Shown here piece by piece: positions 1 to 64,000 of a stretch of DNA of 64,000 bases. The stretch is from assembly GCF_013267195.1 (NCBI RefSeq), contig NZ_CP053943.1:1-64000 (forward strand), written 5' to 3'. The notes under the pieces were generated by a model that made no database searches, was not told the DNA's origin, and saw nothing but the letters and a program-made list of their open reading frames with translations. The position numbers were made by a program, and so were the translations under genes. Origin of the DNA: Halorubrum salinarum. Its GTDB lineage: Archaea > Halobacteriota > Halobacteria > Halobacteriales > Haloferacaceae. Position 1 is the stretch's first letter, and each line of letters begins with the position of its first letter.

Positions 1-117
1 ATCGACGCCCTGCTCCGCTACCTCGAGACGCACGGCGAGGTCGACGACGACCGGCTCCCTGAGTGGGACGAGTTTCAGGAGCTGGCGGCTGACTACGAGG
101 TGCCACTACCACAATGA
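1..117 (+). CDS. C-terminal end of an unidentified protein (partial)
   Basis: The window opens inside a reading frame of 38 codons that ends at TGA 115-117. The tail is acidic and ends in VPLPQ. The stop overlaps the ATG of the next gene by four bases (ATGA), so the two are translationally coupled. Two-gene units of a DNA-binding protein followed by a nucleotidyltransferase are common for toxin/antitoxin systems such as AbiE or MNT/HEPN, so this could be the partner, but too little is present to name it. Confidence 0.6.
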   Translation: MDALLRYLETHGEVDDDRLPEWDEFQELAADYEVPLPQ

Positions 118-917
118 GACCAACATTCGGACGCGAGTACATCGAGAACGAATTCCAGCGAATCGGGGACGGGCTATCTGAACCGCTCACAGTCTACTTG
201 ATCGGTGGTGGCGCGATGTCGCTGCGCGACCTCAAGGGGGCGACGAAAGATATCGACCTTGTCGTACCAGATGGCGACGCGTACGGCCAGCTGTGGGCCG
301 TCTTGATGGACCTCGGGTATGCGGAGGTCCAGTCGCTGGATCCAGATTACCGGGCGCTGGGGGCGACGAGCTGCGTCGAAAACGACGATGGGTGTCGCCT
401 CGACATCTTCAACCAGCAGGTCGCGAACAAGCTCGTGCTCACCGACGGGATGCAAGAGCGCAGCGAGCCGTTCCTCGACACGGATCGACTGACGGTCCGG
501 CTAGTCAGCAACGAGGATATCTTCCTGTTCAAGGCGATCGCAGGCCGCGATGACGACATCGAGGACATGAATATGCTCGTACAGGCTGGTCTCGATTACG
601 ACGTCGTCGGGGCTGAACTCGAAGCCCAGATCGAACGCCTGGGGGACGATCAGTTCGCCACGTTCGCGAACGAGGCCCTGGTCGAACTCGAGGAGCGGTA
701 CGGAGTGACCACGCCGATCGAGGGCCGCGTTCAGGAGCTGACGAACAGGTACTACCGGGGGCTCGAAGTCCTCCAAGCACTTGACGAGCCGATGACCGTC
801 GACGAACTGGCCGCGGAACTGGAGCTGGATGACGAGGAGGTTCACGACCGGATCGCGTATCTCTCAACGTTCGACCGAGTCCGTCAGGATGGCGACACGG
901 TCCGTCCTGTGGAGTAG
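114..917 (+). CDS. MNT-type nucleotidyltransferase with C-terminal winged helix (DUF6036-like)
   Basis: 267 residues. Residues about 28-52 carry the nucleotidyltransferase signature: a GGGA loop, then TKDIDLVV with the two metal-binding aspartates, as in DUF6036/AbiEii-like proteins. Residues about 215-267 look like a winged helix (VDELAAELELDDEEV). Such proteins often act as toxins that transfer nucleotides to tRNA or a partner protein; here the role is inferred. It overlaps the upstream partial gene by ATGA. The fused DNA-binding domain could allow autoregulation. The alternative is a housekeeping nucleotidyltransferase, which the plasmid context makes less likely. Confidence 0.65.
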   Translation: MRPTFGREYIENEFQRIGDGLSEPLTVYLIGGGAMSLRDLKGATKDIDLVVPDGDAYGQLWAVLMDLGYAEVQSLDPDYRALGATSCVENDDGCRLDIFNQQVANKLVLTDGMQERSEPFLDTDRLTVRLVSNEDIFLFKAIAGRDDDIEDMNMLVQAGLDYDVVGAELEAQIERLGDDQFATFANEALVELEERYGVTTPIEGRVQELTNRYYRGLEVLQALDEPMTVDELAAELELDDEEVHDRIAYLSTFDRVRQDGDTVRPVE

Positions 918-930
918 CTCAATCGTCGCC

Positions 931-1749
931 CTACGGGGAAGGAAGGCGGCCGTCTGGTCGGGGCACGCGACCCCGTTTGATCTCGTGATCGACGCGACGC
1001 AGGTGCTTGCAGCCGCCTTCGGGTGAGCGCTGCTGCCAGTCGGGACAGGTACACGATTCGTCGATGACGTCGACTTCGTACCGGTTCCCGGACGCGGACT
1101 GCACCTCGTAGCGGCCACCTTTCGAAAGGAGCGAGACGTCCATCGCTTCGGCGACGGCACGCTTCGTTCGGGGCTCGAAATCGTCCTGTGACTCTGCGTT
1201 CTCGTCGACGACCAGTCGGTCGCGAACATCGCCCGTTCGGCCACCGTCGGGAGCGACGGCTTCAGCAGGGCCACTGAGCCGCTCGTGGAGAACCTCCTCC
1301 ACCGGATGGCCTTCCGGCCACAGGAAGTGGACCTCGCGGCGCTCGCGATGGTCGTAGGAACCGCACGCCGCTGCGCTCCCGGTCCACACTCGCCAGGCAC
1401 CCAGCGCGGCCATCACGTCGACGATGTCGCGGGGAACCGTCTGGTGGTCGTCCGGGAAGAACACCCGAAAGCGGGTACACGCCTCCTGGGGCGGGACAGT
1501 TTCCCACCAATCTTCGCTGGCGCTCCAGCTATCGAACATCGCGTCGTCGCTGCCGTAGCCCACCGTGACGCCGTCGATCGGCGTCCAGCCCGTCGGGAGG
1601 TGGTCTGCCTGTCCCTCGAGTATCCGGAGGACGGCGTATCGAAGGTATTCGTGGGCTTGGTTGTCCGTCGTTCGGGCGACCTGCTCGTGCTGCTCGGCGA
1701 CGTGCTCGGCTTCCCTGAGGACCGTCGTGAGATAGGGTTCAGTCATCAT
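931..1749 (-). CDS. SWIM zinc-finger protein
   Basis: 272 residues from the ATG at 1749; an in-frame ATG follows directly at 1746. The C-terminal 50 residues hold the SWIM pattern: CTCPDW, then CKHL about 11 residues later, giving the Cys-x-Cys...Cys-x-His zinc ligands preceded by a YEVDVIDE beta strand. SWIM domains bind DNA or proteins and occur in bacterial SWI2/SNF2 and plasmid proteins. The remainder (residues 1-215) is not recognised. It lies directly downstream of a palindromic leader and a 42-nt inverted repeat. The longer frame up to 1806 would run through those elements and is not used. Confidence 0.7.
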   Translation of the reverse strand: MMTEPYLTTVLREAEHVAEQHEQVARTTDNQAHEYLRYAVLRILEGQADHLPTGWTPIDGVTVGYGSDDAMFDSWSASEDWWETVPPQEACTRFRVFFPDDHQTVPRDIVDVMAALGAWRVWTGSAAACGSYDHRERREVHFLWPEGHPVEEVLHERLSGPAEAVAPDGGRTGDVRDRLVVDENAESQDDFEPRTKRAVAEAMDVSLLSKGGRYEVQSASGNRYEVDVIDESCTCPDWQQRSPEGGCKHLRRVDHEIKRGRVPRPDGRLPSP

Positions 1750-1774
1750 TCGATGGAGGTCAGAACGCGCCTCC

Positions 1775-1798
1775 GCCCCTCCGCGGGCGCTGAAAAAC
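1775..1798 (-). promoter_or_regulatory. Palindromic leader module (copy 1)
   Basis: Read on the minus strand: GTTTTTC, two bases, then a GC-rich stem around the loop GCGGA, 26 nt before the ATG of the SWIM gene. The 42-nt repeat abuts it on the upstream side. Confidence 0.55.
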
Positions 1799-1840
1799 TT
1801 AACCAACAGAGCGGGAGGAATCGATCACTCTGTTGGTTAA
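1799..1840. repeat. 42-nt inverted repeat IR-1
   Basis: Perfect 13-bp arms (TTAACCAACAGAG / CTCTGTTGGTTAA) around a 16-nt spacer. It starts 5 nt after the ardC-like stop codon and abuts the promoter module of the next gene. This copy has the longest arms of the seven. Confidence 0.85.
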
Positions 1841-1845
1841 CCGTG

Positions 1846-2784
1846 TTAGAACGAGGATTCGCCTTCGAGCACGTCGATGAGCTCTTCTGATGTGGAACTA
1901 ATCCGTCCAAGCCGCTCGCGAACGACCTCGGGATCGTCTGACTCCCAGGCTGCGAGGTAGAACGCTGACCCACTGGTGTCGAGCCCGCAGTACCGCCCGA
2001 CGACGTACGCGACGGCTTCGGCCTCGACTTCGCGTTTCGCCCGCTCGGTGTCGTCGTCGACATCGAAGTGGAGCAGGGCGTGTGCGTACTCGTGAATCAG
2101 CGTCCGCGCAAGGTCGGCCTCGTTCTCCCGATCACGCACCTCGACGAGCGGCTGAACGTCGATGAGACTCAGCTGTTCGCAGATGCCCTTCGCCTCGCCG
2201 TGGGCCCACTCCTCGGCTGGAACGATACGCACCGTCACGCCGAGGTCGTCAGCGGCGCCAGTCAACTGTTCAACGAGGTCGCCGGCGTCCCCAGTCGCTT
2301 CCGTGTCCAGGTCAGAAAGCGGTTCGCCCTCGGTCTGGGAGACGTCGAACACCGGCGCGGGCTTGAACCCGACCAGCCCCTCGGACCACTCTTCGGGCGG
2401 CGTCTCGTCGTACTCACAATCGCTGTCCTCGTGGTAGCTCGGCGAGTTCTCGCACTCCGGGCACTGTTTCGCGATGATTGGCGCCCAGATCCAGATGGCC
2501 GACTCACCCTCCGTGACGTGACGGTCGAACTCCTCCTGCCACGTCCGGTAGCCAGCCACGCGGGTTGCCTCGGGACACTGCCGCTTGATGAGGAGCGTGT
2601 TCCGATACGAGTAGTCGTGGAAGCGACTCTGGACGTCTAGCCACTCCTGGAACTCTTCGCTGGCCTGCGCGTCGTCGACGCCGGCGACGAGGTCGTCGAT
2701 CCACTGTTCGATAGTGCTGTTCATCTCGTCGGATCGCGTGTCGGTCTGGTCGAAGGAGACCGACGAGTCACTAGTCGTAGCCAT
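1846..2784 (-). CDS. ArdC-like antirestriction protein with zincin metallopeptidase domain
   Basis: 312 residues from ATG 2784 (MATTSD). The N-terminal part (about 20-105) matches the ArdC N-domain pattern with a helix-rich SRFHDYSYRN stretch, which in the family binds single-stranded DNA. Residues about 225-262 contain LIHEYAHALLH, the HExxH zinc motif, followed by EVEAEAVAYVV, which supplies the third ligand. A Cys-pair insert (CPEC, residues 108-111) is present. ArdC proteins protect incoming plasmid DNA from host restriction, which fits a conjugative element. The gene has its own palindromic leader and ends 5 nt before IR-1. The 330-residue frame starting at 2838 would overlap that leader, so I prefer the internal ATG. 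Confidence 0.8.
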   Translation of the reverse strand: MATTSDSSVSFDQTDTRSDEMNSTIEQWIDDLVAGVDDAQASEEFQEWLDVQSRFHDYSYRNTLLIKRQCPEATRVAGYRTWQEEFDRHVTEGESAIWIWAPIIAKQCPECENSPSYHEDSDCEYDETPPEEWSEGLVGFKPAPVFDVSQTEGEPLSDLDTEATGDAGDLVEQLTGAADDLGVTVRIVPAEEWAHGEAKGICEQLSLIDVQPLVEVRDRENEADLARTLIHEYAHALLHFDVDDDTERAKREVEAEAVAYVVGRYCGLDTSGSAFYLAAWESDDPEVVRERLGRISSTSEELIDVLEGESSF

Positions 2785-2831
2785 TGTGTGCACCGAATCA
2801 CGTTTACGGCGACTGCGTCTGTTCAGACCGC

Positions 2832-2863
2832 GCCGCACCCCTCAGAGGCGCATCAGAAACAGC
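2832..2863 (-). promoter_or_regulatory. Palindromic leader module (copy 2)
   Basis: Minus strand: GCTGTTTCTG box, then GCGCCTCTGAGGGGTGCGGC, 48 nt before the ardC-like ATG. The right half GAGGGGTGCGG is the best conserved part. Confidence 0.55.
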
Positions 2864-2940
2864 TCCCCGCGAATATCGTTTAAGTAGGGGTGGGAGTTAG
2901 AGGATAGTGTTAACAACCGAGGGGACCTCATCTGGCCCGG

Positions 2941-3087
2941 ATGGGGATACTGACTACACTCCGCAAAGCCGTCGAGGGGAAGTCGTCGACGGTGTGGGAG
3001 TGCCGGCACTGCGGAGAGACACTCTCAGAGAATGCTAATGAGTGTCCAACTTGCGGTGCCGAAGATGTCGCGTGCTACGAGATCTAA
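2941..3087 (+). CDS. 48-residue zinc-ribbon protein
   Basis: ATG 2941 to TAA 3085-3087 encodes MGILTTLRKAVEG followed by a zinc ribbon: CRHC, then CPTC 13 residues later, ending in CYEI. Single-ribbon proteins of this size and N-terminus are common in haloarchaea and are of unknown function, presumably binding nucleic acid or protein. It is rightward while its neighbours are leftward, and its stop overlaps the end of the convergent gene by 3 nt. A weak TATA-like TTTAAG lies at about 2879-2884, which would imply a short 5' leader. Confidence 0.7.
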   Translation: MGILTTLRKAVEGKSSTVWECRHCGETLSENANECPTCGAEDVACYEI

Positions 3088-3434
3088 TTACGAAGCGTTG
3101 ATCGCTCCTCAGCGAAGCCGACCGTGACGAGGTACTCGAGGAACTCGTCGAACCGCTCGACGTCGCTAGGCGTGTCGGTCGCAAGGTGACGCGCCCACTC
3201 GATGGCCCACTGGAAGGCGGGATCCGTGCCGCCTTTGCCGTGAATGTACCACCACCGGGCCGCTTTCAGCACGACCAGCGGGTTCGTCGGCGGCTGCTCA
3301 CCGGCGAGCCCACGAGTGATGGATTCGATTTCGTCGGGGATGTCGGCGGGATCGACCTCCGCTGATTGTGTGTTGTCGATATCGACCGGGATCTCGTCGA
3401 TCGAGACGTTGTCAGGACGCTGTTGTTGACTCAC
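3084..3434 (-). CDS. Hypothetical acidic protein
   Basis: 116 residues, MSQQQRPDNV start. The first 45 residues are very acidic and probably disordered; residues 50-115 look like a small helical domain rich in Trp (KAARWWYIHGKGG, WAIEWARHL). No family recognised. The gene has its own palindromic leader inside the 71-nt gap after the preceding gene, and ends convergently against the zinc-ribbon gene. Confidence 0.65.
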   Translation of the reverse strand: MSQQQRPDNVSIDEIPVDIDNTQSAEVDPADIPDEIESITRGLAGEQPPTNPLVVLKAARWWYIHGKGGTDPAFQWAIEWARHLATDTPSDVERFDEFLEYLVTVGFAEERSTLRN

Positions 3435-3464
3435 TGGAAGTCACCTCTGAGAGCTTTTGAAGGA

Positions 3465-3497
3465 GCCCTCGCCCTCTCCGGGGGCACGAAAAACAGG
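3465..3497 (-). promoter_or_regulatory. Palindromic leader module (copy 3)
   Basis: Minus strand: CTGTTTTTCGTGCCCCCGG, then AGAGGGCGAGGGCT, 31 nt before the ATG at 3434. It lies in the short gap after the stop of the upstream gene, so that gene pair is not simply one operon. Confidence 0.55.
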
Positions 3498-3505
3498 TCA
3501 CGAAG

Positions 3506-4507
3506 TCACGCCGGCGGGAGGTAGACGCTCTGCTCGCCGGCGATCTCCTCCAGGTTGTTCCGATGACGGTGGCTGAAGTAGCACTCGTAGCTGCAGTATC
3601 CACAGATTGCGCCGGTATCGTATTCGGCCACATACGGGCCGCGGCGAGTTCGCCAAACGTTCGTCCCGCACTCGGTACAGGCGGCGTCCTCGAGATCGGC
3701 AGGACTCGGACCCTCGTACTCGACGGTCAGCCCCTCGTCTTCCGGTGTTGATTCAGGCCAGACCCCGTGTTGCTGCCAGAACTCGCGGACGCGGGCGAGG
3801 CTGTGACGCACCGTCTTTCGCACGGTGACGTGGTCGGCGTCGCGACCGCTGTCGTCCCAGCCGTCGGCCGTCCAGAACTCACCGAACTGCGCGCCGCGAT
3901 GCAGCCCGTTCCAGTCGACACCGACGATGTCGGCTGGTGGCTCGTCAGTGAGTGTCGGTCGGGTCAGCTGTCGAATGGCGTCGAGCTGCTTGGGCGGACT
4001 CCCGCCGAGAATGTGGACGCGCCGCCCTCTCCAATCGGCTGGGTCGGAGAACTCGTGGGCCAGACGGTCGGCGTATCCCCGTGAATACCCGAGGACGAGG
4101 GTCTCGGGTATCGCGTCGATCACCGCCCGCGACTTCGGAACGACGATGAGCTCGGCCTCTGGATAGCTCGCTTGGATCTCACGAGCAGCAGCGACGTGGG
4201 CGTCGACGTCGTCGATTTCGTCGACATCCCCGATGACCCCAACCTCTGGTTCGTACTCGAAGAAGCGGTCGACGAACCGCTCCAGATCGGGATTTCGGAA
4301 ATCGTTGTCGAGCATCCCGACGGGGAGGCTGAGATTCTGATACTGCGTCTCTTGGTACCCACAGTCCTCGCGAAAGCCAGGAAGGAAGCCGAGGTCGACA
4401 GCGTCGACGACAAACGGCGCTCGATGCAGAAACGCCACGTAGTCTGCTTGTCTGGCGGCGGCGATTTCGCGGGCGGTGCTGGCGCTGGAGCTCAGCTCGA
4501 GGGACAT
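3506..4507 (-). CDS. Putative TGT/DpdA-like protein (DUF6610-like) with C-terminal zinc site
   Basis: 333 residues. The core (about 90-215) has alternating strands and helices with IVVPKSRAVID, VLGYSRGYADR, HILGGSPPKQL and IVGVDWNGLH. This resembles the TIM-barrel order of tRNA-guanine transglycosylase relatives such as phage DpdA, where short strands end in catalytic Asp and Gly loops. The C-terminus has a Cys cluster (CTEC, CGYCSYEC, then His) likely to bind zinc. If correct, it would act on 7-deazaguanine bases in DNA or RNA. I am confident the gene is real and much less so of the fold. No preQ0 synthesis genes are in the window. Confidence 0.5.
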   Translation of the reverse strand: MSLELSSSASTAREIAAARQADYVAFLHRAPFVVDAVDLGFLPGFREDCGYQETQYQNLSLPVGMLDNDFRNPDLERFVDRFFEYEPEVGVIGDVDEIDDVDAHVAAAREIQASYPEAELIVVPKSRAVIDAIPETLVLGYSRGYADRLAHEFSDPADWRGRRVHILGGSPPKQLDAIRQLTRPTLTDEPPADIVGVDWNGLHRGAQFGEFWTADGWDDSGRDADHVTVRKTVRHSLARVREFWQQHGVWPESTPEDEGLTVEYEGPSPADLEDAACTECGTNVWRTRRGPYVAEYDTGAICGYCSYECYFSHRHRNNLEEIAGEQSVYLPPA

Positions 4508-4535
4508 GATTTGGCTCGCGAGGCCGCTGCTGGCT

Positions 4536-4566
4536 GCCCCGCACCCTTTCAGGGGCCCGAAAAACC
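4536..4566 (-). promoter_or_regulatory. Palindromic leader module (copy 4)
   Basis: Minus strand: GGTTTTTCGGGCCCCTGAA then AGGGTGCGGGGC, 29 nt before ATG 4507. IR-2 ends 13 nt upstream. Confidence 0.6.
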
Positions 4567-4579
4567 GGGGCGCAGCGTA

Positions 4580-4621
4580 TTAACCAACAATAGGGGAACT
4601 CACGTGGAGTGTGTTGGTTAA
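4580..4621. repeat. 42-nt inverted repeat IR-2
   Basis: TTAACCAACA at 4580-4589 and TGTTGGTTAA at 4612-4621, 22-nt unrelated spacer. It begins 9 nt after the stop of the leftward gene at 4631. Confidence 0.85.
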
Positions 4622-4630
4622 GAATAGAGC

Positions 4631-4852
4631 TTACTCTTCGTTCTCACGCAGCTCTTCAGCCTTCCACTTGAGCCGGCGCAGAATCTGCGTTCGGTTCTGG
4701 TGGGCGTTCTCGTAGGCAACGCACTCCTGGAGGGTTTCCATATCCGGAATCGTCGCGATCCCTGCCTTGATCAGGCGCGTGTTCGGTGCCTCAAGCCGCT
4801 TTTCAGGCGGAAATTCGTCTGACGCCTCTGAGTCGTCTGTAGAAGTACCCAT
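4631..4852 (-). CDS. Small hypothetical protein
   Basis: 73 residues from ATG 4852 (MGTSTDDSEA); an in-frame ATG at 4867 is less likely because it falls at the edge of the leader. The first 25 residues are acidic and low complexity; the rest is helical and basic (QNRTQILRRLKWKAEEL). No family recognised. Its stop is followed by IR-2. Confidence 0.6.
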   Translation of the reverse strand: MGTSTDDSEASDEFPPEKRLEAPNTRLIKAGIATIPDMETLQECVAYENAHQNRTQILRRLKWKAEELRENEE

Positions 4853-4861
4853 AACGGATGC

Positions 4862-4890
4862 CTCCACCTATTGAGGGCACGAGCAACAGC
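4862..4890 (-). promoter_or_regulatory. Degenerate palindromic leader
   Basis: Minus strand: CTGTTGCTCGTGCCCTC then AATAGGTGGAGG, only 10 nt before ATG 4852. The T-box is broken and the stem is weak, so this is a poor copy. Confidence 0.3.
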
Positions 4891-4991
4891 AGAGAATTGA
4901 AGCAGTAGATCTTGGGAAGGTGCACCCACTGCGAATGAGACCATCAAAATAGAGGCCTTCACGACAGGATTCGAGCTGTCTCGAAGCCCAA

Positions 4992-5303
4992 TCAGGCTTC
5001 CGAGGATTCGAGCAAAACGAGGTTCTGAACAGGGTATGGGTTATTCTCGCCGGCGAACTCGTCCTCAGGGACGTAATGCCAGAGGTGGCCGTCTACCTGG
5101 TAGAGAAACGACTCGCCGCCTTCTGCTTCAACTCGTACTCGTTTCCCGACATTATCGTCTTCTTCCCAGCCGATCACGGTCAACGGCTCGACGGGCCATT
5201 CAAAGAATTTGACCGAGTCACCAGACTCCAACTCTTCAAAAGTCTCTATATCCCCCTGCTGTGGCTCTCGCGCGTCAAGAGTCGGATTATGCTCAATAGA
5301 CAT
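4992..5303 (-). CDS. Hypothetical SH3-like small protein
   Basis: 103 residues. Residues 22-100 alternate short strands (SVKFFEWPVEPLTVIGW, KRVRVEAEGGESFLYQV, HLWHYVPEDEF) and suggest an SH3-like or small beta-barrel fold. No family recognised. The gene is AT-richer than its neighbours and has no palindromic leader, so it may be under separate control. Confidence 0.6.
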   Translation of the reverse strand: MSIEHNPTLDAREPQQGDIETFEELESGDSVKFFEWPVEPLTVIGWEEDDNVGKRVRVEAEGGESFLYQVDGHLWHYVPEDEFAGENNPYPVQNLVLLESSEA

Positions 5304-5400
5304 GGTCTCTGGGTACGCCCCTACTCACTTAATACTGTCAGCAGTGGATTCCAGCCGCTAGAACGGAAGCACGCCTGGCGAATTTTCTCTCCGACTGCTC

Positions 5401-6561
5401 TTAGCCCATCGCCTCTTGGAACCGCTCGCGCAGCGCGTCCTCTCGCTCTTCGAACTGCTCGACTTTCTCCTGCAGGTCGTCGCTGACGCGCTCGATGCTC
5501 GCCAGCGCTCGTTCGCCGGCCAGCGACGCCTGTGACCCGTCGGCACCGTCCGCCTCTAGCTGCTGCTCGTACGCCTGCTCGACGCGCTCAATCGTGCCTT
5601 CCGGATTGAACAGGATGTCGTTGGCGATGCGGACGTACTGATCGAGGGATGCCCCCTCTTTCCCCTGGAAGAAGTGGGTGAGGGCGTACGTCGCGCCGGA
5701 ATGCAGCGTCCACATATCGATCTCGAAGGGGGACGCCGCATTGGCTTCTGCATCGCCGGCGGCACGCTCGGCTAGGTAGTCCGGGAACCCCAGCAGAGTG
5801 TAGAACTCCGTGACGGTGAACGGGAGTTCGGAGAAGTCGAGTTCGATGTCCTGGGCGTCCCGGATGAACTCGAAGAGGTCATCGGCGACGAGTTCGACCT
5901 GTGCGAGGAGCTCCTCCCACCAAGTCCGGAAGTTCCGCACGTCGCCGACGTGTTTGATGACCTCCTTGTCGGTGAGCGAGCGCATCGTGTTCGAACAGTA
6001 TCCGTCCTGAGCGAACCCTTCCACGTAGACGGCGTGCTCGCCGAAGAAGTCGTAGCCCGACGTGACGCCCATCGTGATCGGATCCGACCGGCCAGGAAGG
6101 CGCACCTCGAGACCATCGAACATAATGTCCATGTGGACCTCGCCGCCTCCCCGGTAGCGCCGAATCTCTCCGAACATCACCTCGCCCAGCGGGGTCCCGT
6201 CGATGGTCTCCTCGCGGAGGACCTCCTCCAGCGGCCCGTAGACGTCGACCGGGTTGATGATCGAGTAGCTGTCAGTGGGAACGTGGAACAACGGGTCCGT
6301 CTCCGCGTCCTCATCTCGAGCCTGCTCCCGAGCCCGACTCGGCTCGACGAGCGCGTTGAACCGCTCCGTCTCGACCCACTCGTCGGTGTACGGATTCTGG
6401 TACGCCACGGTCGTCTCGACGGCCTGCGGAAGATCGCGGACCGCCTCGGCGAAGGTCACAGGGTCTGCATTCCCGTGTCGCTCTCGGTACCACTCGGGTA
6501 GTTCGGTGTCGGTACGCCCATCGACGCCAGCGAAGATGGTTCTGGACTCTGGATCTTTCAT
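5401..6561 (-). CDS. DUF932-like plasmid protein
   Basis: 386 residues from ATG 6561, preceded at 6 nt by the ribosome-binding sequence GAGGTG; a GTG three codons upstream is possible. Features shared with DUF932 (phage/plasmid TIGR03299-like) proteins include an N-terminal FAEAVRDLP segment, SYSIINPVDVYGPLEEVL, a strand-rich middle (RRYRGGGEVHMDIMFDGLEV) and a helical C-terminal half ending in a coiled coil (about 340-386). The family occurs in mobile elements; its function is unknown, with DNA-associated roles suggested by context. It has a strong palindromic leader and sits just beyond IR-3. Confidence 0.6.
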   Translation of the reverse strand: MKDPESRTIFAGVDGRTDTELPEWYRERHGNADPVTFAEAVRDLPQAVETTVAYQNPYTDEWVETERFNALVEPSRAREQARDEDAETDPLFHVPTDSYSIINPVDVYGPLEEVLREETIDGTPLGEVMFGEIRRYRGGGEVHMDIMFDGLEVRLPGRSDPITMGVTSGYDFFGEHAVYVEGFAQDGYCSNTMRSLTDKEVIKHVGDVRNFRTWWEELLAQVELVADDLFEFIRDAQDIELDFSELPFTVTEFYTLLGFPDYLAERAAGDAEANAASPFEIDMWTLHSGATYALTHFFQGKEGASLDQYVRIANDILFNPEGTIERVEQAYEQQLEADGADGSQASLAGERALASIERVSDDLQEKVEQFEEREDALRERFQEAMG

Positions 6562-6614
6562 CTCAGTCACCTCACTTCAGGAATCCTCGTCGACGTGCGA
6601 CTGCATCGTCTCGC

Positions 6615-6647
6615 GCCCTGCGCCCCTCTCCCGGGCGCAAAAACAAC
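6615..6647 (-). promoter_or_regulatory. Palindromic leader module (copy 5)
   Basis: Minus strand: GTTGTTTTTGCGCCCGGG then AGAGGGGCGCAGGGC, 54 nt before ATG 6561. GCGCCC/GGGCGC form a perfect 6-bp stem. IR-3 begins 6 nt upstream. Confidence 0.6.
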
Positions 6648-6653
6648 ACCACG

Positions 6654-6695
6654 TTAACCAACGCCCGTCTCTAAATGGCGGGGAGTGTTGGTTAA
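6654..6695. repeat. 42-nt inverted repeat IR-3
   Basis: TTAACCAACG at 6654-6663 and TGTTGGTTAA at 6686-6695, with one mismatch in the arms (position 10). Located 37 nt after the stop of the leftward gene at 6733. Confidence 0.8.
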
Positions 6696-6732
6696 TCCAG
6701 ATCCAGTCCACGGCTCGGAACAGATGTCGGAA

Positions 6733-7275
6733 CTACTCAGATTCGTCTCTCCGTACCCGGACCTGCTCAGGATTTGGAACCCAGGGGTGTGCTTCCCAGC
6801 AATGCCGAGCGTGACTATGCGGTGAGTCGAACTCTCTACTACAGGATCCACACTCGTAGGTGGCATCGGGCCAAGGCTCGCTGACGAACATCGCTGTCAC
6901 CGTCGTCGCCACCGGCTCGGGGGCCTCGCTCCGCGTAACGTACCTGTAGCCGAGAACCGTCCGTTGCCCCATCGCTGTTCGGGCGATCTCGGTTGGCTTG
7001 TCCTCGGGGAGATACACCCAGCGAACGAAGTCGTCGACCGATTTCTTGGCTGAGGGCTGGAGGATGAACCATCGCTCGTGGTCATCTCGGAACAGGTAGC
7101 GTTCGGTCCCCCTGTTTTGGAGGTATATTGGGTCATCCCTGCCGGGGACGAGCCGCAGTCCGAGCGACGGCGATACCGGTTTCAAAAGCTGGTCAACGAC
7201 CGATGGGTCGTCATCTGTCCGGCTCTCCGAGCCAGCCTCCGCTACAAATTCATCGAGACTGGCATTCGTGGTCAC
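6733..7275 (-). CDS. Hypothetical protein with C-terminal C2H2 zinc finger
   Basis: 180 residues using GTG 7275, which has GGGAGGTGG 6 nt upstream; its first codon overlaps the end of the preceding gene, so the two are coupled. An in-frame GTG at 7284 is the alternative. The C-terminal part has a C2H2 finger, CGSC then HARHCWEAH. The middle (LGLRLVPGRDDPIYL, YLFRDDHERWFIL) is a beta-rich region of unknown fold. IR-3 follows the gene. Confidence 0.6.
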   Translation of the reverse strand: MTTNASLDEFVAEAGSESRTDDDPSVVDQLLKPVSPSLGLRLVPGRDDPIYLQNRGTERYLFRDDHERWFILQPSAKKSVDDFVRWVYLPEDKPTEIARTAMGQRTVLGYRYVTRSEAPEPVATTVTAMFVSEPWPDATYECGSCSREFDSPHSHARHCWEAHPWVPNPEQVRVRRDESE

Positions 7276-7937
7276 GGGGACCACCTCCCGAGGGAGGCCT
7301 GTTCCCGGTCGGACTCAGCTGGGACTTCGCAGAGAAACCGCCACTTCGGCTGCTCTCGGATCTGCTTATCGGGGCGATTTCCCGCTTGGCCGGGGTCCGT
7401 TTTACCGGCACAGTGCCAGCCCTTGTCTCTGAGCGCTTTGATCATCGAGCCGTCGAAGTCGGCTCGCACGAATGTCACCAGGAGCCGAACGCCTCGTCGC
7501 TGGCCGTGCCGACGCACGAACCGTTCCATCGACCGGGCGAGGGCGGCAGAGGCGAGATTGGGGAAATCGACGCCGATGCAAATCCGTGCTGCCTCGACGA
7601 TTTCGTCACCCTCGAATCGCGTCCCGTCGTACTCCAGCGAGCGAATCAGCGGATAGCGCCACGTAATCGCACCTAGTAGCTGGTCCTGGTAACAGAGTCC
7701 GTGATGGACGAGATTCGTCCGGGGGATATCGTCCATATAGGAGTGATGTGCTTCGTAGATCGCGCCGGCGACATGGCGCGGGATCGATTCGATATGGACG
7801 CGCTCTGCGAACCGCAAACCGAGCGGCGCCGTGACCGGCTGCCCCTCCCGATGGATAGGACACGAGCACCCCTCGGGGGTAGGCGTATACTGGAAGCCGG
7901 TACTCCGTATTTGGTCTAGAGAGTGAGTTTCGGTCAC
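7272..7937 (-). CDS. Mom/GNAT-like acyltransferase-fold protein
   Basis: 221 residues with a GTG start overlapping the stop of the small upstream gene. Residues about 65-175 contain HHSYMDDIP, LLGAITWRYPL, EIVEAARICIG, NLASAALARSM, LLVTFVRADFDGSM and KALRDKGW. That order (His-rich helix, beta hairpin, P-loop-like SAxLAR segment, then the D-G-S-M-x-K-A-L element) is what I know from Mom-like GNAT proteins of phages, which modify adenine in DNA. The assignment is by pattern and not proven. It is the third gene of a leftward operon starting at the DUF6166-like gene. A possible TGT-like gene lies 3 kb away. Confidence 0.5.
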   Translation of the reverse strand: MTETHSLDQIRSTGFQYTPTPEGCSCPIHREGQPVTAPLGLRFAERVHIESIPRHVAGAIYEAHHSYMDDIPRTNLVHHGLCYQDQLLGAITWRYPLIRSLEYDGTRFEGDEIVEAARICIGVDFPNLASAALARSMERFVRRHGQRRGVRLLVTFVRADFDGSMIKALRDKGWHCAGKTDPGQAGNRPDKQIREQPKWRFLCEVPAESDREQASLGRWSP

Positions 7938-8065
7938 GAGTCGGTGTCGTCGGTGCGCTCCTGTCGGTCGTTGTATCGCTCCAGTTCGCGCCCCATTTTC
8001 TCGAGCGCCTCGACACCACGTTCGAGGAGCTGGTGGGTGGCTCGCGCCAGTCGAAGCGTCTCCAT
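7934..8065 (-). CDS. 43-residue helical peptide gene
   Basis: ATG 8065 overlaps the stop of the gene before it, and its TGA (7934-7936) overlaps the GTG of the gene after it, so it is a coupled link in the operon. The product METLRLARATHQLLERG... is a single amphipathic helix with a polar acidic tail. It is too short for most gene finders. The tight overlaps on both sides are the main evidence. Confidence 0.6.
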   Translation of the reverse strand: METLRLARATHQLLERGVEALEKMGRELERYNDRQERTDDTDS

Positions 8066-8751
8066 CAGTGCTCCCCCTCCGGGGGTTCGATGAGGTCGTT
8101 GCTCTCTTCGGCGAGTTCTTGGATTACCCGTTCCACGTCAGCCTCCTCGACAACTGTCCTATGTGCGAGCGGGGCAGGATATGCCCGGTCACCCTGGCTG
8201 CAGAGCACGACCAGCCACTCGTCGCTTCCATCCCCGAGCACGATGTAGTGGTCGCGATCAGCGCGCTGGAACACTCTTCGATCAGGGCGAGAGACGGTTC
8301 GCCAGTTCTCGGGGAGCGTCGGTGACGGCCGTCCGCCGTCGGCGAGGGCGACGACGTCGTCGGTAAGGGTCGCCATCGCGGCGTCGATCTCCTCGCCGGG
8401 GAGGTGCCAGCACGCCGCGGCACCGTCGCACTCCAGCTGCGAGACCACTTGATTCCGGAACGCAATGTAGTGCTCACGGGCGAACTGCTCATCGTCGTAG
8501 TAGTCGAGTAGGAGTGCGCACGCGAGCTGGGCGGGCCCGCTGCCACTGTATCCCCACTCGAATCCGCTTGGACTGTGGTTAACGAGGTCGAGACTGCGCT
8601 CGAGGGAGAGTCGCCGATGCTCCGAGAGGTTCAGGACGACGGCTTGGCCGTCGACGCGGAAGCCGACGTATTCGACTGCGTCTCGGTGAGCCTGACCTGG
8701 CGATGCGACTGGAACTGATTCCGAACTGGCCATAGGTACATTCCCGTTCAT
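8065..8751 (-). CDS. DUF6166-like plasmid protein
   Basis: 228 residues from ATG 8751; ATG 8733 is an alternative. Residues about 25-120 carry the features I associate with DUF6166: YVGFRVDGQAVVLN, LSLERSLDLVNHSP, FEWGYSGSGPAQLACALLLDY and FAREHYIAFRNQVV, ending near WHLPGEEI. The GxSGPAQLA segment is the family hallmark. Function unknown; common on haloarchaeal and bacterial mobile elements. The C-terminal 80 residues are extra. A leftward frame extending to 9405 runs antisense through the Mrr-like gene and is not part of this gene. Confidence 0.65.
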   Translation of the reverse strand: MNGNVPMASSESVPVASPGQAHRDAVEYVGFRVDGQAVVLNLSEHRRLSLERSLDLVNHSPSGFEWGYSGSGPAQLACALLLDYYDDEQFAREHYIAFRNQVVSQLECDGAAACWHLPGEEIDAAMATLTDDVVALADGGRPSPTLPENWRTVSRPDRRVFQRADRDHYIVLGDGSDEWLVVLCSQGDRAYPAPLAHRTVVEEADVERVIQELAEESNDLIEPPEGEH

Positions 8752-8775
8752 CGTTGCTCGCGGGCGGTTCGGTGA

Positions 8776-8808
8776 CCCCCGCACCCCTCTCAGGGGTTCA
8801 ACAAACAG
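8776..8808 (-). promoter_or_regulatory. Palindromic leader module (copy 6)
   Basis: Minus strand: CTGTTTGTTGAACCCCTG then AGAGGGGTGCGGGGG, 25 nt before ATG 8751. CCCCT/AGGGG stem; the T-box is TGTTTGTT rather than GTTTTTC. Confidence 0.55.
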
Positions 8809-8868
8809 GATGGCGTAGCGTTCGGCAACGTATTTGGCAGTTGCAACGTACTGTCCACATAATTGAGG

Positions 8869-10233
8869 ATGGCTGTACTGGACGATCTCTCGGGGTTCGA
8901 GTTCGAGGACGTGATGGAGGACGTGTTCCGGAACCTCGGCTACGAGAACGTCCGCCAGGCCGACCGCACGGCTGACGAGGGTCGCGACGTCATCATGGAG
9001 GAGGTCGTCGACGGCACGCGGCGTGCGATCATCGTCGAGTGCAAGCACACGGGGACGGTCGGACGGCCGGTCGTCCAGAAGCTCCACTCGGCGATCGCGA
9101 CGTTCGACTTCGACGGCCCGAAACGCGGAATGGTCGTCACGACCGGCCGGTTCACGAATCCCGCTCGGGAGTACGCCGACCGCCTCCAGCAGAACGACGA
9201 CCCGCACCCAATCGAGTTGCTCGACGGCGAGGACCTCCGTGAGATCGCCGACGAGATCGGCCTCGACCTCTACAACGGTCGCATCGAGATTCTCTGCGAC
9301 GAGACCCTGCGCCCGTACGATCCGGCCGCCGACGTCGACGCCGCCGTCGCGGAGGCGTTCCGCGACATCGAGAACATCGAAGCCGCCGACCTCCCAGAAC
9401 CGCACTCATCGGTGACGTTCCGCCCGGTGGTCGCGGTCACCGCGGACACGAACGCCGTCTTCGAGACGTCGGTGGGCGTCATCCACCGGATCAACGACCG
9501 GACGCGATTCGTTGCCCACGCCGAGCGCGGGCAGCCGCAGGTCGTCGATGAGGACGTCGGGACGCTGGTCACCGAGAACCTCCACGCGACGGTCGAGCTC
9601 GACACCGAGCAGTTCGGAGAGGTGTTCGACGACGTTGAGGAGCGCCGGTTCGGCCAGACTCAGACGGAGTACAAGGAGTGGGCCGTCGAGCGGCTCCAGG
9701 AGCACCACACAACGACGGTGACCTACACCGGCGACAACAACGTCACGTACAACAAGACCTGCGAGCCGAACCGCTCGGACATCTCCGTCCAGTCGATTGA
9801 GCCGGTGTACCTCCCCGAGGTTCGACAGACGACCGAGCTCCAGGAGTACACCTACCCCTACGAGTACTACGCGGCAGGCCCGTCAAGAGTGACAGCCGAG
9901 GACGGCATCCACCGCTGCGTTCATTGTGACACGAGCGGCGGCGACGAGACGTACACCTACTGTCCGAACTGCGGGGCAATCGCCTGCTCCAGCCACATCA
10001 AAACGGAGCGGCTGGAAGGCGAGCCGGTCTGTACGGGCTGTGCGAGGACGGAACGGTTCGCGCTGAAGACGAAGTACTTCTACGACGAGGAGAACCTCGA
10101 AGCGTTCCGCGAGGAGTACGCCGCGATGCCGCTTCACGAGAAGGCGATGGAGAACAAGTGGCTGGCCGGGGGAAGCGTTGTCGCGACGCTGCTGGTCGTC
10201 GTCGGACTACTCGTCATCGGCGGCATCATCTGA
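8869..10233 (+). CDS. Membrane-anchored Mrr-like restriction endonuclease
   Basis: 454 residues from ATG 8869. The N-terminal 110 residues form an Mrr/PD-(D/E)xK domain: FEDVMEDVFRNLGYENV, then GRDVIME (Asp40) and IIVECKH (Glu57, Lys59), the catalytic D...ExK triad. A central domain of about 250 residues follows, then a double zinc ribbon (CVHC...CPNC and CSSH...CTGC, about 350-400) and a C-terminal membrane helix (GGSVVATLLVVVGLLVIGGII). Mrr-type enzymes cut modified DNA. The membrane tail is unusual and would hold the nuclease at the cell surface, where incoming DNA appears. It is the only rightward gene in this block and has no palindromic leader. Confidence 0.75.
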   Translation: MAVLDDLSGFEFEDVMEDVFRNLGYENVRQADRTADEGRDVIMEEVVDGTRRAIIVECKHTGTVGRPVVQKLHSAIATFDFDGPKRGMVVTTGRFTNPAREYADRLQQNDDPHPIELLDGEDLREIADEIGLDLYNGRIEILCDETLRPYDPAADVDAAVAEAFRDIENIEAADLPEPHSSVTFRPVVAVTADTNAVFETSVGVIHRINDRTRFVAHAERGQPQVVDEDVGTLVTENLHATVELDTEQFGEVFDDVEERRFGQTQTEYKEWAVERLQEHHTTTVTYTGDNNVTYNKTCEPNRSDISVQSIEPVYLPEVRQTTELQEYTYPYEYYAAGPSRVTAEDGIHRCVHCDTSGGDETYTYCPNCGAIACSSHIKTERLEGEPVCTGCARTERFALKTKYFYDEENLEAFREEYAAMPLHEKAMENKWLAGGSVVATLLVVVGLLVIGGII

Positions 10234-10246
10234 GCGGGCTACGCGT

Positions 10247-10819
10247 TCACGCCGGCTCAGCGACCAGCTCTTCGAGCGCGTGCTCAAGCGGGCCGTAGAA
10301 CTGCCAGCTAGCCCGCTCGAAGGCTTCCTCGGTCGGACCATCCCACCGGGGGAACGCGGAATGACCACTCACCTTGACGGTCCACTCGGATGACTCCTCG
10401 AACGGGTTCCGGGTCGGGAGTTCGACGACGTAGAGGTACTCCTCGTCGCCGTGAATGCCGTCGGCTGGGTTCTCGACGCCGTGTCCGAGCAGGAACATCG
10501 GCTGGTTGAGGTGCTCCATATTGTCCGGATCGAGGAGATCCGAGGGTTGGTCAGCGTGGATGCTCCGATCACGCCCTTCGTCCACGTAGAGGGTCATCGT
10601 CGAGAGTGTGTCGAGGAACAGGAACTGGGCAGCGGCGTACGCAGCTCCGCGCTCTGTTCGTGTCTCGTCAAGCAGCTGCTTCAGCTGATTAAGGTCACGG
10701 AGGACGCTATCGGGATAGCCGTCCGAGTGTCGGTAGATTTGTGCGATGCGGTCGGTATCGGACTGTTCGCCTGCGGTCTCGCTCCGTTGGATGAATCGGA
10801 GCTGACTTCGTGTCGACAT
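10247..10819 (-). CDS. Hypothetical plasmid protein
   Basis: 190 residues. The sequence includes IAQIYRHSDGYPDSVLRDLNQL, a well-formed helical start, a central AAYAAAQFLFLDTLS helix and a C-terminal EWTVKVSGHSAFPRWDGP strand region. The pattern is typical of a haloarchaeal plasmid family of unknown function. It is monocistronic with its own leader and convergent to the Mrr-like gene (13-nt gap). Confidence 0.6.
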   Translation of the reverse strand: MSTRSQLRFIQRSETAGEQSDTDRIAQIYRHSDGYPDSVLRDLNQLKQLLDETRTERGAAYAAAQFLFLDTLSTMTLYVDEGRDRSIHADQPSDLLDPDNMEHLNQPMFLLGHGVENPADGIHGDEEYLYVVELPTRNPFEESSEWTVKVSGHSAFPRWDGPTEEAFERASWQFYGPLEHALEELVAEPA

Positions 10820-10839
10820 CGATTACCGCCGACGCCTGT

Positions 10840-10873
10840 GCGCCGGCACCCATCGCCGGCGCCAGAAAAACAG
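10840..10873 (-). promoter_or_regulatory. Palindromic leader module (copy 7)
   Basis: Minus strand: CTGTTTTTCTGGCGCCGGC, loop GATGGGT, then GCCGGCGC; the 8-bp stem is perfect and the ATG lies 21 nt on. Confidence 0.65.
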
Positions 10874-10921
10874 TCACTGACGCGAACCATCGATCCCGCC
10901 CGTGAACTCTCCGCTCCTGTC

Positions 10922-11665
10922 TTAGTCGCCAGTGAAGGCTTCGAGTGTCTCTTCAGTTACTCCGGAGCGTGAATGGATCGTGACGAAATCGTCCTCCTTG
11001 ATCAACGTCTCTCCCGTTGGGGTGATGGTCCCCTCGTCACGGTTGATTCGGACAACAAGCACATCGGAGGGGATGAGCTCCTCTTCGTTCGCTTCTTGGA
11101 GCGTTTTCCCGGCGATTGGAGCCTCCTCTCGCACGATGATTTCGACGACATCGGCGTCGCCCGCAAGCCCCGCGACGCCGGTCACTGGTGATGCTCCTTC
11201 TTCGTCGCGGGGCCCGAATGGGGCGTACGGGCGGAAGTATTCTCTGTGAACTAGGTCCTCGTCGTCGATCTCGATTCCGAGTGACGTGATTCCCTGCGCA
11301 ATACGCGTGAGGTCATCGGTATCCGTCCCGACGACCGTAATCCGGAGGTCGCCTTTTCCGGACATGATCTCTCGGACGTTGATCACGCCTGGGATATCGA
11401 GAACGCGTTGGGCCATCTCCTCGCGGTCCCGATTCCCTGTACTACAGACGTAGTGATTGGTTAGCCGCCCACCGACCTTTTGATAATCGATGTCGGCGTG
11501 GTAGCCTCGAATCACCCCTTCTTTCTCGAGGCGTCGGATTCGGTTTCGCACCGTCGGTGCCGAGACATCGACTTTCTCTGCGATATCTGGTGCAGAGGTG
11601 TGACGGGCCTCCTGGGACAGATAATACAGGATTTGCTCGTCGACTGAATCGATTTGAACGGGCAT
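10922..11665 (-). CDS. Lrp/AsnC-type regulator with C-terminal RCK_C (TrkA-C) domain
   Basis: 247 residues. Residues 4-60 are an AsnC helix-turn-helix (SAPTVRNRIRRLEKEGVI), residues 65-145 a RAM-like ligand/oligomer domain, and residues 168-243 an RCK_C domain (REEAPIAGKTLQEA ... TITPTGETLIKEDDFVTIH). The RCK_C part closely resembles the same region of the TrkA encoded 4 kb away. Such proteins are thought to sense nucleotides or cyclic dinucleotides and control ion transport genes. It is transcribed away from the transport operon, which makes that operon its likely target. A TATA-like TAATATAAAA lies at 11697-11706. Confidence 0.85.
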   Translation of the reverse strand: MPVQIDSVDEQILYYLSQEARHTSAPDIAEKVDVSAPTVRNRIRRLEKEGVIRGYHADIDYQKVGGRLTNHYVCSTGNRDREEMAQRVLDIPGVINVREIMSGKGDLRITVVGTDTDDLTRIAQGITSLGIEIDDEDLVHREYFRPYAPFGPRDEEGASPVTGVAGLAGDADVVEIIVREEAPIAGKTLQEANEEELIPSDVLVVRINRDEGTITPTGETLIKEDDFVTIHSRSGVTEETLEAFTGD

Positions 11666-12085
11666 ATTTATACGACGCGATTGACTCCACAGGCTCTTTT
11701 ATATTACCGTTACGTGACTGTTTGAATTCTCGGTGGATGTTCTTATTGCGCTCCTCTGTATCTTCCCTTAAACTACGAAAATTCTGTGGGAGAGGGTCTA
11801 AGGCCGGTAACAAACGAATAGAAAACAAATTACGTAGATACTACGCTATCGTTTGCTAATACCGGGATTATTTATTGGTTCGCAATATGGCTTCGTATAT
11901 GACTTCAGAAACCACCTTCACCGCGCCAGCAACCAGTGTGAATTCGCTGAGTGATTCGGGGAAGCGAACGGTCCGTCGGAATCCCTGTCGGAGATTCGGA
12001 TTCAAACGGTCTCCGTCGGGTCCCTCGACTGAAGGGGCACGCAAACCGGATGACTTCGCAGCTCCCCCCAGACGGAGGTAAGACG
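11666..12085. other. Divergent intergenic region of the transport cluster
   Basis: 420 nt between the Lrp-RCK_C gene and the transport operon. It holds the minus-strand TATA (11697-11706), an AT-rich stretch at 11800-11880 with a rightward TATTTATTG box (11868-11876), and, at 12019-12047, an orphan leftward palindromic leader (GTCCC...GGGGCACGCAAACC on the plus strand) with no good gene after it. The strong ribosome-binding site GGAGGT lies 6 nt before ATG 12086. Short frames here look non-coding. Confidence 0.5.
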
Positions 12086-12541
12086 ATGGGGAACTCGAAT
12101 GGAGAGCCCACGCCACCGGACGATCTCTCCGAGGCGTTGATTCAGCGGATCGACGCGCTGGAGCTCCCGGAATTGAAATCCCTCCTGTCGTACGTCGAGC
12201 AGCGCATCGATGCACTCCGAACGCCGATCGAAGAAGAAATCGAGGCGAACGCGGCAGGGGAGGTCCTCGACATCGAGAATCACGGTGCATACGCCATCGT
12301 CCGAAAGCACCCACCTGATCCGGATGATGACGGCGTGAATACGGAGATTACCTCCCTCTATCACGTCCGACGGGAGCCACAAATCGACGGCACGGAATCG
12401 CTACACTGGGCGTATCTCGGGGACGTCCACAATAACGCGCAGACCCGGTGTGAAAGCTGCGGACGAACGCTCGACGATGATGTCGATACCTGCCCGCATT
12501 GTGGCAGCGACGACGTCGACCATTCTGACACGGAGGAATAA
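12086..12541 (+). CDS. Zinc-ribbon protein leading the transport operon
   Basis: 151 residues from ATG 12086, chosen because GGAGGT precedes it by 6 nt; longer in-frame starts (12050, 11951) lack such a site. Residues 15-60 are helical (LIQRIDALELPELKSLLSYVEQR), the middle is beta-rich (GAYAIVRKHPP, SLYHVRREPQ) and the C-terminus is a zinc ribbon (CESC ... CPHC). Function unknown; the position suggests a regulatory role in the K+/amino-acid transport operon. The next gene starts 3 nt after the stop. Confidence 0.65.
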   Translation: MGNSNGEPTPPDDLSEALIQRIDALELPELKSLLSYVEQRIDALRTPIEEEIEANAAGEVLDIENHGAYAIVRKHPPDPDDDGVNTEITSLYHVRREPQIDGTESLHWAYLGDVHNNAQTRCESCGRTLDDDVDTCPHCGSDDVDHSDTEE

Positions 12542-12544
12542 GAT

Positions 12545-12964
12545 ATGCCAGAGTCACTCACAGCGCATCTCGTCGTTCCGGTTGCGAACGAAGCGGATGC
12601 ACGAGAAACCGCACGGGCACTTGACGCGTACGAATATGACCGCGTAACTGTCGTTCACGTCATCGAGAAAGGCGAGGGAGTTCCCGACAAGATTCCCGTC
12701 GAACAGGCCGAGCAACGGGCAGCCGACGCGTTCGCGGCGTTTCGAGAGCTCATCCCCGAGGCCGAGTCGGAAACCGCCTACCGTCGGGACGTGGTCGGCG
12801 CCATCATCGACGTCGCGGCTGATGTGGACGCCAGCGCGATCGCCTTCCGCCCCCGAGGCGGGAGCCGGATCGTCAAATTTCTGTCCGGAGACACAGCGTT
12901 GAAGCTGGTCACCGACGCTGACCGCCCAGTCATCGCACTCCCAGACGAGGACGATACCGAATGA
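12545..12964 (+). CDS. Universal stress protein (UspA-like)
   Basis: 139 residues of a UspA fold: [11 protein letters not shown] first strand and loop, [12 protein letters not shown] second strand, and a C-terminal strand [12 protein letters not shown] leading to the [18 protein letters not shown] end. The usual ATP-binding GxxGxxxxxxxxGS motif is imperfect ([18 protein letters not shown]), so nucleotide binding is uncertain. It is cytoplasmic and sits in the transport operon, whose permease carries two more USP domains. The stop overlaps a 23-codon mini-ORF. Confidence 0.8.
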
Positions 12965-13032
12965 TGGTCGATACAGCACGCGTTCTCACGCCCGGAGCGA
13001 CGGCCACGACGGAGGTGACTGTCGATGAGTGA
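12961..13032 (+). CDS. Bridging mini-ORF (23 codons)
   Basis: ATG 12961 overlaps the USP stop (ATGATG), and its TGA (13030-13032) overlaps the permease ATG at 13025. The product [19 protein letters not shown]... has no recognisable features. The strong point is the overlap at both ends, which would let ribosomes pass without a break. It may serve as a coupling device, not a functional peptide. Confidence 0.4.
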
Positions 13033-15364
13033 AACCGATCAGGAGCTCGCCCGCGACCTCGGTTTCCTCGAGGCGTACACGATTGGCCTGGGAACGATGA
13101 TCGGAGCGGGGATTTTCGTCCTCCCGAGCATCGCTGCCCAGCAAGCAGGTCCGGCCAGTATGATTTCGTTTTTCGCCGGTGGGATCGTCTCGTTGCTGGC
13201 CGCGCTCTCCCTCTCGGAGCTGGCGACGGGGATGCCGAAGGCTGGCGGGAGCTACTACTACGTCAATCGCGCCCTCGGGCCATTCTTCGGGAGTATCGTC
13301 GGCTGGGGTATGTGGGCCGGACTCACCTTCGCGTCGGCGTTCTACATGATCGGCTTCGGTCAGTATCTCCTCCCCGGCCTCGGCCAGTATATTGGCTTCC
13401 TCGCTGGCTGGGGGCAGCTCGGAATTACTGTTGCTGCCCTCGTGATGGCGGCGCTACTGACCGCGGTCAACTATTACGGAGTCAAGGAGACCGGCTCGCT
13501 GCAGAACGTCATCGTCCTCACGCTCGTCGGCCTCATCGTCGCGTTCCTCGCGCTGGGCTTCATCAGTGGCCCGACCATCGGAGAGTTCAACCCGAACGGA
13601 TGGCCGGCGGTCGCGGCGACGATCGGGACGGTGTACGTGACGTTCATCGGGTTTGAGGTAATCGCGACCAGCGCCGAGGAGATCAAGAACCCGAGTCGAA
13701 ACCTCCCGCTCGCGATGATCGCGTCGGTAGTGACGCCGACGCTGATGTACGTCGGTGTAATGTTCGTCTCGACGGGCACCCTGTCGATAGACGCGCTCGC
13801 GACCTCCGAGGTCCCGGTTGCCGACGTTGCAACCGAATTCATGGGGTCGATAGGTGCGCTCGCGATGATCGTCGGTGCGGTCCTCGCGACAGTCTCGAGT
13901 GCGAACGCGAGCATCCTGTCGGCCGCCCGGGTCAACTTCGCGATGGGCCGAGACCGGATTCTCGTCAACTGGCTCAACGAAGTCCACGAACGCTTCCGAA
14001 CGCCCTACCGGGCCATCTCGGCGACAGGGATCATCACACTCGTGCTGATCGCCATCGGCGTCGGGATCGGGACGCTCGCCGAGGTGGCGAGCTTCATGTA
14101 CCTCGTCACGTACGCCCTCGTGCACGTCACTGTCGTTGTGTTGCGCCGGGCGAATCCGGAGGCGTACGACCCGGCGTTCCAGATTCCGTCGGTCCTGTAT
14201 CCGGTCGTCCCGGTTGTCGGGATGCTGGCGTGTTTGGCCGTCCTCTTCCAGATGTCGGTCGAGTTCGTCCCGACTGTCGTCACGTTCGGGCCGGTCGAAC
14301 TCGCCCTGCCCGTTACGCCGACACCGGTCGGTGCGATCGGGACGGTACTCGTCGCCTTCGGCATCGCCTGGTACTACCTCTACGCGCGGGACCGAGCCCT
14401 GAGCGAGAGTCTCGTCGGCGAGGCGATTGCGCCCGAACCGACGGCGGTCGCCAACGGTGACGACCGCTACCGTGTGGTGGTTCCGGTTGCGAATCCGGAA
14501 ACGGAGCAAGACTTGCTCCGGATGGCTGCGGCCAGCGCGCATGCCCACGAAGACGAGAACGCCGAGGTCATCGCGGTGAACGTCATCGAGGTTCCCCGCC
14601 AGACGTCGCTCTCGCAGGATCTCGAATTCGAAGAGGAGCGGGTCGAACGGCAGCAGGAACTGCTGGACTCCGCTCGCGATATCGCCGCCGACCTCGATAT
14701 CGGTCTGCAGACGCGGGCGATCGTCGGTCGCAATGCTGGCTCAGTCATTCTGGATGTCATCGAGGAGGAGAACGCGGATCACGTCCTCCTCGGCTGGCAA
14801 GGAACCCGAAGTCGTCGAGAGCACGTCCTCGGATCCACAATCGATCCCGTCATCGGACGCGCACCCTGTGATGCGACGCTCGTGAAACTCGGCTCCGAAG
14901 GTGAGCGTGGTGAGGGTGACATCATGGTTCTCGCCGGACGGGGTCCACACGCGCCGATTGCGGCCCGGCGAGCGTCGGAGTTCGTCGCAGCGGCCGACGA
15001 CGCCTCGCTGACGCTGCTCAACGTACAGTCGCCGGAAACCGATACTGATGATGAGGGCTCCCCCACCGAGCGCGGTGAAGCGGTAATCGAGGAGCTAGCT
15101 GAACGCGCAGGAATTCAATATATGTCCTACGAGACCGAGATCAGAGTTGCTGAGGATACCGAACAGACGATTCTGGAAGCGGCGGCGGAATACGATACAG
15201 TCTGCGTCGGGGCGACTCGCTCCGGCGCGATTTCACAGGCTGTGTTCGGGTCGCTCCCGGAGACGATCGGCGAAGAAGTAGACAAGACGGTCGTGATGGC
15301 TCGCGGACCGGAGGAGTCGGCGATGTCGGTCCGTGAAGCGCTCCTGCGGCGACTGGAGGTGTAA
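13025..15364 (+). CDS. APC-family amino-acid permease with two C-terminal USP domains
   Basis: 779 residues. Residues 1-450 form about 12 membrane segments of the amino acid-polyamine-organocation family, with the signature GTMIGAGIFVLPS at about 20-32 and FIGFEVIATSAEEIKNP at about 210-227. Two UspA-like domains follow (about 475-625 and 635-765); the first has VLLGWQGTRSRREHVLGSTIDPV, close to the nucleotide-binding pattern. The family is Cat-like amino-acid transporters of haloarchaea. USP domains probably regulate transport in response to energy or stress. Operon with trkA and trkH. Confidence 0.9.
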   Translation: MSETDQELARDLGFLEAYTIGLGTMIGAGIFVLPSIAAQQAGPASMISFFAGGIVSLLAALSLSELATGMPKAGGSYYYVNRALGPFFGSIVGWGMWAGLTFASAFYMIGFGQYLLPGLGQYIGFLAGWGQLGITVAALVMAALLTAVNYYGVKETGSLQNVIVLTLVGLIVAFLALGFISGPTIGEFNPNGWPAVAATIGTVYVTFIGFEVIATSAEEIKNPSRNLPLAMIASVVTPTLMYVGVMFVSTGTLSIDALATSEVPVADVATEFMGSIGALAMIVGAVLATVSSANASILSAARVNFAMGRDRILVNWLNEVHERFRTPYRAISATGIITLVLIAIGVGIGTLAEVASFMYLVTYALVHVTVVVLRRANPEAYDPAFQIPSVLYPVVPVVGMLACLAVLFQMSVEFVPTVVTFGPVELALPVTPTPVGAIGTVLVAFGIAWYYLYARDRALSESLVGEAIAPEPTAVANGDDRYRVVVPVANPETEQDLLRMAAASAHAHEDENAEVIAVNVIEVPRQTSLSQDLEFEEERVERQQELLDSARDIAADLDIGLQTRAIVGRNAGSVILDVIEEENADHVLLGWQGTRSRREHVLGSTIDPVIGRAPCDATLVKLGSEGERGEGDIMVLAGRGPHAPIAARRASEFVAAADDASLTLLNVQSPETDTDDEGSPTERGEAVIEELAERAGIQYMSYETEIRVAEDTEQTILEAAAEYDTVCVGATRSGAISQAVFGSLPETIGEEVDKTVVMARGPEESAMSVREALLRRLEV

Positions 15365-15369
15365 CCTAT

Positions 15370-16056
15370 ATGTACCTCATCATCATCGGCGCCGGCGACA
15401 TCGGCACGCCACTCATCGATATTGCGACCAAGTCCGGCAACGAAGTCGTCGTCATCGAACGCGACGAAACCCGAGCGAATCGAGCGGCCGACGAGTTCGA
15501 CTGTCTGGTGCTGAACGCCGATGCGACGTCGAAAGACACGTTAGACGATGCAGGGGCAGCCCAAGCTGATGCGCTCATCTCGACGACCGACCAGGACGCG
15601 ACGAACGTGATGACCTGTCTGCTCGCGAAAGAGTTCGAGGTGCCCGCGATCCTCTCGGTCGTCCACAATCCCGAGCACATGGGGCTGTTCGAGCAGATCG
15701 GCGTGAACACGATGCAGAATCCCCAGCAACTCATCGCCGAGTACCTGTACCGCGCCGTGGCACGGCCGGCGATTGTCGACTATATGCGGATCGGGGACGA
15801 TGCTGAAGTGTTCGAGATCACGGTCACTGACGAGGCACCAATCGCGGGGAAGACACTCAAGGAGGCTGCCCAATCGGGGCTGCTCACCGACGAGATGCTC
15901 GTCGTGGCGATCGAACGGGACGAAAACGACCACCCGATAACCCCGCGCGGTGAAACGACGATTCAGGCGGGCGATCTGCTAACTGTTTACTCCGGCGTCG
16001 GTGCGGACCCGGAGATTACGGACATCTTTGGCCACTATGAAGACCGGGAGGAGTGA
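15370..16056 (+). CDS. trkA: TrkA, NAD-binding regulatory subunit of K+ uptake
   Basis: 228 residues. Residues 1-120 are an RCK_N Rossmann domain (YLIIIGAGDIGTPL, VVVIERDE, VLNADATS). Residues 140-220 are RCK_C (EITVTDEAPIAGKTLKEA ... RGETTIQAGDLLTVYSG). It binds NAD(H) or ATP at the membrane inner face and gates the TrkH pore encoded next. The RCK_C resembles that of the Lrp-type regulator at 10.9 kb. It starts 5 nt after the permease stop. Confidence 0.9.
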   Translation: MYLIIIGAGDIGTPLIDIATKSGNEVVVIERDETRANRAADEFDCLVLNADATSKDTLDDAGAAQADALISTTDQDATNVMTCLLAKEFEVPAILSVVHNPEHMGLFEQIGVNTMQNPQQLIAEYLYRAVARPAIVDYMRIGDDAEVFEITVTDEAPIAGKTLKEAAQSGLLTDEMLVVAIERDENDHPITPRGETTIQAGDLLTVYSGVGADPEITDIFGHYEDREE

Positions 16057-16063
16057 GGTGTCC

Positions 16064-16120
16064 ATGATTTCGTCCTGGCACCGCGCGAGCCAGCTACCAG
16101 TCATCACAGGGAACGTATGA
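16064..16120 (+). CDS. Bridging mini-ORF (18 codons)
   Basis: ATG 16064 has GAGGTG 3 nt upstream and the TGA overlaps the trkH ATG (ATGA). It encodes MISSWHRASQLPVITGNV. It is the second such bridge in this operon and fills the whole trkA-trkH gap. Likely translational coupling; peptide function unknown. Confidence 0.4.
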   Translation: MISSWHRASQLPVITGNV

Positions 16121-17667
16121 ACGGGGCTGTCGCGACCGTTGGGCGGGACCTCGGACGCATTCTGGAAGCGCTCGGTGGGTTGATGCTCATCTCGCTCGTC
16201 GTGCCAATCGTCTGGGGCGAGTACTTCGCGCTCCCGGCGCTACTGGTCTCTGCCCTCGTTCCGCTCGGCATCGGGTGGGTGCTCTACCGACGATTCGAGG
16301 GGGCGGAAGCTCCCGGTCGGTTCCACGGGATGATCGTTGCCGCGTCGGGGTGGTTCTCGGTGGGCATCTTCGGCTCGCTGCCGTTCCTCCTGATTGCGTG
16401 GAGCGTCCAGCTCGGCGTGCCTGGATTCTCAACGCCGGCGCAGACGGCGACGCTCGCGGCGTTCACCGAGCCGTTGAACGCCATCTTCGAGAGTATGAGC
16501 GGCTTCACCGGGACGGGTCTCACGATGACCGACAACGAGGAGGTGCTGCCGAAGACGCTGCAGTGGTGGCGGACGTTCTCCGAATGGGTTGGCGGCGTCG
16601 GCGTGATTGTCCTGACGACGGCGATTCTTTCACGTCCCGGGAGTGGCTCGTTGACGCTCTACGAGAGTGAGGCTCGCTCGAAGAAGATCCACCCGAGCAT
16701 CGTCTCGACAGTACGGACGATCTGGTGGATCTTCATCCTGTTCACGTTCGGGTCGATTCTCGCCCTGTGGCTGGCAGGGATGCCAATCTGGGGGGCGATC
16801 AACCACGGGATGACGGGGCTCGCGACAGGCGGGTTCTCGATTACGGACAACTCGATTGCGACCTACGACAGCGTCGCAATTGACTTCGTACTGATTCCGA
16901 TTATGCTACTCGGGAGCATCGCGTTCCCGGTCCATTACCTCATCCTCCAGGGCGACCTCCGGAACTTCTACTCGGATCTCCAGACGCGCTGGGTGTTCGG
17001 CTATATGGGCATCGGATCGGCGTTGTTGTGGGCGTTCCTCTACTTCGCCGGCCCCTACGAGACCCCGTTTGCGGCCCTGCGGTACGGCCTGTTCCAGTTC
17101 GTCTCGGCGGCGACCTGTACAGGCTTCCAGACAGCCGTCGACGCGACGAACGTCGCGCTCGGCCGGTGGCCGTCGTACGCACAGCTTACGGTCACCTTCG
17201 GAATGTTCGTCGGCGGGGCAGCGGGATCGACGGCGGGTGGTATCAAGCTCATTCGGGGCCTGACGCTCGTGAAGGGGATTCGCCACCAGATTGCGGACGT
17301 GTTCTACCCCGAGAGTGCAGTGCGTCGGCTGGAAATCAACAATCGGCGACTCAACGAGGAAGAGGCGAGTCGCGAATTTATGGAGGCCGCGATCATCGTC
17401 GTCCTCTGGAGTACGTTCCTCGTTTTAGGGACGTTCCTCCTGTTACTCACACTGCCGTCGGGGGAGTATTCGCTCGCGAACGTCCTCTTCGAGGTCGCCA
17501 GCGCCCAGGGGAACGTGGGCCTTTCGTCGGGGATTACCGGTCCTGACTCGCTGCCCACGATCGGGAAAATCGCGTTCCTCTTCCATATGTGGATCGGCCG
17601 GCTGGAAATCATCCCGGTCCTCGTGATGCTCCGAACGATCTTCAAGCGCGGAGGGGTCTACCGATGA
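16117..17667 (+). CDS. trkH: TrkH-type potassium uptake membrane protein
   Basis: 516 residues, polytopic. The four pore loops with the K+-filter glycines are visible: SGFTGTGLT (about 128), TGLATGGFSI (about 232), SAATCTGFQT (about 334) and AQGNVGLSSG (about 467). GGAAGSTAGGIK (about 370) is the intramembrane loop that gates the channel. It pairs with TrkA to import K+, the main compatible solute of haloarchaea. Its stop overlaps the start of the next small membrane protein (ATGA). Confidence 0.92.
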   Translation: MNGAVATVGRDLGRILEALGGLMLISLVVPIVWGEYFALPALLVSALVPLGIGWVLYRRFEGAEAPGRFHGMIVAASGWFSVGIFGSLPFLLIAWSVQLGVPGFSTPAQTATLAAFTEPLNAIFESMSGFTGTGLTMTDNEEVLPKTLQWWRTFSEWVGGVGVIVLTTAILSRPGSGSLTLYESEARSKKIHPSIVSTVRTIWWIFILFTFGSILALWLAGMPIWGAINHGMTGLATGGFSITDNSIATYDSVAIDFVLIPIMLLGSIAFPVHYLILQGDLRNFYSDLQTRWVFGYMGIGSALLWAFLYFAGPYETPFAALRYGLFQFVSAATCTGFQTAVDATNVALGRWPSYAQLTVTFGMFVGGAAGSTAGGIKLIRGLTLVKGIRHQIADVFYPESAVRRLEINNRRLNEEEASREFMEAAIIVVLWSTFLVLGTFLLLLTLPSGEYSLANVLFEVASAQGNVGLSSGITGPDSLPTIGKIAFLFHMWIGRLEIIPVLVMLRTIFKRGGVYR

Positions 17668-17867
17668 AATCGCGTGACATCCCCGTTGTGTCTGCCGTGT
17701 TGGAGGCAGGGGCCGACGACCGGGTTTTCGACTCACTACTGCTCACCGGGCCGCTCGTCATCGGGCTGGTCGTCGTTTTCGGGCGGTCGCTCGTCACCGA
17801 GGCAGTCGCGATAGCCTATATCGCCGCATTCGTCGGGTACACGCTGTATCGAGGCGTTCGAACATAA
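17664..17867 (+). CDS. Small two-TM membrane protein
   Basis: 67 residues from ATG 17664, coupled to trkH by ATGA. After a soluble start (MKSRDIPVVSAVLEAGADD) it has two hydrophobic segments, about 25-42 and 45-62. No family known to me; co-translation with TrkH suggests an accessory subunit of the K+ system. Confidence 0.65.
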   Translation: MKSRDIPVVSAVLEAGADDRVFDSLLLTGPLVIGLVVVFGRSLVTEAVAIAYIAAFVGYTLYRGVRT

Positions 17868-17880
17868 TCTCCAGTATGGG

Positions 17881-18291
17881 ATGTCAACCGAGATTCCACC
17901 GAAATCGAGGCGCGCTCGATTAGCGGGGTTCCTCGAGCGATGGTTCCGCTGGGGTGCCATCTGGGGAACTCGGGGGATGCTCATTAGCGCGGTCCCTTTC
18001 TTAGGGTACATCGTAATTGGCGGTGTTCTGACCCTCGTCGAGAGCCGATGGGCACCAGAGAATTTCCTCTCGATGACGGCCGATCCCGGATTCGTGCTGA
18101 CTGGGACGCTCGTCTGCCTGTTCATCGTCGAGGCTACGGCGTCGTTCATCCTGTACTATTTGCTCACAGGATTTGAAAACGAACGGTCGCAGTTAGTCCT
18201 CTTGATGAGCTACATCGGGCTCGGGTTCGGTGGGGCTGCCCTGCGAGTGTTTATCCCGTCCTGTATTGCGTTTCTGACGAGCTGGCTCTGA
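17881..18291 (+). CDS. Hypothetical membrane protein
   Basis: 136 residues with an N-terminal basic segment (KSRRARLAGFLERWFRWG) and three to four hydrophobic segments (about 32-52, 68-95, 104-135). It starts 13 nt after the preceding gene and probably ends the transport operon. No family recognised. Confidence 0.6.
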   Translation: MSTEIPPKSRRARLAGFLERWFRWGAIWGTRGMLISAVPFLGYIVIGGVLTLVESRWAPENFLSMTADPGFVLTGTLVCLFIVEATASFILYYLLTGFENERSQLVLLMSYIGLGFGGAALRVFIPSCIAFLTSWL

Positions 18292-18334
18292 CCCAGTGCT
18301 TCGGGGATTTCTATCTTTTCGATCCCTGAGGAGA

Positions 18335-18730
18335 TCAGGCCAGATGAGAGATTTCCTCGGGTTCCTCGACGTCGTCGAACTCGCCGCGCTCGACGGGCCC
18401 CCAATCCTCACCTGGCTCCGGACTCCACCAGTCGACCTCGTAGGCGCCCGGTGCGCCGAGGATCTTCACGCGCGCCGACCCATCAGGCAGGTCGCGGCGC
18501 AGTTTCTCGTCGACGTGGAGGTTCCAGGTCGTGGTAGAATCGAAGCAGGCGAGCACGGCCTCCTCGTAGCCGCGCGTCTCTTGGGATTCTTGGAGTTCGA
18601 CCTGGGTGTTGCAGTTCTTGCAGAACACCCCCTCGAACGGGATGTGAGTGAAGACCTCCTGCCCGCAGACGGGACACCAGAGGAACTCGAACAGTGCCTC
18701 GCTGTGTCGGTCAAGTACTTCGAGACTCAT
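18335..18730 (-). CDS. Zinc-ribbon protein of haloarchaeal plasmids
   Basis: 131 residues from ATG 18730 (MSLEVLDRHSEALFEF). A zinc ribbon, CPVC and CKNC 18 residues apart, occupies residues about 19-40. The rest (ARVKILGAPGAYEVDWWSPEPGE) is beta-rich and ends acidic. I recall near-identical proteins in many haloarchaeal plasmids with no known function. It has its own palindromic leader and follows the next gene's end by about 70 nt. Confidence 0.65.
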   Translation of the reverse strand: MSLEVLDRHSEALFEFLWCPVCGQEVFTHIPFEGVFCKNCNTQVELQESQETRGYEEAVLACFDSTTTWNLHVDEKLRRDLPDGSARVKILGAPGAYEVDWWSPEPGEDWGPVERGEFDDVEEPEEISHLA

Positions 18731-18753
18731 TGGTTGACTCACCCGGTTGTACC

Positions 18754-18786
18754 GGGCCACCACCTCGTGCCCGGCCGAAAAACAGC
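18754..18786 (-). promoter_or_regulatory. Palindromic leader module (copy 8)
   Basis: Minus strand: GCTGTTTTTCGGCCGGGC, then ACGAGGTGGTGGCCC, 24 nt before ATG 18730. The palindrome is GGGC/GCCC with a longer loop than usual. Confidence 0.5.
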
Positions 18787-18803
18787 GCCCACCGCTCACT
18801 CAC

Positions 18804-19169
18804 TCACCGTTCGGCGCCGTAGACGATGCGTGAGGGGGCTTCGTACCCACAGTCGGGGCAGTCGTACCATCGCTGGACTTTCGCCCCGTCTGGTGCCTTC
18901 TCGCCGACGCGAACGTCGTCGTTCGGACACTCCGGGCAGCTGAGGTCCGGGACCGGCCGCTCCCGGAGTTCGTCACGGAACGACGTCGCGTCCTTCGTCT
19001 CGTACCCCCGCGACCACACCGGATAGCCGTCGACGAGGATTGCTCCGCGCCACTTGTACCGGTAGGAATCCGGGGCTCGATGCAGGACGGCTCGCGCACC
19101 GGTCTCGGTGTTCCGATACGCAAGCGTCGGCGAGCGGCTCTCGCGTCGCCAGTTGGTGATCCTGGGCAT
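18804..19169 (-). CDS. Hypothetical protein with zinc ribbon
   Basis: 121 residues. The N-terminal half (ITNWRRESRSPTLAYRNTET, GARAVLHRAP, WRGAILVDGYP) is a conserved beta-rich haloarchaeal domain. The C-terminal half has a zinc ribbon, CPEC then CPDCGY. Starts 3 nt after the stop of the upstream gene, so it is cotranscribed with it. Function unknown. Confidence 0.65.
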   Translation of the reverse strand: MPRITNWRRESRSPTLAYRNTETGARAVLHRAPDSYRYKWRGAILVDGYPVWSRGYETKDATSFRDELRERPVPDLSCPECPNDDVRVGEKAPDGAKVQRWYDCPDCGYEAPSRIVYGAER

Positions 19170-19172
19170 TAT

Positions 19173-19664
19173 TCAGAAGTGGACGTCAGCGGGTACGATC
19201 CAGAGCTCCTCACTTTCCTCGAGGAGTCGATCCAGCTGTCCACGGTGACGAATGCCGGTTCCGTGTTCGGTGTACAGGAAGATCGTCGGGCCGTCGTACG
19301 CACCGACCTGGTGGAAGGCGTGCCGGGCGAGGTCCTCGTCGCGCATGATCTCCTCGTCGGAGAGCTCGTCGATGGCCTCCTTCACCCGGTCGAGATTACG
19401 CTCGAATTCCTCCTTCGTCGCCTCCCAGCCACGCTCGAGCAGGTCCTGGCCGTCATCGGAGTCGACGGGGGCTGCCGTCGGCAACTCCCCCCATCGTGCC
19501 TTCCCCGCAACGGACGTGTCCTCCTCGTCGAAGGTCACATAGTAATCGAAGACGGCGCCGGCGTGTGGGTCCGCGCCGACCAAGCGGTCGAACACTGACT
19601 TTCCGGTGGCCAGCGCGTCGTCGTGCGTCGATGCCTCTACCAGAGCGTAAATCACCATATGCAT
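19173..19664 (-). CDS. Hypothetical protein, first gene of a leader-driven unit
   Basis: 163 residues from ATG 19664 (MHMVIYALVEAS); GAGGTG precedes it by 6 nt, which favours it over the longer frame from 19691. Residues 1-60 look like an alpha/beta domain handling time or repeated data (DALATGKSVFDRLVG), residues 75-120 are helical and acidic, and the end is EELWIVPADVHF. No family recognised. Confidence 0.6.
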   Translation of the reverse strand: MHMVIYALVEASTHDDALATGKSVFDRLVGADPHAGAVFDYYVTFDEEDTSVAGKARWGELPTAAPVDSDDGQDLLERGWEATKEEFERNLDRVKEAIDELSDEEIMRDEDLARHAFHQVGAYDGPTIFLYTEHGTGIRHRGQLDRLLEESEELWIVPADVHF

Positions 19665-19715
19665 CTCGAACACCTCGAAACGCCGACGCACCGGGAATCG
19701 TTGCTCGCTCCAGCT

Positions 19716-19747
19716 GCGCCGGCACCCATCGCCGGCGCTCGAAAAAC
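19716..19747 (-). promoter_or_regulatory. Palindromic leader module (copy 9)
   Basis: Minus strand: AGTTTTTCGAGCGCCGGC, loop GATGGGT, then GCCGGCGC. Stem and loop are identical to copy 7 although the genes are unrelated. ATG 52 nt on. Confidence 0.65.
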
Positions 19748-19768
19748 TCTCCTCGTGACGGCGGATTC

Positions 19769-20185
19769 TTAGGATTCGTCCGCTCGTTCGACAGTGATGG
19801 TCAGGTCGCCCGACGCGTAATCTGCCTCGAAGTCGACCGCGAACGCATCCGCCTCATAGGCGGCGTGGTAGGCGCGGTGGCGTTCGAGCGAGCCAGTCGC
19901 CTTGAAGTGGAAGAATGCGGCCGCCGTGTAGGGCTTGCTCTGTGTTTCGACCTGTGACTCGACGGATGCGGGGAGCGCGATCTGGGGCGTCTCCGTGTCG
20001 ATACTCGCAGCGAACTCCTTCGCTTCCTCGACGGTTGCTTGCGAATGTGCCGGTGTCTCGCCGGTGAGCACGTTCACCGGGGTTTCCGTCTCGTCGGTGA
20101 ACAGGACGCCTTCGAAGGTGTGTGTCCCGAGGATCGCCTCGGGATCCAACTCGCAGTCGTGAAACGGGTCGTCGTCTGAGGTCAT
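19769..20185 (-). CDS. Hypothetical protein
   Basis: 138 residues, acidic. Features: FHDCELDPEAILGTHTFEGV, AHSQATVEEAKEFAASI and AFFHFKATGSLERHRAYHAAYEADAFAVDF, the last suggesting an alpha/beta fold. No known family. Its leader begins 20 nt upstream of the ATG. Confidence 0.6.
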   Translation of the reverse strand: MTSDDDPFHDCELDPEAILGTHTFEGVLFTDETETPVNVLTGETPAHSQATVEEAKEFAASIDTETPQIALPASVESQVETQSKPYTAAAFFHFKATGSLERHRAYHAAYEADAFAVDFEADYASGDLTITVERADES

Positions 20186-20204
20186 CGAATCACGAGCCTA
20201 CGGC

Positions 20205-20237
20205 GGGGCTCACCCATTCCGACCCCTGAAAAACAGG
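20205..20237 (-). promoter_or_regulatory. Palindromic leader module (copy 10)
   Basis: Minus strand: CCTGTTTTTCAGGGGTCGG, then AATGGGTGAGCCCC, 20 nt before ATG 20185. The T-box is intact and the GGGGTC stem is weak. Confidence 0.45.
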
Positions 20238-20259
20238 AGCTGCCACGAAGCAGATCGAC

Positions 20260-20922
20260 CTAAGAGTGGTTCAGGCTCGCCTTCTGGAAGGGTGACTCTC
20301 CGGTCGGAATGAGCAGCTCCTGTCGGTCTCCAACTTGCTCGGCCAGCTTTCGTTTCAGGTACTGCCTCGCCGTCGACGGCGTGAAGACGCCCTTGTCGAG
20401 CATATCGCCGACGACGTCTTTGAGGGCCGCGAACTGGCCCTGCAGGTGGCCGTCGCCGACCGGCTCGCCGTCGTACCAGCGCACTGTCGCGAGCGCGCCG
20501 TTCCCGACCGTCTCTCCCTGTTCGACTGTCTCCGAGTCGTACTGGAGGCCGAACCACAGCGTCCGATAGGCGGTCACCTCGAACGTCGTCGACACCACGA
20601 AGAACGCCTCGTGGTGGAGGTAGTCGAGATGGTCCGCGACGATCTCGTTGAGGGTGAGCCCGGTGGCACGGGGCTTCGGCTCGACGACCGTCGACGGTCG
20701 ATTCTCGTCAGCGAGGTAGCCGTCGACCGCATCTGCCTCGAGGCCATCGGCAAGCTCTGCGAGGAGCTGTTTCGCCCACTTGGAGTCGGTGTCGTCGCCA
20801 CCGAACGGCGATTCAGCCGAAATTCGGCGCTTGAGCTTCAGGTTCGCTGCGCCCCAATGGCTGTAGTGGAGCGTGTACTGTCCGTCTGTGCGTTCGTACG
20901 CAACGAGTGCGCGGTGTCCCAT
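20260..20922 (-). CDS. DUF6735-like protein
   Basis: 220 residues. The N-terminus MGHRALVAYERTDGQY with TLHYSHWGAANLKLK is characteristic of the haloarchaeal DUF6735 family as I remember it; other conserved parts are LTLNEIVADHLDYLHHEAFFVVS and YRTLWFGLQYDSETV. It is a soluble protein of unknown function, found repeatedly on haloarchaeal plasmids. A GAGGTGATT ribosome-binding site precedes the ATG. Single-gene unit with its own leader. Confidence 0.7.
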   Translation of the reverse strand: MGHRALVAYERTDGQYTLHYSHWGAANLKLKRRISAESPFGGDDTDSKWAKQLLAELADGLEADAVDGYLADENRPSTVVEPKPRATGLTLNEIVADHLDYLHHEAFFVVSTTFEVTAYRTLWFGLQYDSETVEQGETVGNGALATVRWYDGEPVGDGHLQGQFAALKDVVGDMLDKGVFTPSTARQYLKRKLAEQVGDRQELLIPTGESPFQKASLNHS

Positions 20923-20958
20923 CGAGCAATCACCTCACGGGGCGACCGCGACTGGATC

Positions 20959-20988
20959 GCCCCGCACCCCTCTCGGGGGACGAACAAC
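20959..20988 (-). promoter_or_regulatory. Palindromic leader module (copy 11)
   Basis: Minus strand: GTTGTTCGTCCCCCGAGA, then GGGGTGCGGGGCG, 37 nt before ATG 20922. CCCC/GGGG stem with GAGA loop. Confidence 0.6.
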
Positions 20989-20989
20989 G

Positions 20990-21370
20990 CTACTCGTCGA
21001 TCGGGTCGGGGGAACTGAGGTCCGCGTGGAGGACTTCGCCATCGCGAACGACGTACCGCTTGGCCAGGACTGGGAAGCGGCACTTGGTAAACCCCGCCGT
21101 CTGGATATCGAGTTCTTCGTCAGCTTCGAGGTGGTCGGCGAGTTCTCGCAGGAATTCGTGGGTCACGATCCCGCCTTCGTAGTCCGGGAGGCCGTTCTCC
21201 CGTGCCTCGTACACCTCGAAGTCGTCGTACCCCCAGATGATGAGCTCTCCGTCTTCGGTCACCTCCCAGTCGAGCGTCCCGAAGCAGTAGCTCTCACAGA
21301 GCTCGCGGACTGCCTGTGGATCCGATACGATCGCGCCGGTCGACGTCGTCGCAGCTTGCAGTGTGGCCAT
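20990..21370 (-). CDS. Hypothetical protein
   Basis: 126 residues. Contains DPQAVRELCESYCFGTLDWEV, ELIIWGYDDFEVYEAREN, EFLRELADHLEADEELDIQTAGF and FPVLAKRYVVRDGEV, an alpha/beta protein without a family I can name. Strong leader 21 nt upstream. Confidence 0.6.
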   Translation of the reverse strand: MATLQAATTSTGAIVSDPQAVRELCESYCFGTLDWEVTEDGELIIWGYDDFEVYEARENGLPDYEGGIVTHEFLRELADHLEADEELDIQTAGFTKCRFPVLAKRYVVRDGEVLHADLSSPDPIDE

Positions 21371-21390
21371 ATCTGGACTTCACGAGGTCG

Positions 21391-21420
21391 CCCCCGCACC
21401 CCTGTCGGGGGCGATAAACC
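21391..21420 (-). promoter_or_regulatory. Palindromic leader module (copy 12)
   Basis: Minus strand: GGTTTATCGCCCCCGACA, then GGGGTGCGGGGGCG, 21 nt before ATG 21370. Here the T-box is TTTATC, a plausible haloarchaeal TATA, which suggests that the palindrome lies between TATA and transcription start. Confidence 0.65.
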
Positions 21421-21461
21421 GACGCGAGAGGTGTCTCCCGAGGCGTGGCCGGCGACGCCAA

Positions 21462-21650
21462 TTAGGAGTCTGCGTGGGCGTCCACCCCGGCTCCGTCGCC
21501 CGGCCGCGTGAGAAGGCTCACCTCTTCCAGGAGGTCTCTCGCGGTCTCGACTCGCTCTCGATCCGCGTCGTCCAATCGGTCGACGTCGAGTCGGTTGAGA
21601 TTGCTGAGTATACGATGCATCCGGTACCCTTGTTTGAACTCTTGCTCCAT
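21462..21650 (-). CDS. Small hypothetical protein
   Basis: 62 residues from ATG 21650 (MEQEFKQGYRMHRIL), helical throughout (DRLDDADRERVETARDLLEEVSLL). A longer frame from 21689 adds an unlikely Ala/Gly-rich start. No family recognised; it lies between IR-4 and the next leader-driven gene. Confidence 0.5.
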   Translation of the reverse strand: MEQEFKQGYRMHRILSNLNRLDVDRLDDADRERVETARDLLEEVSLLTRPGDGAGVDAHADS

Positions 21651-21727
21651 CGGAAGCGCCTCACCGCTCGCTGGCGCGGAAAGACCCACCGTCGAGACTG
21701 GCGTCGGGCTTTCAGGAGATCGCGGCC

Positions 21728-21769
21728 TTAACCAACGGACCTCGACAGTTCTCGCAGGCTGTTGGTTAA
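21728..21769. repeat. 42-nt inverted repeat IR-4
   Basis: TTAACCAACG at 21728-21737 and TGTTGGTTAA at 21760-21769; one arm mismatch, as in IR-3. Located 19 nt after the stop of the leftward gene at 21789. Confidence 0.8.
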
Positions 21770-21788
21770 TCGACGCCGAGCACTGGGG

Positions 21789-22682
21789 CTACTCGAGATT
21801 GGGGCCGTAGCGAGCTGAGCCACACACCCGGCACTCCCAGATCGGTTGTCCTGTCCACGCCTCATCCGGGACCGACTCATGCGTTTTGAACCGATGGTCG
21901 GTCGCCCGTCCACAGGTTTGACACTCGAGTTCCTGCGTCGTCGGTACCGACGACGCCTGGCGATCAGCCGCAGCTTCGCCAGTAGATTCGGTCAGCGCTA
22001 TCGCTGGAACCAGCCACACCGCATCGTCGGCGTCGTCGAGGACCGCGTCGAGACGCGACGCGTCGCGGATGCCGTCCCCACGCTGGTCGTAGAGGCGCGT
22101 CGGGGCCTGTTCCTGACGCTCCGACGCTTCCTGCCCGTGCCACCCAGCCCGGTCACGGGCGGCACTGAGAAGCTGCTCTCCCTCCGCTGAGGACACCTGT
22201 ACCGCGTCGGGAAGTGAGGGCCATTGCTCGGCCAGCTGGCGAGCCGGTGCCTCGTCGAGATCGTAGATGAGCGTGTAGTCGTCGACGGCCGGCTCCGCCT
22301 CGTTGGCGGAGAGGAGGTTCGCTGCCGCGCCGCCCTTCGCGACGGCGCCGTAGAACGTGGTCGACTCGACGACTAGGTGGACGATACCGAGGACCGTCGT
22401 CGACGCTGACTCGCCCGTGCTGGTGGTGTCACTCTCGAGATGGTTGGTAAGACAGAACCGGCATTTCGTCTGTCCGTCTGGAACTGACGCCCCACAGGAC
22501 CGGCACTCGCCGTCGGTGGCCGTCGGCGCAGCAGGATAGCCGTCAGTGCTCGTCGCGACACGTTGCCGTCTGGGGTTACCTTCGTACCCGTCGTCCAGCC
22601 TCGTGTCCGGAACGTGGGACGCCTCGCCGGTCGGCCGCAGTTCCTCAAAGTCTGAATATCTGTTATGCATCGGTTGGCTCAT
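21789..22682 (-). CDS. Large zinc-binding hypothetical protein
   Basis: 297 residues. Two zinc sites: CRSC...CRFC (about 59-75) and CQTC...CRVC (about 253-287). The first 45 residues (FEELRPTGEASHVPDTRLDDGYEGNP) are conserved in haloarchaeal plasmid proteins of this type. The centre (VLGIVHLVVESTTFYGAVAKGG, DDYTLIYDLDEAPARQLAEQW) is alpha/beta. Function unknown; some databases call relatives biosurfactant protein, for which I see no support here. IR-4 follows the gene. Confidence 0.6.
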   Translation of the reverse strand: MSQPMHNRYSDFEELRPTGEASHVPDTRLDDGYEGNPRRQRVATSTDGYPAAPTATDGECRSCGASVPDGQTKCRFCLTNHLESDTTSTGESASTTVLGIVHLVVESTTFYGAVAKGGAAANLLSANEAEPAVDDYTLIYDLDEAPARQLAEQWPSLPDAVQVSSAEGEQLLSAARDRAGWHGQEASERQEQAPTRLYDQRGDGIRDASRLDAVLDDADDAVWLVPAIALTESTGEAAADRQASSVPTTQELECQTCGRATDHRFKTHESVPDEAWTGQPIWECRVCGSARYGPNLE

Positions 22683-22806
22683 AGCTTCTGTCGGTTTCGT
22701 ATTTCAATGTCCGGACGCGTATGCCCGTAAGGAACTCTTGATTATGCGAGAAGGTACAACCATATATGAGTATAAGGCACGAACACTATTGCAAGAGGTG
22801 CCACGC

Positions 22807-23358
22807 ATGTCCGAATCCTCGCGAGATGGCGTTCAGTCGTGGGATAAGTCGATGAGTGCCCGCGACCGTATTCGAGCAGTCGCCGAGACCCTTCGGGAAC
22901 CGCGGTCGGTCAACTGGATCAGCGAGCAGGCCGACGCCGCCTGGAGCACGACCAACGAGGAACTTCAGGATCTCGTCGACCAGGGCCAGTTGCGTCACGT
23001 CGAGGCCGGCGAGACGACTCGCTATCAGCCGGACTACACGCGCCTGCTCTTCGAGGAAATCCGTTCGCTCATTGAGGAGAACACGCGCGAGGAGCTGCGC
23101 AACGAATTGGCCGCGATCACCGAAGAGATCGAGAAGTGGCAGGCGACCTACGATGTCGAGACGTGGGAAGAGCTCGAACAGTCGCTTGCTGATGGCGATC
23201 TCTCAAGTGACGAACTTCACGAACGCCGTGACGTGATTACACGCTGGGAAGAGAACCTGGAGGACCGTCGCCTCATCAAGCACGCGTTGGTGCTCTACTC
23301 GGATGTCGAAGCTGCTCGCGAGCAGATGATGGACGTGGCTGACCGCGCCATGCGATAA
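22807..23358 (+). CDS. DUF7342-like HTH regulator
   Basis: 183 residues from ATG 22807. The N-terminal winged helix reads ARDRIRAVAETLREPRSVNWISEQADAAWSTT... (helix-turn-helix about 25-70), followed by a long charged coiled coil (about 85-125) and a helical C-terminus. This matches the haloarchaeal DUF7342 family, presumed transcriptional regulators. A TATA-like CATATATG lies at about 22761-22768. It is convergent with the toxin-like gene, and its architecture (wHTH plus coiled coil) parallels the antitoxin-like protein there. Confidence 0.7.
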   Translation: MSESSRDGVQSWDKSMSARDRIRAVAETLREPRSVNWISEQADAAWSTTNEELQDLVDQGQLRHVEAGETTRYQPDYTRLLFEEIRSLIEENTREELRNELAAITEEIEKWQATYDVETWEELEQSLADGDLSSDELHERRDVITRWEENLEDRRLIKHALVLYSDVEAAREQMMDVADRAMR

Positions 23359-23365
23359 TGTCGCC

Positions 23366-23818
23366 TTACGGCGGGTTTGAGGCGCTATTCAACTGGTCGA
23401 CGTTGTTGTCCTCGTACGCTGCCCGCCACATTGTGTGGACGGCACGCGTCACGAGTGAGACCTCAGTCACGTCGATACACGACGGTTCGGCGTCCGTCGT
23501 CGCGGCCGCGGGCGGGGGATGAAAGTGGATCTCGGGGGAGTGTGTGTTCGGGTGGCGATCGAAACGCCAGTTGACGTCGTTGCTATCGACGTAATGGAAT
23601 GAATACATCCCCAGTTCGCTCCACTGGATATCGAGCCGAGCGCTCTCGGCATCGGCAAGCCCATCGCTGAGATTGATCTGCAGTTCCGTGGGAGCGACGA
23701 CATCGTCGTACGCTGTGGCGTCAACGAGCGGTTCGAGGTCGAGCCAGAGGTCACGAATCCGCTGGAGTGCCGGAAGATAGATGGGTCCGAACTCGCCGGC
23801 GCGGTCGTCGTCGCTCAT
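23366..23818 (-). CDS. TumE/DUF6516-like putative toxin
   Basis: 150 residues from ATG 23818, which overlaps the stop of the antitoxin-like gene (ATGA). The core ARLDIQWSELGMYSFHYVDS followed by VNWRFDRHPNTHSPEIHFHPP resembles the TumE-type pattern: a beta sheet, then an R-x-D-x-H...H-x-H stretch. These toxins act with an HTH antitoxin (TumA). Assignment by pattern; moderate. A truncated second copy lies at 34.0 kb. Confidence 0.5.
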   Translation of the reverse strand: MSDDDRAGEFGPIYLPALQRIRDLWLDLEPLVDATAYDDVVAPTELQINLSDGLADAESARLDIQWSELGMYSFHYVDSNDVNWRFDRHPNTHSPEIHFHPPPAAATTDAEPSCIDVTEVSLVTRAVHTMWRAAYEDNNVDQLNSASNPP

Positions 23819-24327
23819 ACAGCGAGCTGGTGCCTGGCCTCGTCGTACGCGAGTGCTGCTTGCGCGACGGCGAGGTTCTGTCGCGTCGTGCGCCACGCGG
23901 TGAGGTCATCCCAGCCCTTCGTCTCGTCGGCGTCAAGTTGCTGGGCGAGTTCTTCCGGGGACACCACATCGTACCGGTCCTCGTAGCGCCGGATCTCGGC
24001 CTTCATCTCCTGGATACTGTCAAGCAACTCCGGTCGAGTGACTTCCTCACGTAGCTCGCGGATCCGGGACATCAACACCCGATCACTGTTGCGCTTGTAC
24101 AGCGTCGTTTGGCCCTCCTGTTCCGTCTCGGCGAAGCCCGTGTTCACGAGCGACTTACAGTGGCGACGCGCTGTCGGCTCGCTCACGAGGGCCCGCTCGC
24201 CGATCTTGGCTGCCGACTGCCCGTCGTGGGTCTGTTCAACGACTTCGTACACCCGCTCGAATGGCGTGGTGTCGTCTTTCCAGTCCGTTTTGACCTGCTC
24301 GTTGACGTCGTCCCACGTCTCGGTCAT
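23815..24327 (-). CDS. HTH antitoxin-like regulator (copy 1)
   Basis: 170 residues from ATG 24327. A winged helix spans about 20-75 (VYEVVEQTHDGQSAAKIGERALVSEPTARRHCKSLV), followed by a helical region and a DUF7342-like end (YDVVSPEELAQQLDADE). It overlaps the toxin-like gene by ATGA and comes first, as antitoxins usually do. Copy 2 at 34.05 kb differs at 13 of 170 residues by my count. The promoter has an AT-rich TTATTTG box about 25 nt upstream. A longer frame to 24888 is antisense to TFB and rejected. Confidence 0.65.
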   Translation of the reverse strand: MTETWDDVNEQVKTDWKDDTTPFERVYEVVEQTHDGQSAAKIGERALVSEPTARRHCKSLVNTGFAETEQEGQTTLYKRNSDRVLMSRIRELREEVTRPELLDSIQEMKAEIRRYEDRYDVVSPEELAQQLDADETKGWDDLTAWRTTRQNLAVAQAALAYDEARHQLAV

Positions 24328-24407
24328 ACTGGGTGCTACGCGGGCTAGAAACAAATAATTTTCTGAGAAAACTATCTCTTTTTGACTGTGTTCGTGCAGG
24401 AGCGTTC

Positions 24408-25334
24408 TCAGGCTACCTGCTCTTTTAGTGTCTCGTAATGCGCCTGGACAGTCGTCGGCGTGACGTTCCCGGACTCGGCGACAGCATACTGCGTCACCCA
24501 CCGCCCCTGTTCTTGGCCGGCCGTGTAGAGACAGGCCGCGGCGAAGCCGGCCGGGTGGACGCCGGTCGTCACCCCCGCCTCCTCGGCTGCTTCGGCAAGT
24601 ACTCGCGCCCGACGTCGGATCCGCTCCGGGCAGTCGAGGTCGGATGCCAGCCGTGGAATGTACATCGTCGGCCTCACGGGTTTGGCTGGGAGTCCCAGCT
24701 CCTTGTTGAGTGTCTTGTACGCGTTCGTGACCCGCGATTCTGCGACCGTCGCCACCGTCAGAATGTCGTCGAGGAGCTGCGACCGGCCGTTGCACCGGCA
24801 GGCCCCGTGGACGCTGGCCGCGGCGATCGCCTCGATAGATCTGCCACGAAGCAGATCCTCGTTTTGCGCGCTCCTGAAGAGCTGGCACGCCTGATCGCGA
24901 ATCGACTCGGAGAGCTCGAGGGCACTCGCCAACCGGCGCACTTCGCCCAGCCCGTGTGCGAGGTTCCGTTCCGCTTTCGACTGAAACCGCCCACGGGTCT
25001 GCTCACGGCGCATCCGCGCGAGTCGCCGTCGCTTCTGCCCGGAAAGTTCGTTCCCGTTCGCGTCGGTGCCGCGACCGATTTCCGTCGACAGGCCGCGATC
25101 GTGGCGGGCCGCAGTGAGTGGGGCACCCGTCCGGTCGCGCTCGTCTTCGTCGAACCCTCGCCACTCTGGCCCGTGGTCGAGACGTTGCTCCTCAATAACG
25201 AGGCCACAGTCCTCGCAGACGGTTTCGACTGCGTTGGTGGTGACCCGGCCGTCGCACTCGGGACACTGATTCGACTCCGTGTCGGTCTGGACGTCTTCGT
25301 CGAACGCTGTCTCGTAGATGTCTCTGGTTGCCAT
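24408..25334 (-). CDS. tfb: Transcription initiation factor TFB (copy 1)
   Basis: 308 residues from ATG 25334. A zinc ribbon (Cys24, 27, 40, 43) is followed by the B-finger region (DRTGAPLTAARHDRGLSTEIG) and two cyclin repeats, with QKRRRLARMRREQ just before the first and VTTGVHPAGFAAACLYTA in the second. TFB bridges TBP-bound promoters and RNA polymerase. Haloarchaea use several TFBs for alternative programmes, and this accessory one may serve the element. A degenerate leader (25378-25408) precedes it. Copy 2 is at 35.0 kb. Confidence 0.92.
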   Translation of the reverse strand: MATRDIYETAFDEDVQTDTESNQCPECDGRVTTNAVETVCEDCGLVIEEQRLDHGPEWRGFDEDERDRTGAPLTAARHDRGLSTEIGRGTDANGNELSGQKRRRLARMRREQTRGRFQSKAERNLAHGLGEVRRLASALELSESIRDQACQLFRSAQNEDLLRGRSIEAIAAASVHGACRCNGRSQLLDDILTVATVAESRVTNAYKTLNKELGLPAKPVRPTMYIPRLASDLDCPERIRRRARVLAEAAEEAGVTTGVHPAGFAAACLYTAGQEQGRWVTQYAVAESGNVTPTTVQAHYETLKEQVA

Positions 25335-25536
25335 GGATACACACGAGGGAATACACGCGCATCGCGTCTCTCGGATTGCCCTCATCCATCAGGGGGCACA
25401 TACACACCACAGGGGGCGGTGGTGACACCGATGGACCGCGGTGGCGAAAGCCCGGCCGCGCAACGGCGCCCTGGCGCCGTGAGCTGCCCGGACCGTGGAG
25501 GTGGTGGGAGGTGGCGGTGACCGCGTACACACCAGC

Positions 25537-25542
25537 AAAAAA
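25537..25542 (-). terminator. T-tract after the RPA-like gene (copy 1)
   Basis: Six T on the minus strand, preceded by five C, 18 nt after the stop of the RPA-like gene at 25560. Copy 2 has a T7 tract at the equivalent place. U-rich tracts end archaeal transcripts. Confidence 0.5.
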
Positions 25543-25559
25543 GGGGGAACGATGACCGG

Positions 25560-26456
25560 CTATTCCCACCACCGACCGCGCTCTGGGAAATGAATCGTAG
25601 TCCACCCGGTAACGGCCAGTGAGACGCGCCCATCGTACCAGTTCCGGGCCGCCTTGTGAATACGCACCTGCTCACCCTCTTCAATCCACGGCGCATCTGA
25701 TTTCTCCCAAATCGTCACCTTCGTTTTCCCACTGTCGTCCGCGATCAGCCCGACTTGAGCGATGGCCGGCGAGTCCGCATCCCAGAGTACCTCGACCCGA
25801 CCCTCAACGCACACCTCTTTGCGATTGATGTCCTCGATCTTCCCGATGGGAATCACCGTCCCAGGTGCCGTCTGTAACTCCTCGAACACCCCGACGACTG
25901 CACTCGTCAGGTCTTTCCCACCGACGACGGCTTCACCCAGCCGCCGGCCAATCGCTGCTCGCGACCAGCCATCCAACTTCTCGGCCAACCGCATCGACTG
26001 TTTGTTCACCGCTGCCAACTGCTCCTGCGTGAGCTCTGCACGGGGATCGTCTCGCTCCGGGTCCGCTATCGGATTCACGCTCGCCGCCCGCTTCTGGAAC
26101 TCCACACGCCTCTCAGCGCTCCGCTTCGCTGCGATGTCTCGCGTCCGCTTCGCGCGTCCCTCCTGTGTTCCCAGTTCGGCTTGGGCACTGATGCGCTCCA
26201 GTTCGGCTTCCCGCGCCCGAATGCGCTCCTCCTGTTCGAGGGTAACACCGTGAATCCGGTCCTCGCTCGTGTCCGCGATCCCGTCCGGGTGGTTCGCATC
26301 CACCTTCGCCTGCGTCTCCTGCTCGACCGCCGCCTCGAACTCCGGCGTCTCGTCGACGACCGGGAAGCCATCTTCATCGACCGCCTGCTCGCCCGCGTTC
26401 TCGAATGCCTGTTCATCCACCGTAACGACCTTGCTACTAGAGCTGTTACTTGACAT
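25560..26456 (-). CDS. RPA-like single-stranded DNA-binding protein (copy 1)
   Basis: 298 residues. The C-terminal 100 residues read as an OB fold (CVEGRVEVLWDAD, AQVGLIADDSGKTKVTIWEKS, EGEQVRIHKAARNWYDGRVSLAVTGWTTI). The N-terminal half is helical and charged, with an EERIRAREAELERISAQAELG coiled coil. Haloarchaeal plasmids carry such RPA-type proteins for replication or repair. No zinc finger is present. The leader is long and structured and lies within the repeat that follows. Copy 2 is at 36.2 kb. Confidence 0.75.
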   Translation of the reverse strand: MSSNSSSSKVVTVDEQAFENAGEQAVDEDGFPVVDETPEFEAAVEQETQAKVDANHPDGIADTSEDRIHGVTLEQEERIRAREAELERISAQAELGTQEGRAKRTRDIAAKRSAERRVEFQKRAASVNPIADPERDDPRAELTQEQLAAVNKQSMRLAEKLDGWSRAAIGRRLGEAVVGGKDLTSAVVGVFEELQTAPGTVIPIGKIEDINRKEVCVEGRVEVLWDADSPAIAQVGLIADDSGKTKVTIWEKSDAPWIEEGEQVRIHKAARNWYDGRVSLAVTGWTTIHFPERGRWWE

Positions 26457-26477
26457 TGGGACTTCACCAAGTTCCGA

Positions 26478-27012
26478 AGGCGCTCACGCGCCGACACCGC
26501 GATGCTGCTACATCGCGGTTTTCCGACGACAACGACCGACAGAACCATCTGCGCGCTCTCGCTCGCGCCTTCGCGAGCGCCCTACCGGGCGCGAGCGAGA
26601 GCGCGCCTGCATGAGGTGGCCCCAACCAGCACCGCGCGCCGACCCGCCCGGAGCGAGCGGCCAGCGGAGAAAGCGTGGGGGGTGAGCAGCTACGCCGCGC
26701 AACCCCTCGCGCTTTCCCGCTGGCGTCGAGGGCACATGCACTTTAGCCCGGAACGGGCGCGGGCGGTGTGGAGAGCGCCCGCATGCCCGGAATGGTCGGT
26801 CGCGAGCGACGCGGAGGGCGGCAGCGGCGAGCGGGGCGGGCCGTGACGCACACACCTGTCCAGCCGGCCGCGACACTCGGTGACCCAGCTACCGTCCTGG
26901 TGGACTCAGAAAGGGCGAGGTCGTCTCGGTCGTCCCCCGACCCCGCAAGCACCGCAGGCACGAGGCGCGCAGCGGTGGTCGCGGGATGCCGAGCGGCCGA
27001 GGGCTTTCGAGT
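26478..27012. repeat. GC-rich non-coding repeat A (full copy)
   Basis: 535 nt upstream of RPA copy 1, nearly identical in its left part to 37087-37452 and in its right part to 39648-39981. It contains many palindromes and frequent CGAGCG-type words. Short frames on both strands are GC shadows. Candidate for a non-coding RNA or a recombination hot spot; nothing coding is supported. Confidence 0.7.
26497..26522 (+). terminator. Stem-loop with T-tract
   Basis: CCGCGATG, loop CTGCTA, CATCGCGG, then TTTT: a perfect 8-bp stem followed by four T, which is terminator-like for rightward transcription. On the other strand it would sit in the RPA 5' leader. The same element is at 37108-37133. Confidence 0.5.
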
Positions 27013-27057
27013 GGCGTCGCCGGCACTAGGTGTTCGGCATCGCCATTCGGAGACCTG

Positions 27058-27627
27058 TTACTCGTCGAGACGCTGAAGCAATTGCGAGACGTAGGGACTA
27101 TTCTCCCAGCTCCGATGCGGGCTGATCGTCGTGAGCAGGGTTCGAGCCGCCTCGTGGCTCAGATGTCCGTTCCGAGCGTAGTCGACGATGAGTCGCGGCG
27201 TCGGGACGATCCGTGGGCCCTGCAACACGGCGTGAATCAGCGGGAAGTTCGTCCCACCGAACTCGTCGGTGAGAAAGCCGTCGACGTCGAGCGCGTTCGC
27301 GAGGACGATCCCGTCGGTTTCGCCGTCATCGAGGCCGAACGTCGGCCGAGAGTCTGGCGTTTCATCGCGGTCGTATGGATCTTCGACCGTGTAGTGGCCA
27401 CGGGCCGCGAGGGCGTTACTCGCGGCTGCGGCGTGGATGTCCTGATACTGCGTGATGTCGCGGAGTTCTGTAACGACTTCCGGAGGGACGAACACCTCAC
27501 ACGAGGTGAGCAGATACTGGAACGGGTCGGGAACATCGGTACCGACGGCCGCGTCGGCTCGGGGAACCGCGAGACTAACAAGCGCGCTGGTGTCGGCGAC
27601 GATCGTTCGCAACCGCCGGCCGCTCAT
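27058..27627 (-). CDS. PIN-domain ribonuclease toxin (VapC-like)
   Basis: 189 residues. The PIN acidic residues are visible: Asp12 (IVADTSALV), Glu at about 54 (PEVVTELRDI), Asp/Glu at about 100-104 (GLDDGETDGIVLA) and Asp at about 121 (FLTDEF). It should cleave RNA and be held inactive by the RHH protein encoded just upstream, whose stop overlaps this ATG. Longer than a classical VapC (about 130 residues) owing to an insert at about 70-95. Confidence 0.8.
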   Translation of the reverse strand: MSGRRLRTIVADTSALVSLAVPRADAAVGTDVPDPFQYLLTSCEVFVPPEVVTELRDITQYQDIHAAAASNALAARGHYTVEDPYDRDETPDSRPTFGLDDGETDGIVLANALDVDGFLTDEFGGTNFPLIHAVLQGPRIVPTPRLIVDYARNGHLSHEAARTLLTTISPHRSWENSPYVSQLLQRLDE

Positions 27628-27992
27628 CGCTCGTCGTCGCCTGCGGGCTCAACCACCGTCGCGTCGCCATCGTAGATGTCGACGTCGTCGGGGGCAGCGA
27701 GATTGAGTGGTTCATCCTCGAGATCCGCTTTGAGAAGCCGGAGGCGCTGGGCGGTCTCGGCGCCGACCAACTGCTTGACTGTCTCGAACTCAAGCTGGTC
27801 GTCGTAGTACTTCGTCGCGACCAACTCCTGAAATGTCTCGCTGTCGGCCGTGTCTTCGATGTACTCCCGAATCGCCTCGACAAGCAGATCCGTCCGATCC
27901 TTATCGAAGAGCTCCGCGATCGCATCCAGCCGGTCGACGAGATACTCCGGCGACTGGAAATGGACCCGTCGCGGATCATCACTTGCGCTCAT
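27624..27992 (-). CDS. Ribbon-helix-helix antitoxin partner
   Basis: 122 residues from ATG 27992. The N-terminal RRVHFQSPEYLVDRLDAIAELFDKDRTDLLVEAIREYI is a ribbon-helix-helix (CopG-type) domain. The C-terminal half probably wraps the PIN toxin. ATGA overlap with the toxin gene. An operator-like palindrome lies directly upstream. The longer frame to 28055 would include the palindrome and is rejected. Confidence 0.8.
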   Translation of the reverse strand: MSASDDPRRVHFQSPEYLVDRLDAIAELFDKDRTDLLVEAIREYIEDTADSETFQELVATKYYDDQLEFETVKQLVGAETAQRLRLLKADLEDEPLNLAAPDDVDIYDGDATVVEPAGDDER

Positions 27993-27995
27993 TCC

Positions 27996-28014
27996 ATGTG
28001 CACGTTCTGCACAT
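27996..28014. promoter_or_regulatory. Putative operator of the PIN/RHH pair
   Basis: ATGTGCA, 5-nt spacer CGTTC, TGCACAT: perfect 7-bp arms starting 4 nt upstream of the antitoxin ATG. A half-site-like TTTGCACAG follows at 28034-28042. RHH antitoxins usually autoregulate at such sites. Confidence 0.6.
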
Positions 28015-28085
28015 AGAGTGATAACCGTTTCGACGTTTGCACAGAGCTTACACATCGAAGCCCTGACGGGACCGTCCCGCCAGTC

Positions 28086-28415
28086 TCAGCCGTCGTCCTG
28101 TGCGTTCAGCTCCTCGAGGAACCAGCTGGCTACCGTCCCAATCCGAACGCCGTCGACATTACGCATCTCAAGACCGTTCGTGGCGGTTCGGAACGGTTCG
28201 TTGTCGACGAGGATACGGTGGATGACTGTGCGGACGGGATCGGTCCCGTAGGTATCGATAACGGTCGCCATCGTCCTGTCGAAATGGGTATCCTCGTGCT
28301 CCGTTCGCGGGTTCTGCGCCCGGTGGACCACGAGGTCGATCACATCGTCGACCGATGCGTGGTCAGGATCCCCGGTTTGCTCACGAACGTCATAGCGGGG
28401 CTCTGTATCAGACAT
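28086..28415 (-). CDS. Hypothetical protein
   Basis: 109 residues, acidic start, then helical (VDDVIDLVVHRAQNP, DRTMATVIDTYGTDPVRTVIHRILVDNEP) and a short C-terminal helix. No family recognised. Follows the zinc-ribbon gene by 6 nt, likely one transcript. Confidence 0.6.
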   Translation of the reverse strand: MSDTEPRYDVREQTGDPDHASVDDVIDLVVHRAQNPRTEHEDTHFDRTMATVIDTYGTDPVRTVIHRILVDNEPFRTATNGLEMRNVDGVRIGTVASWFLEELNAQDDG

Positions 28416-28421
28416 ATCCAG

Positions 28422-28781
28422 TCACTCAGTGGCATTGCCGTCCGTATCACTCGTCACTGGGTCGGCTCTTCGTTGCCGGCGGGCCTCTGTAAGGAGCTCC
28501 TCGAGCGTTGCGACCTGATCGATCTCCGCGAGCTCATCGGTGATCTCGTCGATGAGTGCGGCTCGCTCGACGGCAGTCTCGTCGCCCGCGGTCGTGTCGA
28601 TCGATTCAATGCGGAGCTGCCGCATTTCGTGCCAGCCACAGTCCCAACAGTCTCGGCTCACCTCGATCCGCTCATCCTCTTCTGCTGCAAGGACTGCGTC
28701 GGACAGCGACGTCGAAAGCGGCCGGTCCGGTCCGACCTCGAGGGTGACTGGAGAGCCGCATGCGGGGCAATCCATAGGCAT
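28422..28781 (-). CDS. Zinc-ribbon protein
   Basis: 119 residues. CPAC near the N-terminus and CWDC about 40 residues later give a zinc site; the remainder is an acidic helical tail (LIDEITDELAEIDQVATLEELL). ATG 28775 is an alternative start. Function unknown. Confidence 0.6.
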   Translation of the reverse strand: MPMDCPACGSPVTLEVGPDRPLSTSLSDAVLAAEEDERIEVSRDCWDCGWHEMRQLRIESIDTTAGDETAVERAALIDEITDELAEIDQVATLEELLTEARRQRRADPVTSDTDGNATE

Positions 28782-28854
28782 CCTGAGGAGCCCTCACCAG
28801 TTGAAGATAGTGGATCTACCGCCGTGTCACCCGTGTCGACGACTGCTCGGTGCG

Positions 28855-29213
28855 TCAGTCTGTGACGACGTGCGCCCCGAGGTCGCGCGTCCAGTATGTT
28901 GCGAGCCCGCCGGGACTACAGCGAGCGCACAGTTGCAATGGGCCTTCCAAATGTCCCAGTTCGACCCGGAACCGGGTGAGAGCCCCGAGCGTGTGGACGA
29001 CCAGTCCACAGCCGTCACAGTCGTTGTGATCGCGCTTATCGGGTCCGGCTCCGTCTGAATCGCGCAGTCGACGCAGATCGGGTAGGTGACCCGCTCGTCC
29101 TGGCCCCCGGTGTGGGCCTCGCCAGCCTCGGTACCTGGCGGGGCGTCGCAGAACGCACATCCGTTGAGTTCCCGGCAGGTCCATGCAGGAATGTTCGCTT
29201 GCTTCCCCGACAT
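28855..29213 (-). pseudogene. Frameshifted zinc-finger gene, paralogue of 42.4 kb
   Basis: The N-terminal frame (GCAFCDAPPGTEAGEAH ... CVDCAIQTEPDP) and the C-terminal frame (CDGCGLVVHTLGALTRF ... LCARCSPGGLATYW) match the intact 111-residue protein at 42390-42725 but lie in different frames. Comparing the DNA, one base is missing after GGG near 29043 (GGG-TCC here, GGGATCC in the intact copy). The span is 359 nt, one short of a multiple of three. Either a decayed paralogue or a sequencing error. Confidence 0.8.
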
Positions 29214-29384
29214 CTGCTCTCAGCGTCGCTCCAGTTCCTACTCCTGCCAGAAATGACGTCTCCCGCGCGAACCGATTCAGTGTGACAGCACACTAATTAT
29301 CCCGCTCTCCCCCGACCGAACAGCTCTGGAAGGGAAGACTACTGCCGGCGGAACAACCCTATGCGACCCCACATCCGGGCCGGA

Positions 29385-31568
29385 CTACTGTGTATCGAGT
29401 AGCCGTACCGGATGTGCGGGCCGGCGCGTGAGGAGTGCGTCGAGTTGCTCGAGACACGACGTCCCGCTGGCGACGACAGTACGGTCCGCGGTGTCTTCTG
29501 TTGTGAATTCATCGACGAGCGTCTCGCCGACGTCCACGCTGAGCTCGTAGTACTCGGACTTGTAGCCGAAGCTTCCAGCCATCCCGCAACACTCCACGTC
29601 CGAGGTCGTCACGTCGAACCCGCAGTCTTCGAGCACCGCCACCGTGTACGGTTCGAGATCGAGCGTCCGCTGCTGGCAGTGGCTGTGGTAGGCGATCCGC
29701 TCGTCGTCGCCGCCAGGGAGTACATCGATATCCCCCCCGTTCTCCAGCAGGCCGTAGACGTACTCCATGAGTTCGTAGCTCTGCTCGTGCAGCGCGGCGT
29801 AGTCGTCTTCCGGAAGGAGCCGTTCGTACTCGCGGTGGAACATCGCAAGATCTGACGGCTCGATGACGACGACATCGTGACCTGCCGCGATGGCGGGCGC
29901 GAGCGCGTCGTAGACGGCATCGGCGTTGGACTGGGCCGTCGACACCATCCCCTGTGAGAGCGGGGCGCGCCCGCTCTCGCCTGCGGGCGGAACGTCGACG
30001 CGGATGTCGAGCGCTTCGAGGACGCGGACGGCCGCCTTCCCGCGCTCCGTGCGCACGTAGTTCGTGTACGCGTCGGGGTAGAGTGCGACCTGTCGGCGTG
30101 CCTCGTCGCGACCGACGTGTGGCCCCCGCTTCTCGAACCACTCCACGAGTGATTCACGTTCGAACTCCGGGAGTTCACGGCGGCTGTCGACGCCGAGAGT
30201 TCGCTCCAGCAGCGAGCGCGCGGGACCGGTCCGTGCGGCCCAGTTCGAGAGCGGTGCGAACGCCGACCCGAGTTTCGCCAGGGTGTCGAAGTTCCCGAAC
30301 AGCCGTTTCTGGAGGTCGACCCCACCGGGCTCCTCGTCCGGGGTGAGCCCCTCCACGAGGAAGTCGAAGTCGCCGTCCTCCCCGCGATTGATGCGGTCTC
30401 GGACGACCGTGTTGATCCACGGGATGTCGATGTTCACCGGACACTGGTTCACACACCGACTACAACCCGTACAGAGGTCGTTGAACTCGGCGGCACTGTC
30501 CTCGCCGTGGACGCCGGCCTCCCAGCCGGTGGCGATGCCGCCGGAGTACGTCTCGCCACCGAAGGCGTGGCCGCCGACGTGCTGGAAGTTCGCACAGGAG
30601 TTCGCACACGCCGAACACCGGATGCAGTACAGCGTCTCGCGGAGCTGATCGTCCTCGCGCATCTCCATCCGCCCGTTGTCGATGAGCACGAGGTGGAACT
30701 CGCGGTCGTCGCCGGATTCGAGTTCGTTCCCGCCGAAGGTGGGGGAGTCACTAGGCGGGGTGAACAGCGAGATGTAGGAGGTAATGTCCTGGCCGGTCCC
30801 GGATCGCCCGATCAGTTCGACGAACGGTTGGAGATCCTCGACACTCGGGACGAGTTTCTCGACACCCGCGACTGCGACGTGGGTGTCCGTCGCCTGCACG
30901 CACTTGCGGGCATTCCCCTCACTCGTGACCAGCGCGAGCGTGCCGGTGTCCGCGGTGACGAAGTTCGCGCCCGTCATCCCGACCTCGGCGTCCAAGATCT
31001 TCTCGCCGAGGTACTCGCGAGCGAATCGCGTCAGCTCCTCGGCAGTCTCCAAGGGCTCTTCGGGATCGAACACCTCGTTGAACAGGGCTGCGATCTCCTC
31101 GCGGGACTTGTGGATCGCCGGGGCGACGATGTGTGAGGGAGCCTCGTCGGCGACTTGGAGGACGAACTCTGCGAGGTCGGTCTCCCAGACGTCCCCGTCG
31201 CGTGCCTCGAGCGACTCGTTGACCTCGATCTCCTCGCTCGTCATCGACTTCGACTTCACCACGTCGCGGCCGTCGACGACCTCCTCGATGTATCGGTTCG
31301 CGTCGGCGGCGTCGTCGGCGACGTAGACGCTGCCGCCGTTGGCTTCGACGGCCTCGGTGACTTGGTCGACCAGTTCAGGGAGGCGTTCGATAGCGTCTTC
31401 CTTGATGGCACGAGCCTCGTTTTTCAACTCGTCGTAGTCATCGAGATTCGCGGTGGACTCGTACCGGCCCTCGTTGAAGACCTGGGTGTTCTCGTGAACG
31501 GCGTCGCCCTCGGTGTCGAGGAGATGGCGGATGCGCTCGGCCTTCTGCCGGCGGGTGTCGGCGCTCAT
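29385..31568 (-). CDS. Lactate utilisation protein: LUD + 4Fe-4S + CCG domains (LutB-LutA fusion type)
   Basis: 727 residues. The N-terminal LUD domain (about 60-310) includes VGMTGANFVTADTGTLALV. Two ferredoxin motifs follow: CIRCSACANSC (about 315) and CTGCSRCVNQCP (about 368). A C-terminal CCG domain (HSHCQQRTLD ... VECCGMAGSFGY, about 632-675) resembles LutA. LutABC oxidises L-lactate to pyruvate at the membrane face; here the A and B parts are fused. The gene abuts lutC and faces away from the lactate permease, forming a catabolic cassette. Confidence 0.85.
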   Translation of the reverse strand: MSADTRRQKAERIRHLLDTEGDAVHENTQVFNEGRYESTANLDDYDELKNEARAIKEDAIERLPELVDQVTEAVEANGGSVYVADDAADANRYIEEVVDGRDVVKSKSMTSEEIEVNESLEARDGDVWETDLAEFVLQVADEAPSHIVAPAIHKSREEIAALFNEVFDPEEPLETAEELTRFAREYLGEKILDAEVGMTGANFVTADTGTLALVTSEGNARKCVQATDTHVAVAGVEKLVPSVEDLQPFVELIGRSGTGQDITSYISLFTPPSDSPTFGGNELESGDDREFHLVLIDNGRMEMREDDQLRETLYCIRCSACANSCANFQHVGGHAFGGETYSGGIATGWEAGVHGEDSAAEFNDLCTGCSRCVNQCPVNIDIPWINTVVRDRINRGEDGDFDFLVEGLTPDEEPGGVDLQKRLFGNFDTLAKLGSAFAPLSNWAARTGPARSLLERTLGVDSRRELPEFERESLVEWFEKRGPHVGRDEARRQVALYPDAYTNYVRTERGKAAVRVLEALDIRVDVPPAGESGRAPLSQGMVSTAQSNADAVYDALAPAIAAGHDVVVIEPSDLAMFHREYERLLPEDDYAALHEQSYELMEYVYGLLENGGDIDVLPGGDDERIAYHSHCQQRTLDLEPYTVAVLEDCGFDVTTSDVECCGMAGSFGYKSEYYELSVDVGETLVDEFTTEDTADRTVVASGTSCLEQLDALLTRRPAHPVRLLDTQ

Positions 31569-32075
31569 CTACTTGTCCTCCAGGAGTACGACCGTCACAT
31601 CCATCGGGCCGTGAGCGCCCGTCACGAGCGAGCCCATGTCCGCGGTTGCGCTCGGCCCCGTCGCGATGATGGACTGTCCGACGCCGTTCCGGATATCCTC
31701 GGCGAGCTGGTCGAACGTCGCGTCCATGTCCGGCAGCACGTCGCTGGCGGCGACGACGGCGACGTGTTCGTCCGCATAGAGACTCACCGGCTCCTCGCCG
31801 TCGGTACCGCCCTGGATGATCACCGAGCCGTAGTCGGCGATACCGTAGCCGGCAGCAGTGACGCCGGTCGCCGCGGCCTCGAGGTCCGCGATCGACGGAT
31901 CGGTATCGACGCTGTCCGGCAGCGAGACGGTCTCGAAGGGGAGTGAGGTGCCGACCGTAGGTGCGTCGAGCAGGGGTGAAAGCGTCGACGCGAACTCGTC
32001 GGCCGTGGTTCGCACGAGTTCGACGCCGATCTCGTCGAGCGACGACTCGAAGGTCGCAATTGCCTCAGCTGACAT
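31569..32075 (-). CDS. lutC: LutC-like LUD-domain protein
   Basis: 168 residues from ATG 32075 (MSAEAIATFESSLDEIGV); the longer frame to 32240 crosses the divergent promoter region. LUD features: GIADYGSVIIQGGTDGEEPVS, HVAVVAASDVLPDMD and IIATGPSATADMGSLVTGAHGPMDVTVVLLED. The subunit completes the lactate oxidase complex with the gene that follows without a gap. Confidence 0.85.
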   Translation of the reverse strand: MSAEAIATFESSLDEIGVELVRTTADEFASTLSPLLDAPTVGTSLPFETVSLPDSVDTDPSIADLEAAATGVTAAGYGIADYGSVIIQGGTDGEEPVSLYADEHVAVVAASDVLPDMDATFDQLAEDIRNGVGQSIIATGPSATADMGSLVTGAHGPMDVTVVLLEDK

Positions 32076-32242
32076 GTTCCCCAATATTGAACCAACAGTT
32101 AATGGATGTTTCCTCTCCGGCCTAAACATCTCCTCTCTTTCGTTATGAATATCCGCCGGCCGTATCTGCAGGTATATCTCATATAGAAAGTAAATCACAT
32201 ATGGCTGGTTGTTCGATGGACCAATAGTGGAGAGATCCAACC
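32076..32242. promoter_or_regulatory. Divergent lut / permease promoter region
   Basis: 167 nt, AT-richer than its surroundings. It carries a single AACCAACAGTTAA motif at about 32089-32101 that resembles half of the 42-nt repeat, AT-rich candidate TATA boxes for the permease at about 32176-32200, and a GGAGAGA ribosome-binding site 9 nt before the permease ATG. No regulator gene is adjacent. Confidence 0.5.
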
Positions 32243-33955
32243 ATGCCTGATGTTCTCACACTAGCTCTCGTCGGCGTCGTCCCGATCGGCGTCGCGTTCG
32301 TACTGCTCGCTGGGTTCCGGTGGTCCGCCGCTCGCGCAATGGGTGTCGGGTGGCTGCTCGCGGCCGGAATCGGACTCACGTACTGGAGCATGGAGCCCAC
32401 CTGGTTGGTAGCGTCGGCCGTCTACGGCGCGCTGCAGGCCGTCGACATCATCCTCATCGTCTTCGGTGCGATCCTCCTGATGAACTACTTGGAGGGCAGT
32501 GGCGCTATTGCTACGATCAGGTGGTACTTCGGGCAGATCGAAGGAGACCGGCGCATCCAGGTGCTGCTCATCGGTCTCGGATTCATGACCATCATCGAAG
32601 GTGCAGCCGGGTTCGGGACACCGGGAGCACTCGCCGCACCACTGTTCATCGGCCTCGGATTCCCCCCATTGGCCGCTGCGGTGTTCGGGCTCTACTTCAA
32701 CGCCCCGAACCCGCCGTTCGGTGCCGCCGGCACGCCTGTCATCGGCGGCACCGGTGCCGTCATCAACCCAGCGCTGTCCGGGTCGGTGAGTGTATCCGAG
32801 TTCCTCTCGATGGTCTCTGCGTGGACTGGCGTCATCACGGGACTGACGTACGTGTTCTGGGGACTGCTCGGCGTGTTCTTCCTGACGTACTGGTTCGGGA
32901 GCGGTGACGGTGAACGCAGCATTGGAGCCGCCATGCGTAGTACTCTCCCCATCGCGCCGTTCGCGCTCGTACTCGGCGTCGTCACTGGTGGCACACAGCT
33001 GGTAATCGCGTGGTTCGTCGGGCCTGCACTCCCCGATATCGCCGCGGGGTTCGTGGTGCTCGGCATCGGTCTCCTGCTCGCAAACAACGATATCCTCATC
33101 CCTGATGACCAGTGGGATTTCCCCGAGGAATCGACATGGAGCGACACGTGGCTCGGCGGCCTCGATCTTGACGAGGTGTCCCGTGATCAACCCAAACAGG
33201 AGATGTCCGTGCTGTTGGCGTGGACACCGTATCTGCTCGTTGCGCTCGCACTGCTCGTCACGCGGTGGCCGGACCTCACCGTCGCCGGCGTCGCTGTCCT
33301 TGACTGGATCCAGAGTTTCTCCGTCGGTCTCGATTCGATCCTCGGTACTGAACTTGGATACACCCTTCAGTACCTCTATCTTCCCGGAACGATGCCGTTC
33401 ATCCCCATCGCGATTCTCACTGGCTTCCTTCACAAGATGGACACCACACAGATGGGGGCAGCGTGGCGACGGTCGATCCAGCAGATCGCTCCGGCCGCCC
33501 TCACGCTCATTATCGCCGTCTCGATGACGCAGATAATGATTCAGTCGCAGACGAACACCGCCGATCTCCTCGGCATGATGGAGGCCCTCAGCCGCGCGCT
33601 CGCGATGGGCGCCGGCGGTCTACTCCCGCTCATCTCGCCGTGGATCGGCGCTATCGGCTCGTTTATGACGGGGAGCAACACGTCCTCGAACATCCTCTTC
33701 AGCGTACTCCAGTACAACGCCGCCGAGACGGTCGGCGTCTCCCGGGTGATCGCCGTCAGCCTGCAGAACGTCGGCGGCGGCCTCGGAAACATGGTCTCGG
33801 TGTTGAATGTGGCCGCTATCTGTGGTGTCGTTGGAATCACTGGGCGTGAAGGCGACCTCCTGCGGAAAGCGATCATCCCAATGGCGCTGTTCGCCGTATT
33901 CGCCGGCCTGTTCGGGATGCTACTGACGTACGTTCTGGTCCCCGGCCTGTTCTGA
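32243..33955 (+). CDS. lctP: L-lactate permease (LctP/LldP family)
   Basis: 570 residues, about 12-14 membrane segments. Family features: EGAAGFGTPGALAAPLFIGLGFPP (about 112-135), FGAAGTPVIGGTGAVINPALS, and MTGSNTSSNILFSVLQ near the C-terminus (about 474-490). Imports lactate (or glycolate) for the adjacent lut genes. Divergent from lutC, so coregulation from the shared intergenic region is likely. Confidence 0.9.
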   Translation: MPDVLTLALVGVVPIGVAFVLLAGFRWSAARAMGVGWLLAAGIGLTYWSMEPTWLVASAVYGALQAVDIILIVFGAILLMNYLEGSGAIATIRWYFGQIEGDRRIQVLLIGLGFMTIIEGAAGFGTPGALAAPLFIGLGFPPLAAAVFGLYFNAPNPPFGAAGTPVIGGTGAVINPALSGSVSVSEFLSMVSAWTGVITGLTYVFWGLLGVFFLTYWFGSGDGERSIGAAMRSTLPIAPFALVLGVVTGGTQLVIAWFVGPALPDIAAGFVVLGIGLLLANNDILIPDDQWDFPEESTWSDTWLGGLDLDEVSRDQPKQEMSVLLAWTPYLLVALALLVTRWPDLTVAGVAVLDWIQSFSVGLDSILGTELGYTLQYLYLPGTMPFIPIAILTGFLHKMDTTQMGAAWRRSIQQIAPAALTLIIAVSMTQIMIQSQTNTADLLGMMEALSRALAMGAGGLLPLISPWIGAIGSFMTGSNTSSNILFSVLQYNAAETVGVSRVIAVSLQNVGGGLGNMVSVLNVAAICGVVGITGREGDLLRKAIIPMALFAVFAGLFGMLLTYVLVPGLF

Positions 33956-34013
33956 CCCCGGTCGACAACGTACCGGGGCTCCGCTGCTTCCGGTATAGAA
34001 GCGAGATATACGA

Positions 34014-34055
34014 ATAGATCGGCCCGTACTCGCCGGCGCGGTCGTCGTCGTTCAT
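34014..34055 (-). pseudogene. Truncated toxin start (copy 2)
   Basis: MNDDDRAGEYGPIY matches the first 14 residues of the toxin at 23818 (MSDDDRAGEFGPIY) and overlaps antitoxin copy 2 by ATGA. The similarity then stops abruptly at about 34012 and the frame continues into unrelated sequence. It marks the left end of the second duplicated block. Confidence 0.75.
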
Positions 34056-34564
34056 ACGACGAGCTGGTGGCTGGCCTCATCGTAGGCGAGTGCGGCTTGC
34101 GCGACGGCGAGATTCTGCCGCGTCGTGCGCCATGCGGTGAGATCGTCCCAGCCCTCCGTCTCGTCGGCGTCGAGTTGCTGGGCAAGTTCCTCCGGTGACA
34201 CCACGTCGTAGCGGTCCTCGTAGCGCCGGATTTCGGCCTTCATGTCCTGGATGCTGTCGAGCAACTCCGGCCGATCGACTTCTTCACGCAGCTCACGGAT
34301 CCGGGACATCAACACCCGGTCGCTGTTTCGCTTGTACAGCGTCGTTTGGCCGTCCGGTTCCGTCTCGGCGAACCCTGTGTTCACCAGCGTCTTGCAGTGG
34401 CGACGTGCCGTCGGCTCGCTCACGAGGGCGCGGTCGGCGATCTCGGCCGCCGACTGCCCGTCGTGGGTCTGTTCGACGATTTCGTACACCCGCTCGAACG
34501 GTGTCGTGTCGTCTTTCCAGTCCGCCTTGACCTGTTCGTTGACGTCGTCCCACGTCTCGGTCAT
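34052..34564 (-). CDS. HTH antitoxin-like regulator (copy 2)
   Basis: 170 residues, 13 differences from copy 1 at 23.8 kb by direct comparison, all conservative or surface-type (for example EIADRAL for KIGERAL). The winged helix and C-terminal half are intact, so it should still be functional although its toxin partner is cut to 14 codons. It may act on the promoter of copy 1. Confidence 0.7.
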   Translation of the reverse strand: MTETWDDVNEQVKADWKDDTTPFERVYEIVEQTHDGQSAAEIADRALVSEPTARRHCKTLVNTGFAETEPDGQTTLYKRNSDRVLMSRIRELREEVDRPELLDSIQDMKAEIRRYEDRYDVVSPEELAQQLDADETEGWDDLTAWRTTRQNLAVAQAALAYDEASHQLVV

Positions 34565-34920
34565 ACTGGATGCTACGTATTACGTGCGCAAATAGTTTTC
34601 TGAGGAAATTATTCTTTCTCCCCAACGGTTGTGGCTGCGCGCGCAGCGAAGTCCTCGTGAGCACAGCGACGAGGGCACGTGAGACGAGCGAGGCGAGTCT
34701 CACGGAGCGAGCACGGAGCGGAGGGTGGGGCGGTGGGGCTTGGGCCGGTCCGGGGTCCAGCAAAATGAGGGCCGCTGTTCTCCCAACAAATTACCCTGCT
34801 GGCAAATATCGTTTTGAACACCGTGAATACCCGGTAGAAGCGCAACTATTGGTGGGGAAGGAGACTCTGAGAATTCTTTGACGTCCTCCCATTCCTGAAG
34901 GAGTGTGCTTTGGGGAGGTG
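34565..34920. other. Intergenic remnant region
   Basis: 356 nt without a gene. Positions about 34630-34760 repeat sequence found at 36054-36130 (GGCTGCGCGCGCAGCGA and GAGCGAGCACGGAGCGGAGG). Positions 34878-34919 look like a decayed end of an IS200/IS605-family element: TGACGTCCTCCC, hairpin arms around TTCCTGAAGGA, then GGGGAGG. IR-5 follows. Nothing coding seen. Confidence 0.5.
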
Positions 34921-34963
34921 TTAACCAACAAATCCGTGATTTCCCGTTTGTGCTGTTGGTTAA
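34921..34963. repeat. 43-nt inverted repeat IR-5
   Basis: TTAACCAACA at 34921-34930 and TGTTGGTTAA at 34954-34963, with the spacer one base longer than in IR-2. It lies 41 nt after the stop of TFB copy 2; no gene starts on its other side. Confidence 0.85.
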
Positions 34964-35004
34964 AACCACGACAGTGATTCTGAAGTTCGAAGGCCAATAC
35001 CGCC

Positions 35005-35928
35005 CTACTCCACGACAGAAAGCAACGTGTCACGATGATTCCGGACTGTCTCAACCGTCACCCCTGCCGCCGCCGCAGCGGCAGCTTGCGTCAACGGCGC
35101 ATCGTGGGCACACGCCGCCATGTACAGGCAGGCGGCAGCGAATCCCGCTGGATGTACGCCAGTCGTGACGCCGGCGTCGACGGCCTGCGCAGCAAGCGTC
35201 TCCGCCCGACGTCGAACGACGTCGGTACAGCCGAGCTCGGAGGCGAGCCGTGGGACGAACTGTGTCGGACGTACTGGCGGCGTTGGGAGGCCCAGCTCCT
35301 CGTTGAGCACGGTGTAGGCGTTCTCGACACGATCCTGTGGAACCTGTGCCATCGGCGCCACGTCGGCGAGGAGCCACGATTGTCCGTTGCACCGACAGGC
35401 GCCGAAGACGCTCGCGGCGGCCATCGCCTCGATAGACCGACCTTTGAGGAGTCGTTCGTTCTGTGCCGTCCGGAACAGCTGGCACGCCTGGTCACGTACT
35501 GAATCCGCGAGCCCGAGTGCACTCGCGATCCGCCGGATCTCCGTGAGGCCGTGCCCGAGGTTGCGCTCCTGCTTTGATCGCCAGCGTCCCCGGGACTGCT
35601 CGCGACGCATCCGAGCAAGGCGCCGACGCTTCTGGCTCGAGGTATCAGTATCTGTCGCGCCTCGTCCGGTACCGATCACCGTCGATAGTCCGCGGTCGTG
35701 CCGTGCTGGAGTGAGTGGTGCCCCTGTTCGCTTTGCCGTATCGTCGTCGTCGCCGTACCACTCCGGTCCGTGGTCGATCGACTGTTCGTCGATGACGAGT
35801 CCGCAATCTGCACACACCGTTTCGGCTGAATTCGTTCGTACCGGACCCCTACACTCGGGACACGGCTCAGTTGAACCACGCTGGACATCTTCGTCGAACG
35901 CACGCTCGTAGGGTTCACTCGTCGTCAT
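35005..35928 (-). CDS. tfb: Transcription initiation factor TFB (copy 2)
   Basis: 307 residues from ATG 35928. Zinc ribbon Cys23, 26, 39, 42; the B-finger-like RTGAPLTPARHDRGLSTVIG; QKRRRLARMRREQSRGRW before cyclin repeat 1; and VTTGVHPAGFAAACLYMA in repeat 2. Clearly paralogous to copy 1 but much more diverged than the antitoxin copies, so the two TFBs may recognise different promoters. Own palindromic leader; followed by IR-5. Confidence 0.92.
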   Translation of the reverse strand: MTTSEPYERAFDEDVQRGSTEPCPECRGPVRTNSAETVCADCGLVIDEQSIDHGPEWYGDDDDTAKRTGAPLTPARHDRGLSTVIGTGRGATDTDTSSQKRRRLARMRREQSRGRWRSKQERNLGHGLTEIRRIASALGLADSVRDQACQLFRTAQNERLLKGRSIEAMAAASVFGACRCNGQSWLLADVAPMAQVPQDRVENAYTVLNEELGLPTPPVRPTQFVPRLASELGCTDVVRRRAETLAAQAVDAGVTTGVHPAGFAAACLYMAACAHDAPLTQAAAAAAAGVTVETVRNHRDTLLSVVE

Positions 35929-35965
35929 CGGTCTCACCTGATCGAGGTCACGCCAGTTCGGCGCG

Positions 35966-35993
35966 CCCCGCACCCCTCGTGGGGGAAACAAAC
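35966..35993 (-). promoter_or_regulatory. Palindromic leader module (copy 13)
   Basis: Minus strand: GGTTTGTTTCCCCCACG, then AGGGGTGCGGGGCG, 38 nt before the TFB ATG. CCCC/GGGG stem. Confidence 0.6.
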
Positions 35994-36134
35994 CTGGTCG
36001 CGCACCCCTTGCCGCGGTTTGAGGGATAAATCTCAGACCCGATCTCGAGGTCGTGGCTGCGCGCGCAGCGACGGTAGGAGCGAGCACGGAGCGGAGGGTG
36101 GGGCGGCGGGGTCAGGGTCGGTCCGGCACACAGC

Positions 36135-36141
36135 AAAAAAA
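36135..36141 (-). terminator. T-tract after the RPA-like gene (copy 2)
   Basis: Seven T on the minus strand, 18 nt after the RPA copy 2 stop, followed by GCTG as at copy 1. Confidence 0.5.
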
Positions 36142-36159
36142 GAAGGCTGCTCCGACTGG

Positions 36160-37059
36160 CTATGCGTCCCACCACCGGCCGCGCTCCGGGAAGTGGATGA
36201 TGCTCCACCCCGTCACAGCCACCGAGATCCGGCCCTCGTACCAGTTCGTGGCCGCTTCGTGGATGCGCACCGTCTCGCCTTCCTCGATCCACGGCGCGTC
36301 CGATGCTTTCCAGATCGTCACCTTCGTTTGTCCGCTCTCGTCCGCGATCAGCCCGACTTGCTGGATGGCCGGCGAATCACTGTCCCAGAGCGTCTCCACA
36401 CGACCTTCGATCGTGACCGTGCCGCGATCGACGTCCTCCAGAGCGTCGATGGGCACGGTACCCCCCGGGGCCGTCTGTAACTCCTCGAACACCCGCACGA
36501 CCGCACTCGTCATGTCCGTGCCGTCGACGACCGCTTCGGCCAGGCGTCGACTGACCGCCGCACGCGACCAGCCATCCACCCGCGTCGCGAGTCGGTCTGC
36601 CTCCGTGTTCACCGTCGCCAGTTCATCCTGGGAGAGCTCCGCTCGGGGATCATCCCGTTCGGGGTCGGCCATCGGGTCCACGCTCGCGGCACGCTTCTGG
36701 AACTCCCGCCGGCGCTGCTTGCTCCCTTGCGCGACGACCTCCCGCGTGCGCTGCTCCCGACCGTCCTGCGTGCCCAGCTCGGCCTGGGCACTGATGCGCT
36801 CCAGTTCGGCTTCCCGCGCCTGAATGCGCTCCTCCTGTTCGAGGGTGACACCGTGAATCCGGTCCTCGCTCGCGTCCGCGATCCCGTCCGGGTGGTTCGC
36901 ATCCACCTTCGCCTGTGTCTCCTGCTCGACCGTGGCCTCGAACTCCGGCGTCTCGTCGACGACCGGGAAGCCGTCTTCATCGACCGTCTGACCGCCCGCT
37001 TTCTCGAATGCCTGTTCATCGACCGAAACGACCTTTCCGCTAGCGTTGTTACTAGACAT
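36160..37059 (-). CDS. RPA-like single-stranded DNA-binding protein (copy 2)
   Basis: 299 residues from ATG 37059. Same architecture as copy 1: a charged helical N-terminal half (EERIQAREAELERISAQAELG), a helical linker and a C-terminal OB fold (TIEGRVETLWDSD, QVGLIADESGQTKVTIWKAS, EGETVRIHEAATNWYEGRISVAVTGW). The two copies differ most in the middle third. Two RPA paralogues on one element suggests dosage or heteromer formation. Confidence 0.75.
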   Translation of the reverse strand: MSSNNASGKVVSVDEQAFEKAGGQTVDEDGFPVVDETPEFEATVEQETQAKVDANHPDGIADASEDRIHGVTLEQEERIQAREAELERISAQAELGTQDGREQRTREVVAQGSKQRRREFQKRAASVDPMADPERDDPRAELSQDELATVNTEADRLATRVDGWSRAAVSRRLAEAVVDGTDMTSAVVRVFEELQTAPGGTVPIDALEDVDRGTVTIEGRVETLWDSDSPAIQQVGLIADESGQTKVTIWKASDAPWIEEGETVRIHEAATNWYEGRISVAVTGWSIIHFPERGRWWDA

Positions 37060-37086
37060 TGGAATCACTTACAGGGTGATTTCCAC

Positions 37087-37452
37087 GAAGGCGCTCACGC
37101 GCCGACACCGCGATGCTGCTACATCGCGGTTTTCCGACGACAACGACCGACAGAACCATCTGCGCGCTCTCGCTCGCGCCTTCGCGAGCGCCCTACCGGG
37201 CGCGAGCGAGAGCGCGCCTGCATGAGGTGGCCCCAACCAGCACCGCGCGCCGACCCGCCCGGAGCGAGCGACCAGCGGAGAAAGCGTGGGGGGTGAGCAG
37301 CCACGCCGCGCAGCCCCCCGCGCTTTCCCGCTGGCGTCGAGGGCACATGCACTTTAGCCCGGCAGGACCCGCACCTACTGGAGCGGAAGCCCGCCCGGAA
37401 TGGTCGGTCGCGAGCGACGCGGAGGGCGGAACGCGGCGAGCGGTGCGAGCCG
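37087..37452. repeat. GC-rich non-coding repeat B
   Basis: Nearly identical to 26478-26845 (left part of repeat A), again directly upstream of an RPA gene, including the 8-bp stem-loop with TTTT (37108-37133). It diverges after the CGGCAGCG-type segment near 37450. Confidence 0.7.
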
Positions 37453-37581
37453 TTGAGTACCACACCAGCCAGCCGAGAGAAACTACTGCCGGCTCAATAA
37501 ACCGCAGCTGAGTCGTTCGGTCAACTGCCGAATTTCCGGCCAAACAACGCCCAAGAAGAGCAGTACTGGAAGCGCTAGCGG

Positions 37582-37700
37582 CTTGAAAAGCGAGCGACCA
37601 GCGGATCGACATCCACTCCGCGGACACGGAGCGTCCGCTCGCTGGTGTCACGACGACACCACGGCGGCACCTTGCGGGTCTGTGCGCTATTCGTTGGGCC
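37582..37700 (-). ncRNA. Putative TnpB-associated guide (omega) RNA and element right end
   Basis: The sequence overlapping and following the tnpB stop folds into two perfect hairpins, GGTGTC/GACACC (37644-37660) and GCGGAC/GTCCGC (37620-37638), then reaches TTTTCAAG at 37582-37589. Solitary TnpB genes have such a structured RNA at their 3' end, with the guide taken from DNA just beyond the element. The guide would begin near 37581. Boundaries are inferred. Confidence 0.4.
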
Positions 37701-38928
37701 CCACTGCGGCCCCCTCGACGGGGGACCACTGGTGGTCGTCCCACTGGAACCGCACGGGCCGTGCCGTCGGCCTGACCGCGGTGTTCGTCGCCTGTTCGAG
37801 CAGCGTTCGCGACGCGACGAGGTCGGCGTGCCCCTCGAAGCCACACGGACACCGCAGCGTCTCGCGATGCCGGCGGGTCTGCTCGCGCTCCCCGCACTCC
37901 GGACACGTCTGGGACGTCCACGCTTCAGAGAGCGACGCCACCTCGATGCCGTACTCCTCGCAGACGTTCGCGAGTTGATCGAGACACTGCCGATGCGCCC
38001 AGAACGTGCGGGCTTTGAGGTTCGCCTCGACCGACCAGTACTCGCCGAGGACGCCGGTGAGGTCGCCGTGATAGATGGTTTCGACGCCGTCGTCGTGAAG
38101 TCGCTCGACCAGATCACGAAGCAGCGCGTTCACGGCGTGGTCGCGCCGGTGGGACCGCTTCCGGTAGAGCCGCTGGATCCGCGTGCTGGTCTGCTGTCCA
38201 TCCGGCAGCTTGGCTTTGGCGTCGGCGATGCGCTCGGTCGTTTCGCGGAACTGCCGGAACGGCTCTTGGCCGCTGTACCAGTACTGGTCGCCGGCCGTCG
38301 TCGTACACGCCACGAGGACGTTCGCGCCGATATCGAGCGCGGCGGCGTCCGTCCCCGTCGGCGTCGCCTGCTCGTTCTCGGGGACCGTCACCGGCTGGTG
38401 AGCCCGGTACGTCTCGTCGACGTCGTCGTAGGTGAGGTGAAGGCGGCCCTGCTCGCCCTGCCAATGCGGGTCGCCTTGGACCGCAACCTGGAGCCGTTCG
38501 AACCGACTGAAACCGTACTCGTCTTTGAGCTGGCTGCCGATGGGGACCTCCAGCCGGGAGCGCTCGCCCCAGCAGATCGTGTAGGCGTCGTTGCGGATGT
38601 AGGTCCGCAGGTCGCGCCCGTCGGCTTGGTTCCCCCAGTAGCCGGGTGGACTGACCTCCTGGTCGGCCTCCTCGACCGTCTCGAAGAACGACCGCCAAGC
38701 GGCGTCGTTGACGCGGGTTATCTGCTGGGTCGTCGCCGACCCCAACACATCGACGTACTCGTCGTAGTAGTTCTCACAATCCCAGACACTCTCGCCGGCG
38801 AAGAACTGCTGCCGGCGGGCATAGGTCAGCTGGTTCCAGAGGCTCGCTGATGCATCGAGGAGCCGCCGAAGGACGGCCTCGTCTTGTTCTGACTGCGGGA
38901 CGACCTCGAAGGTGTTGGTCCGTCTCAT
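37687..38928 (-). CDS. tnpB: Solitary TnpB-family protein (IS200/IS605 OrfB)
   Basis: 413 residues. RuvC-I Asp199 ([12 protein letters not shown]), RuvC-II region [10 protein letters not shown] (288-290) with Gly where the usual Glu stands (E-D-L), a zinc finger Cys342, 345, 360, 362 and RuvC-III Asp369 (GHADLVAS). TnpB is an RNA-guided nuclease that cuts next to a transposon-adjacent motif. No TnpA is present, so the element is not autonomous. The GDL variant means cutting activity should be tested; haloarchaeal relatives often show it. Its ATG overlaps the stop of the small gene upstream. Confidence 0.85.
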
Positions 38929-39101
38929 CGCTCTGACTCACCCCACATTCGCGGCACGTAGCCGAGGTGTTCGACGTCGTCCGCGTAGTCCCGAAGAAGC
39001 CCGATCAGGACGATTTCCGGAACACCGTTTTCGGCCTGTTCGACTAACCACTCCTCCAGTTCGACTTCGGCAGCCTCGATCTCGTTCAGTTCGACCGACA
39101 T
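38925..39101 (-). CDS. 58-residue protein upstream of tnpB
   Basis: ATG 39101 to TGA 38925-38927, which overlaps the tnpB ATG (ATGA). The product ([20 protein letters not shown] ... [24 protein letters not shown]) is helical and acidic. Similar short proteins precede other haloarchaeal genes. Translational coupling to tnpB suggests that the nuclease is expressed from this plasmid operon. Confidence 0.65.
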
Positions 39102-39104
39102 CGA

Positions 39105-39152
39105 TCATCGCGCCACTTGCTGACGGTACACCTGTCGCTGGTGGTAACACAT
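39105..39152 (-). CDS. 15-codon leader ORF
   Basis: ATG 39152 has a good ribosome-binding site (AGGTGAT, 6 nt away) and sits at the usual distance from a palindromic leader. It encodes MCYHQRQVYRQQVAR and stops 3 nt before the next ATG. It could be a real peptide or an upstream ORF controlling the 58-residue gene and tnpB. Confidence 0.4.
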   Translation of the reverse strand: MCYHQRQVYRQQVAR

Positions 39153-39187
39153 CTCGAATCACCTGTGCTGTGCAGGCACGACCGAAC

Positions 39188-39220
39188 GCGCCTGCACCCT
39201 TCGCAGGCGCTCAAAAACAC
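39188..39220 (-). promoter_or_regulatory. Palindromic leader module (copy 14)
   Basis: Minus strand: GTGTTTTTGAGCGCCTGCG, then AAGGGTGCAGGCGC. GCGCCTGC/GCAGGCGC form a perfect 8-bp stem, 36 nt before the leader ORF. Confidence 0.65.
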
Positions 39221-39349
39221 CACCGCACTACGCAGTCAGAATGAGGTATCGAAGAACCATTGTAACACTTGGCTCGGGGCGATAAGTGCAGGAGAACTAT
39301 TGACTGAGGCAGAAAATAGTTATCAACAGGCAGAACATATTAACAGACA

Positions 39350-39547
39350 ATGGACTCATATCTCAAATTCACTCTCATTGCTTTAGCGAGCATACTGATT
39401 GGGATTCCGTTATGGACAGCCATCTTTGCTCCCGAACAACTGTCCGTCACAATATTCACGGAATTAGGATTCTGGATACCAGCAGTGATTGGAATGGCTC
39501 TTCTGCTGTTCGGATTTTGGGCTGGCCAGCGAATGGACATTACTTAG
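39350..39547 (+). CDS. Small two-TM membrane protein
   Basis: 65 residues with hydrophobic segments about 6-26 and 38-58 and a short charged end (GQRMDIT). A TATA-like box lies about 27 nt upstream (39314-39325), so the transcript is probably leaderless. The gene is clearly AT-richer than its neighbours, as if recently acquired. No family known. Confidence 0.6.
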   Translation: MDSYLKFTLIALASILIGIPLWTAIFAPEQLSVTIFTELGFWIPAVIGMALLLFGFWAGQRMDIT

Positions 39548-40194
39548 TTCTGCATTTCTACTTACCAGCTGATTCGGTGATTTCTACGACGAAAATAACC
39601 ATTTCGTGCGCAATTCTTTGGCACCTTTATCAGAGCCCTCTCAGTCGGGGGGTGAGCAGCCCCGCCGCGCAACCCCGCGCGCTTACCCGCTGGCGCCGAG
39701 GGCACATGCACTTTAGCCCGGAACGGGCGCGGGCGGTGCGGAGAGCGCCCGCACGCCCGGAATGGTCGGTCGCGAGCGACGCGGAGGGCGGCAGCGGCGA
39801 GCGGGGCGGGCCGCTACGTACACACCTGTTCAGCCGGCTACGTCGCTCGGTGAGGCATCTACAGTCCTGGTGGACTCAGAAAGGGCGAGGTCGCCTCGAC
39901 CGTCCCCCGACCCCGCAAGCACCGCAGGCACGAGGCGCGCAGCGGCGGTCGCGGGACGTCGAGCGGCCGAGGGCTTTCATCGATGAGTGGTGAACCGTCT
40001 ATTACGCTGCATTCGTGCGATTTGCTCTGGACCAACACGGTGTTTGCAGGGGCAAAATGCCACTTCGTCTATCCCCAGTCCAATCCAGACCGTAAAATCA
40101 CGAAAACGGTCGATATGACCTTTGTACCCCCAGAATGTACGTGTTACTGAACGATGCGATTAACGTACTCGAATCATAACCGGGTGATGTTCAG
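39548..40194. other. Gene-free stretch containing repeat C
   Basis: 647 nt. The left 100 nt are AT-rich; 39648-39981 is the third copy of the GC-rich repeat; 39990-40194 is mixed, with short AT-rich boxes and no credible frame. The gene that follows starts at 40195 with GTGATG-type sequence before it. Confidence 0.5.
39648..39981. repeat. GC-rich non-coding repeat C
   Basis: Matches 26677-27010 (right part of repeat A), including GGTGGACTCAGAAAGGGCG and CCCGCAAGCACCGCAGGCAC, with scattered substitutions. No RPA gene is adjacent here, so conservation is not due to a coding neighbour. Confidence 0.7.
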
Positions 40195-40398
40195 ATGAGT
40201 GACCTGCTTGATGCCGCCGAGGGCGCTATCGCGCTAGTGTGCGGGGGATTCATTTTCCTCCTGTTCGGGAGCGCTCTGGGTACGACGGGGTTGACCGATC
40301 TCAGCTTCTGGGGGATTGTCTACGTCCTCGTCGGTATCGTTGTCCTCGTAACGGCCGCTGCAGCTGCAGCCGGTGCCGTCATCTCGGAGGTTGTATGA
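40195..40398 (+). CDS. Small two-TM membrane protein
   Basis: 67 residues with two hydrophobic segments (about 12-30, 38-62; LVCGGFIFLLFGSALG and IVYVLVGIVVLVTAAAAAAG). Its stop overlaps the ATG of the membrane HTH protein (ATGA), suggesting that the two proteins form one unit. Confidence 0.65.
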   Translation: MSDLLDAAEGAIALVCGGFIFLLFGSALGTTGLTDLSFWGIVYVLVGIVVLVTAAAAAAGAVISEVV

Positions 40399-41177
40399 CA
40401 CTACGCTCACTTCTCGTCGACCTCGTCTCGACGAATGACCGAAAGGAGGTTCCAGATGAGCAGATCCTGAACGTCCTCCGTGAGAACGACCGTATCGCGA
40501 TGGGAACGCAGGATATCGCCGATGCAGTAGATATGTCTCGACAGGGCGTCGAGAACCGATTAGACGAGCTCGAACTCGAGAATCGAGTCCAGTCACAGAA
40601 AATTGGCAGCGTTCTCGTTTGGGATCTGCATCCAGATGAACGGCGAGACGTAGTTCCGCCTGAAATCGACCGCCTTGTTCACGCCTTCGACCAAATCCGA
40701 GATCAATTTGCGATGACGCGCCGATTGGGAATGTACATTCTCCTCACCGGTTTCGCCATCATCTTCACGAGCTTGAGCACGGCACTCGCTGCAACGCCGG
40801 TTGATCCCTTCGCAGAGATGCTCCTCGTGTGGGGATACGGAATCGCTGCAGGTGGGGGTGCAGCGTGGTTCGTCGGAGGTGGAACACAGCTTGCGACGAT
40901 TGTTACTGAACACGTCGTCTATTGGCGGTTGACTGGAGAATCACTACGTACATGGAAAGAAGCCGATGCTGCAGCATCCAGCCAACGTGGTCAGATCGAT
41001 GGTCGCCTCATCGTTGGCCTCTTTGTGCTCGTGCTCATCGGCGGCGCACTCGTTGGTGCTGCAAGTGACCTTCAAGCGGGGTTAGCTGCATCTTCTGCGT
41101 TTTCGTGGTTCGAAGCGACGGTTGTCGCTGGTCTATTTTTGGTCGCCCTTGTAGCGATGGTACTTGGAATCGAATAA
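40395..41177 (+). CDS. Membrane-bound winged-helix regulator
   Basis: 260 residues from ATG 40395. A winged helix spans about 25-70 (IAMGTQDIADAVDMSRQGVENRLDELE), followed by about four membrane segments (about 110-132, 140-165, 205-225, 240-258). DNA binding plus membrane embedding suggests one-component signalling from the membrane, with the coupled 67-residue protein as partner. Family not known to me. Confidence 0.65.
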   Translation: MTLRSLLVDLVSTNDRKEVPDEQILNVLRENDRIAMGTQDIADAVDMSRQGVENRLDELELENRVQSQKIGSVLVWDLHPDERRDVVPPEIDRLVHAFDQIRDQFAMTRRLGMYILLTGFAIIFTSLSTALAATPVDPFAEMLLVWGYGIAAGGGAAWFVGGGTQLATIVTEHVVYWRLTGESLRTWKEADAAASSQRGQIDGRLIVGLFVLVLIGGALVGAASDLQAGLAASSAFSWFEATVVAGLFLVALVAMVLGIE

Positions 41178-41237
41178 GGGGGAGATGCTGAGCGACCACA
41201 AATCCTCGTAAGATGCGTCTCCTTCCGTCCCTATCCC

Positions 41238-41747
41238 TCAGCTACGACTCGAAACCAGGTCCTCAATGAACCGGAACCCGTTCACGTACGTCACCGAGTC
41301 ACCGTACCCCTCACTCGCGAGTACGGTTTCGGCCCCCTCGCCGGCCGCGATATCGGTCGTGTAGATGTACACCTCGGTCGCCGTCCCCGCGCTGAGGTGT
41401 TGTGCAGCCAGGGCGGCGAGGGCGGCGTCGGCACACTCGACTTCGTCGGCAGGGCGGTCGTCGGCGTTCGCGATGTACCGCTGGACGCCGTCCATCACCC
41501 GCGAGACGACCGGCTCGGAGAACTCCAACGGTGACGCAACCGTCGCCCAGCCCTCGTCGATCGCGGTGTCGATAGGTGGTGCCTCGACGTCGAGGTCGTC
41601 GACGGTCAGCTCCTCGTACACCCGTTCGGGCAGGACGAAGGTGACGTCGTTCCGGCGAGCGAACCGCCGAACAGCCTGGTAGCGGCTGTTCGAGGGCTGC
41701 CCCATCGCGACGAACAGGCCGGCGTCGGCGATGTGGAGCCGGCTCAC
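41238..41747 (-). CDS. PIN-domain protein, putative toxin
   Basis: 169 residues. LHIADAGLFVAMG carries the first PIN Asp (residue 8), VYEELTV the Glu at about 45, EVECADAALAALAAQ the third acidic group (about 102-106), and YIYTTDIAAG the last Asp (about 132). It is coupled by ATGA to an HTH protein upstream, the second PIN/DNA-binding pair in the window. Confidence 0.7.
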   Translation of the reverse strand: MSRLHIADAGLFVAMGQPSNSRYQAVRRFARRNDVTFVLPERVYEELTVDDLDVEAPPIDTAIDEGWATVASPLEFSEPVVSRVMDGVQRYIANADDRPADEVECADAALAALAAQHLSAGTATEVYIYTTDIAAGEGAETVLASEGYGDSVTYVNGFRFIEDLVSSRS

Positions 41748-42340
41748 GCGTCGTCAGCGCCGTCGCTGTCGATGTCCAACTCGTCGAGTCCTGCCCCAGC
41801 CTCCTCGATGTCGTAGTGCTCGTGGACGACGGGCCGGAGCGCCTGCAAGATCATCTCCGCAGCCAGTGGCGAGATGTCCAGATCCTCAGCCATCAGCCGG
41901 TGGGTTACCTCGCCACGCTCCCGAGCAACCGCGTAGGTGAGCGCGGTCGCGAGGCCGGCGACGCCGTGCCGGTCGATGTACGTGTCGATGTCGGCGTCCG
42001 TCTCGCGGCGGCCGACGGCGTCGATGAGCGCCGGCGTGATCGTGTACTCGCGGTCGCCGGCAGCCGTCGTCACTGTCAGGTCGATCTTTCGGGCGGCGTA
42101 CCGGCGGGGCTGCTCGTCGTCGGTGACGTCGACGACGCCGGCATCGACGAGCCGATTGACGTAGCTGTAGGCCGTCCCTTGGGCGAGTTCGAGGTCGTCC
42201 ATCACGTCCTGGACGGTCGCTTCTCCCTCCCGAGCGAGGTACGCGTACAGCTGGGCGAGCTGTGGCTCCTCGAGGAGGTCGGCGACCGAGAGGAAATCCT
42301 GGACGATGTCGCCGTCGGCGCGATTTGAAGTGCGTGACAC
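41744..42340 (-). CDS. HTH protein, putative antitoxin of the PIN gene
   Basis: 198 residues from GTG 42340 (VSRTSNRADGD); no ATG fits upstream before the operator. A winged helix occupies about 20-85 (LYAYLAREGEATVQDVMDDLELAQGTAYSYVNRLVDAGV), then a helical domain. The start lies 19 nt from an inverted repeat likely to be its own operator. The 236-residue frame from 42454 is rejected because it would read through that site and the neighbouring gene's end. Confidence 0.65.
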   Translation of the reverse strand: MSRTSNRADGDIVQDFLSVADLLEEPQLAQLYAYLAREGEATVQDVMDDLELAQGTAYSYVNRLVDAGVVDVTDDEQPRRYAARKIDLTVTTAAGDREYTITPALIDAVGRRETDADIDTYIDRHGVAGLATALTYAVARERGEVTHRLMAEDLDISPLAAEMILQALRPVVHEHYDIEEAGAGLDELDIDSDGADDA

Positions 42341-42359
42341 GGGTCGTTCTTGATTACAG

Positions 42360-42378
42360 TTTACAGCGAAACAGTAAA
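42360..42378. promoter_or_regulatory. Putative operator of the HTH/PIN pair
   Basis: TTTAC, 9 nt, GTAAA just upstream of the GTG start, within an AT-rich stretch that also repeats ACAGT/ACAG. It would allow autoregulation by the HTH protein. Confidence 0.4.
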
Positions 42379-42389
42379 GAGTGTTTGGG

Positions 42390-42725
42390 TCACTCCGCCG
42401 GCGTCGCGACGAGATGCTCTTCGAGGTCGCGCGTCCAGAACGTCGCGAGCCCACCCGGGCTACAGCGGGCGCACAGCTGTATCGGGCCTTCCAGGTGCCC
42501 CAGTTCGACCCGGAACCGGGTCAGTGCTGCGAGCGTGTCGACGACTAGTCCACAGCCGTCACAGGCGACGTGATCGCGCTCGTCGGGATCCGGCTCCGTC
42601 TGGATCGCGCAGTCGACGCAGATCGGGTGAGTGACCCGCTCGTCTTGCCCCCAGGTGTGGGCCTCGCCAGTCTCGGTACCGGGCGGGGCATCGCAGAACG
42701 CACAGCCGACGAGGGTCTGCTGCAT
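42390..42725 (-). CDS. Zinc-finger protein (intact paralogue)
   Basis: 111 residues from ATG 42725, overlapping the stop of the upstream gene (ATGA). Three Cys pairs: CAFC, CVDC (about 36-39), CDGC (about 54-57), and CARC near 85, giving two zinc sites. Intact relative of the frameshifted gene at 28.9 kb. Function unknown. Confidence 0.65.
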   Translation of the reverse strand: MQQTLVGCAFCDAPPGTETGEAHTWGQDERVTHPICVDCAIQTEPDPDERDHVACDGCGLVVDTLAALTRFRVELGHLEGPIQLCARCSPGGLATFWTRDLEEHLVATPAE

Positions 42726-43015
42726 CACTCGTCCTCCCCGTCGGCGTCGCGGCCGGCCGTCCAGCCACGGTGGTAGACGGCCAGCTGCGTCGTCGAGTCG
42801 AACGCGGCGCCGCTGGGTTCGTGAACCAGAACGCGGTTTTCAGGAACCGGAGTGACGACGTCCGCGTCGACGAGGTCGTTGACCAGGCGCTGGGCCGTCG
42901 GGTCGTCGACGTCCGCCGTGTCGACGCTGGTGGCGTCGCGGTCCTGGGCAAGCTGTTCCTTCTCGAATCGTTCGTAGTCGCGACTCGTGTCGTCGTGCGG
43001 ATCGGGACCAGGCAT
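42725..43015 (-). CDS. Hypothetical protein
   Basis: 96 residues from ATG 43015 (MPGPDPHDDTSRDYERF). An acidic N-terminus is followed by AQRLVNDLVDADVVTPVPENRVLVHEPSG, which looks like a small winged-helix or beta unit. First gene of a two-gene unit with the zinc-finger protein, driven by a palindromic leader. Confidence 0.6.
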   Translation of the reverse strand: MPGPDPHDDTSRDYERFEKEQLAQDRDATSVDTADVDDPTAQRLVNDLVDADVVTPVPENRVLVHEPSGAAFDSTTQLAVYHRGWTAGRDADGEDE

Positions 43016-43041
43016 GGTGATCACGCAGCACTCATGGTCGC

Positions 43042-43073
43042 GCGCTGCACGCCTCCCGGCGCCGATAAACAGC
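43042..43073 (-). promoter_or_regulatory. Palindromic leader module (copy 15)
   Basis: Minus strand: GCTGTTTATCGGCGCCGGG, then AGGCGTGCAGCGC, 27 nt before ATG 43015. TATA-like TTTATC box. Confidence 0.55.
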
Positions 43074-43087
43074 AAGAGTGGCCAGCG

Positions 43088-43633
43088 TCAGTCAGGTCGC
43101 GGATCGCGATAGCCGATGACGGCGACGTCGTCGATGAACAGGACGCCCTTCATGAAGTCGAGCTTGGTCAGGCTGTGCTGGTAGAGATTATGCCGGCCAA
43201 GGTAGTTCACCGGCACCACCAGAGAGCCGAACTCGATCTTCGGCCGGCGGTCCTTCTGGGTGCGGTGCCCCTTCTGGAACTTGAGGAGGTCGTCGCTGAC
43301 GTTCTTCCGCTCGCTTTTCTCGACCTCGATGGCGATGCGGGCGTCGGCGTCGTAGAGGTCGACGCTGTAGTTAAACCCCTGATGCGACCAGAGCTTGCAG
43401 TTCGGGTTGTAGCCGCCGGCGGCGTCCCCTTCGTACTCGTACTGCGAGAGCCCGTCGGCGATCGCGGTATCGAAGCCGCCGACCTCTGTGTGCTTCGTCG
43501 AGCCGTCGAAGACGCTTGCTGGGACGGCCTCGACGGCCGACCGAATCGACGCCAGCGCATCATCCGGAAACGCCTCGGACGAGGTTTGGGTACGGCGCTC
43601 GCTCAGTTTGGTGACCTCCTCGACGACGACCAT
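43088..43633 (-). CDS. Putative PD-(D/E)xK nuclease-like protein
   Basis: 181 residues from ATG 43633; GTG 43639 is possible. The core YSVDLYDADARIAIEVEKSERKN has the D-(x)n-ExE/K order of restriction-type nucleases, followed by a helix and the strand FGSLVVPVNYL. The N-terminal segment is helical. It could be a restriction enzyme relative or a repair nuclease. A TTTTATC TATA box lies about 35 nt upstream; there is no palindromic stem. Confidence 0.5.
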   Translation of the reverse strand: MVVVEEVTKLSERRTQTSSEAFPDDALASIRSAVEAVPASVFDGSTKHTEVGGFDTAIADGLSQYEYEGDAAGGYNPNCKLWSHQGFNYSVDLYDADARIAIEVEKSERKNVSDDLLKFQKGHRTQKDRRPKIEFGSLVVPVNYLGRHNLYQHSLTKLDFMKGVLFIDDVAVIGYRDPRPD

Positions 43634-43764
43634 ACTCACTCTCGACGAACAGTGGCCCGATAAAACCCGTCGCGACGGCCGTTCGAGCCCACCGGCCGCA
43701 AGGATTCACTCACTCGAGGAGGCGGGCGGTGGGTGGGGGCGAGGGAGTGGATCCAGCCCCAGCG

Positions 43765-43806
43765 TTAACCAACACTGTGTCGGTATCGATTCGGAATGTT
43801 GGTTAA
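43765..43806. repeat. 42-nt inverted repeat IR-6
   Basis: TTAACCAACA at 43765-43774 and TGTTGGTTAA at 43797-43806. It begins 9 nt after the stop of the leftward gene at 43816. Confidence 0.85.
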
Positions 43807-43815
43807 GACTATCCG

Positions 43816-44256
43816 CTACGGCGTTCGGAGCTCTCGAACTGGCTTCACGACGAAGGTGTCTGGCTCGCTGGTTGCTCCTTCACCTAATCGCTCCGCCGCC
43901 GTCGACGCCGACCGCGAGAGCTGGGTGATGAGCTCGTCGCGAACGGTTCGTCGAGGGATGGTGGTCTCCTGCCAGCCCAGCCGGTCGTCGAAGTGCCGCT
44001 TCTGGAACTGCTCGCCGACGTCGTCGGCGGCGACGTACTGCGTCCGCGTCGACCGCCCGACCTGTCGGGAGATGAAGACGGCGCCCACGGTCTCGTGCGT
44101 GAGTTCGACGAGAGAACACTCCACGAGCGCGACGACAGACGCGTGATCCCGGTCGGTCGGAACCGTCATCTCGAGGTCCGCCCACGGCGCCTGACCGTCG
44201 GGGGTACTTGCTGCGTGATCCGCTGCTCGTTCCCTGCTGCGTTGTTCCGAAGCCAT
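43816..44256 (-). CDS. Hypothetical protein
   Basis: 146 residues. Basic-polar N-terminus, then DLEMTVPTDRDHASVVALVECSLVEL, TVGAVFISRQVGRS and TIPRRTVRDELITQLSRSAS. No family recognised. It is the last leader-driven gene before the 590-residue protein. Ends at IR-6. Confidence 0.55.
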   Translation of the reverse strand: MASEQRSRERAADHAASTPDGQAPWADLEMTVPTDRDHASVVALVECSLVELTHETVGAVFISRQVGRSTRTQYVAADDVGEQFQKRHFDDRLGWQETTIPRRTVRDELITQLSRSASTAAERLGEGATSEPDTFVVKPVRELRTP

Positions 44257-44279
44257 CGTCTATCGGGGGCACGTGATGC

Positions 44280-44310
44280 GCCCCGCTACCCCCTCGTGGG
44301 GGCGATAGAC
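44280..44310 (-). promoter_or_regulatory. Palindromic leader module (copy 16)
   Basis: Minus strand: GGTCTATCGCCCCCACG, then AGGGGGTAGCGGGGCG, 24 nt before ATG 44256. CCCCC/GGGGG stem; the T-box is reduced to CTATC. Confidence 0.5.
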
Positions 44311-44419
44311 CCCACCGAAACGCACCCCGTCAAACTATGCGCTAATTCTGATACGTCCGTAGTTCCGCTACCTCTGTGATGGGCCCCTCGGCCTGAGAGA
44401 GCCGGCGGCCTTCGCACAC

Positions 44420-44460
44420 TGCATATCGCCTCTTTCTTTGGACGAAAACCGCGATATGCA
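44420..44460. repeat. Inverted repeat, 10-bp arms
   Basis: TGCATATCGC and GCGATATGCA separated by 21 nt, total 41 nt, the same geometry as the TTAACCAACA repeats but with different arms. Confidence 0.7.
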
Positions 44461-44471
44461 AGACAATATGA

Positions 44472-44515
44472 CGCCCTCAAATCGGAGAAGAACTCCGTCG
44501 GGCCGATTTGAGGCG
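44472..44515. repeat. Inverted repeat, 13-bp arms with a bulge
   Basis: CGCCCTCAAATCGG and CCGATTTGAGGCG with a 17-nt spacer, one unpaired C in the left arm. It lies 11 nt from the previous repeat. Confidence 0.7.
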
Positions 44516-44885
44516 GTAGAAAATACCTCGACGAGTTCCGGAGTAATGCCGTAATCTCAAAAATTGCTCGACAGCAGGGTAACGAAGGTGATTACGGCCG
44601 TATCTGGATAACTTGGAACCGTTGCTTCACCTGGACTGAACCTCTCAAGACCCTCCGACTCGGCACTTCGAATTGTGGAATATCCCCGATTTCCTCGATT
44701 TCGGCCGTGTTAGACGCTGACAATTGCTCGACGGGGTTATAGTGGATCTGTTTCTACTACCTAGGAAATTCTTATAATTCATCTGTTTTGATGGGTTTCA
44801 GCTGACGTGCTGAACACGGGGCGCGTACCTTGCTTGATGTTCCATCTGATTGTCGCTGGATAGACGGCTGTGCAAATACTTACAG

Positions 44886-44893
44886 TTAATAAA
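44886..44893 (+). promoter_or_regulatory. TATA box of the 590-residue gene
   Basis: TTAATAAA centred 27 nt before ATG 44917; spacing fits a leaderless haloarchaeal transcript. Confidence 0.55.
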
Positions 44894-44916
44894 CCTCGAG
44901 AACCACTCCCTGGAAA

Positions 44917-46689
44917 ATGGCGGAATTATTTATATTCACACTTTTCGCCACCATTGTCGCCATCTACAGCGTTCTACCGCGTTATCGACAGCTCCGAGTT
45001 ACCTATACACTCTGGAACAAACCTTTTGCAGCCCTTCTCACAGCTCTCGGACTGACCGTTCTAGCGAGCTACGCCGGAAGCATCTACTTACAGAACACCG
45101 ACAAAACCACACTTTGGAGCCTGACTACCTCTTACACACAATCCCCTATCGAAATCACTGCTCTCGAAATCGAATTCATCCAGTTAGCTGCGGCAATCAC
45201 GATCATGGGCATATTCCTCGGAGTCTTCCTAAGCAAAAGCGTGCGTATTCGCAACGAACAAATGCTCTTATCCACACTTCGAGACCTCTACAACCGGGAC
45301 GAATACGCTACGCTCGTGGAAGTGCTTCGGGACAACTATACACCCCTTATCGACCACCCGAAGAAACCCACTCCACCGAGTGAACAACAATGGCGAGACA
45401 TCGATATTACAGTCACACACACCCTTATCGAGACTGAAGAAGAAGCAGAAGAACTCGATGACTCTTCGCCTTTGATCAAATATGTAGAGGAAGATAACGC
45501 AGAGCAAACTGCTCGTGAGCGTGTGCGAGACAGCTTTGAACTGAAGCGTCGGCAAGCAACATACTACCTCACAGCGCTACGGTACCGGCTTGCAGACTCG
45601 GCAGAAGGCGCCTCCAGTTACACAGAAACTCTGCTGTTGGACCCTGAATTCGGCGCTAAACACCCAATTCTTGACCCTGGGCTCGGGATTGACATCATCT
45701 TAGACACCGACCTCGACGGGTTTCGGCGTCGAGACGTTACGCACCAGTACCTCACAACGCTCCTTCGAGAAGAAAACAGCTTGCTGTATCAAGAAATCTC
45801 GAATAATATGTCGATGGACGGGATCTACCGATATCGAGTTGATCCCGATAATCGGTTGTTGCATGCGTTGTTCTCGGATTGCTCTCGTGCTGAGGAATTA
45901 GATGCGTACAAGCCGGTCGGGGATACGGCCAAAGAGATGCTGCGCGATCAGGGAACGAAGGACTACGATAAGTACAACGCTCAGCGGTTGACATCCGTGA
46001 ATCGCTCGAAGGACTACGTGTTTAACGACCCGCTCTTCATCGCCATCAGTTTCTTTGATATTATGGTGCGTGAGGCGTTCTACCAGCGAATTGACTGGCA
46101 TATGTGGTTGTATTATTACGAATCGATGACGCGCCTAATGTGCGAGAACTACGAGAATACGGAGGAAACTGATCCAGATAGCGAATGGCCGAACGACTAC
46201 TCCCGATTAATGTATGAGATGATCAGTAACATGGGAGATTTACTCCGGATTATGGAGCGGCTGGTTAAAAACGACGAGTATGATGTGAAGGATGAGGATG
46301 GTGACTTTGACGAATTCATAGCGCTAGAATCGTATCGGCGTGATCGAGGTGGAACCATTCCTAAGTCGGCAGTAGAGATTATGTTGTCGTGTCACCAAGA
46401 GATTCTGACGACTGAAGAGATTCCACACCAGTTCAAGAAGTATATCACGGAAATCCTATTCACGAGGTGTAGCGACTTGAGAGAGTATGAAGAGGGATCA
46501 TTGCCGTGGAAGTATAGTGAGTTCATGTTACGGCGTCTGGAGGCGATGATTGAGGGGCGCTCTGGGCCGGAATATCACCGGGAGCTAGAGTTAGTGTACA
46601 ACGATGGAGTTCGTCACGAAATTGTTGCAAAGGGGGCTACTGGAGGGTGGATTGTGGATGAATTGGACGAGCTGATCCAATCGTCATAA
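44917..46689 (+). CDS. Solitary 590-residue membrane protein, candidate defence or cargo gene
   Basis: Three membrane helices (about 4-20, 36-58, 86-106) precede a large cytoplasmic part of about 480 residues. It is helical and charged, with LIETEEEAEELDD, LKRRQATYYLTALRYRL and DPGLGIDIILDTDLDGF as landmarks, and has no motif I can name. Codon use is AT-richer at third positions than anywhere else in the window, pointing to recent transfer. It stands alone between an inverted-repeat region and the convergent end of the transfer operon. N-terminal membrane anchors with large cytoplasmic sensors are common in antiviral effectors, but that is inference. Confidence 0.65.
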   Translation: MAELFIFTLFATIVAIYSVLPRYRQLRVTYTLWNKPFAALLTALGLTVLASYAGSIYLQNTDKTTLWSLTTSYTQSPIEITALEIEFIQLAAAITIMGIFLGVFLSKSVRIRNEQMLLSTLRDLYNRDEYATLVEVLRDNYTPLIDHPKKPTPPSEQQWRDIDITVTHTLIETEEEAEELDDSSPLIKYVEEDNAEQTARERVRDSFELKRRQATYYLTALRYRLADSAEGASSYTETLLLDPEFGAKHPILDPGLGIDIILDTDLDGFRRRDVTHQYLTTLLREENSLLYQEISNNMSMDGIYRYRVDPDNRLLHALFSDCSRAEELDAYKPVGDTAKEMLRDQGTKDYDKYNAQRLTSVNRSKDYVFNDPLFIAISFFDIMVREAFYQRIDWHMWLYYYESMTRLMCENYENTEETDPDSEWPNDYSRLMYEMISNMGDLLRIMERLVKNDEYDVKDEDGDFDEFIALESYRRDRGGTIPKSAVEIMLSCHQEILTTEEIPHQFKKYITEILFTRCSDLREYEEGSLPWKYSEFMLRRLEAMIEGRSGPEYHRELELVYNDGVRHEIVAKGATGGWIVDELDELIQSS

Positions 46690-46789
46690 GTTGTTGCTGA
46701 GGGTAGTGTTTCTATCATCGACTGTATGATTATAGGACTATACCGGTGCGAAGCCAACGATAGACTGCTGCCATATCCCACTCTCTGAA

Positions 46790-48313
46790 TCAGAATTGCT
46801 CAGTGGGGCCGGCGGACTCCTCCTCAACCTGCTCGTACATCTCATCCGGGAACGGGAGACTGCCCCAGATCGAGTAGGGACACTGGTCTTGGCCGATGCA
46901 GTACCGCTGCAGATCGTCGTTATCGCAGTTCATCGGCAACGGCGTGTTGCCCTCGATCGTGTTCGAGAATTCATAGCGAACCTGGTACTCGGTCTCCTGC
47001 TCGTCGTACCACGGCCACCGGGAGAAAACGTCCTTGAGGTCCGCGACGATCTCGTCGAGGCTGCTGTCCTGATACTGCGGGAGCCACATCACCATCCGCG
47101 CGAAGTTGTAGAGGTCCTTCCGGACGGGCTTCTTCTCGTGGAGTCGCTCCTCCATATTCGCCATACAGGGGAGTTCGAAGAGGTCCTCGATCTCTCGCAT
47201 TTCGATCTGTTCGGCGCCGGTTCCAGCTCGCCCGATTCGGTACGTATTGACGCGCCCGTCGCGGTCGATCGTGACGGCCGAGTGGGACTCGTGGTCGGCG
47301 AGCGTCTTCGCGAGACTGCTTGGACTCGAGATCCAATCCGTTACAGAGGATTCCCACTCGTCCTCGGCTTCGTACGCCGTAATCGCTCGATAGAGCTCCT
47401 TCGCCGTGTGGAACTCACCCTTTTGCGCCACGTCATCGGGCGCATCACTAAGAGCCCGCCGGAGGACGCGAATCGTCCGTTCCCCACGGTCCCAGTTCCG
47501 CCAGATGCGCTCGTGATGGCCGGTCTCGAGGAAGCGGTCGATCCGCTCCGTAATTGCCGACTCGTTCGTGGTCAGCCACGATAGCTGGTCGTCGGAGAGC
47601 CCGTCTTCTTGCACCCGCAGGAGCTTCTTGAACGCCCGCTCAGCGTAGTCCCGATACTTGCTGTCGAAATCACCGACCGGGACGTACAGATTGTTGTCCT
47701 TCACTCGCGTCAGTATCTCCCCGCCATCGTCATTCCCTGTCGACGACTCGTCCTCCCGAACGAGACATTTGCGTGACGCCGCTGCCATCGGGATTTCGAG
47801 GTAGAGGCCATCCCCGAACTCCGGCATCTCCGTGATGCCCGTACAGACCCGGCCCGGGTGCGGGCCATCTTCACCGGGCTCCTTGCTGTACAGCACGTCG
47901 GCGATGTCCTGTTGGAGCGACCCATCGCCGTGGGCGCGGATGAGGGAGGCGAGATTGTTGACGTACAGCTCTCGGATGTCGTAGAGCACCTGGATGTTCC
48001 GGGGCGACGCGTGCTCGAACTTGGGGTGCTCTTTCACACAGATCGCACTCAGCGTCGCGAGCACGGCGAGCGTCCCCGGCTCGTCGACGAACGGCTCTTC
48101 GGCGGCGTCGGCACGAACCTGCTCTTTGAACGCCGCCGTCCCGAACCGCTCGACGTCGTTCACGAGGTCCTCGGGTTGGTCCTCGCCGTCGACGACGTAT
48201 CGATTGTAACCACGCGTAAACAGCTGGTTGATCCGGGTCTCACCGTACTCCAGCGGGAGTGCCGCAACTCGATACGCCATGTCTTCGTCGTCGGTGGGCG
48301 TACTCGGACTCAT
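46790..48313 (-). CDS. PriL-like primase large subunit
   Basis: 507 residues. The C-terminal third has the PriL Fe-S pattern: Cys383 (FELPCMANMEERL), an RKDLYNFARMVMWL helix (PriL has R..L..F), then Cys463, Cys472 and Cys478 (DQCPYSIW, like the GCPF end of PriL). These four cysteines would bind a 4Fe-4S cluster. The N-terminal 370 residues are helical and diverged. It is coupled by ATGA to the PriS-like gene before it. Last gene of the transfer operon. Confidence 0.6.
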   Translation of the reverse strand: MSPSTPTDDEDMAYRVAALPLEYGETRINQLFTRGYNRYVVDGEDQPEDLVNDVERFGTAAFKEQVRADAAEEPFVDEPGTLAVLATLSAICVKEHPKFEHASPRNIQVLYDIRELYVNNLASLIRAHGDGSLQQDIADVLYSKEPGEDGPHPGRVCTGITEMPEFGDGLYLEIPMAAASRKCLVREDESSTGNDDGGEILTRVKDNNLYVPVGDFDSKYRDYAERAFKKLLRVQEDGLSDDQLSWLTTNESAITERIDRFLETGHHERIWRNWDRGERTIRVLRRALSDAPDDVAQKGEFHTAKELYRAITAYEAEDEWESSVTDWISSPSSLAKTLADHESHSAVTIDRDGRVNTYRIGRAGTGAEQIEMREIEDLFELPCMANMEERLHEKKPVRKDLYNFARMVMWLPQYQDSSLDEIVADLKDVFSRWPWYDEQETEYQVRYEFSNTIEGNTPLPMNCDNDDLQRYCIGQDQCPYSIWGSLPFPDEMYEQVEEESAGPTEQF

Positions 48314-49194
48314 TCGTCGATCACCTCGGGTGTCGCCGACCGAACGTCGAACGCCGGGCTCTCGATTGGTTGAACGATGCTACAGACGTCGGCGTGCAGC
48401 GAGTAAGGCAGGCGAGCGACACGTCGGCGGTCGGCCGTCACGACGGGGTCGATCGGGATGTCGTACGTCTCGAGGAGGAGGTCGTTCAACACCTCGCGAC
48501 TTTGCTCGTCGTATCGGTGCGCCGGGTCGGTATCCAGTAGGTAGACGTGGACTCCCTGCCCGCTGTACACCACCATCGTCTCCTCGGCGTCGAAATCGTC
48601 CTCAAAGATGTCGCGCACCTCGAACCCATACTCGATGGCGCGGTCGACGTCTTCGAAGGCGTACGGATACCCCTCGGGAGCGGCGTCGAGGATACCCGCA
48701 GCGTCGAGAAGCGCATCGTCGTCCCGATCATCGACGTCCACCGGGACCCGCTCCACCGCCCGGTCTCGGGCGATCTCTTTCGCGTCGATGTCAACGAGGA
48801 GGACCCAGGGTCGTTCCCAGTGATCCAGCGCGTAGTAGACGGCATCAGGACGTGGGTCCGGTTTCTCCAGCACCTCCGGATCAGCAAGCGCGAACTCGCT
48901 CCGCCCCAGCGGGTCGTTGCGGGCTGGATGCCGAATGAACTCGACGACGTCCTCGAAGTCGTCGAACTCGGGTGTCGTTCGGTCGCCCGACGCATCTGTT
49001 TGCCACGTATCCCGCCGGATGAAGTCCTTGTCAGGCACCTCGTCTTTGCGAACCGGGTGGGACTCGCGGAAGGCGATGGCGTACTGTTTCGGGCCGGTCG
49101 CCGTGATGAATTCCGGCAGGTCGTCCAGATAGCGGGGGAACTCCTCGGCGTAGTAGGCGTAGATCTCCTCGCGGGTCGCGTGTCGCCAGGTCAT
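48310..49194 (-). CDS. PriS-like archaeo-eukaryotic primase
   Basis: 294 residues. All three AEP motifs are visible: VDID (Asp135, Asp137), SGQGVH (211-216) and IDPVVTADRRRVARLPYSLH (Asp249 to His267). The start EEIYAYYAEEFP is also PriS-like. The enzyme makes RNA or DNA primers. Haloarchaeal chromosomal PriS is longer and lies elsewhere, so this is an element-encoded copy. It overlaps the coupling-ATPase gene upstream and the PriL-like gene downstream by 4 nt each, so all three are cotranslated. Confidence 0.75.
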   Translation of the reverse strand: MTWRHATREEIYAYYAEEFPRYLDDLPEFITATGPKQYAIAFRESHPVRKDEVPDKDFIRRDTWQTDASGDRTTPEFDDFEDVVEFIRHPARNDPLGRSEFALADPEVLEKPDPRPDAVYYALDHWERPWVLLVDIDAKEIARDRAVERVPVDVDDRDDDALLDAAGILDAAPEGYPYAFEDVDRAIEYGFEVRDIFEDDFDAEETMVVYSGQGVHVYLLDTDPAHRYDEQSREVLNDLLLETYDIPIDPVVTADRRRVARLPYSLHADVCSIVQPIESPAFDVRSATPEVIDE

Positions 49195-52100
49195 TGGTTG
49201 AGTTCTTGATCGAGATTTTTGAAGCCCCGTACAGTGGTCAGGCCCGCAGCATCGAAGTCGTCGACGGCGTCTCTGATGGTCGCGAACGACCGTGCCGCTC
49301 GCCCGCTGACTCGCTCGTCGATCCGATCGGCGTCGGCAAGGCTCTCCAGGACGTCGAGGGCTGTCTCGCGATTGTTGAAGGCCCAGATCGCGTCGGCGTC
49401 CACCGCGCTGAGTTTGTCGTAATCCTGGACCGGGGCGTGCCGGTTGTTACTCGCGAGCTCTGCTTCGCCGGCCCAGACGAGATCGCCGTCCTCGTCGATG
49501 CCGGCCACGTCCAGTACGGTGCCGTCGTCGGTTTCGTAGTACGGTTCCACGCGAACCACGTCGTCCCGCTGCTGGAGCCACAGCTCGAGGAGCCGGACGC
49601 CAACCTTGTGTGGCGTTTTCTCGCCGAGATCGCCCGCTCCTGGTCCCGCCTTCAATTCTCTCCCGAGGAGGTCTCGACCGTCCGGGAGGACGGTGTAGTA
49701 CTTGCGCCCCGCCGCGGAGTCCGCGTCCAGGAGGTCCTGCTCCGTGAGCCGCTCCACATGGAGGTCGTCGTATTCGTCCTGAAGCTGGCTCATCCTGTCC
49801 AGTAGCGTGTACTCGTCGTCCTCTCGGTTCATCACGTCGAGGACCCGATTCAGGAACCGGACGTCGTCACGGCTGAGCCCGCGTTGTCGGAGTTCGTCAT
49901 CGGGGACGGGTACGCTGCTTTCCTGAACGGGCGTTGCCCCGTTCTCCGGCTGCGTAGCTTGGTCACCAGCTGGGTCCTCGTCCGTCCCGGTGGCCTGCCC
50001 GAACAGGGGGCTCATCGCTGCCTCGTCTCCATCTGGGTCGTTGTCCGTCTCGGACTGGGTGGTCGACGTCGACGCGTCCTCGGTCGTCGATTCGCTGATG
50101 AACGCGGATTGCGTCGGGTCGGTCGCTGCATCGCCGTCGGCAGCTGAGCCCGTCGTCTCAGCCCCCGAACTCCCCCAGCCAGTCTCCTCTGGGGCAGTGC
50201 TCGAGTCAGTCGGCTCTGTCAGCCCGTACTGGGCCTGTGTCCGTTCGACCATCCGTGGCCGGGACACGGACTCGAAATGGTCTTTCTGGGGCTCTGTGAG
50301 CGGCTGGTCGCTTTCTGGATGCCCCGGCGCAATCGGGAGCGGCTTCAACGAAAACGGCGGCGGACCAGTCTCCCCGAACGACGGACTCGGGAGTTGCGCA
50401 ATCCACTCACCACTTGGCAGCGTATTGATCCGGTTGCGGAGTTCGGTCGGGCTGAGGTCCTCGTGGGCAAGCGACTCCGCGAGATCGCGCTCGATCGAGA
50501 TGTTGCCGATGAGCTTCGTCTTGATGTTGTTCAGCACCTCATCGTAGGCCCGCTCGTTCCGATTCCGCACCTGTTCCGGGAACTGCATCACGAGCCCCAT
50601 ACTCAACCCGAACGACCGGCCCTGCGGCAGGAGCTGCTCGGAGACGAGCTTCGTCGACGCAACCGGCGCCGCCTCTTCGATGATGAGGTTCGTGAGCTTC
50701 TCGTAGTCGGTCTGGCCATCGCGCCGGCGCACCTGCACGGCGTCCCAGAGGTTGCTCAACAGCAGGAGTGTGATCGCTCGCTGTGCCTCCGGTCGGAGGT
50801 CACCGAGGTCGAAGATGATGGTGGCGTCTTCATCGAGGAATTCGCGGAAGTCGAAGCGGTTGTCGACGTACTCGCCGGCCTCGTTCTGCTCGGGGACGTG
50901 GCTGAAGATCCGCCGAAGATGCGCGTCCTCTTTGAGCTTGTCGAGGCGGTTCCCGACGGCGTCCATCGACACCTGGAACTGGTGGTTGTCCTTCGCGAAG
51001 TGGCGCGTCAGCGATTCCTCGATGTTCTGGTTGTCCGCTGAGACCGGGGGAATCGTCTGGTCGCGCTGCATCCGGAGGGCAGCAGCGAAGAGGTCGTCCA
51101 GCCCGAACACGTCGCTCCCGTACTCCTCGTCGAACAGCGCCTTGATCAGGTAGCTCAGAATCTCGTTCGCGACGAACGCCTGCCCGTACTGCTCGCGACC
51201 CATAATCATCCGGAGGATGTCGTGGAAGTGGTCGACCTTGTCCTGAATCGCGTCCTCTCGGTTGCGACCCGCTTCGAGCGCGGGCCGGATGTCGAAGAAG
51301 GAGAACGCGGGGATTGTCTCTGGGACGCGGAAGTGGTAGACGTCATCGAGGCCACCGAACCGCTCGTAGTGGCAGCGCAGGTAGTTCTCACACATCCCGT
51401 CGCCCTTCGGGTCGACGAGGACGACGGGGCCACCAGTCGTTTCGCGGAGAGAGAGGGCGTCGTTGATGATGGCCTTCGACTTCCCGCCACCAGTCGACGC
51501 GAACCGCCCGTAATGCGTCGGCAACAGGTCCGGCGGGATCCGAATGGGGTCCGGCCGTGGCTCACCGTTCTCGTCGAGCGCGTAGCCGATGGCCATCCCG
51601 TCCTGGAACTGCTGGATTAGATCCGGATTCGGCCACGGGAGCGGGTTCCGACTCTGCTGTTCGGCCCTCGTTCCCCGCGTCCCTTCGACGGTCAACTGTT
51701 CGGAGGAGGGGACGAGGACGAAGTTCGCGAGCTCCGTCCCGCTGAGGACCAGCTCGGGGCGGGTCTTCCCTCGTCCCGTCGTCAACTCGCGATTGAGGAG
51801 GCGCTGGAGAGCGGCCCGTGCCTTCTTCTCCTTCGTTTTCTCACGGAAGCCGCTGTCCCGGAGGCGTTGCCCCTCGACCTCGTAGAACGGTCCATCAAGC
51901 GGGTCGAACACAGGGAGGAGCGAGTCCATCCGGGCATCGAGGTCGTCGCGGGTGTCGTCGGTGGGGACGCCGACGGCCCGGATGTTGACCGTGAACGACC
52001 GTTTGGCGTTCTTCGCGTCGATGTACTCGATCCGCTTCTCGACGGCCTCGCTCAGCTGCCGATCGTCCTGATCGCTCCGCTGGTCCTCGACCTCGAGCAA

Positions 52101-53015
52101 CGACCCGACGACCTCCTGGAAGAACGTATCGCGGCCGTCGACGAGGTCCTCTTTTCGTACCTCCGCGTCGGATTGCCAGCTGGCACGCCGTTGGAAGACG
52201 ACCTGGAACGCGGTCGGCGCTGTTGCCTCCATCAGGTGGTCGATCAGCGACGCCAGCGCCGCGCCCGGTTCGTCGACGGACGAGAGGTCGCCATTCGTTT
52301 CCTCCGCCGTGAACGGCGTCAGCGAGGTCATCCAGTCCTGCTTCCGCGACGCGGATCCACACCACCGAACACCGAGCGGCGAGACAGCGTCTTGAGCCGG
52401 GCGAGCCAGAATCGTTCCCGCCGGTGTCATCGTTGGCTTCTCGATGGCCCGTCGCTCTTCCTCGTCGTCTGGAAGTGCATCGGGCGGCGCTAGTTCCAGG
52501 GCCGAGTCCCCGACAGTCACGTGATGATCGGGGACGCTCGTGGCTGCTGTACCGCCGTCGACAACGGGGTCTGTCTCAGCTGACTCGGAGTCCGCTGATT
52601 CCTCGTCAACGATATCGTACTGTTCTGCCGGGCCAAACTCGTACTGCAGCCGCCCGGCCTCGTAGTGGTCCGCGAATTCCTGCGGTGTGAACTCGACTGG
52701 CTGAATGAGCCGGGCGGCGACGTCGACGTCGACGCGTTCGATGTCGAACGTGGCCGGATAGATGGAGCGGAGGCGCTTCTCGAGCGTATCGAGGTGGGCA
52801 TCGGCCCCGTAGAAGAACTCCACCGGGTCGTCCGGGCCATCACTGATTGCGAGGAACTCGAATCGGGGTGGTGTCTCACTGTGGAGCGGGTTCAGCTTCG
52901 CCCCGAGACCCGACGAGCCGGGCGTGGTCAGCTTGTGGAGGCTGTCGAGGACTCGGGGGATACTCTCCGGGTCAAGCCGCTCGGATGTCGGCGTGACGCG
53001 CAGGTACTCAGCCAT
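49191..53015 (-). CDS. VirD4/TraG-type coupling ATPase with nuclease-like C-terminus
   Basis: 1274 residues. Walker A STGGGKSK (507-514), a second nucleotide-site strand VVLVDPKGDG (531-540), Walker B LIIEEAAPVAS (777-787) and an arginine-rich QFPEQVRNRNE region follow the HerA/FtsK-like coupling-protein order. The N-terminal 450 residues are a large soluble domain. Residues 930-1040 are a Ser/Thr/Asp-rich linker. Residues 1045-1115 resemble a winged helix, and 1135-1220 a PD-(D/E)xK-like fold (VLDVAGIDEDGDLVWAGEAELAS). It would move DNA through the pore. Confidence 0.75.
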   Translation of the reverse strand: MAEYLRVTPTSERLDPESIPRVLDSLHKLTTPGSSGLGAKLNPLHSETPPRFEFLAISDGPDDPVEFFYGADAHLDTLEKRLRSIYPATFDIERVDVDVAARLIQPVEFTPQEFADHYEAGRLQYEFGPAEQYDIVDEESADSESAETDPVVDGGTAATSVPDHHVTVGDSALELAPPDALPDDEEERRAIEKPTMTPAGTILARPAQDAVSPLGVRWCGSASRKQDWMTSLTPFTAEETNGDLSSVDEPGAALASLIDHLMEATAPTAFQVVFQRRASWQSDAEVRKEDLVDGRDTFFQEVVGSLLEVEDQRSDQDDRQLSEAVEKRIEYIDAKNAKRSFTVNIRAVGVPTDDTRDDLDARMDSLLPVFDPLDGPFYEVEGQRLRDSGFREKTKEKKARAALQRLLNRELTTGRGKTRPELVLSGTELANFVLVPSSEQLTVEGTRGTRAEQQSRNPLPWPNPDLIQQFQDGMAIGYALDENGEPRPDPIRIPPDLLPTHYGRFASTGGGKSKAIINDALSLRETTGGPVVLVDPKGDGMCENYLRCHYERFGGLDDVYHFRVPETIPAFSFFDIRPALEAGRNREDAIQDKVDHFHDILRMIMGREQYGQAFVANEILSYLIKALFDEEYGSDVFGLDDLFAAALRMQRDQTIPPVSADNQNIEESLTRHFAKDNHQFQVSMDAVGNRLDKLKEDAHLRRIFSHVPEQNEAGEYVDNRFDFREFLDEDATIIFDLGDLRPEAQRAITLLLLSNLWDAVQVRRRDGQTDYEKLTNLIIEEAAPVASTKLVSEQLLPQGRSFGLSMGLVMQFPEQVRNRNERAYDEVLNNIKTKLIGNISIERDLAESLAHEDLSPTELRNRINTLPSGEWIAQLPSPSFGETGPPPFSLKPLPIAPGHPESDQPLTEPQKDHFESVSRPRMVERTQAQYGLTEPTDSSTAPEETGWGSSGAETTGSAADGDAATDPTQSAFISESTTEDASTSTTQSETDNDPDGDEAAMSPLFGQATGTDEDPAGDQATQPENGATPVQESSVPVPDDELRQRGLSRDDVRFLNRVLDVMNREDDEYTLLDRMSQLQDEYDDLHVERLTEQDLLDADSAAGRKYYTVLPDGRDLLGRELKAGPGAGDLGEKTPHKVGVRLLELWLQQRDDVVRVEPYYETDDGTVLDVAGIDEDGDLVWAGEAELASNNRHAPVQDYDKLSAVDADAIWAFNNRETALDVLESLADADRIDERVSGRAARSFATIRDAVDDFDAAGLTTVRGFKNLDQELNQ

Positions 53016-55233
53016 CGTTGGTTCTCTCCGTCGACCCGCCGTCTGGCTCAGCTTCGACGGCGTCTGATTCCTCGTTCAGTTCGTTCGTTTCGTTCGTTCC
53101 GTTCGTTGCTCGATGCTCGAGCTCTTCCTGGAACTCCTCCATCTCGGTATCGACGGCGTCGTCGCCGGCGCCGGGCAATGAGGACCGAACTTGGGAGGTC
53201 GGGTCGAAGTCGATGACCTGCTTCTCCTTGGGCATCGCTTTGACCTGGATGCCGCGCCACTCGCCGTCGACGCCCACGAGGGCCTCGGAGAAGCCGGCGT
53301 CCTCGTTGCCCGGCACGGCATCCTGGACGAACCGCATCTGCGCGTAGTTCAACCCGAACTCGTCGGCCCACTCCTCGTCCATCCCGTCGAGGCGGTGGAA
53401 CTGCTTGACCGCACACTGATCCAGGATCGCCTCGCTTTCGGCGTGCTCGAAGAACTCGTCGACGGTCTGCGTGACCAGCCGGATCGAGAGGTCGTGGTGT
53501 CGGTGGTGGCGGAATACCGTTTCGAGGAACGCCAGGCTCGCGGCGTCCTGCATAATGTAGCGCGCCTCGTCGATGTAGAACACGACCTCCTTCTCCGAGA
53601 CTTTCGCCCGCTCATACACCAGCGAGATCAGGAGCTGCATCGTCAGCGCCGTGCTGCTGTCGACGCTGCCCTCCTGCTGAGCGAGGTCGAGGTAGATGAC
53701 CTTCTCGTCCCGGATGTCGAAGTCGGACTCTTGGCCGAGGTTGGCGTGCCGCCCGTCGTCCTCGAAGGGGCGGAGCTGATCGAGGAGCCACGTCGCGTCC
53801 TCCTTGATCTTCCCGGCCTCCTCGTCGGACCGGACGACGAACTCCTCGGGGTCGTCGACCATATCCTCGAAGACGTCCATCATCTCGCGGATGGTCGGAC
53901 TCGAATTGCTGTGCGTCGAGATGTCGTCGGTGATCCCGTTGCGCTGGTAGGCACGTTTGAGGGCGAGTTCGAGCGTGGTGCGCCGATCTCCCAGTGAGAT
54001 ACCCCGGAGGGCGAAGAAGTTCGTGAGGAAGCTCATCGCGTCGTCGAGTTTCTCGTTGAACGGACTGGCGTCCTCACCCATCGCTCGCTGGACGTGCTCG
54101 GGCGTCTCGCGGATTTCCAAGGGGTTGAGACCGAGCGTCCCGCCAACCGTGATTCGTTTGGCGTCGAGGGCTTCCGAGACACCAGCCCAGTTGTTCAGCG
54201 GTTCGAGGATGATGCCGATGCGATCCTTGCTCTGCTCGATGGAGCGGATGAAGTTCTGCTTCGAACTGAACGACTTCCCCGACCCCGTGTCGCCGACGGT
54301 GAACATCGCGTACCCGTTGTCCCGGGCGAACGGGTCGATGACCACGGGGCTTTGATTGTCTTTGTGAATCCCGAACTCGACGCCGCCCTCCTCGAGAATC
54401 GTCGCGTTGTGCGGCGAGGAGAGTAACGCCCCGACGGCGCCGCCGAGCGCGATCGACGTCCGCCCGAACTCGTTGTCACCGATGGGCGCGGCGGACTGGA
54501 GAGCGAGATCCTGCCGACAGATAGCCGTCTTCGGCGTGAGGTTCGCCGGGTCGTCGCGGAGCGCGCTCTTGACCGTCTGGACGGCATCTCTGAGCTTGTC
54601 TTTCTCGTCGGCTCTAACCGTGATGAACATCCCTTGGTCGAAGACGTTCGCGCCGTTCTCGACGGCCTTGTACGTCGCTGCGGCCTCGTTGGCGCGCTCT
54701 TGGAGATAGGCGCTCCGAATACTCTGTTCGAGGTCAGCATCGACCTGGAGGTCGTCCGCGATGTCTTGCAGTTCGTTCCGGGCCCGCTCCTGATTCTTCG
54801 GCGTGATGTGGGCCGTCAGATCGAACTGGACGTCGGTCATCTCGAAGAGGTCGCTCAGATACCCGTCGTTGGGATAGTCGGCATAGTTAGCGATGTAGAG
54901 TGTCGTCGTCCACTGTTCGCCGACCCGTGCGGCTCGCGTTTCCCACTCGACAGCTCCGGGCGCGGTGACGGTCTTGTGCGACTCGGAGATGTCGTCGAGA
55001 AGCTTGCGTTCGGCCTCGCCTTCTTCGAGTGTCTCCTCGTTGAGGACATCGGTAAAGTCCACGTCTGGTTCATCATCCGCAGTGAAGCGGTCCCAGAGGT
55101 ACTTACTGCCGACGCCAAGGCCGAGACCCGCTGCAAGGGCAAGCACTGTACTCTCTGCTGGCGTCAGATTCTGGAGCCACCCGGCGACGGAGCCAAGCGC
55201 ACCACCACCGGTCTGGAGGATCACATTACGCAT
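53008..55233 (-). CDS. VirB4-like ATPase of the transfer apparatus
   Basis: 741 residues from ATG 55233 (MRNVILQTGG), overlapping the previous stop by 8 nt; the longer frame from 55308 is not needed. A membrane segment lies at about 28-46. Walker A is GDTGSGKS (314-321), Walker B VFYIDEA (551-557), with a QTVDEFFEH sensor-like stretch after it. It energises assembly of the conjugation channel. The C-terminal 40 residues are Asn/Thr/Glu-rich and are encoded by a GTTC-type simple repeat. Confidence 0.85.
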   Translation of the reverse strand: MRNVILQTGGGALGSVAGWLQNLTPAESTVLALAAGLGLGVGSKYLWDRFTADDEPDVDFTDVLNEETLEEGEAERKLLDDISESHKTVTAPGAVEWETRAARVGEQWTTTLYIANYADYPNDGYLSDLFEMTDVQFDLTAHITPKNQERARNELQDIADDLQVDADLEQSIRSAYLQERANEAAATYKAVENGANVFDQGMFITVRADEKDKLRDAVQTVKSALRDDPANLTPKTAICRQDLALQSAAPIGDNEFGRTSIALGGAVGALLSSPHNATILEEGGVEFGIHKDNQSPVVIDPFARDNGYAMFTVGDTGSGKSFSSKQNFIRSIEQSKDRIGIILEPLNNWAGVSEALDAKRITVGGTLGLNPLEIRETPEHVQRAMGEDASPFNEKLDDAMSFLTNFFALRGISLGDRRTTLELALKRAYQRNGITDDISTHSNSSPTIREMMDVFEDMVDDPEEFVVRSDEEAGKIKEDATWLLDQLRPFEDDGRHANLGQESDFDIRDEKVIYLDLAQQEGSVDSSTALTMQLLISLVYERAKVSEKEVVFYIDEARYIMQDAASLAFLETVFRHHRHHDLSIRLVTQTVDEFFEHAESEAILDQCAVKQFHRLDGMDEEWADEFGLNYAQMRFVQDAVPGNEDAGFSEALVGVDGEWRGIQVKAMPKEKQVIDFDPTSQVRSSLPGAGDDAVDTEMEEFQEELEHRATNGTNETNELNEESDAVEAEPDGGSTERTNDG

Positions 55234-56347
55234 CGTGTGGGTCCTCCCGGCGCGAGTGGCCGATGATCGATTGGTCGCGAACGACACGTTCCGCCTCGTC
55301 GTAGTCATGTTCGCGACCGTTCCAGAAGTCCATATTCAGAACGAACAGCTCGACCGTGCTGAGCCTGCGTGCGGACCACCCCGACGCCTGCTGGATGAAC
55401 TCGGATCGAACGTCGTTCACCCGACTGTCGAGCTTCTCGAACATCTGCGCGCGGCGCTCGACGTCAGTAAGGTCCTCGCGGCGGGTGACGAACGGGTTGA
55501 ACAGGAACCCGATGACGGGGAACTGCGTCAGCTTCTCTGCGGGGGTGCCCTCGTCGCGGAAGCGGTCGTACACTTCTATCGGGCTGACTTCAACGCCGAT
55601 GTAGTACCGGACCTGCTGAATGCCCCGGTCGCGCATCTCCTTCGGCCGTGTCTCCCGGTACTCTTCGAGGAGTTCCCGGAAAATCGGGTTCTCCGTGACG
55701 TCTTCGTCCGTGAGCCGATCTTCGATGGTCTCGGTGATCTGCTCCACCGGAAATGAACGGGTTGTGGCGTGGAGTTTGAGCTTCGAGTCCAGCTCTTTGT
55801 TGGCGAACTCTTCGCCAGCGTCCTGGAGCTGTGCCCAGTCGTCGGACATCGCGAAGTCCATGTTGGCCGGATCGATCTCGATGAACGCCTCCATCGCGCC
55901 GTCTTCACGCTGGATGGCACCAGCGCCTGGCCACGCTCGCTTGATGTTGGTGAGATCCTGCGTTCGCTCGTCCGGCTTGAACGGCGTGTAGTTCGCGAGT
56001 CCGCCTTCGTTCCGCTCTGACTCGTTGGTACTCGTGTCGGCTTCGGCGGGCGCACTGAACGTGACCTGAGGTCGTTTGAGGTACCGATAGACATCTTTCG
56101 TCCACGTCCAAGCGTTCAGGTGGGTTGGTGAGACGTAGATGACGGCAACGCCAAAGCCAAGCCCGCCAGCAACGAACGGGAGGGCAAGCGACTCGATCCC
56201 GGTGAGGCCAGCGATAAACAGCCCAATAATGGGGAAGGCGATGAGCATACCGACGTCCCCTTCCTCGATATTGAGATACGGGATGCGACTCTCCTCACCG
56301 AACTGATCCATGATGCGCCGTGCGGCCGCGTCTTGATCTGCTGACAT
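55226..56347 (-). CDS. Two-TM transfer protein (VirB3/VirB4-N-like)
   Basis: 373 residues. Two membrane segments near the N-terminus (about 30-50, 52-72) are followed by a 290-residue cytoplasmic domain with DVYRYLKRP and FIEIDPANMDFAMSDDWAQLQDAGEEF. The order of a short double-TM unit just before VirB4 recalls VirB3 or the N-terminal part of fused VirB3-B4. The name is by position and topology. It overlaps the VirB4-like gene by 8 nt. Confidence 0.55.
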   Translation of the reverse strand: MSADQDAAARRIMDQFGEESRIPYLNIEEGDVGMLIAFPIIGLFIAGLTGIESLALPFVAGGLGFGVAVIYVSPTHLNAWTWTKDVYRYLKRPQVTFSAPAEADTSTNESERNEGGLANYTPFKPDERTQDLTNIKRAWPGAGAIQREDGAMEAFIEIDPANMDFAMSDDWAQLQDAGEEFANKELDSKLKLHATTRSFPVEQITETIEDRLTDEDVTENPIFRELLEEYRETRPKEMRDRGIQQVRYYIGVEVSPIEVYDRFRDEGTPAEKLTQFPVIGFLFNPFVTRREDLTDVERRAQMFEKLDSRVNDVRSEFIQQASGWSARRLSTVELFVLNMDFWNGREHDYDEAERVVRDQSIIGHSRREDPHDA

Positions 56348-56349
56348 TG

Positions 56350-57465
56350 TTAGTGGATTCCTCGATCAAACTCCATCCCACGGTCGGCACTCGCCGATTC
56401 CGCTGTCGCTCCACCTGGGTCATTCTCTGTTCGACGGTACGACGGCGTGCCGCCATCATTTCCTCCATGTCCACCGCGGGCGGCTGCTTTTTGTGCGACG
56501 GCGTGGCCGGCGGCGGCTTTCGGCCCCCATCGGGCGGCGGTCGTCGCGACGCCGGCGCCACCGACGTAGGCTCCAGCGGCGACACCGCCTACGAGTGCTG
56601 CGCCTTTCGTTGCACCGCCGACGACTTTGGCCGTCAACGGCGTCGCGTATTTGAACGTCTTCCAGGTGATATAGAGGGCGACCAGTGGGAGGGACGCTGC
56701 GACGAGATATTTGAGGAACGCTGTTCCGGGTGTGAGCGTTCCACCGCCGTAGATCAAATCGTACCCCTTGAGGACCATCGCTGCTGGGAGCGGGAGGACA
56801 GCCAACGGGACAAACCGTTTGCAGAACCCCATCGCGATATCGGATACGACCGGAATATTTCCGTAGGCTAGTGCAAATGCAATCGGCATTCCGTACAGGT
56901 AGACATACAGCAGAATCATCCGGATGTAGAACAGCGCCTCCAACGCCCACATTGAGATTCCACCAATCACGGCGAACAATAGCCCCAGCCCTGGGTTTGT
57001 GATGGCTGCACCCAAGAACTGAAGCATTGCCGAGGCTACGGAGGAAAGCTCCGGCATCAGTGCAATAGTGAACCCGTCGACGAGGTAGAGCGTAAGAGTT
57101 CCAACCCAATACCACGTAATGATTAGAAAGGCCCCGACCCAGGCCGTCTTCTTCGTTTTTCGGGCTTCGTAGGTACTTCCAATATTGAAGATCCGAACCG
57201 TGTGACGACCCTGAACACTCATCACAAGGAGCAAAAGGGCAATCAGCATAATTTCGCCGCCGATGAGAGCATCGTGAATCGCTGGCCAGGGTGCGTTGGT
57301 TGGTTCACCGAAGACAAATGCTCCGTTCGTCTCTGGGGTCGGGGTTCCGAACATCTCCTCAGTCAGAGTCTCATACCCCGACCTGAGACCGTCCATGAAC
57401 AGCCCGATGAACCAATCAACGACGCCTTTGATACCCTCAAGGACGACGTCAATGAGATCAACCAT
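56350..57465 (-). CDS. VirB6/TrbL-like polytopic membrane protein
   Basis: 371 residues with an N-terminal amphipathic segment, then about six to seven membrane helices between residues 65 and 270 and a soluble Gly/Ala-rich tail (VGGATKGAALVGGVAAG, AAARGGHGGNDGG). VirB6/TrbL proteins form the inner part of the transfer pore and have this topology. Adjacent to the next gene by 2 nt. Confidence 0.6.
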   Translation of the reverse strand: MVDLIDVVLEGIKGVVDWFIGLFMDGLRSGYETLTEEMFGTPTPETNGAFVFGEPTNAPWPAIHDALIGGEIMLIALLLLVMSVQGRHTVRIFNIGSTYEARKTKKTAWVGAFLIITWYWVGTLTLYLVDGFTIALMPELSSVASAMLQFLGAAITNPGLGLLFAVIGGISMWALEALFYIRMILLYVYLYGMPIAFALAYGNIPVVSDIAMGFCKRFVPLAVLPLPAAMVLKGYDLIYGGGTLTPGTAFLKYLVAASLPLVALYITWKTFKYATPLTAKVVGGATKGAALVGGVAAGAYVGGAGVATTAARWGPKAAAGHAVAQKAAARGGHGGNDGGTPSYRRTENDPGGATAESASADRGMEFDRGIH

Positions 57466-57467
57466 CG

Positions 57468-58304
57468 TCAGGCCTCCGTGATCGTGACCTCACAGTCAGT
57501 CATCTCATCAGACCCGGAATACTGGACATCGTAGGTACTCGTGACCCGATTGCCACTGACTTGAGTCTCGACGATAACCGTGAACTGCCCGCTGTTACCA
57601 TCTGGGGAACACCCCATTCCGTCCTCACTCTCGGAACCGAACGGGAACGAATTACTGAACAGGTCGGCCGTCTCGCCAGGGGAGACTACTACCCGGTCTA
57701 TTTCGTGCATTCCACTGCCTCTGGGGTTCTCAATTGGATTGGGAACGTCCCCGGAGAAGATTAGTTCAGTTATCGCTTCCGGACCACTTCCTGTGTTCTC
57801 TACCGTGACGAATGCCTCGCCATTCTTGATCCGGTCAGTCTCGCTCTCACCATAGACTTCGTCCCACGGTTTATCTGGATTATTCCGATAGAGTCCAACA
57901 TCCTGTATCTGCATCTCTGGACGGAGTTCAGTCGTGGTCTCAACTACTGTCTCCTCGCCCTTCAGTGCGACAATCCGGTACTCACCGGGCGCATACGCGG
58001 TGCCAATCTCGAATGAGACCTGCTGAGCACCTGCGGCTACGTCACGCTTCCCGAATAGCTCGCCGTTCGGCTGGATGAGGTTGACTTGGTCGACGTCGGC
58101 CTCTTCGGAGAGTTCGACGACGAGTGTTGTCCCCTCAATAGTAATACGCGTGAGTGGGCCTTTGCCATCTGGAGAGGTCGTTCCGTCACCAGGCGTCCCA
58201 GAGCCGCCATTGTCGTTCAGACAGCCAGCGACGCTTACGAGCGCAGCACCTGCGACTGTTCGGAGGGCGGTTCGCCGACTGATGTGTGGATGGTTTTGAG
58301 TCAT
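57468..58304 (-). CDS. Tat-exported lipoprotein of the transfer operon
   Basis: 278 residues. The signal has SRRTALR (twin arginine at 10-11), a hydrophobic core and the lipobox VAGC (Cys28), so it is exported folded and lipid-anchored. The mature part begins with a Gly/Ser/Asp-rich linker, then a beta-rich domain (ITIEGTTLVVELSEEADV, GTAYAPGEYRIVALKG) and a second one with two cysteines at the end (CSPD, DCEV). Probably an outer component of the mating channel. Confidence 0.7.
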   Translation of the reverse strand: MTQNHPHISRRTALRTVAGAALVSVAGCLNDNGGSGTPGDGTTSPDGKGPLTRITIEGTTLVVELSEEADVDQVNLIQPNGELFGKRDVAAGAQQVSFEIGTAYAPGEYRIVALKGEETVVETTTELRPEMQIQDVGLYRNNPDKPWDEVYGESETDRIKNGEAFVTVENTGSGPEAITELIFSGDVPNPIENPRGSGMHEIDRVVVSPGETADLFSNSFPFGSESEDGMGCSPDGNSGQFTVIVETQVSGNRVTSTYDVQYSGSDEMTDCEVTITEA

Positions 58305-58307
58305 GGG

Positions 58308-60044
58308 CTATGGGTTTCGCTGGAAGATGTCTTCTGGACCGAGCATTCGGAGAAGTCGCTTGCCAGCGTAGAACATCACGAAGAACGGGATGAGCTGCCA
58401 GCCCACCTCGAAAATGAACGCGAACCAGCCGTCGATGGTGCCGAGCGGATGCCAGCGAGCAGTAGCCGTCGCACTCACATATGCGGGGTCGTGCCCGAGC
58501 CACGAGCCTGGGTGATACCGAGCCGTGTAGATGCCCGGCTCGTCGATCGTCACGATCGCCACCCCGGAGGCGTTGGTCTCGACGCGTTGCTCCGCGACGG
58601 TGATGTAGCCGTTGCGAGTGTTCCCGCCGATTGGATATCGTCGGTCGGGATCGCTGAGCACGATTGGTGCGCCGGTCTCGTTATCCCGGAGCTCGATGCG
58701 GAGTGTGGCCTGGCTTTCGTTCTGCTGGAGCACCTCAACAGTCAGATTACTGCGCCGGAGCTGCCGCTCTGAGCCAGCGTCAGGTGCCACAATCGAGGCG
58801 TTCACACCCCGCACGATCCCCGCCACCTGGAGCGCGTCGCGGTCGACGTTCTCCGCGCGAACCGCAACACCGTACGTCGTCGTGTACGACTGGTTGACGA
58901 TGTCGATGTTGATGTCCTCGCCGAGCGTGCCGTCCGGAGACGGTCGGTCAGTGCCCCAGGTGTCGATGATCTCTGGGCCATCGCGAACTGGTTCGGCACG
59001 CGGGCCGATTCGCGACGGGTACGCGTGAACATAGACTGGAATCGCATCCGACTCGACGGTGGCGCTGTCAGTCCGATTCGACCTGACGAGTGTATCCCAG
59101 TTGGTGTTCCGAGCGGTGTAGAACCGCCAGACGCCACGCACTCGTGCGCTTCCGTTCTCCGTGAGCGTGTACCCTTGCCACGGTCTGGACTGGAAGATAG
59201 CCACACCGGCGTCACCATTGGGATACTCGGCGTAGTAGGGGTACGCCGAGAGGTCGTAGATCTCGACGGCGATCGAATCCGAGACGTTGAGCGACTCGGT
59301 ACGATACGTGATCTCGACATCGGTCTCGTCGCCTCGGTCGATTCGCGTGGTCTTCTTCAACCGGACGCTGATCTCGGCTTCGAGCGTGAGGTTTGTACTC
59401 CAGTCATCCTCGATCTGGTAATCAAGGGCCGGCGTGTGCGAGCCGTCGCGCTCGACGATGGTTTCGCCGTCCTTCTGCAACCGAACCTCCTCGACTTCGC
59501 TGCTCGTGAGCGACCACTCGATGGTCGTGTTCCCTGAAGAGCTTCCGTTCGGGACGCGAACACGATAGTCCACGAACCCCCGCATCGTGCCGTTCGGCGC
59601 GATATAGAGCGGGGATTCACCCGACTCCAAGTGACCTCGCGTCGACGGCTGCACTGCGAATACCGTGGCGTGGGCGTCCTCGATGAACACCCCGTCTTCG
59701 AGCGACGCGTGGCGCGGATGCACGGACGTATCCGACCCACCGGCTTCGAGATCAGCGAAGTCGTTTCGCGTCCACGTTGCAGCTGTCGTCGTCGGGCGCG
59801 TGAACGTGATGTCCGTCCCGTTTGCGAGTTGGTGCATCGCGGTCCGGCTCTCGCCGTATCGCTGCTGGTACTCCTCCTGGCTGATGTAGTTGTCCGCGTC
59901 GCGAGACCACAGCGTCGCTGATTCATTCTCTGTGAGCCCATTCCCCTCCGTGCCTGGCCGTGGCGGGCTTGCAGTAACGAGACCGGTGACTAGGCTCGTC
60001 ACGAACAGGGCGGCCATTAGCACGGAGAGCTCTCGTTGTTTCAT
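58308..60044 (-). CDS. Large secreted, C-terminally anchored protein
   Basis: 578 residues. N-terminal Sec-type signal (about 7-26, VLMAALFVTSLVTGLVTA), a long beta-rich outside domain with many Asn, Thr and Ser (possible N-glycosylation NxT/S sites), and a C-terminal membrane helix (about 546-566) with a short cytoplasmic RNP end. Contains VNASGVAIVTIDEPGIYTARY, Ig-like. It could be the cell-contact or adhesin part of the apparatus. No family named. Confidence 0.6.
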   Translation of the reverse strand: MKQRELSVLMAALFVTSLVTGLVTASPPRPGTEGNGLTENESATLWSRDADNYISQEEYQQRYGESRTAMHQLANGTDITFTRPTTTAATWTRNDFADLEAGGSDTSVHPRHASLEDGVFIEDAHATVFAVQPSTRGHLESGESPLYIAPNGTMRGFVDYRVRVPNGSSSGNTTIEWSLTSSEVEEVRLQKDGETIVERDGSHTPALDYQIEDDWSTNLTLEAEISVRLKKTTRIDRGDETDVEITYRTESLNVSDSIAVEIYDLSAYPYYAEYPNGDAGVAIFQSRPWQGYTLTENGSARVRGVWRFYTARNTNWDTLVRSNRTDSATVESDAIPVYVHAYPSRIGPRAEPVRDGPEIIDTWGTDRPSPDGTLGEDINIDIVNQSYTTTYGVAVRAENVDRDALQVAGIVRGVNASIVAPDAGSERQLRRSNLTVEVLQQNESQATLRIELRDNETGAPIVLSDPDRRYPIGGNTRNGYITVAEQRVETNASGVAIVTIDEPGIYTARYHPGSWLGHDPAYVSATATARWHPLGTIDGWFAFIFEVGWQLIPFFVMFYAGKRLLRMLGPEDIFQRNP

Positions 60045-60071
60045 GGGGGCTCGCGACGGGGTGGTAGTCGC

Positions 60072-60494
60072 CTACCAGGGGGCGAGGTCGACGCACTGCG
60101 CCAGCGGGAGGTTCATCATCGATCCAGCGACGGTGTAGAGTGGCCCGAGCGCGACAAGAACGACCGCAGACTTCATCGCGGAGCGCTTGTGGCGCTTGAG
60201 TCCCTTCTTCTGGTCGGGTGTGATCGTGAACATCTCGATAAGGGAGTCAGCCTGCCACACGACTGCGAGGCCGACAATGCCCAGCGCCGTGGTAAGCTGG
60301 AAGAAGCCTTCGATCATACCCGGGAGGTTGTCCGCACTGCAGACGGCGTTCGTCTGTGCAGCGGCGGGTTCCACAGCGAACAGGCTCAGGAAGACGATGA
60401 CGAGTGCCGCCTGCTTGGGGAGCCTACTTGCCGCCGTCGACTGGCTTTCGGCGCGATTCGGAGTCGTTTCGGAGGGAGTGGTGTCCTGTGACAT
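60072..60494 (-). CDS. VirB2-like small membrane protein
   Basis: 140 residues. A cleavable-looking signal (about 27-46, ending AAAQ) and two further hydrophobic segments (about 66-85 and 110-130) separated by a basic cytoplasmic loop (KKGLKRHKRSAMK). This matches VirB2/TrbC pilin topology, though it is longer than classical VirB2. Two Cys (52, 134) might form a bond. Likely pilin or pore subunit. Confidence 0.55.
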   Translation of the reverse strand: MSQDTTPSETTPNRAESQSTAASRLPKQAALVIVFLSLFAVEPAAAQTNAVCSADNLPGMIEGFFQLTTALGIVGLAVVWQADSLIEMFTITPDQKKGLKRHKRSAMKSAVVLVALGPLYTVAGSMMNLPLAQCVDLAPW

Positions 60495-60500
60495 AGTGGG

Positions 60501-60749
60501 TTACTCCTCTGCGTCGTCGACGAGTGTCTTGAGATCGGCGTATCGATTGGTCTCGGCGACGATTTCGTCTTTGCTGTAGCCCTGTTCGCGGGCCCGTTCG
60601 AAAAGGTCTCGAAGCTCGTCGGGATCGACATCCCGAACCGCCATCTCTTCGCGGAGGGCGCGGCGATAGAGGGCCGAGGCGTTGATGTGGTCGTTCCACA
60701 TCAGGTACAGCTCATCGATGTCTTCGATGGTGACTGACCGTGTAATCAT
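60501..60749 (-). CDS. RHH-like first gene of the transfer operon
   Basis: 82 residues from ATG 60749. MITRSVTIEDIDELYLMWNDHINASALYRRALREEM has a short N-terminal strand followed by two helices, as in ribbon-helix-helix proteins, plus a helical tail (DLFERAREQGYSKDEIV). It may repress the operon or bind the transfer origin, as TraY and TrwA do. A TATA box (60773-60780) gives a leaderless transcript. Confidence 0.55.
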   Translation of the reverse strand: MITRSVTIEDIDELYLMWNDHINASALYRRALREEMAVRDVDPDELRDLFERAREQGYSKDEIVAETNRYADLKTLVDDAEE

Positions 60750-60772
60750 GTGTGCGGGTTCAGGTATGCACC

Positions 60773-60780
60773 GATTAAAT
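60773..60780 (-). promoter_or_regulatory. TATA box of the transfer operon
   Basis: Minus strand ATTTAATC centred about 27 nt before ATG 60749. All genes down to 46790 follow with gaps of 27 nt or less or overlaps, so this is probably the main promoter. Confidence 0.55.
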
Positions 60781-60897
60781 CGTGGTACACGTTGACGTGG
60801 TAGTTGTATGTGAGGTAAATACTTTCTGGCTACCAACTGGCGCAAAACTCTAAAGTAAATTATAATCGGAGAGCTCGTTCACCCTGCAAAGGTACCG

Positions 60898-60938
60898 TTA
60901 ACCAACAATAGAGTTAGATGCCATTGATTGTTGGTTAA
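60898..60938. repeat. 41-nt inverted repeat IR-7
   Basis: TTAACCAACA at 60898-60907 and TGTTGGTTAA at 60929-60938; inner bases AAT/ATT extend the stem to 13 bp. It lies 14 nt after the xseB stop and 150 nt before the next gene start, so here it cannot be part of the downstream core promoter. Confidence 0.85.
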
Positions 60939-60952
60939 GACTAAATGGCGCT

Positions 60953-61135
60953 CTACTCGAGTTCCACGACCTCTCCACACCCGTTGTCGAGGATTTCTCG
61001 CACCTCGGCCAAGAGTTCCTGACCTTCCTCGTGAAGCCTTGTCCCTTCATCGAGGTCACACTCGTCCGCATCGAGCTGCTCAATGATTTCTTCGACACGG
61101 GCCAGCCGATCGTGGATCTCTTGGTCGTTTACCAC
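60953..61135 (-). CDS. xseB: Exonuclease VII small subunit
   Basis: 60 residues from GTG 61135, which follows GGGGTGAT by 7 nt and starts 2 nt after the xseA stop; ATG 61156 would overlap xseA by 19 nt. The sequence EIHDRLARVEEIIEQLDADECDLDEGTRLHEEGQELLAEVREIL has the XseB two-helix hairpin with LDEGTRLHEEG (canonical LEeGl.ly..G). It binds the large subunit and is needed for activity. Followed by IR-7. Confidence 0.8.
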   Translation of the reverse strand: MVNDQEIHDRLARVEEIIEQLDADECDLDEGTRLHEEGQELLAEVREILDNGCGEVVELE

Positions 61136-61137
61136 GC

Positions 61138-62181
61138 TTAGATCACCCCCAACCAAAGCCCAGTGATGGCCAACAACAGCAACAGCAGCACAGCGATTGC
61201 GGCCTTGTAGTAGACCGGCGGGAGCCCCTCGGATGCGGCCGCCTCGTCGACTGCTTCGGCAAGCTCTCGTTCATGTTCGTGCTCCTGCTGGAAGGTTTCG
61301 TACGCGGCGTCGAGCTGTTGCTCCAGCGGCTCGATCTCACTCCCAAGGAACTCTTGGCGGGAGTTTACGATATACTCGCCGGCGGCTGTCGGCGTGATCG
61401 TCGCGACGTCCGCCACCTGATCCGCGATAAGGCGGTCATCAGTATGTCCAATTGCGGTGACAACCGGGGTATTGGCGGTGAAGATCGCCTCCGCGACCCG
61501 CTCGGTGTTGAACGCTTGGAGGTTCGAATCACTCCCACCGCCGCGGCCGACGATGATGGCGTCGACGTCCTCCGAGCGGTCGAGATGGTGGATACCGTTC
61601 GCAATGGACATCGGCGCCTCTGACCCCTGGACGGTGGCGTCCTTCACCAGGATGTCGACGGTGGGGTCCTGTCCGTGGATCGCGTTCTGGATGTCGTACC
61701 GGGCATCTCCTCGAAGGGACGTGACGACACCGACCCGCTCCGGGAACGCAGGCGGCTGTTGTTTCTGCTCGTCGTCGAACCAGCCACGCTCTTCGAGTTC
61801 GCTTCGCAGTCGCTCGACGGCAGCCGCCTGGTCGCCGTCGCCGACGACGATCACCTCCCACGGCTTGAGGTCGATTTTCCCACCCTCTGTCCAGTAGTCG
61901 ATATCGCCTTCGAGGATGACCTCCGTCCCGTCCTCGAGGTCAGCGTCCATCTTCTGATAGCGGTTCGCCCAGAGCATACAGGGAAGCTCGGCGTTACCGT
62001 CTGTCAGGGTGAAATAGAGGGCGGTACTGTTCTGGTGGAGATCCGTGACCTCGCCAATACAACGGACGCCGTTGAGGGCAGGCGTGTCCTGGACGACCGA
62101 TGCAATTCGGTCGTTCAGCTCTTGGACTGAAAGAACATTCCCGGACAGGGCATCATCTACCTCTCGTTCGGCATCAGCCAT
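61138..62181 (-). CDS. xseA: Exonuclease VII large subunit with C-terminal membrane helix
   Basis: 347 residues. An OB-fold domain (about 15-95: VRCIGEVTDLHQNSTALYFTLTDG) is followed by the catalytic domain (about 130-275) with RVGVVTSLRGDARYDI, VGRGGGSDSNLQAFN and AIGHTDDRLIADQVADVATITPTAAGEYI. Bacterial XseA then has a long coiled coil that holds XseB subunits; here the helix is short and the protein ends in a transmembrane segment (about 325-345). The enzyme degrades single-stranded DNA to oligonucleotides. Confidence 0.85.
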   Translation of the reverse strand: MADAEREVDDALSGNVLSVQELNDRIASVVQDTPALNGVRCIGEVTDLHQNSTALYFTLTDGNAELPCMLWANRYQKMDADLEDGTEVILEGDIDYWTEGGKIDLKPWEVIVVGDGDQAAAVERLRSELEERGWFDDEQKQQPPAFPERVGVVTSLRGDARYDIQNAIHGQDPTVDILVKDATVQGSEAPMSIANGIHHLDRSEDVDAIIVGRGGGSDSNLQAFNTERVAEAIFTANTPVVTAIGHTDDRLIADQVADVATITPTAAGEYIVNSRQEFLGSEIEPLEQQLDAAYETFQQEHEHERELAEAVDEAAASEGLPPVYYKAAIAVLLLLLLAITGLWLGVI

Positions 62182-62266
62182 CGCACTAACTTAAGACGGA
62201 GAGAGCAGATTCAAAAATGTACCCCTCAGTGCCAGTGTACCCTGCCAACTGTTCTGTGTCCTTGAA

Positions 62267-62827
62267 TTACTCTAGTAACCCGAGATCAGTCAGCCGGTTT
62301 TCGATCACTGTAAGCGCTTGTTCAGCATCGTCAAGCTGTTTTCCGCCCGTGATGACGAGCTTGCCACTCCCGAAGAGGAGTGCGACGACGTCTGGGTCGT
62401 CAAGCCGGTAGACGAGCCCCGGGAACTGCTCTGGTTCGTATTCGATGTGTTCGAGACCTAGGCCGATCGCAATCGCATTCAAATTGAGTGTGTGGTCGAG
62501 GTCCCCACTTGAGACAATATTTTGGATTTCGATATCTGGGGTGGTAGCGACATCGACACCCAATTCACGGAGTTCGTCGAAGACGTATTCCAACGCAGTC
62601 GTCACATTGTCGACGCTTTTTGCACCCGTACAGACGACTTTCCCCGAGCGGAAAATGAGCGCTGCGGCTTTGGGATCGTGCATCCGATACACGAGTCCAG
62701 GGAAGTTATCGGGGTCGTAGTCGGTGGCCCCTAAATCCTCAGAAAGTGTTTCGAGATCGAGTTCTTGACCGATATCGGACGACGCAACCACATTCTCGAC
62801 TTGAATTGATTCGGCTGTGACACTCAT
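62267..62827 (-). CDS. tbp: TATA-box-binding protein (TBP)
   Basis: 186 residues from ATG 62827. Two direct repeats of the saddle: IQVENVVASSDIGQELDLETLS...FPGLVYRMHDPKAAALIFRSGKVVCTGAKS and IQNIVSSGDLDHTLNLNAIA...FPGLVYRLDDPDVVALLFGSGKLVITGGKQ. It binds promoter DNA and recruits TFB. Haloarchaea often have extra TBPs on plasmids. The two TFBs in this window could pair with it. Stop 84 nt from the xseA start. Confidence 0.95.
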   Translation of the reverse strand: MSVTAESIQVENVVASSDIGQELDLETLSEDLGATDYDPDNFPGLVYRMHDPKAAALIFRSGKVVCTGAKSVDNVTTALEYVFDELRELGVDVATTPDIEIQNIVSSGDLDHTLNLNAIAIGLGLEHIEYEPEQFPGLVYRLDDPDVVALLFGSGKLVITGGKQLDDAEQALTVIENRLTDLGLLE

Positions 62828-62852
62828 GGGAGTACCTTCCAATCACAACCCC

Positions 62853-62859
62853 CTTAAAA
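62853..62859 (-). promoter_or_regulatory. TATA box of tbp
   Basis: Minus strand TTTTAAG centred about 29 nt before ATG 62827, within GTTTTAAGGGGG. Confidence 0.5.
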
Positions 62860-62898
62860 CGGGGAGTGACTTCGAGCGTTGGTGTAGTTCCTTCCGAA

Positions 62899-63071
62899 TT
62901 AGAGGTCGCGGGGCTGGACCGTCTTCCGGTCGTTGGCCTCGGCACGCTCTGCGGCGTCGTCGAGCAGTTCGGCGACCTCTTCGTTGAGGGCGTCGTAGAA
63001 ATCTGCCGAGACGTTGTGGTCCGAGAGTGCGTCCTTCACGGCTGCTTTGACGATGAGGTCAGAGATTCCAT
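62899..63071 (-). pseudogene. Frameshifted histone-fold gene (DUF1931-like)
   Basis: The frame reading ISDLIVKAAVKDALSD, then VSADFYDALNEEV and ANDRKTVQPRDL to TAA 62899-62901, is the haloarchaeal DUF1931 histone-fold protein of about 57 residues. The only ATG (63071), correctly placed 25 nt after a TATA box, is in a different frame: ATGGAATC would need one more base to join it. The span is 173 nt, one short of a codon multiple. Either a one-base deletion right after the start codon or a sequencing error. Confidence 0.7.
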
Positions 63072-63092
63072 CGCGGACTTCTCGTGTCTATG

Positions 63093-63099
63093 TTATAAA
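63093..63099 (-). promoter_or_regulatory. TATA box of the DUF1931-like gene
   Basis: Minus strand TTTATAA centred 25 nt before ATG 63071; ideal spacing for a leaderless transcript, so the promoter is intact although the frame is broken. Confidence 0.6.
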
Positions 63100-63263
63100 G
63101 GTTCGAACTCTCGGTTTTGTCATTCTGTGTGTCAGCGAGTAACACAACAGGAAGATACGGAAAATCAATGCGCCAGTGTTGACCGTGGCGATAGCCGGCC
63201 CCATCTCAGACTTACGCCCACAGCTGGCGACAAGACGAATTATTCCTAGGGCAAATTATAAAC

Positions 63264-63277
63264 TTAGCCCCGTCTAA
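63264..63277. promoter_or_regulatory. Putative metal-regulator operator
   Basis: TTAG, 6 nt, CTAA between a TATA-like AATTATAAA (63254-63262) and ATG 63288. The position at the transcription start suggests autoregulation by the DtxR-type protein. Confidence 0.4.
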
Positions 63278-63287
63278 TTTCTCTCTA

Positions 63288-63965
63288 ATGCTGAGCGCCA
63301 TCATGGAGGACTATCTCAAAGCAATCTATTACCTCCAGGACGAAACGGATGAACGGGTGCGGACCTCGACGCTCGCTGAGCATATGGATGTAGAACAACC
63401 GTCAGTCACCAGTATGGTGAAAAAATTGGCCGAGCGCGATTTTGTCCATTACGAACCCTACAAGGGCGTTGTACTCACAGACACTGGAGTTCCTGTCGCG
63501 CTCGAAATTATTCGCCACCATCGGCTCTTAGAACGATACCTGACGGAGCGCCTTGAGTACGATTGGGCTGAGGTACACGACGAAGCCGATCGCCTCGAAC
63601 ACCATATCAGTAGTCAATTTGCCGACAGAATTGCAGAGCAGTTAGGGAATCCGGCAGTTGACCCACATGGCGACCCGATTCCCACAGCGGATCTGGACGT
63701 TTCACCGCTACAATCCGGTGAAACCCTCGCTGATCAGCAGGTTGGCGACAAGGTTCGAATCGAACGGGTGCCAGACAATGACCCAGATCTACTCCGGTAC
63801 CTGTCTGAACACGGGATTACCCCAACAACTGTTGTCGAAATTGTTGAGACTACCTCATTTGGGATGGTGACGCTTGATCCCGATGGCACCGACGAACGAG
63901 TTGCACTCCCAGAAGAAGTGTCCCGATCCATATCCGCTCAAACGCTCACTGGGGCTTCAAACTAA
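63288..63965 (+). CDS. DtxR/MntR-type metal-dependent regulator
   Basis: 225 residues. The start MLSAIMEDYLKAIYYL, the winged helix (RTSTLAEHMDVEQPSVTSMVKKLAERDFV), the metal-binding dimer domain (HHRLLERYL, EADRLEHHIS) and a C-terminal FeoA/SH3-like domain (about 140-220) are those of DtxR/MntR/SirR proteins. With Fe2+ or Mn2+ bound it represses metal uptake genes. No metal transporter is in the window. Short 5' leader; possible operator at 63264-63277. Confidence 0.9.
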   Translation: MLSAIMEDYLKAIYYLQDETDERVRTSTLAEHMDVEQPSVTSMVKKLAERDFVHYEPYKGVVLTDTGVPVALEIIRHHRLLERYLTERLEYDWAEVHDEADRLEHHISSQFADRIAEQLGNPAVDPHGDPIPTADLDVSPLQSGETLADQQVGDKVRIERVPDNDPDLLRYLSEHGITPTTVVEIVETTSFGMVTLDPDGTDERVALPEEVSRSISAQTLTGASN

Positions 63966-64000
63966 ACTGATGATTCTCCATTAGCGAAGTGATTGGTTTA

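Follow-up and report, generated by a model that had tools for sequence, protein, structure and literature searches.

To our knowledge, 7-deazaguanine and Mom-type DNA modifications have been described from viruses, and 7-deazaguanine also from a bacterial restriction system. The viral PF20314 (DUF6610) family, which includes gp69 of the virus HVTV-1 and its relatives, is presumably the one named DpdA4 in 2023, and a paper in NAR of that year reportedly describes DpdA4 as a type confined to archaeal viruses. In the literature searched, no publication was found on DUF6610 or DpdA4, or on a 7-deazaguanine transglycosylase in haloarchaea; none was found either on Mom-type DNA modification of haloarchaeal plasmids. 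According to a 2019 study (PMC6884629), dPreQ1 replaces about 30% of G in HVTV-1 DNA and no DpdA was found in this virus. A review (PMC4284463) refers to the avoidance of sites by HF2, and to methylated bases for other viruses.

Here we analysed a window of 64,000 nucleotides from Halorubrum salinarum (assembly GCF_013267195.1; positions 1 to 64,000 of the forward strand of the 155-kb contig NZ_CP053943.1). A first-pass annotation had marked two open reading frames in it, at 3506-4507 and 7272-7937, as possible base-modification genes resembling TGT/DpdA and Mom/GNAT proteins. Both reading frames were borne out: they lie on the minus strand and are conserved, and because they have protein-level relatives in plasmid records (95 for the former, or 96 with the start Met included, and 24 for the latter) we regard them as real genes. 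We propose, with a probability of roughly 0.55, that the region around them, which belongs to a widespread family of haloarchaeal plasmids, is an anti-restriction island in which the DUF6610 protein swaps guanine and the Mom-like protein alters adenine, both working with an ArdC-like protein. The genes of the region, with their occurrence among 80 DUF6610 loci where counted, are as follows.

931-1806, minus strand: SWIM-zinc-finger-like protein, downstream of the ArdC-like gene (52/80 loci)
1846-2838, minus strand: ArdC-like protein with ArdcN and M78 peptidase-like domains (74/80 loci)
3084-3434, minus strand: small conserved gene between the DUF6610 and ArdC-like genes (65/80 loci)
3506-4507, minus strand: DUF6610 protein, proposed DpdA-type guanine transglycosylase (333 aa, PF20314)
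4631-4867, minus strand: small conserved gene upstream of DUF6610 (69/80 loci)
5401-6570, minus strand: PHROG 13083 protein (phrog_13083, E 1.3e-150; 35/80 loci)
6733-7284, minus strand: protein rich in Cys and His at one end; its gene shares 13 bases with the end of the Mom-like gene (24/80 loci)
7272-7937, minus strand: Mom-like protein, proposed adenine-modifying enzyme (221 aa, PHROG 1384)
8065-8805, minus strand: DUF6166 protein, upstream of the Mom-like gene (PF19663, 94.4 bits)
8863-10233, plus strand: Mrr-type restriction endonuclease, divergent neighbour (PF04471 Mrr_cat, 93.5 bits; 25/80 loci)

The ArdC-like protein matched PF08401 (ArdcN) with 24.4 bits, above the cut-off of 22.6, and PF06114 with 21.1 bits, below the cut-off of 22; likewise, the match of the 931-1806 protein to PF04434 (15.2 bits) was below the cut-off of 19.6. 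Neither Pfam nor PHROG gave a match for the 3084-3434 gene, and Pfam gave none for the 6733-7284 protein. The gene at 5401-6570 had been labelled DUF932-like, a label that we drop, as no DUF932 match was found in Pfam at E <= 1 and the protein belongs to PHROG 13083 instead; it has relatives in 13 halovirus records. The endonuclease at 8863-10233 was also recognized by PADLOC as mREase_IV (E 6.2e-9). A longer reading frame of the DUF6166 gene, 8065-9405, extends antisense into this endonuclease gene.

The protein encoded at 3506-4507 belongs to PF20314 (E 6.7e-79, 264.6 bits against a gathering cut-off of 27), and DUF6610 was present in 99 of the 292 genomes sampled from the class. DUF6610 and Mom-like genes also occur on plasmids of cultured, named haloarchaea; NC_006394, from Haloarcula marismortui ATCC 43049, has both. 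NCBIfam gave no match for the DUF6610 protein, PADLOC gave none for either it or the Mom-like protein, and a sequence search of solved structures returned nothing relevant. Across 46 non-redundant rows, each 230 residues or longer, eight residues were identical throughout (P87, D94, P124, G140, H165, L167, G168 and D198), and D67, D94, H165 and D198 are candidate active-site residues. The plasmid type carries an additional C-terminal part rich in Cys; at the aligned positions, 21-23 of the 46 rows have Cys. In a tree of 29 of these rows, no member linked to que genes fell into the branch of the plasmid members, and the candidate active-site residues were the same in both halves.

The gene context of the relatives supports the transglycosylase guess well, as preQ0 or QueF genes are linked to the PF20314 family in three settings. 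In HVTV-1, gp69 (190.8 bits against the cut-off of 27) is preceded by FolE, and QueE, QueD, QueC and QueF belong to the same row; no other TGT or DpdA-type gene was detected in this virus with PF01702, which likewise fails to detect the DpdA-like gene of Rinkes, and a DpdA model used without a positive control. In two haloarchaeal loci, L049 and L048, a QueF gene (56.6 and 48.6 bits, respectively; cut-off 27.3) overlaps DUF6610, judged by longest-ORF starts. The third setting is the preQ0 cluster of Mycobacterium phage Rinkes, where gp1 matches PF20314 (E 2.2e-33) and stands in the row QueF, DpdA-like, QueC, QueD, QueE and FolE; since Rinkes has this separate DpdA-like gene, PF20314 need not be its transglycosylase. 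HF1, HF2 and 39 other halovirus records carry a PF20314-type gene with 80-95% identity to that of locus L054, and no annotated que gene was found within the 14 kb examined in HF2.

Fold prediction, a check named in the first-pass annotation, lent the guess weak support, and the sequence profiles lent it none. From an alignment of 64 non-redundant rows chosen from homologous loci, the DUF6610 protein was predicted to be a TIM barrel with low confidence (pLDDT 64.3 for the best model and 40-49 for the other four). In VIA-align, TGT entries, many of them redundant, made up 25 of the best 50 rows (Z 12.4-12.7), with class II aldolases level or above (Z up to 13.3); in Foldseek, no TGT appeared among the best 50 rows. 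We therefore rejected the fold search as proof of a TGT. Comparison by hhalign of DUF6610 alignments with phage DpdA (one DpdA, 11 DpdA rows or a set of 13 rows, a further row having been dropped for an internal stop) was not significant; the two larger sets gave E of 0.04-0.18 against 0.56 for a reversed control. HMM searches between DUF6610 and DpdA found nothing in either direction (among 636 ORFs taken from phage loci and from two loci of the own genome), and they did not find phiST CGPG_00065 either. The phage DpdA model also misses the arcTGT of the host (E 2), which makes this profile test of DUF6610 a weak one.

For the 7272-7937 protein, the idea of a Mom/GNAT relative was supported by profile matches together with a weak GNAT-type structure model. 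It matched PHROG 1384, "Mom-like DNA modification protein", with E 2.2e-8, and we call it only Mom-like because it falls below the cut-off of the Pfam Mom family PF25680 (24.9 against 27.1 bits); a match to NCBIfam XF1762 was also below the cut-off. HRTV-4 gp19, which is 39% identical to it, passes PF25680 with 32.6 bits. When viral contigs were scanned with the Mom-like protein and alignment A2, no relative was confirmed, and a scan with HRTV-4 gp19 matched HRTV-4 itself only.

These observations can be combined as follows. The DUF6610 protein would be a TIM-barrel enzyme and a distant guanine transglycosylase of the DpdA type. It would replace guanine, presumably in DNA rather than RNA, by a 7-deazaguanine; the likeliest one is salvaged preQ0, which a YhhQ-family transporter of the host may take up. 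The invariant D198 may act as the nucleophile, and D67 and D94 may bind the base or serve in acid-base catalysis. Independently of DUF6610, adenine would be modified by the Mom-like protein, and the two proteins, together with the ArdC-like one, would shield the plasmid against restriction when it enters a new host. Hosts can probably supply the base, because the own genome encodes an arcTGT, and also a protein of the YhhQ family (167 bits); no DpdA-type gene was found there with alignment A5 in a search without a positive control. No QueF was found in the host genome, so that an aminomethyl group is not expected on the inserted deazaguanine; for this reason the notion of a Mom-like enzyme acting on the inserted base was set aside or left open. 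It is reasonable to infer that the Halorubrum salinarum replicon may carry hypermodified DNA. More tentatively, we suggest that such DNA may occur in a widespread group of archaeal plasmids and not in viruses alone; in the fullest case two different bases would be altered at once, and the modifications together with ArdC would act as an anti-restriction island that can be transferred.

The same observations may be read in other ways. If DUF6610 were another TIM-barrel enzyme, such as an aldolase-like or nucleotide-salvage enzyme, it could support the que pathway or DNA metabolism without inserting a base; the class II aldolases at the top of both structure lists, the lack of a significant profile link to DpdA and the separate DpdA-like gene of Rinkes would fit. 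We consider this rather improbable, since HVTV-1, whose DNA contains dPreQ1 (PMC6884629), showed no other gene of TGT or DpdA type in the limited searches described above, and plasmid and other QueF-free loci retain the same invariant residues. Somewhat less improbable, yet still unlikely, is that DUF6610 is a DNA transglycosylase in viruses only and that the plasmid branch keeps the barrel and the active-site residues for another substrate (tRNA, nucleotide or signal) in plasmid maintenance. The separation of que-linked and plasmid members in the tree, the result that phmmer detected no que gene in the 80 loci, and the extra Cys-rich part of the plasmid type would agree with such a change of substrate, whereas the identity of the candidate active-site residues in both halves of the tree, the ArdC-like anti-restriction gene found beside DUF6610 in nearly all of these loci and the ability of hosts to supply the base speak against it.

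The possibility to be taken most seriously, although we still doubt it, is that the Mom-like gene and DUF6610 have no connection beyond a shared plasmid backbone and are not parts of one system. A Mom-like gene was seen in only 12 of the 80 DUF6610 loci and, among the matches listed, 17 of 48 Mom-like places had no DUF6610 match on the contig and four more lay over 12 kb away from it. Against this, 27 of the 48 places (again among the matches listed) were within 12 kb of DUF6610, and in a diverged Haloarcula plasmid the three genes (ArdC-like, DUF6610 and Mom-like) point the same way inside a stretch of 7 kb, arranged in a different order. The two genes also co-occur by genome with a Fisher p of 4e-10, kinship ignored (39 Mom-like and 99 DUF6610 genomes among 292). 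The places covered 37 of the 39 and 96 of the 99 genomes, respectively; second pieces of the same gene and weak rows were excluded (G019, G122, G168:C1, G269:C46 and G106:C1:979151). In the genome of Haloarcula vallismortis, both genes are on one contig.

If these plasmids do carry such modifications, hypermodification would serve plasmids, too, as a means of passing from one haloarchaeal genus to another, and a domain of unknown function carried by about a third of the sampled genomes would gain a function. Virus DNA made in a plasmid-holding cell may then be modified too. In HVTV-1, DUF6610 would also fill the place of the viral transglycosylase, which was not found there in 2019 (PMC6884629).

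Among known systems, HVTV-1 gp69 and its relatives in HCTV-1, HCTV-5, HCTV-16 and HVTV-2 resemble the plasmid gene in being PF20314 members with the same invariant residues, at about 25-30% identity. They differ in that gp69 stands in a row of que genes, whereas the plasmid gene has no que neighbours, and the Cys-rich C-terminal part and the ArdC-like neighbour are features of the plasmid type and not of the gp69 type. Phage DpdA (9g and the Rosebush group) and TGT share with DUF6610 a predicted TIM barrel and, by eye, conserved motifs in a similar order (Asp, Pro, Gly, His-Gly, Asp); however, there is no significant sequence-profile match, and aldolases tie with TGT in the structure list. Phage Mu Mom aligns with the Mom-like protein at 22% identity (hhalign E 0.001, probability 22%), and shared residues include E50, H78, G80, E115, R118, N127 and S130, but the plasmid protein is below the Pfam Mom cut-off. 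With ArdC anti-restriction proteins, the plasmid protein has the ArdcN domain in common, with the M78-like domain just below the cut-off; unlike known ArdC, the gene here is linked to DUF6610, in 74 of 80 loci.

The DUF6610 protein (PF20314) is most likely a DpdA-type enzyme, as the first-pass annotation had supposed, because its relatives stand in rows of 7-deazaguanine genes. The window spans positions 1-64000 of contig 3 (155,204 bases) in a 3.34-Mb haloarchaeal genome, and the gene lies in the following row:

8863-10233, divergent, beside the DUF6166 and Mom-like genes: Mrr-type endonuclease
Upstream of the minus-strand row: DUF6166 gene
7937-7272, minus strand: Mom-like gene
7284-6733, minus strand: protein with a Cys/His-rich end
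6570-5401, minus strand: PHROG 13083 protein, by PHROG match
Between the PHROG 13083 and DUF6610 genes, minus strand: two small genes
4507-3506, minus strand: DUF6610 gene
3434-3084, minus strand: small gene
2838-1846, minus strand: ArdC-like gene
1806-931, minus strand: SWIM-like gene

The DUF6610 and Mom-like genes are real and conserved, since relatives of their proteins are found in 95 and 24 plasmid records, respectively. The PHROG 13083 protein (5401-6570), of unknown function, has relatives in 13 halovirus records at 29-38% identity. A protein with an exonuclease VII large-subunit domain (61138-62181; 177.7 bits) is also plasmid-encoded in this haloarchaeon.

Within the class, 99 of 292 genomes sampled contain PF20314; of the 14 control genomes, one, that of Haloferax volcanii, does. 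A scan of named genomes confirmed 104 DUF6610 relatives, and the best 80 of these 104 loci were retained, with at most 10 kb of flanking sequence either way and less where a contig ended. Of the 80, 74 have the ArdC-like gene, 69 the small gene at 4631-4867 upstream of DUF6610, 65 the small gene at 3084-3434 between DUF6610 and the ArdC-like gene, 54 an ORF carrying DUF6166, 52 the SWIM-like gene, 35 the PHROG 13083 gene, 25 the Mrr-type gene and 12 the Mom-like gene. When 48 Mom-like places were tallied, many of them on short contigs, 27 lay at most 12 kb from a DUF6610 match, four were farther from one on the same contig and 17 were on contigs with no DUF6610 match; DUF6610 also occurred in 31 of the 37 Mom genomes tallied (Fisher p 4e-10, kinship ignored). 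On a diverged Haloarcula plasmid, ArdC-like, DUF6610 and Mom-like genes are co-oriented within 7 kb in a different order.

The plasmid DUF6610 protein matches gp69 of the halovirus HVTV-1 and relatives in eight virus records. HVTV-1 gp69 scores 190.8 bits against PF20314, far above the cut-off of 27, and its gene comes immediately after FolE, with QueE, QueD, QueC and QueF in the same row. According to Hutinet et al. (2019, PMC6884629), dPreQ1 replaces about 30% of G in HVTV-1 DNA, the DNA resists every restriction enzyme tried, some of them without G in the site, and no DpdA was found in the virus; the authors proposed the action of either a DpdA from the host or an enzyme that had escaped detection. 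Our search of the HVTV-1 genome likewise gave no TGT/DpdA match; this absence is weak, because the DpdA search had no positive control and PF01702 also misses a DpdA-like gene of Mycobacterium phage Rinkes.

In two diverged haloarchaeal loci, L049 and L048, a same-strand QueF gene (56.6 and 48.6 bits; cut-off 27.3) directly precedes DUF6610 and overlaps its longest-ORF start. The pair adjoins integrase-like and MCM-like ORFs, named by eye, in one locus (L048:6203-11585) and lies near a C5-methyltransferase-like ORF in the other (L049:7508-8681). Rinkes gp1 (L192:1-1302), annotated as ParB-like, matches PF20314 at residues 199-384 (E 2.2e-33), and after it come QueF, the DpdA-like gene, QueC, QueD, QueE and FolE, so that this phage has a second candidate transglycosylase and DUF6610 is not limited to archaeal elements. 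There are thus three settings in which a PF20314 gene stands in a row of 7-deazaguanine genes. L048 and L049 are possible proviruses that could make dPreQ1.

An alignment of 46 non-redundant homologues, which covers plasmids and other haloarchaeal loci as well as haloviruses and Rinkes, shows P87, D94, P124, G140, H165, L167, G168 and D198 to be invariant, and D67 is identical in all 45 ungapped rows. Judged by eye, the motif order of phage DpdA (DSG, LD, P, G, HG, D) resembles that of DUF6610. The hhalign scores against phage DpdA fall short of significance (E 0.04-0.18, against 0.56 for the reversed control), and a weak register places HILGG and D198 on corresponding DpdA motifs. The AlphaFold model is a barrel of alternating strands and helices with a mean pLDDT of 64.3 (40-49 in the other four models), and ten-residue blocks reach 80-97 across much of residues 60-140. 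Of the 50 VIA-align rows, 25 were TGT entries, many of them redundant, with Z 12.4-12.7 over 214-221 residues; class II aldolases, at Z up to 13.3, and other barrels tied with them. No TGT appeared in the first 50 rows of Foldseek itself. The top three viral-model matches were an HCTV-1 protein, a ParB/sulfiredoxin phage protein and a 259-aa protein of Cellulophaga phage phiST. The last is probably CGPG_00065 (L195:45600-46379), matched on length alone in a record covered except for 29 kb. The gene of this hypothetical protein of 259 aa lies four genes away from FolE, beyond which are QueE and QueD. The protein carries LDN, PLD, CPQG, HFLGAG and STDS in an order like that of DUF6610; it is a possible bridge to other transglycosylases.

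In the tree, all que-linked members fall in one half and the plasmid members in the other, with several long branches, that of Rinkes the longest. No que gene was found in the 80 DUF6610 loci by phmmer with HVTV-1 Que proteins as queries, and the plasmid would depend on a host-made or salvaged base. The likeliest base is preQ0, because the genome encodes arcTGT and a YhhQ-family transporter (167 bits), a search for QueF found none, and QueC gave short matches only (26.2 bits, cut-off 150.3; 23.7 bits, cut-off 22, over 57 of 210 positions). YhhQ transports queuosine precursors. Such a transporter is named in HCTV-1 and HCTV-16 by PMC8651126. The haloviruses HF1 and HF2 are among 41 halovirus records with a PF20314 gene, at 80-95% identity to locus L054; around the HF2 gene (L193:6230-7144), no que gene is annotated in the 14 kb covered. 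7-Deazaguanines may be worth looking for in the DNA of such viruses.

The joint occurrence of ArdC-like, Mom-like and DpdA-like proteins suggests an anti-restriction island, and the genes by themselves suggest that the plasmid DNA may carry a modified base. The viral DUF6610 branch was probably described in 2023; within the literature searched, its plasmid counterpart, accompanied by Mom-like and ArdC-like genes, seems to be a variant not described before. The neighbouring Mrr-type nuclease belongs to a class of enzymes that target modified DNA (PMC6471742), and it may have a part in competition between this element and others.

Haloarcula vallismortis ATCC 29715 also has DUF6610 and Mom-like genes, both full-length and on one contig (locus L071, contig NZ_AOLQ01000060). 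This species is the host of HVTV-1, the strain not necessarily being the one used for the virus, and its two genes might add further modifications to the DNA of the virus. Speculatively, its Mom-like enzyme, if active, could help explain the resistance of HVTV-1 DNA even to enzymes without G in the site.

Mom chemistry is an acetamido-type change at adenine N6. The Mom-like protein of the window matches PHROG 1384 (E 2.2e-8), and Pfam Mom is matched with E <= 0.001 by 10 of the 11 family rows; HRTV-4 gp19 (32.6) is above the Pfam cut-off of 27.1 and the window protein (24.9) below it. Its structure model is weak (pLDDT 57.9); the closest folds are GNAT and Fem-type, with Z >= 8 in 5 of 999 chains, and a phage Mom ranks 40 among the viral models compared. 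With phage Mu Mom, hhalign gave E 0.001 at 22% probability, and the residues in common include E50, H78, G80, E115, R118, N127 and S130, the arginine at the place of R118 being one that matters in Mu Mom.
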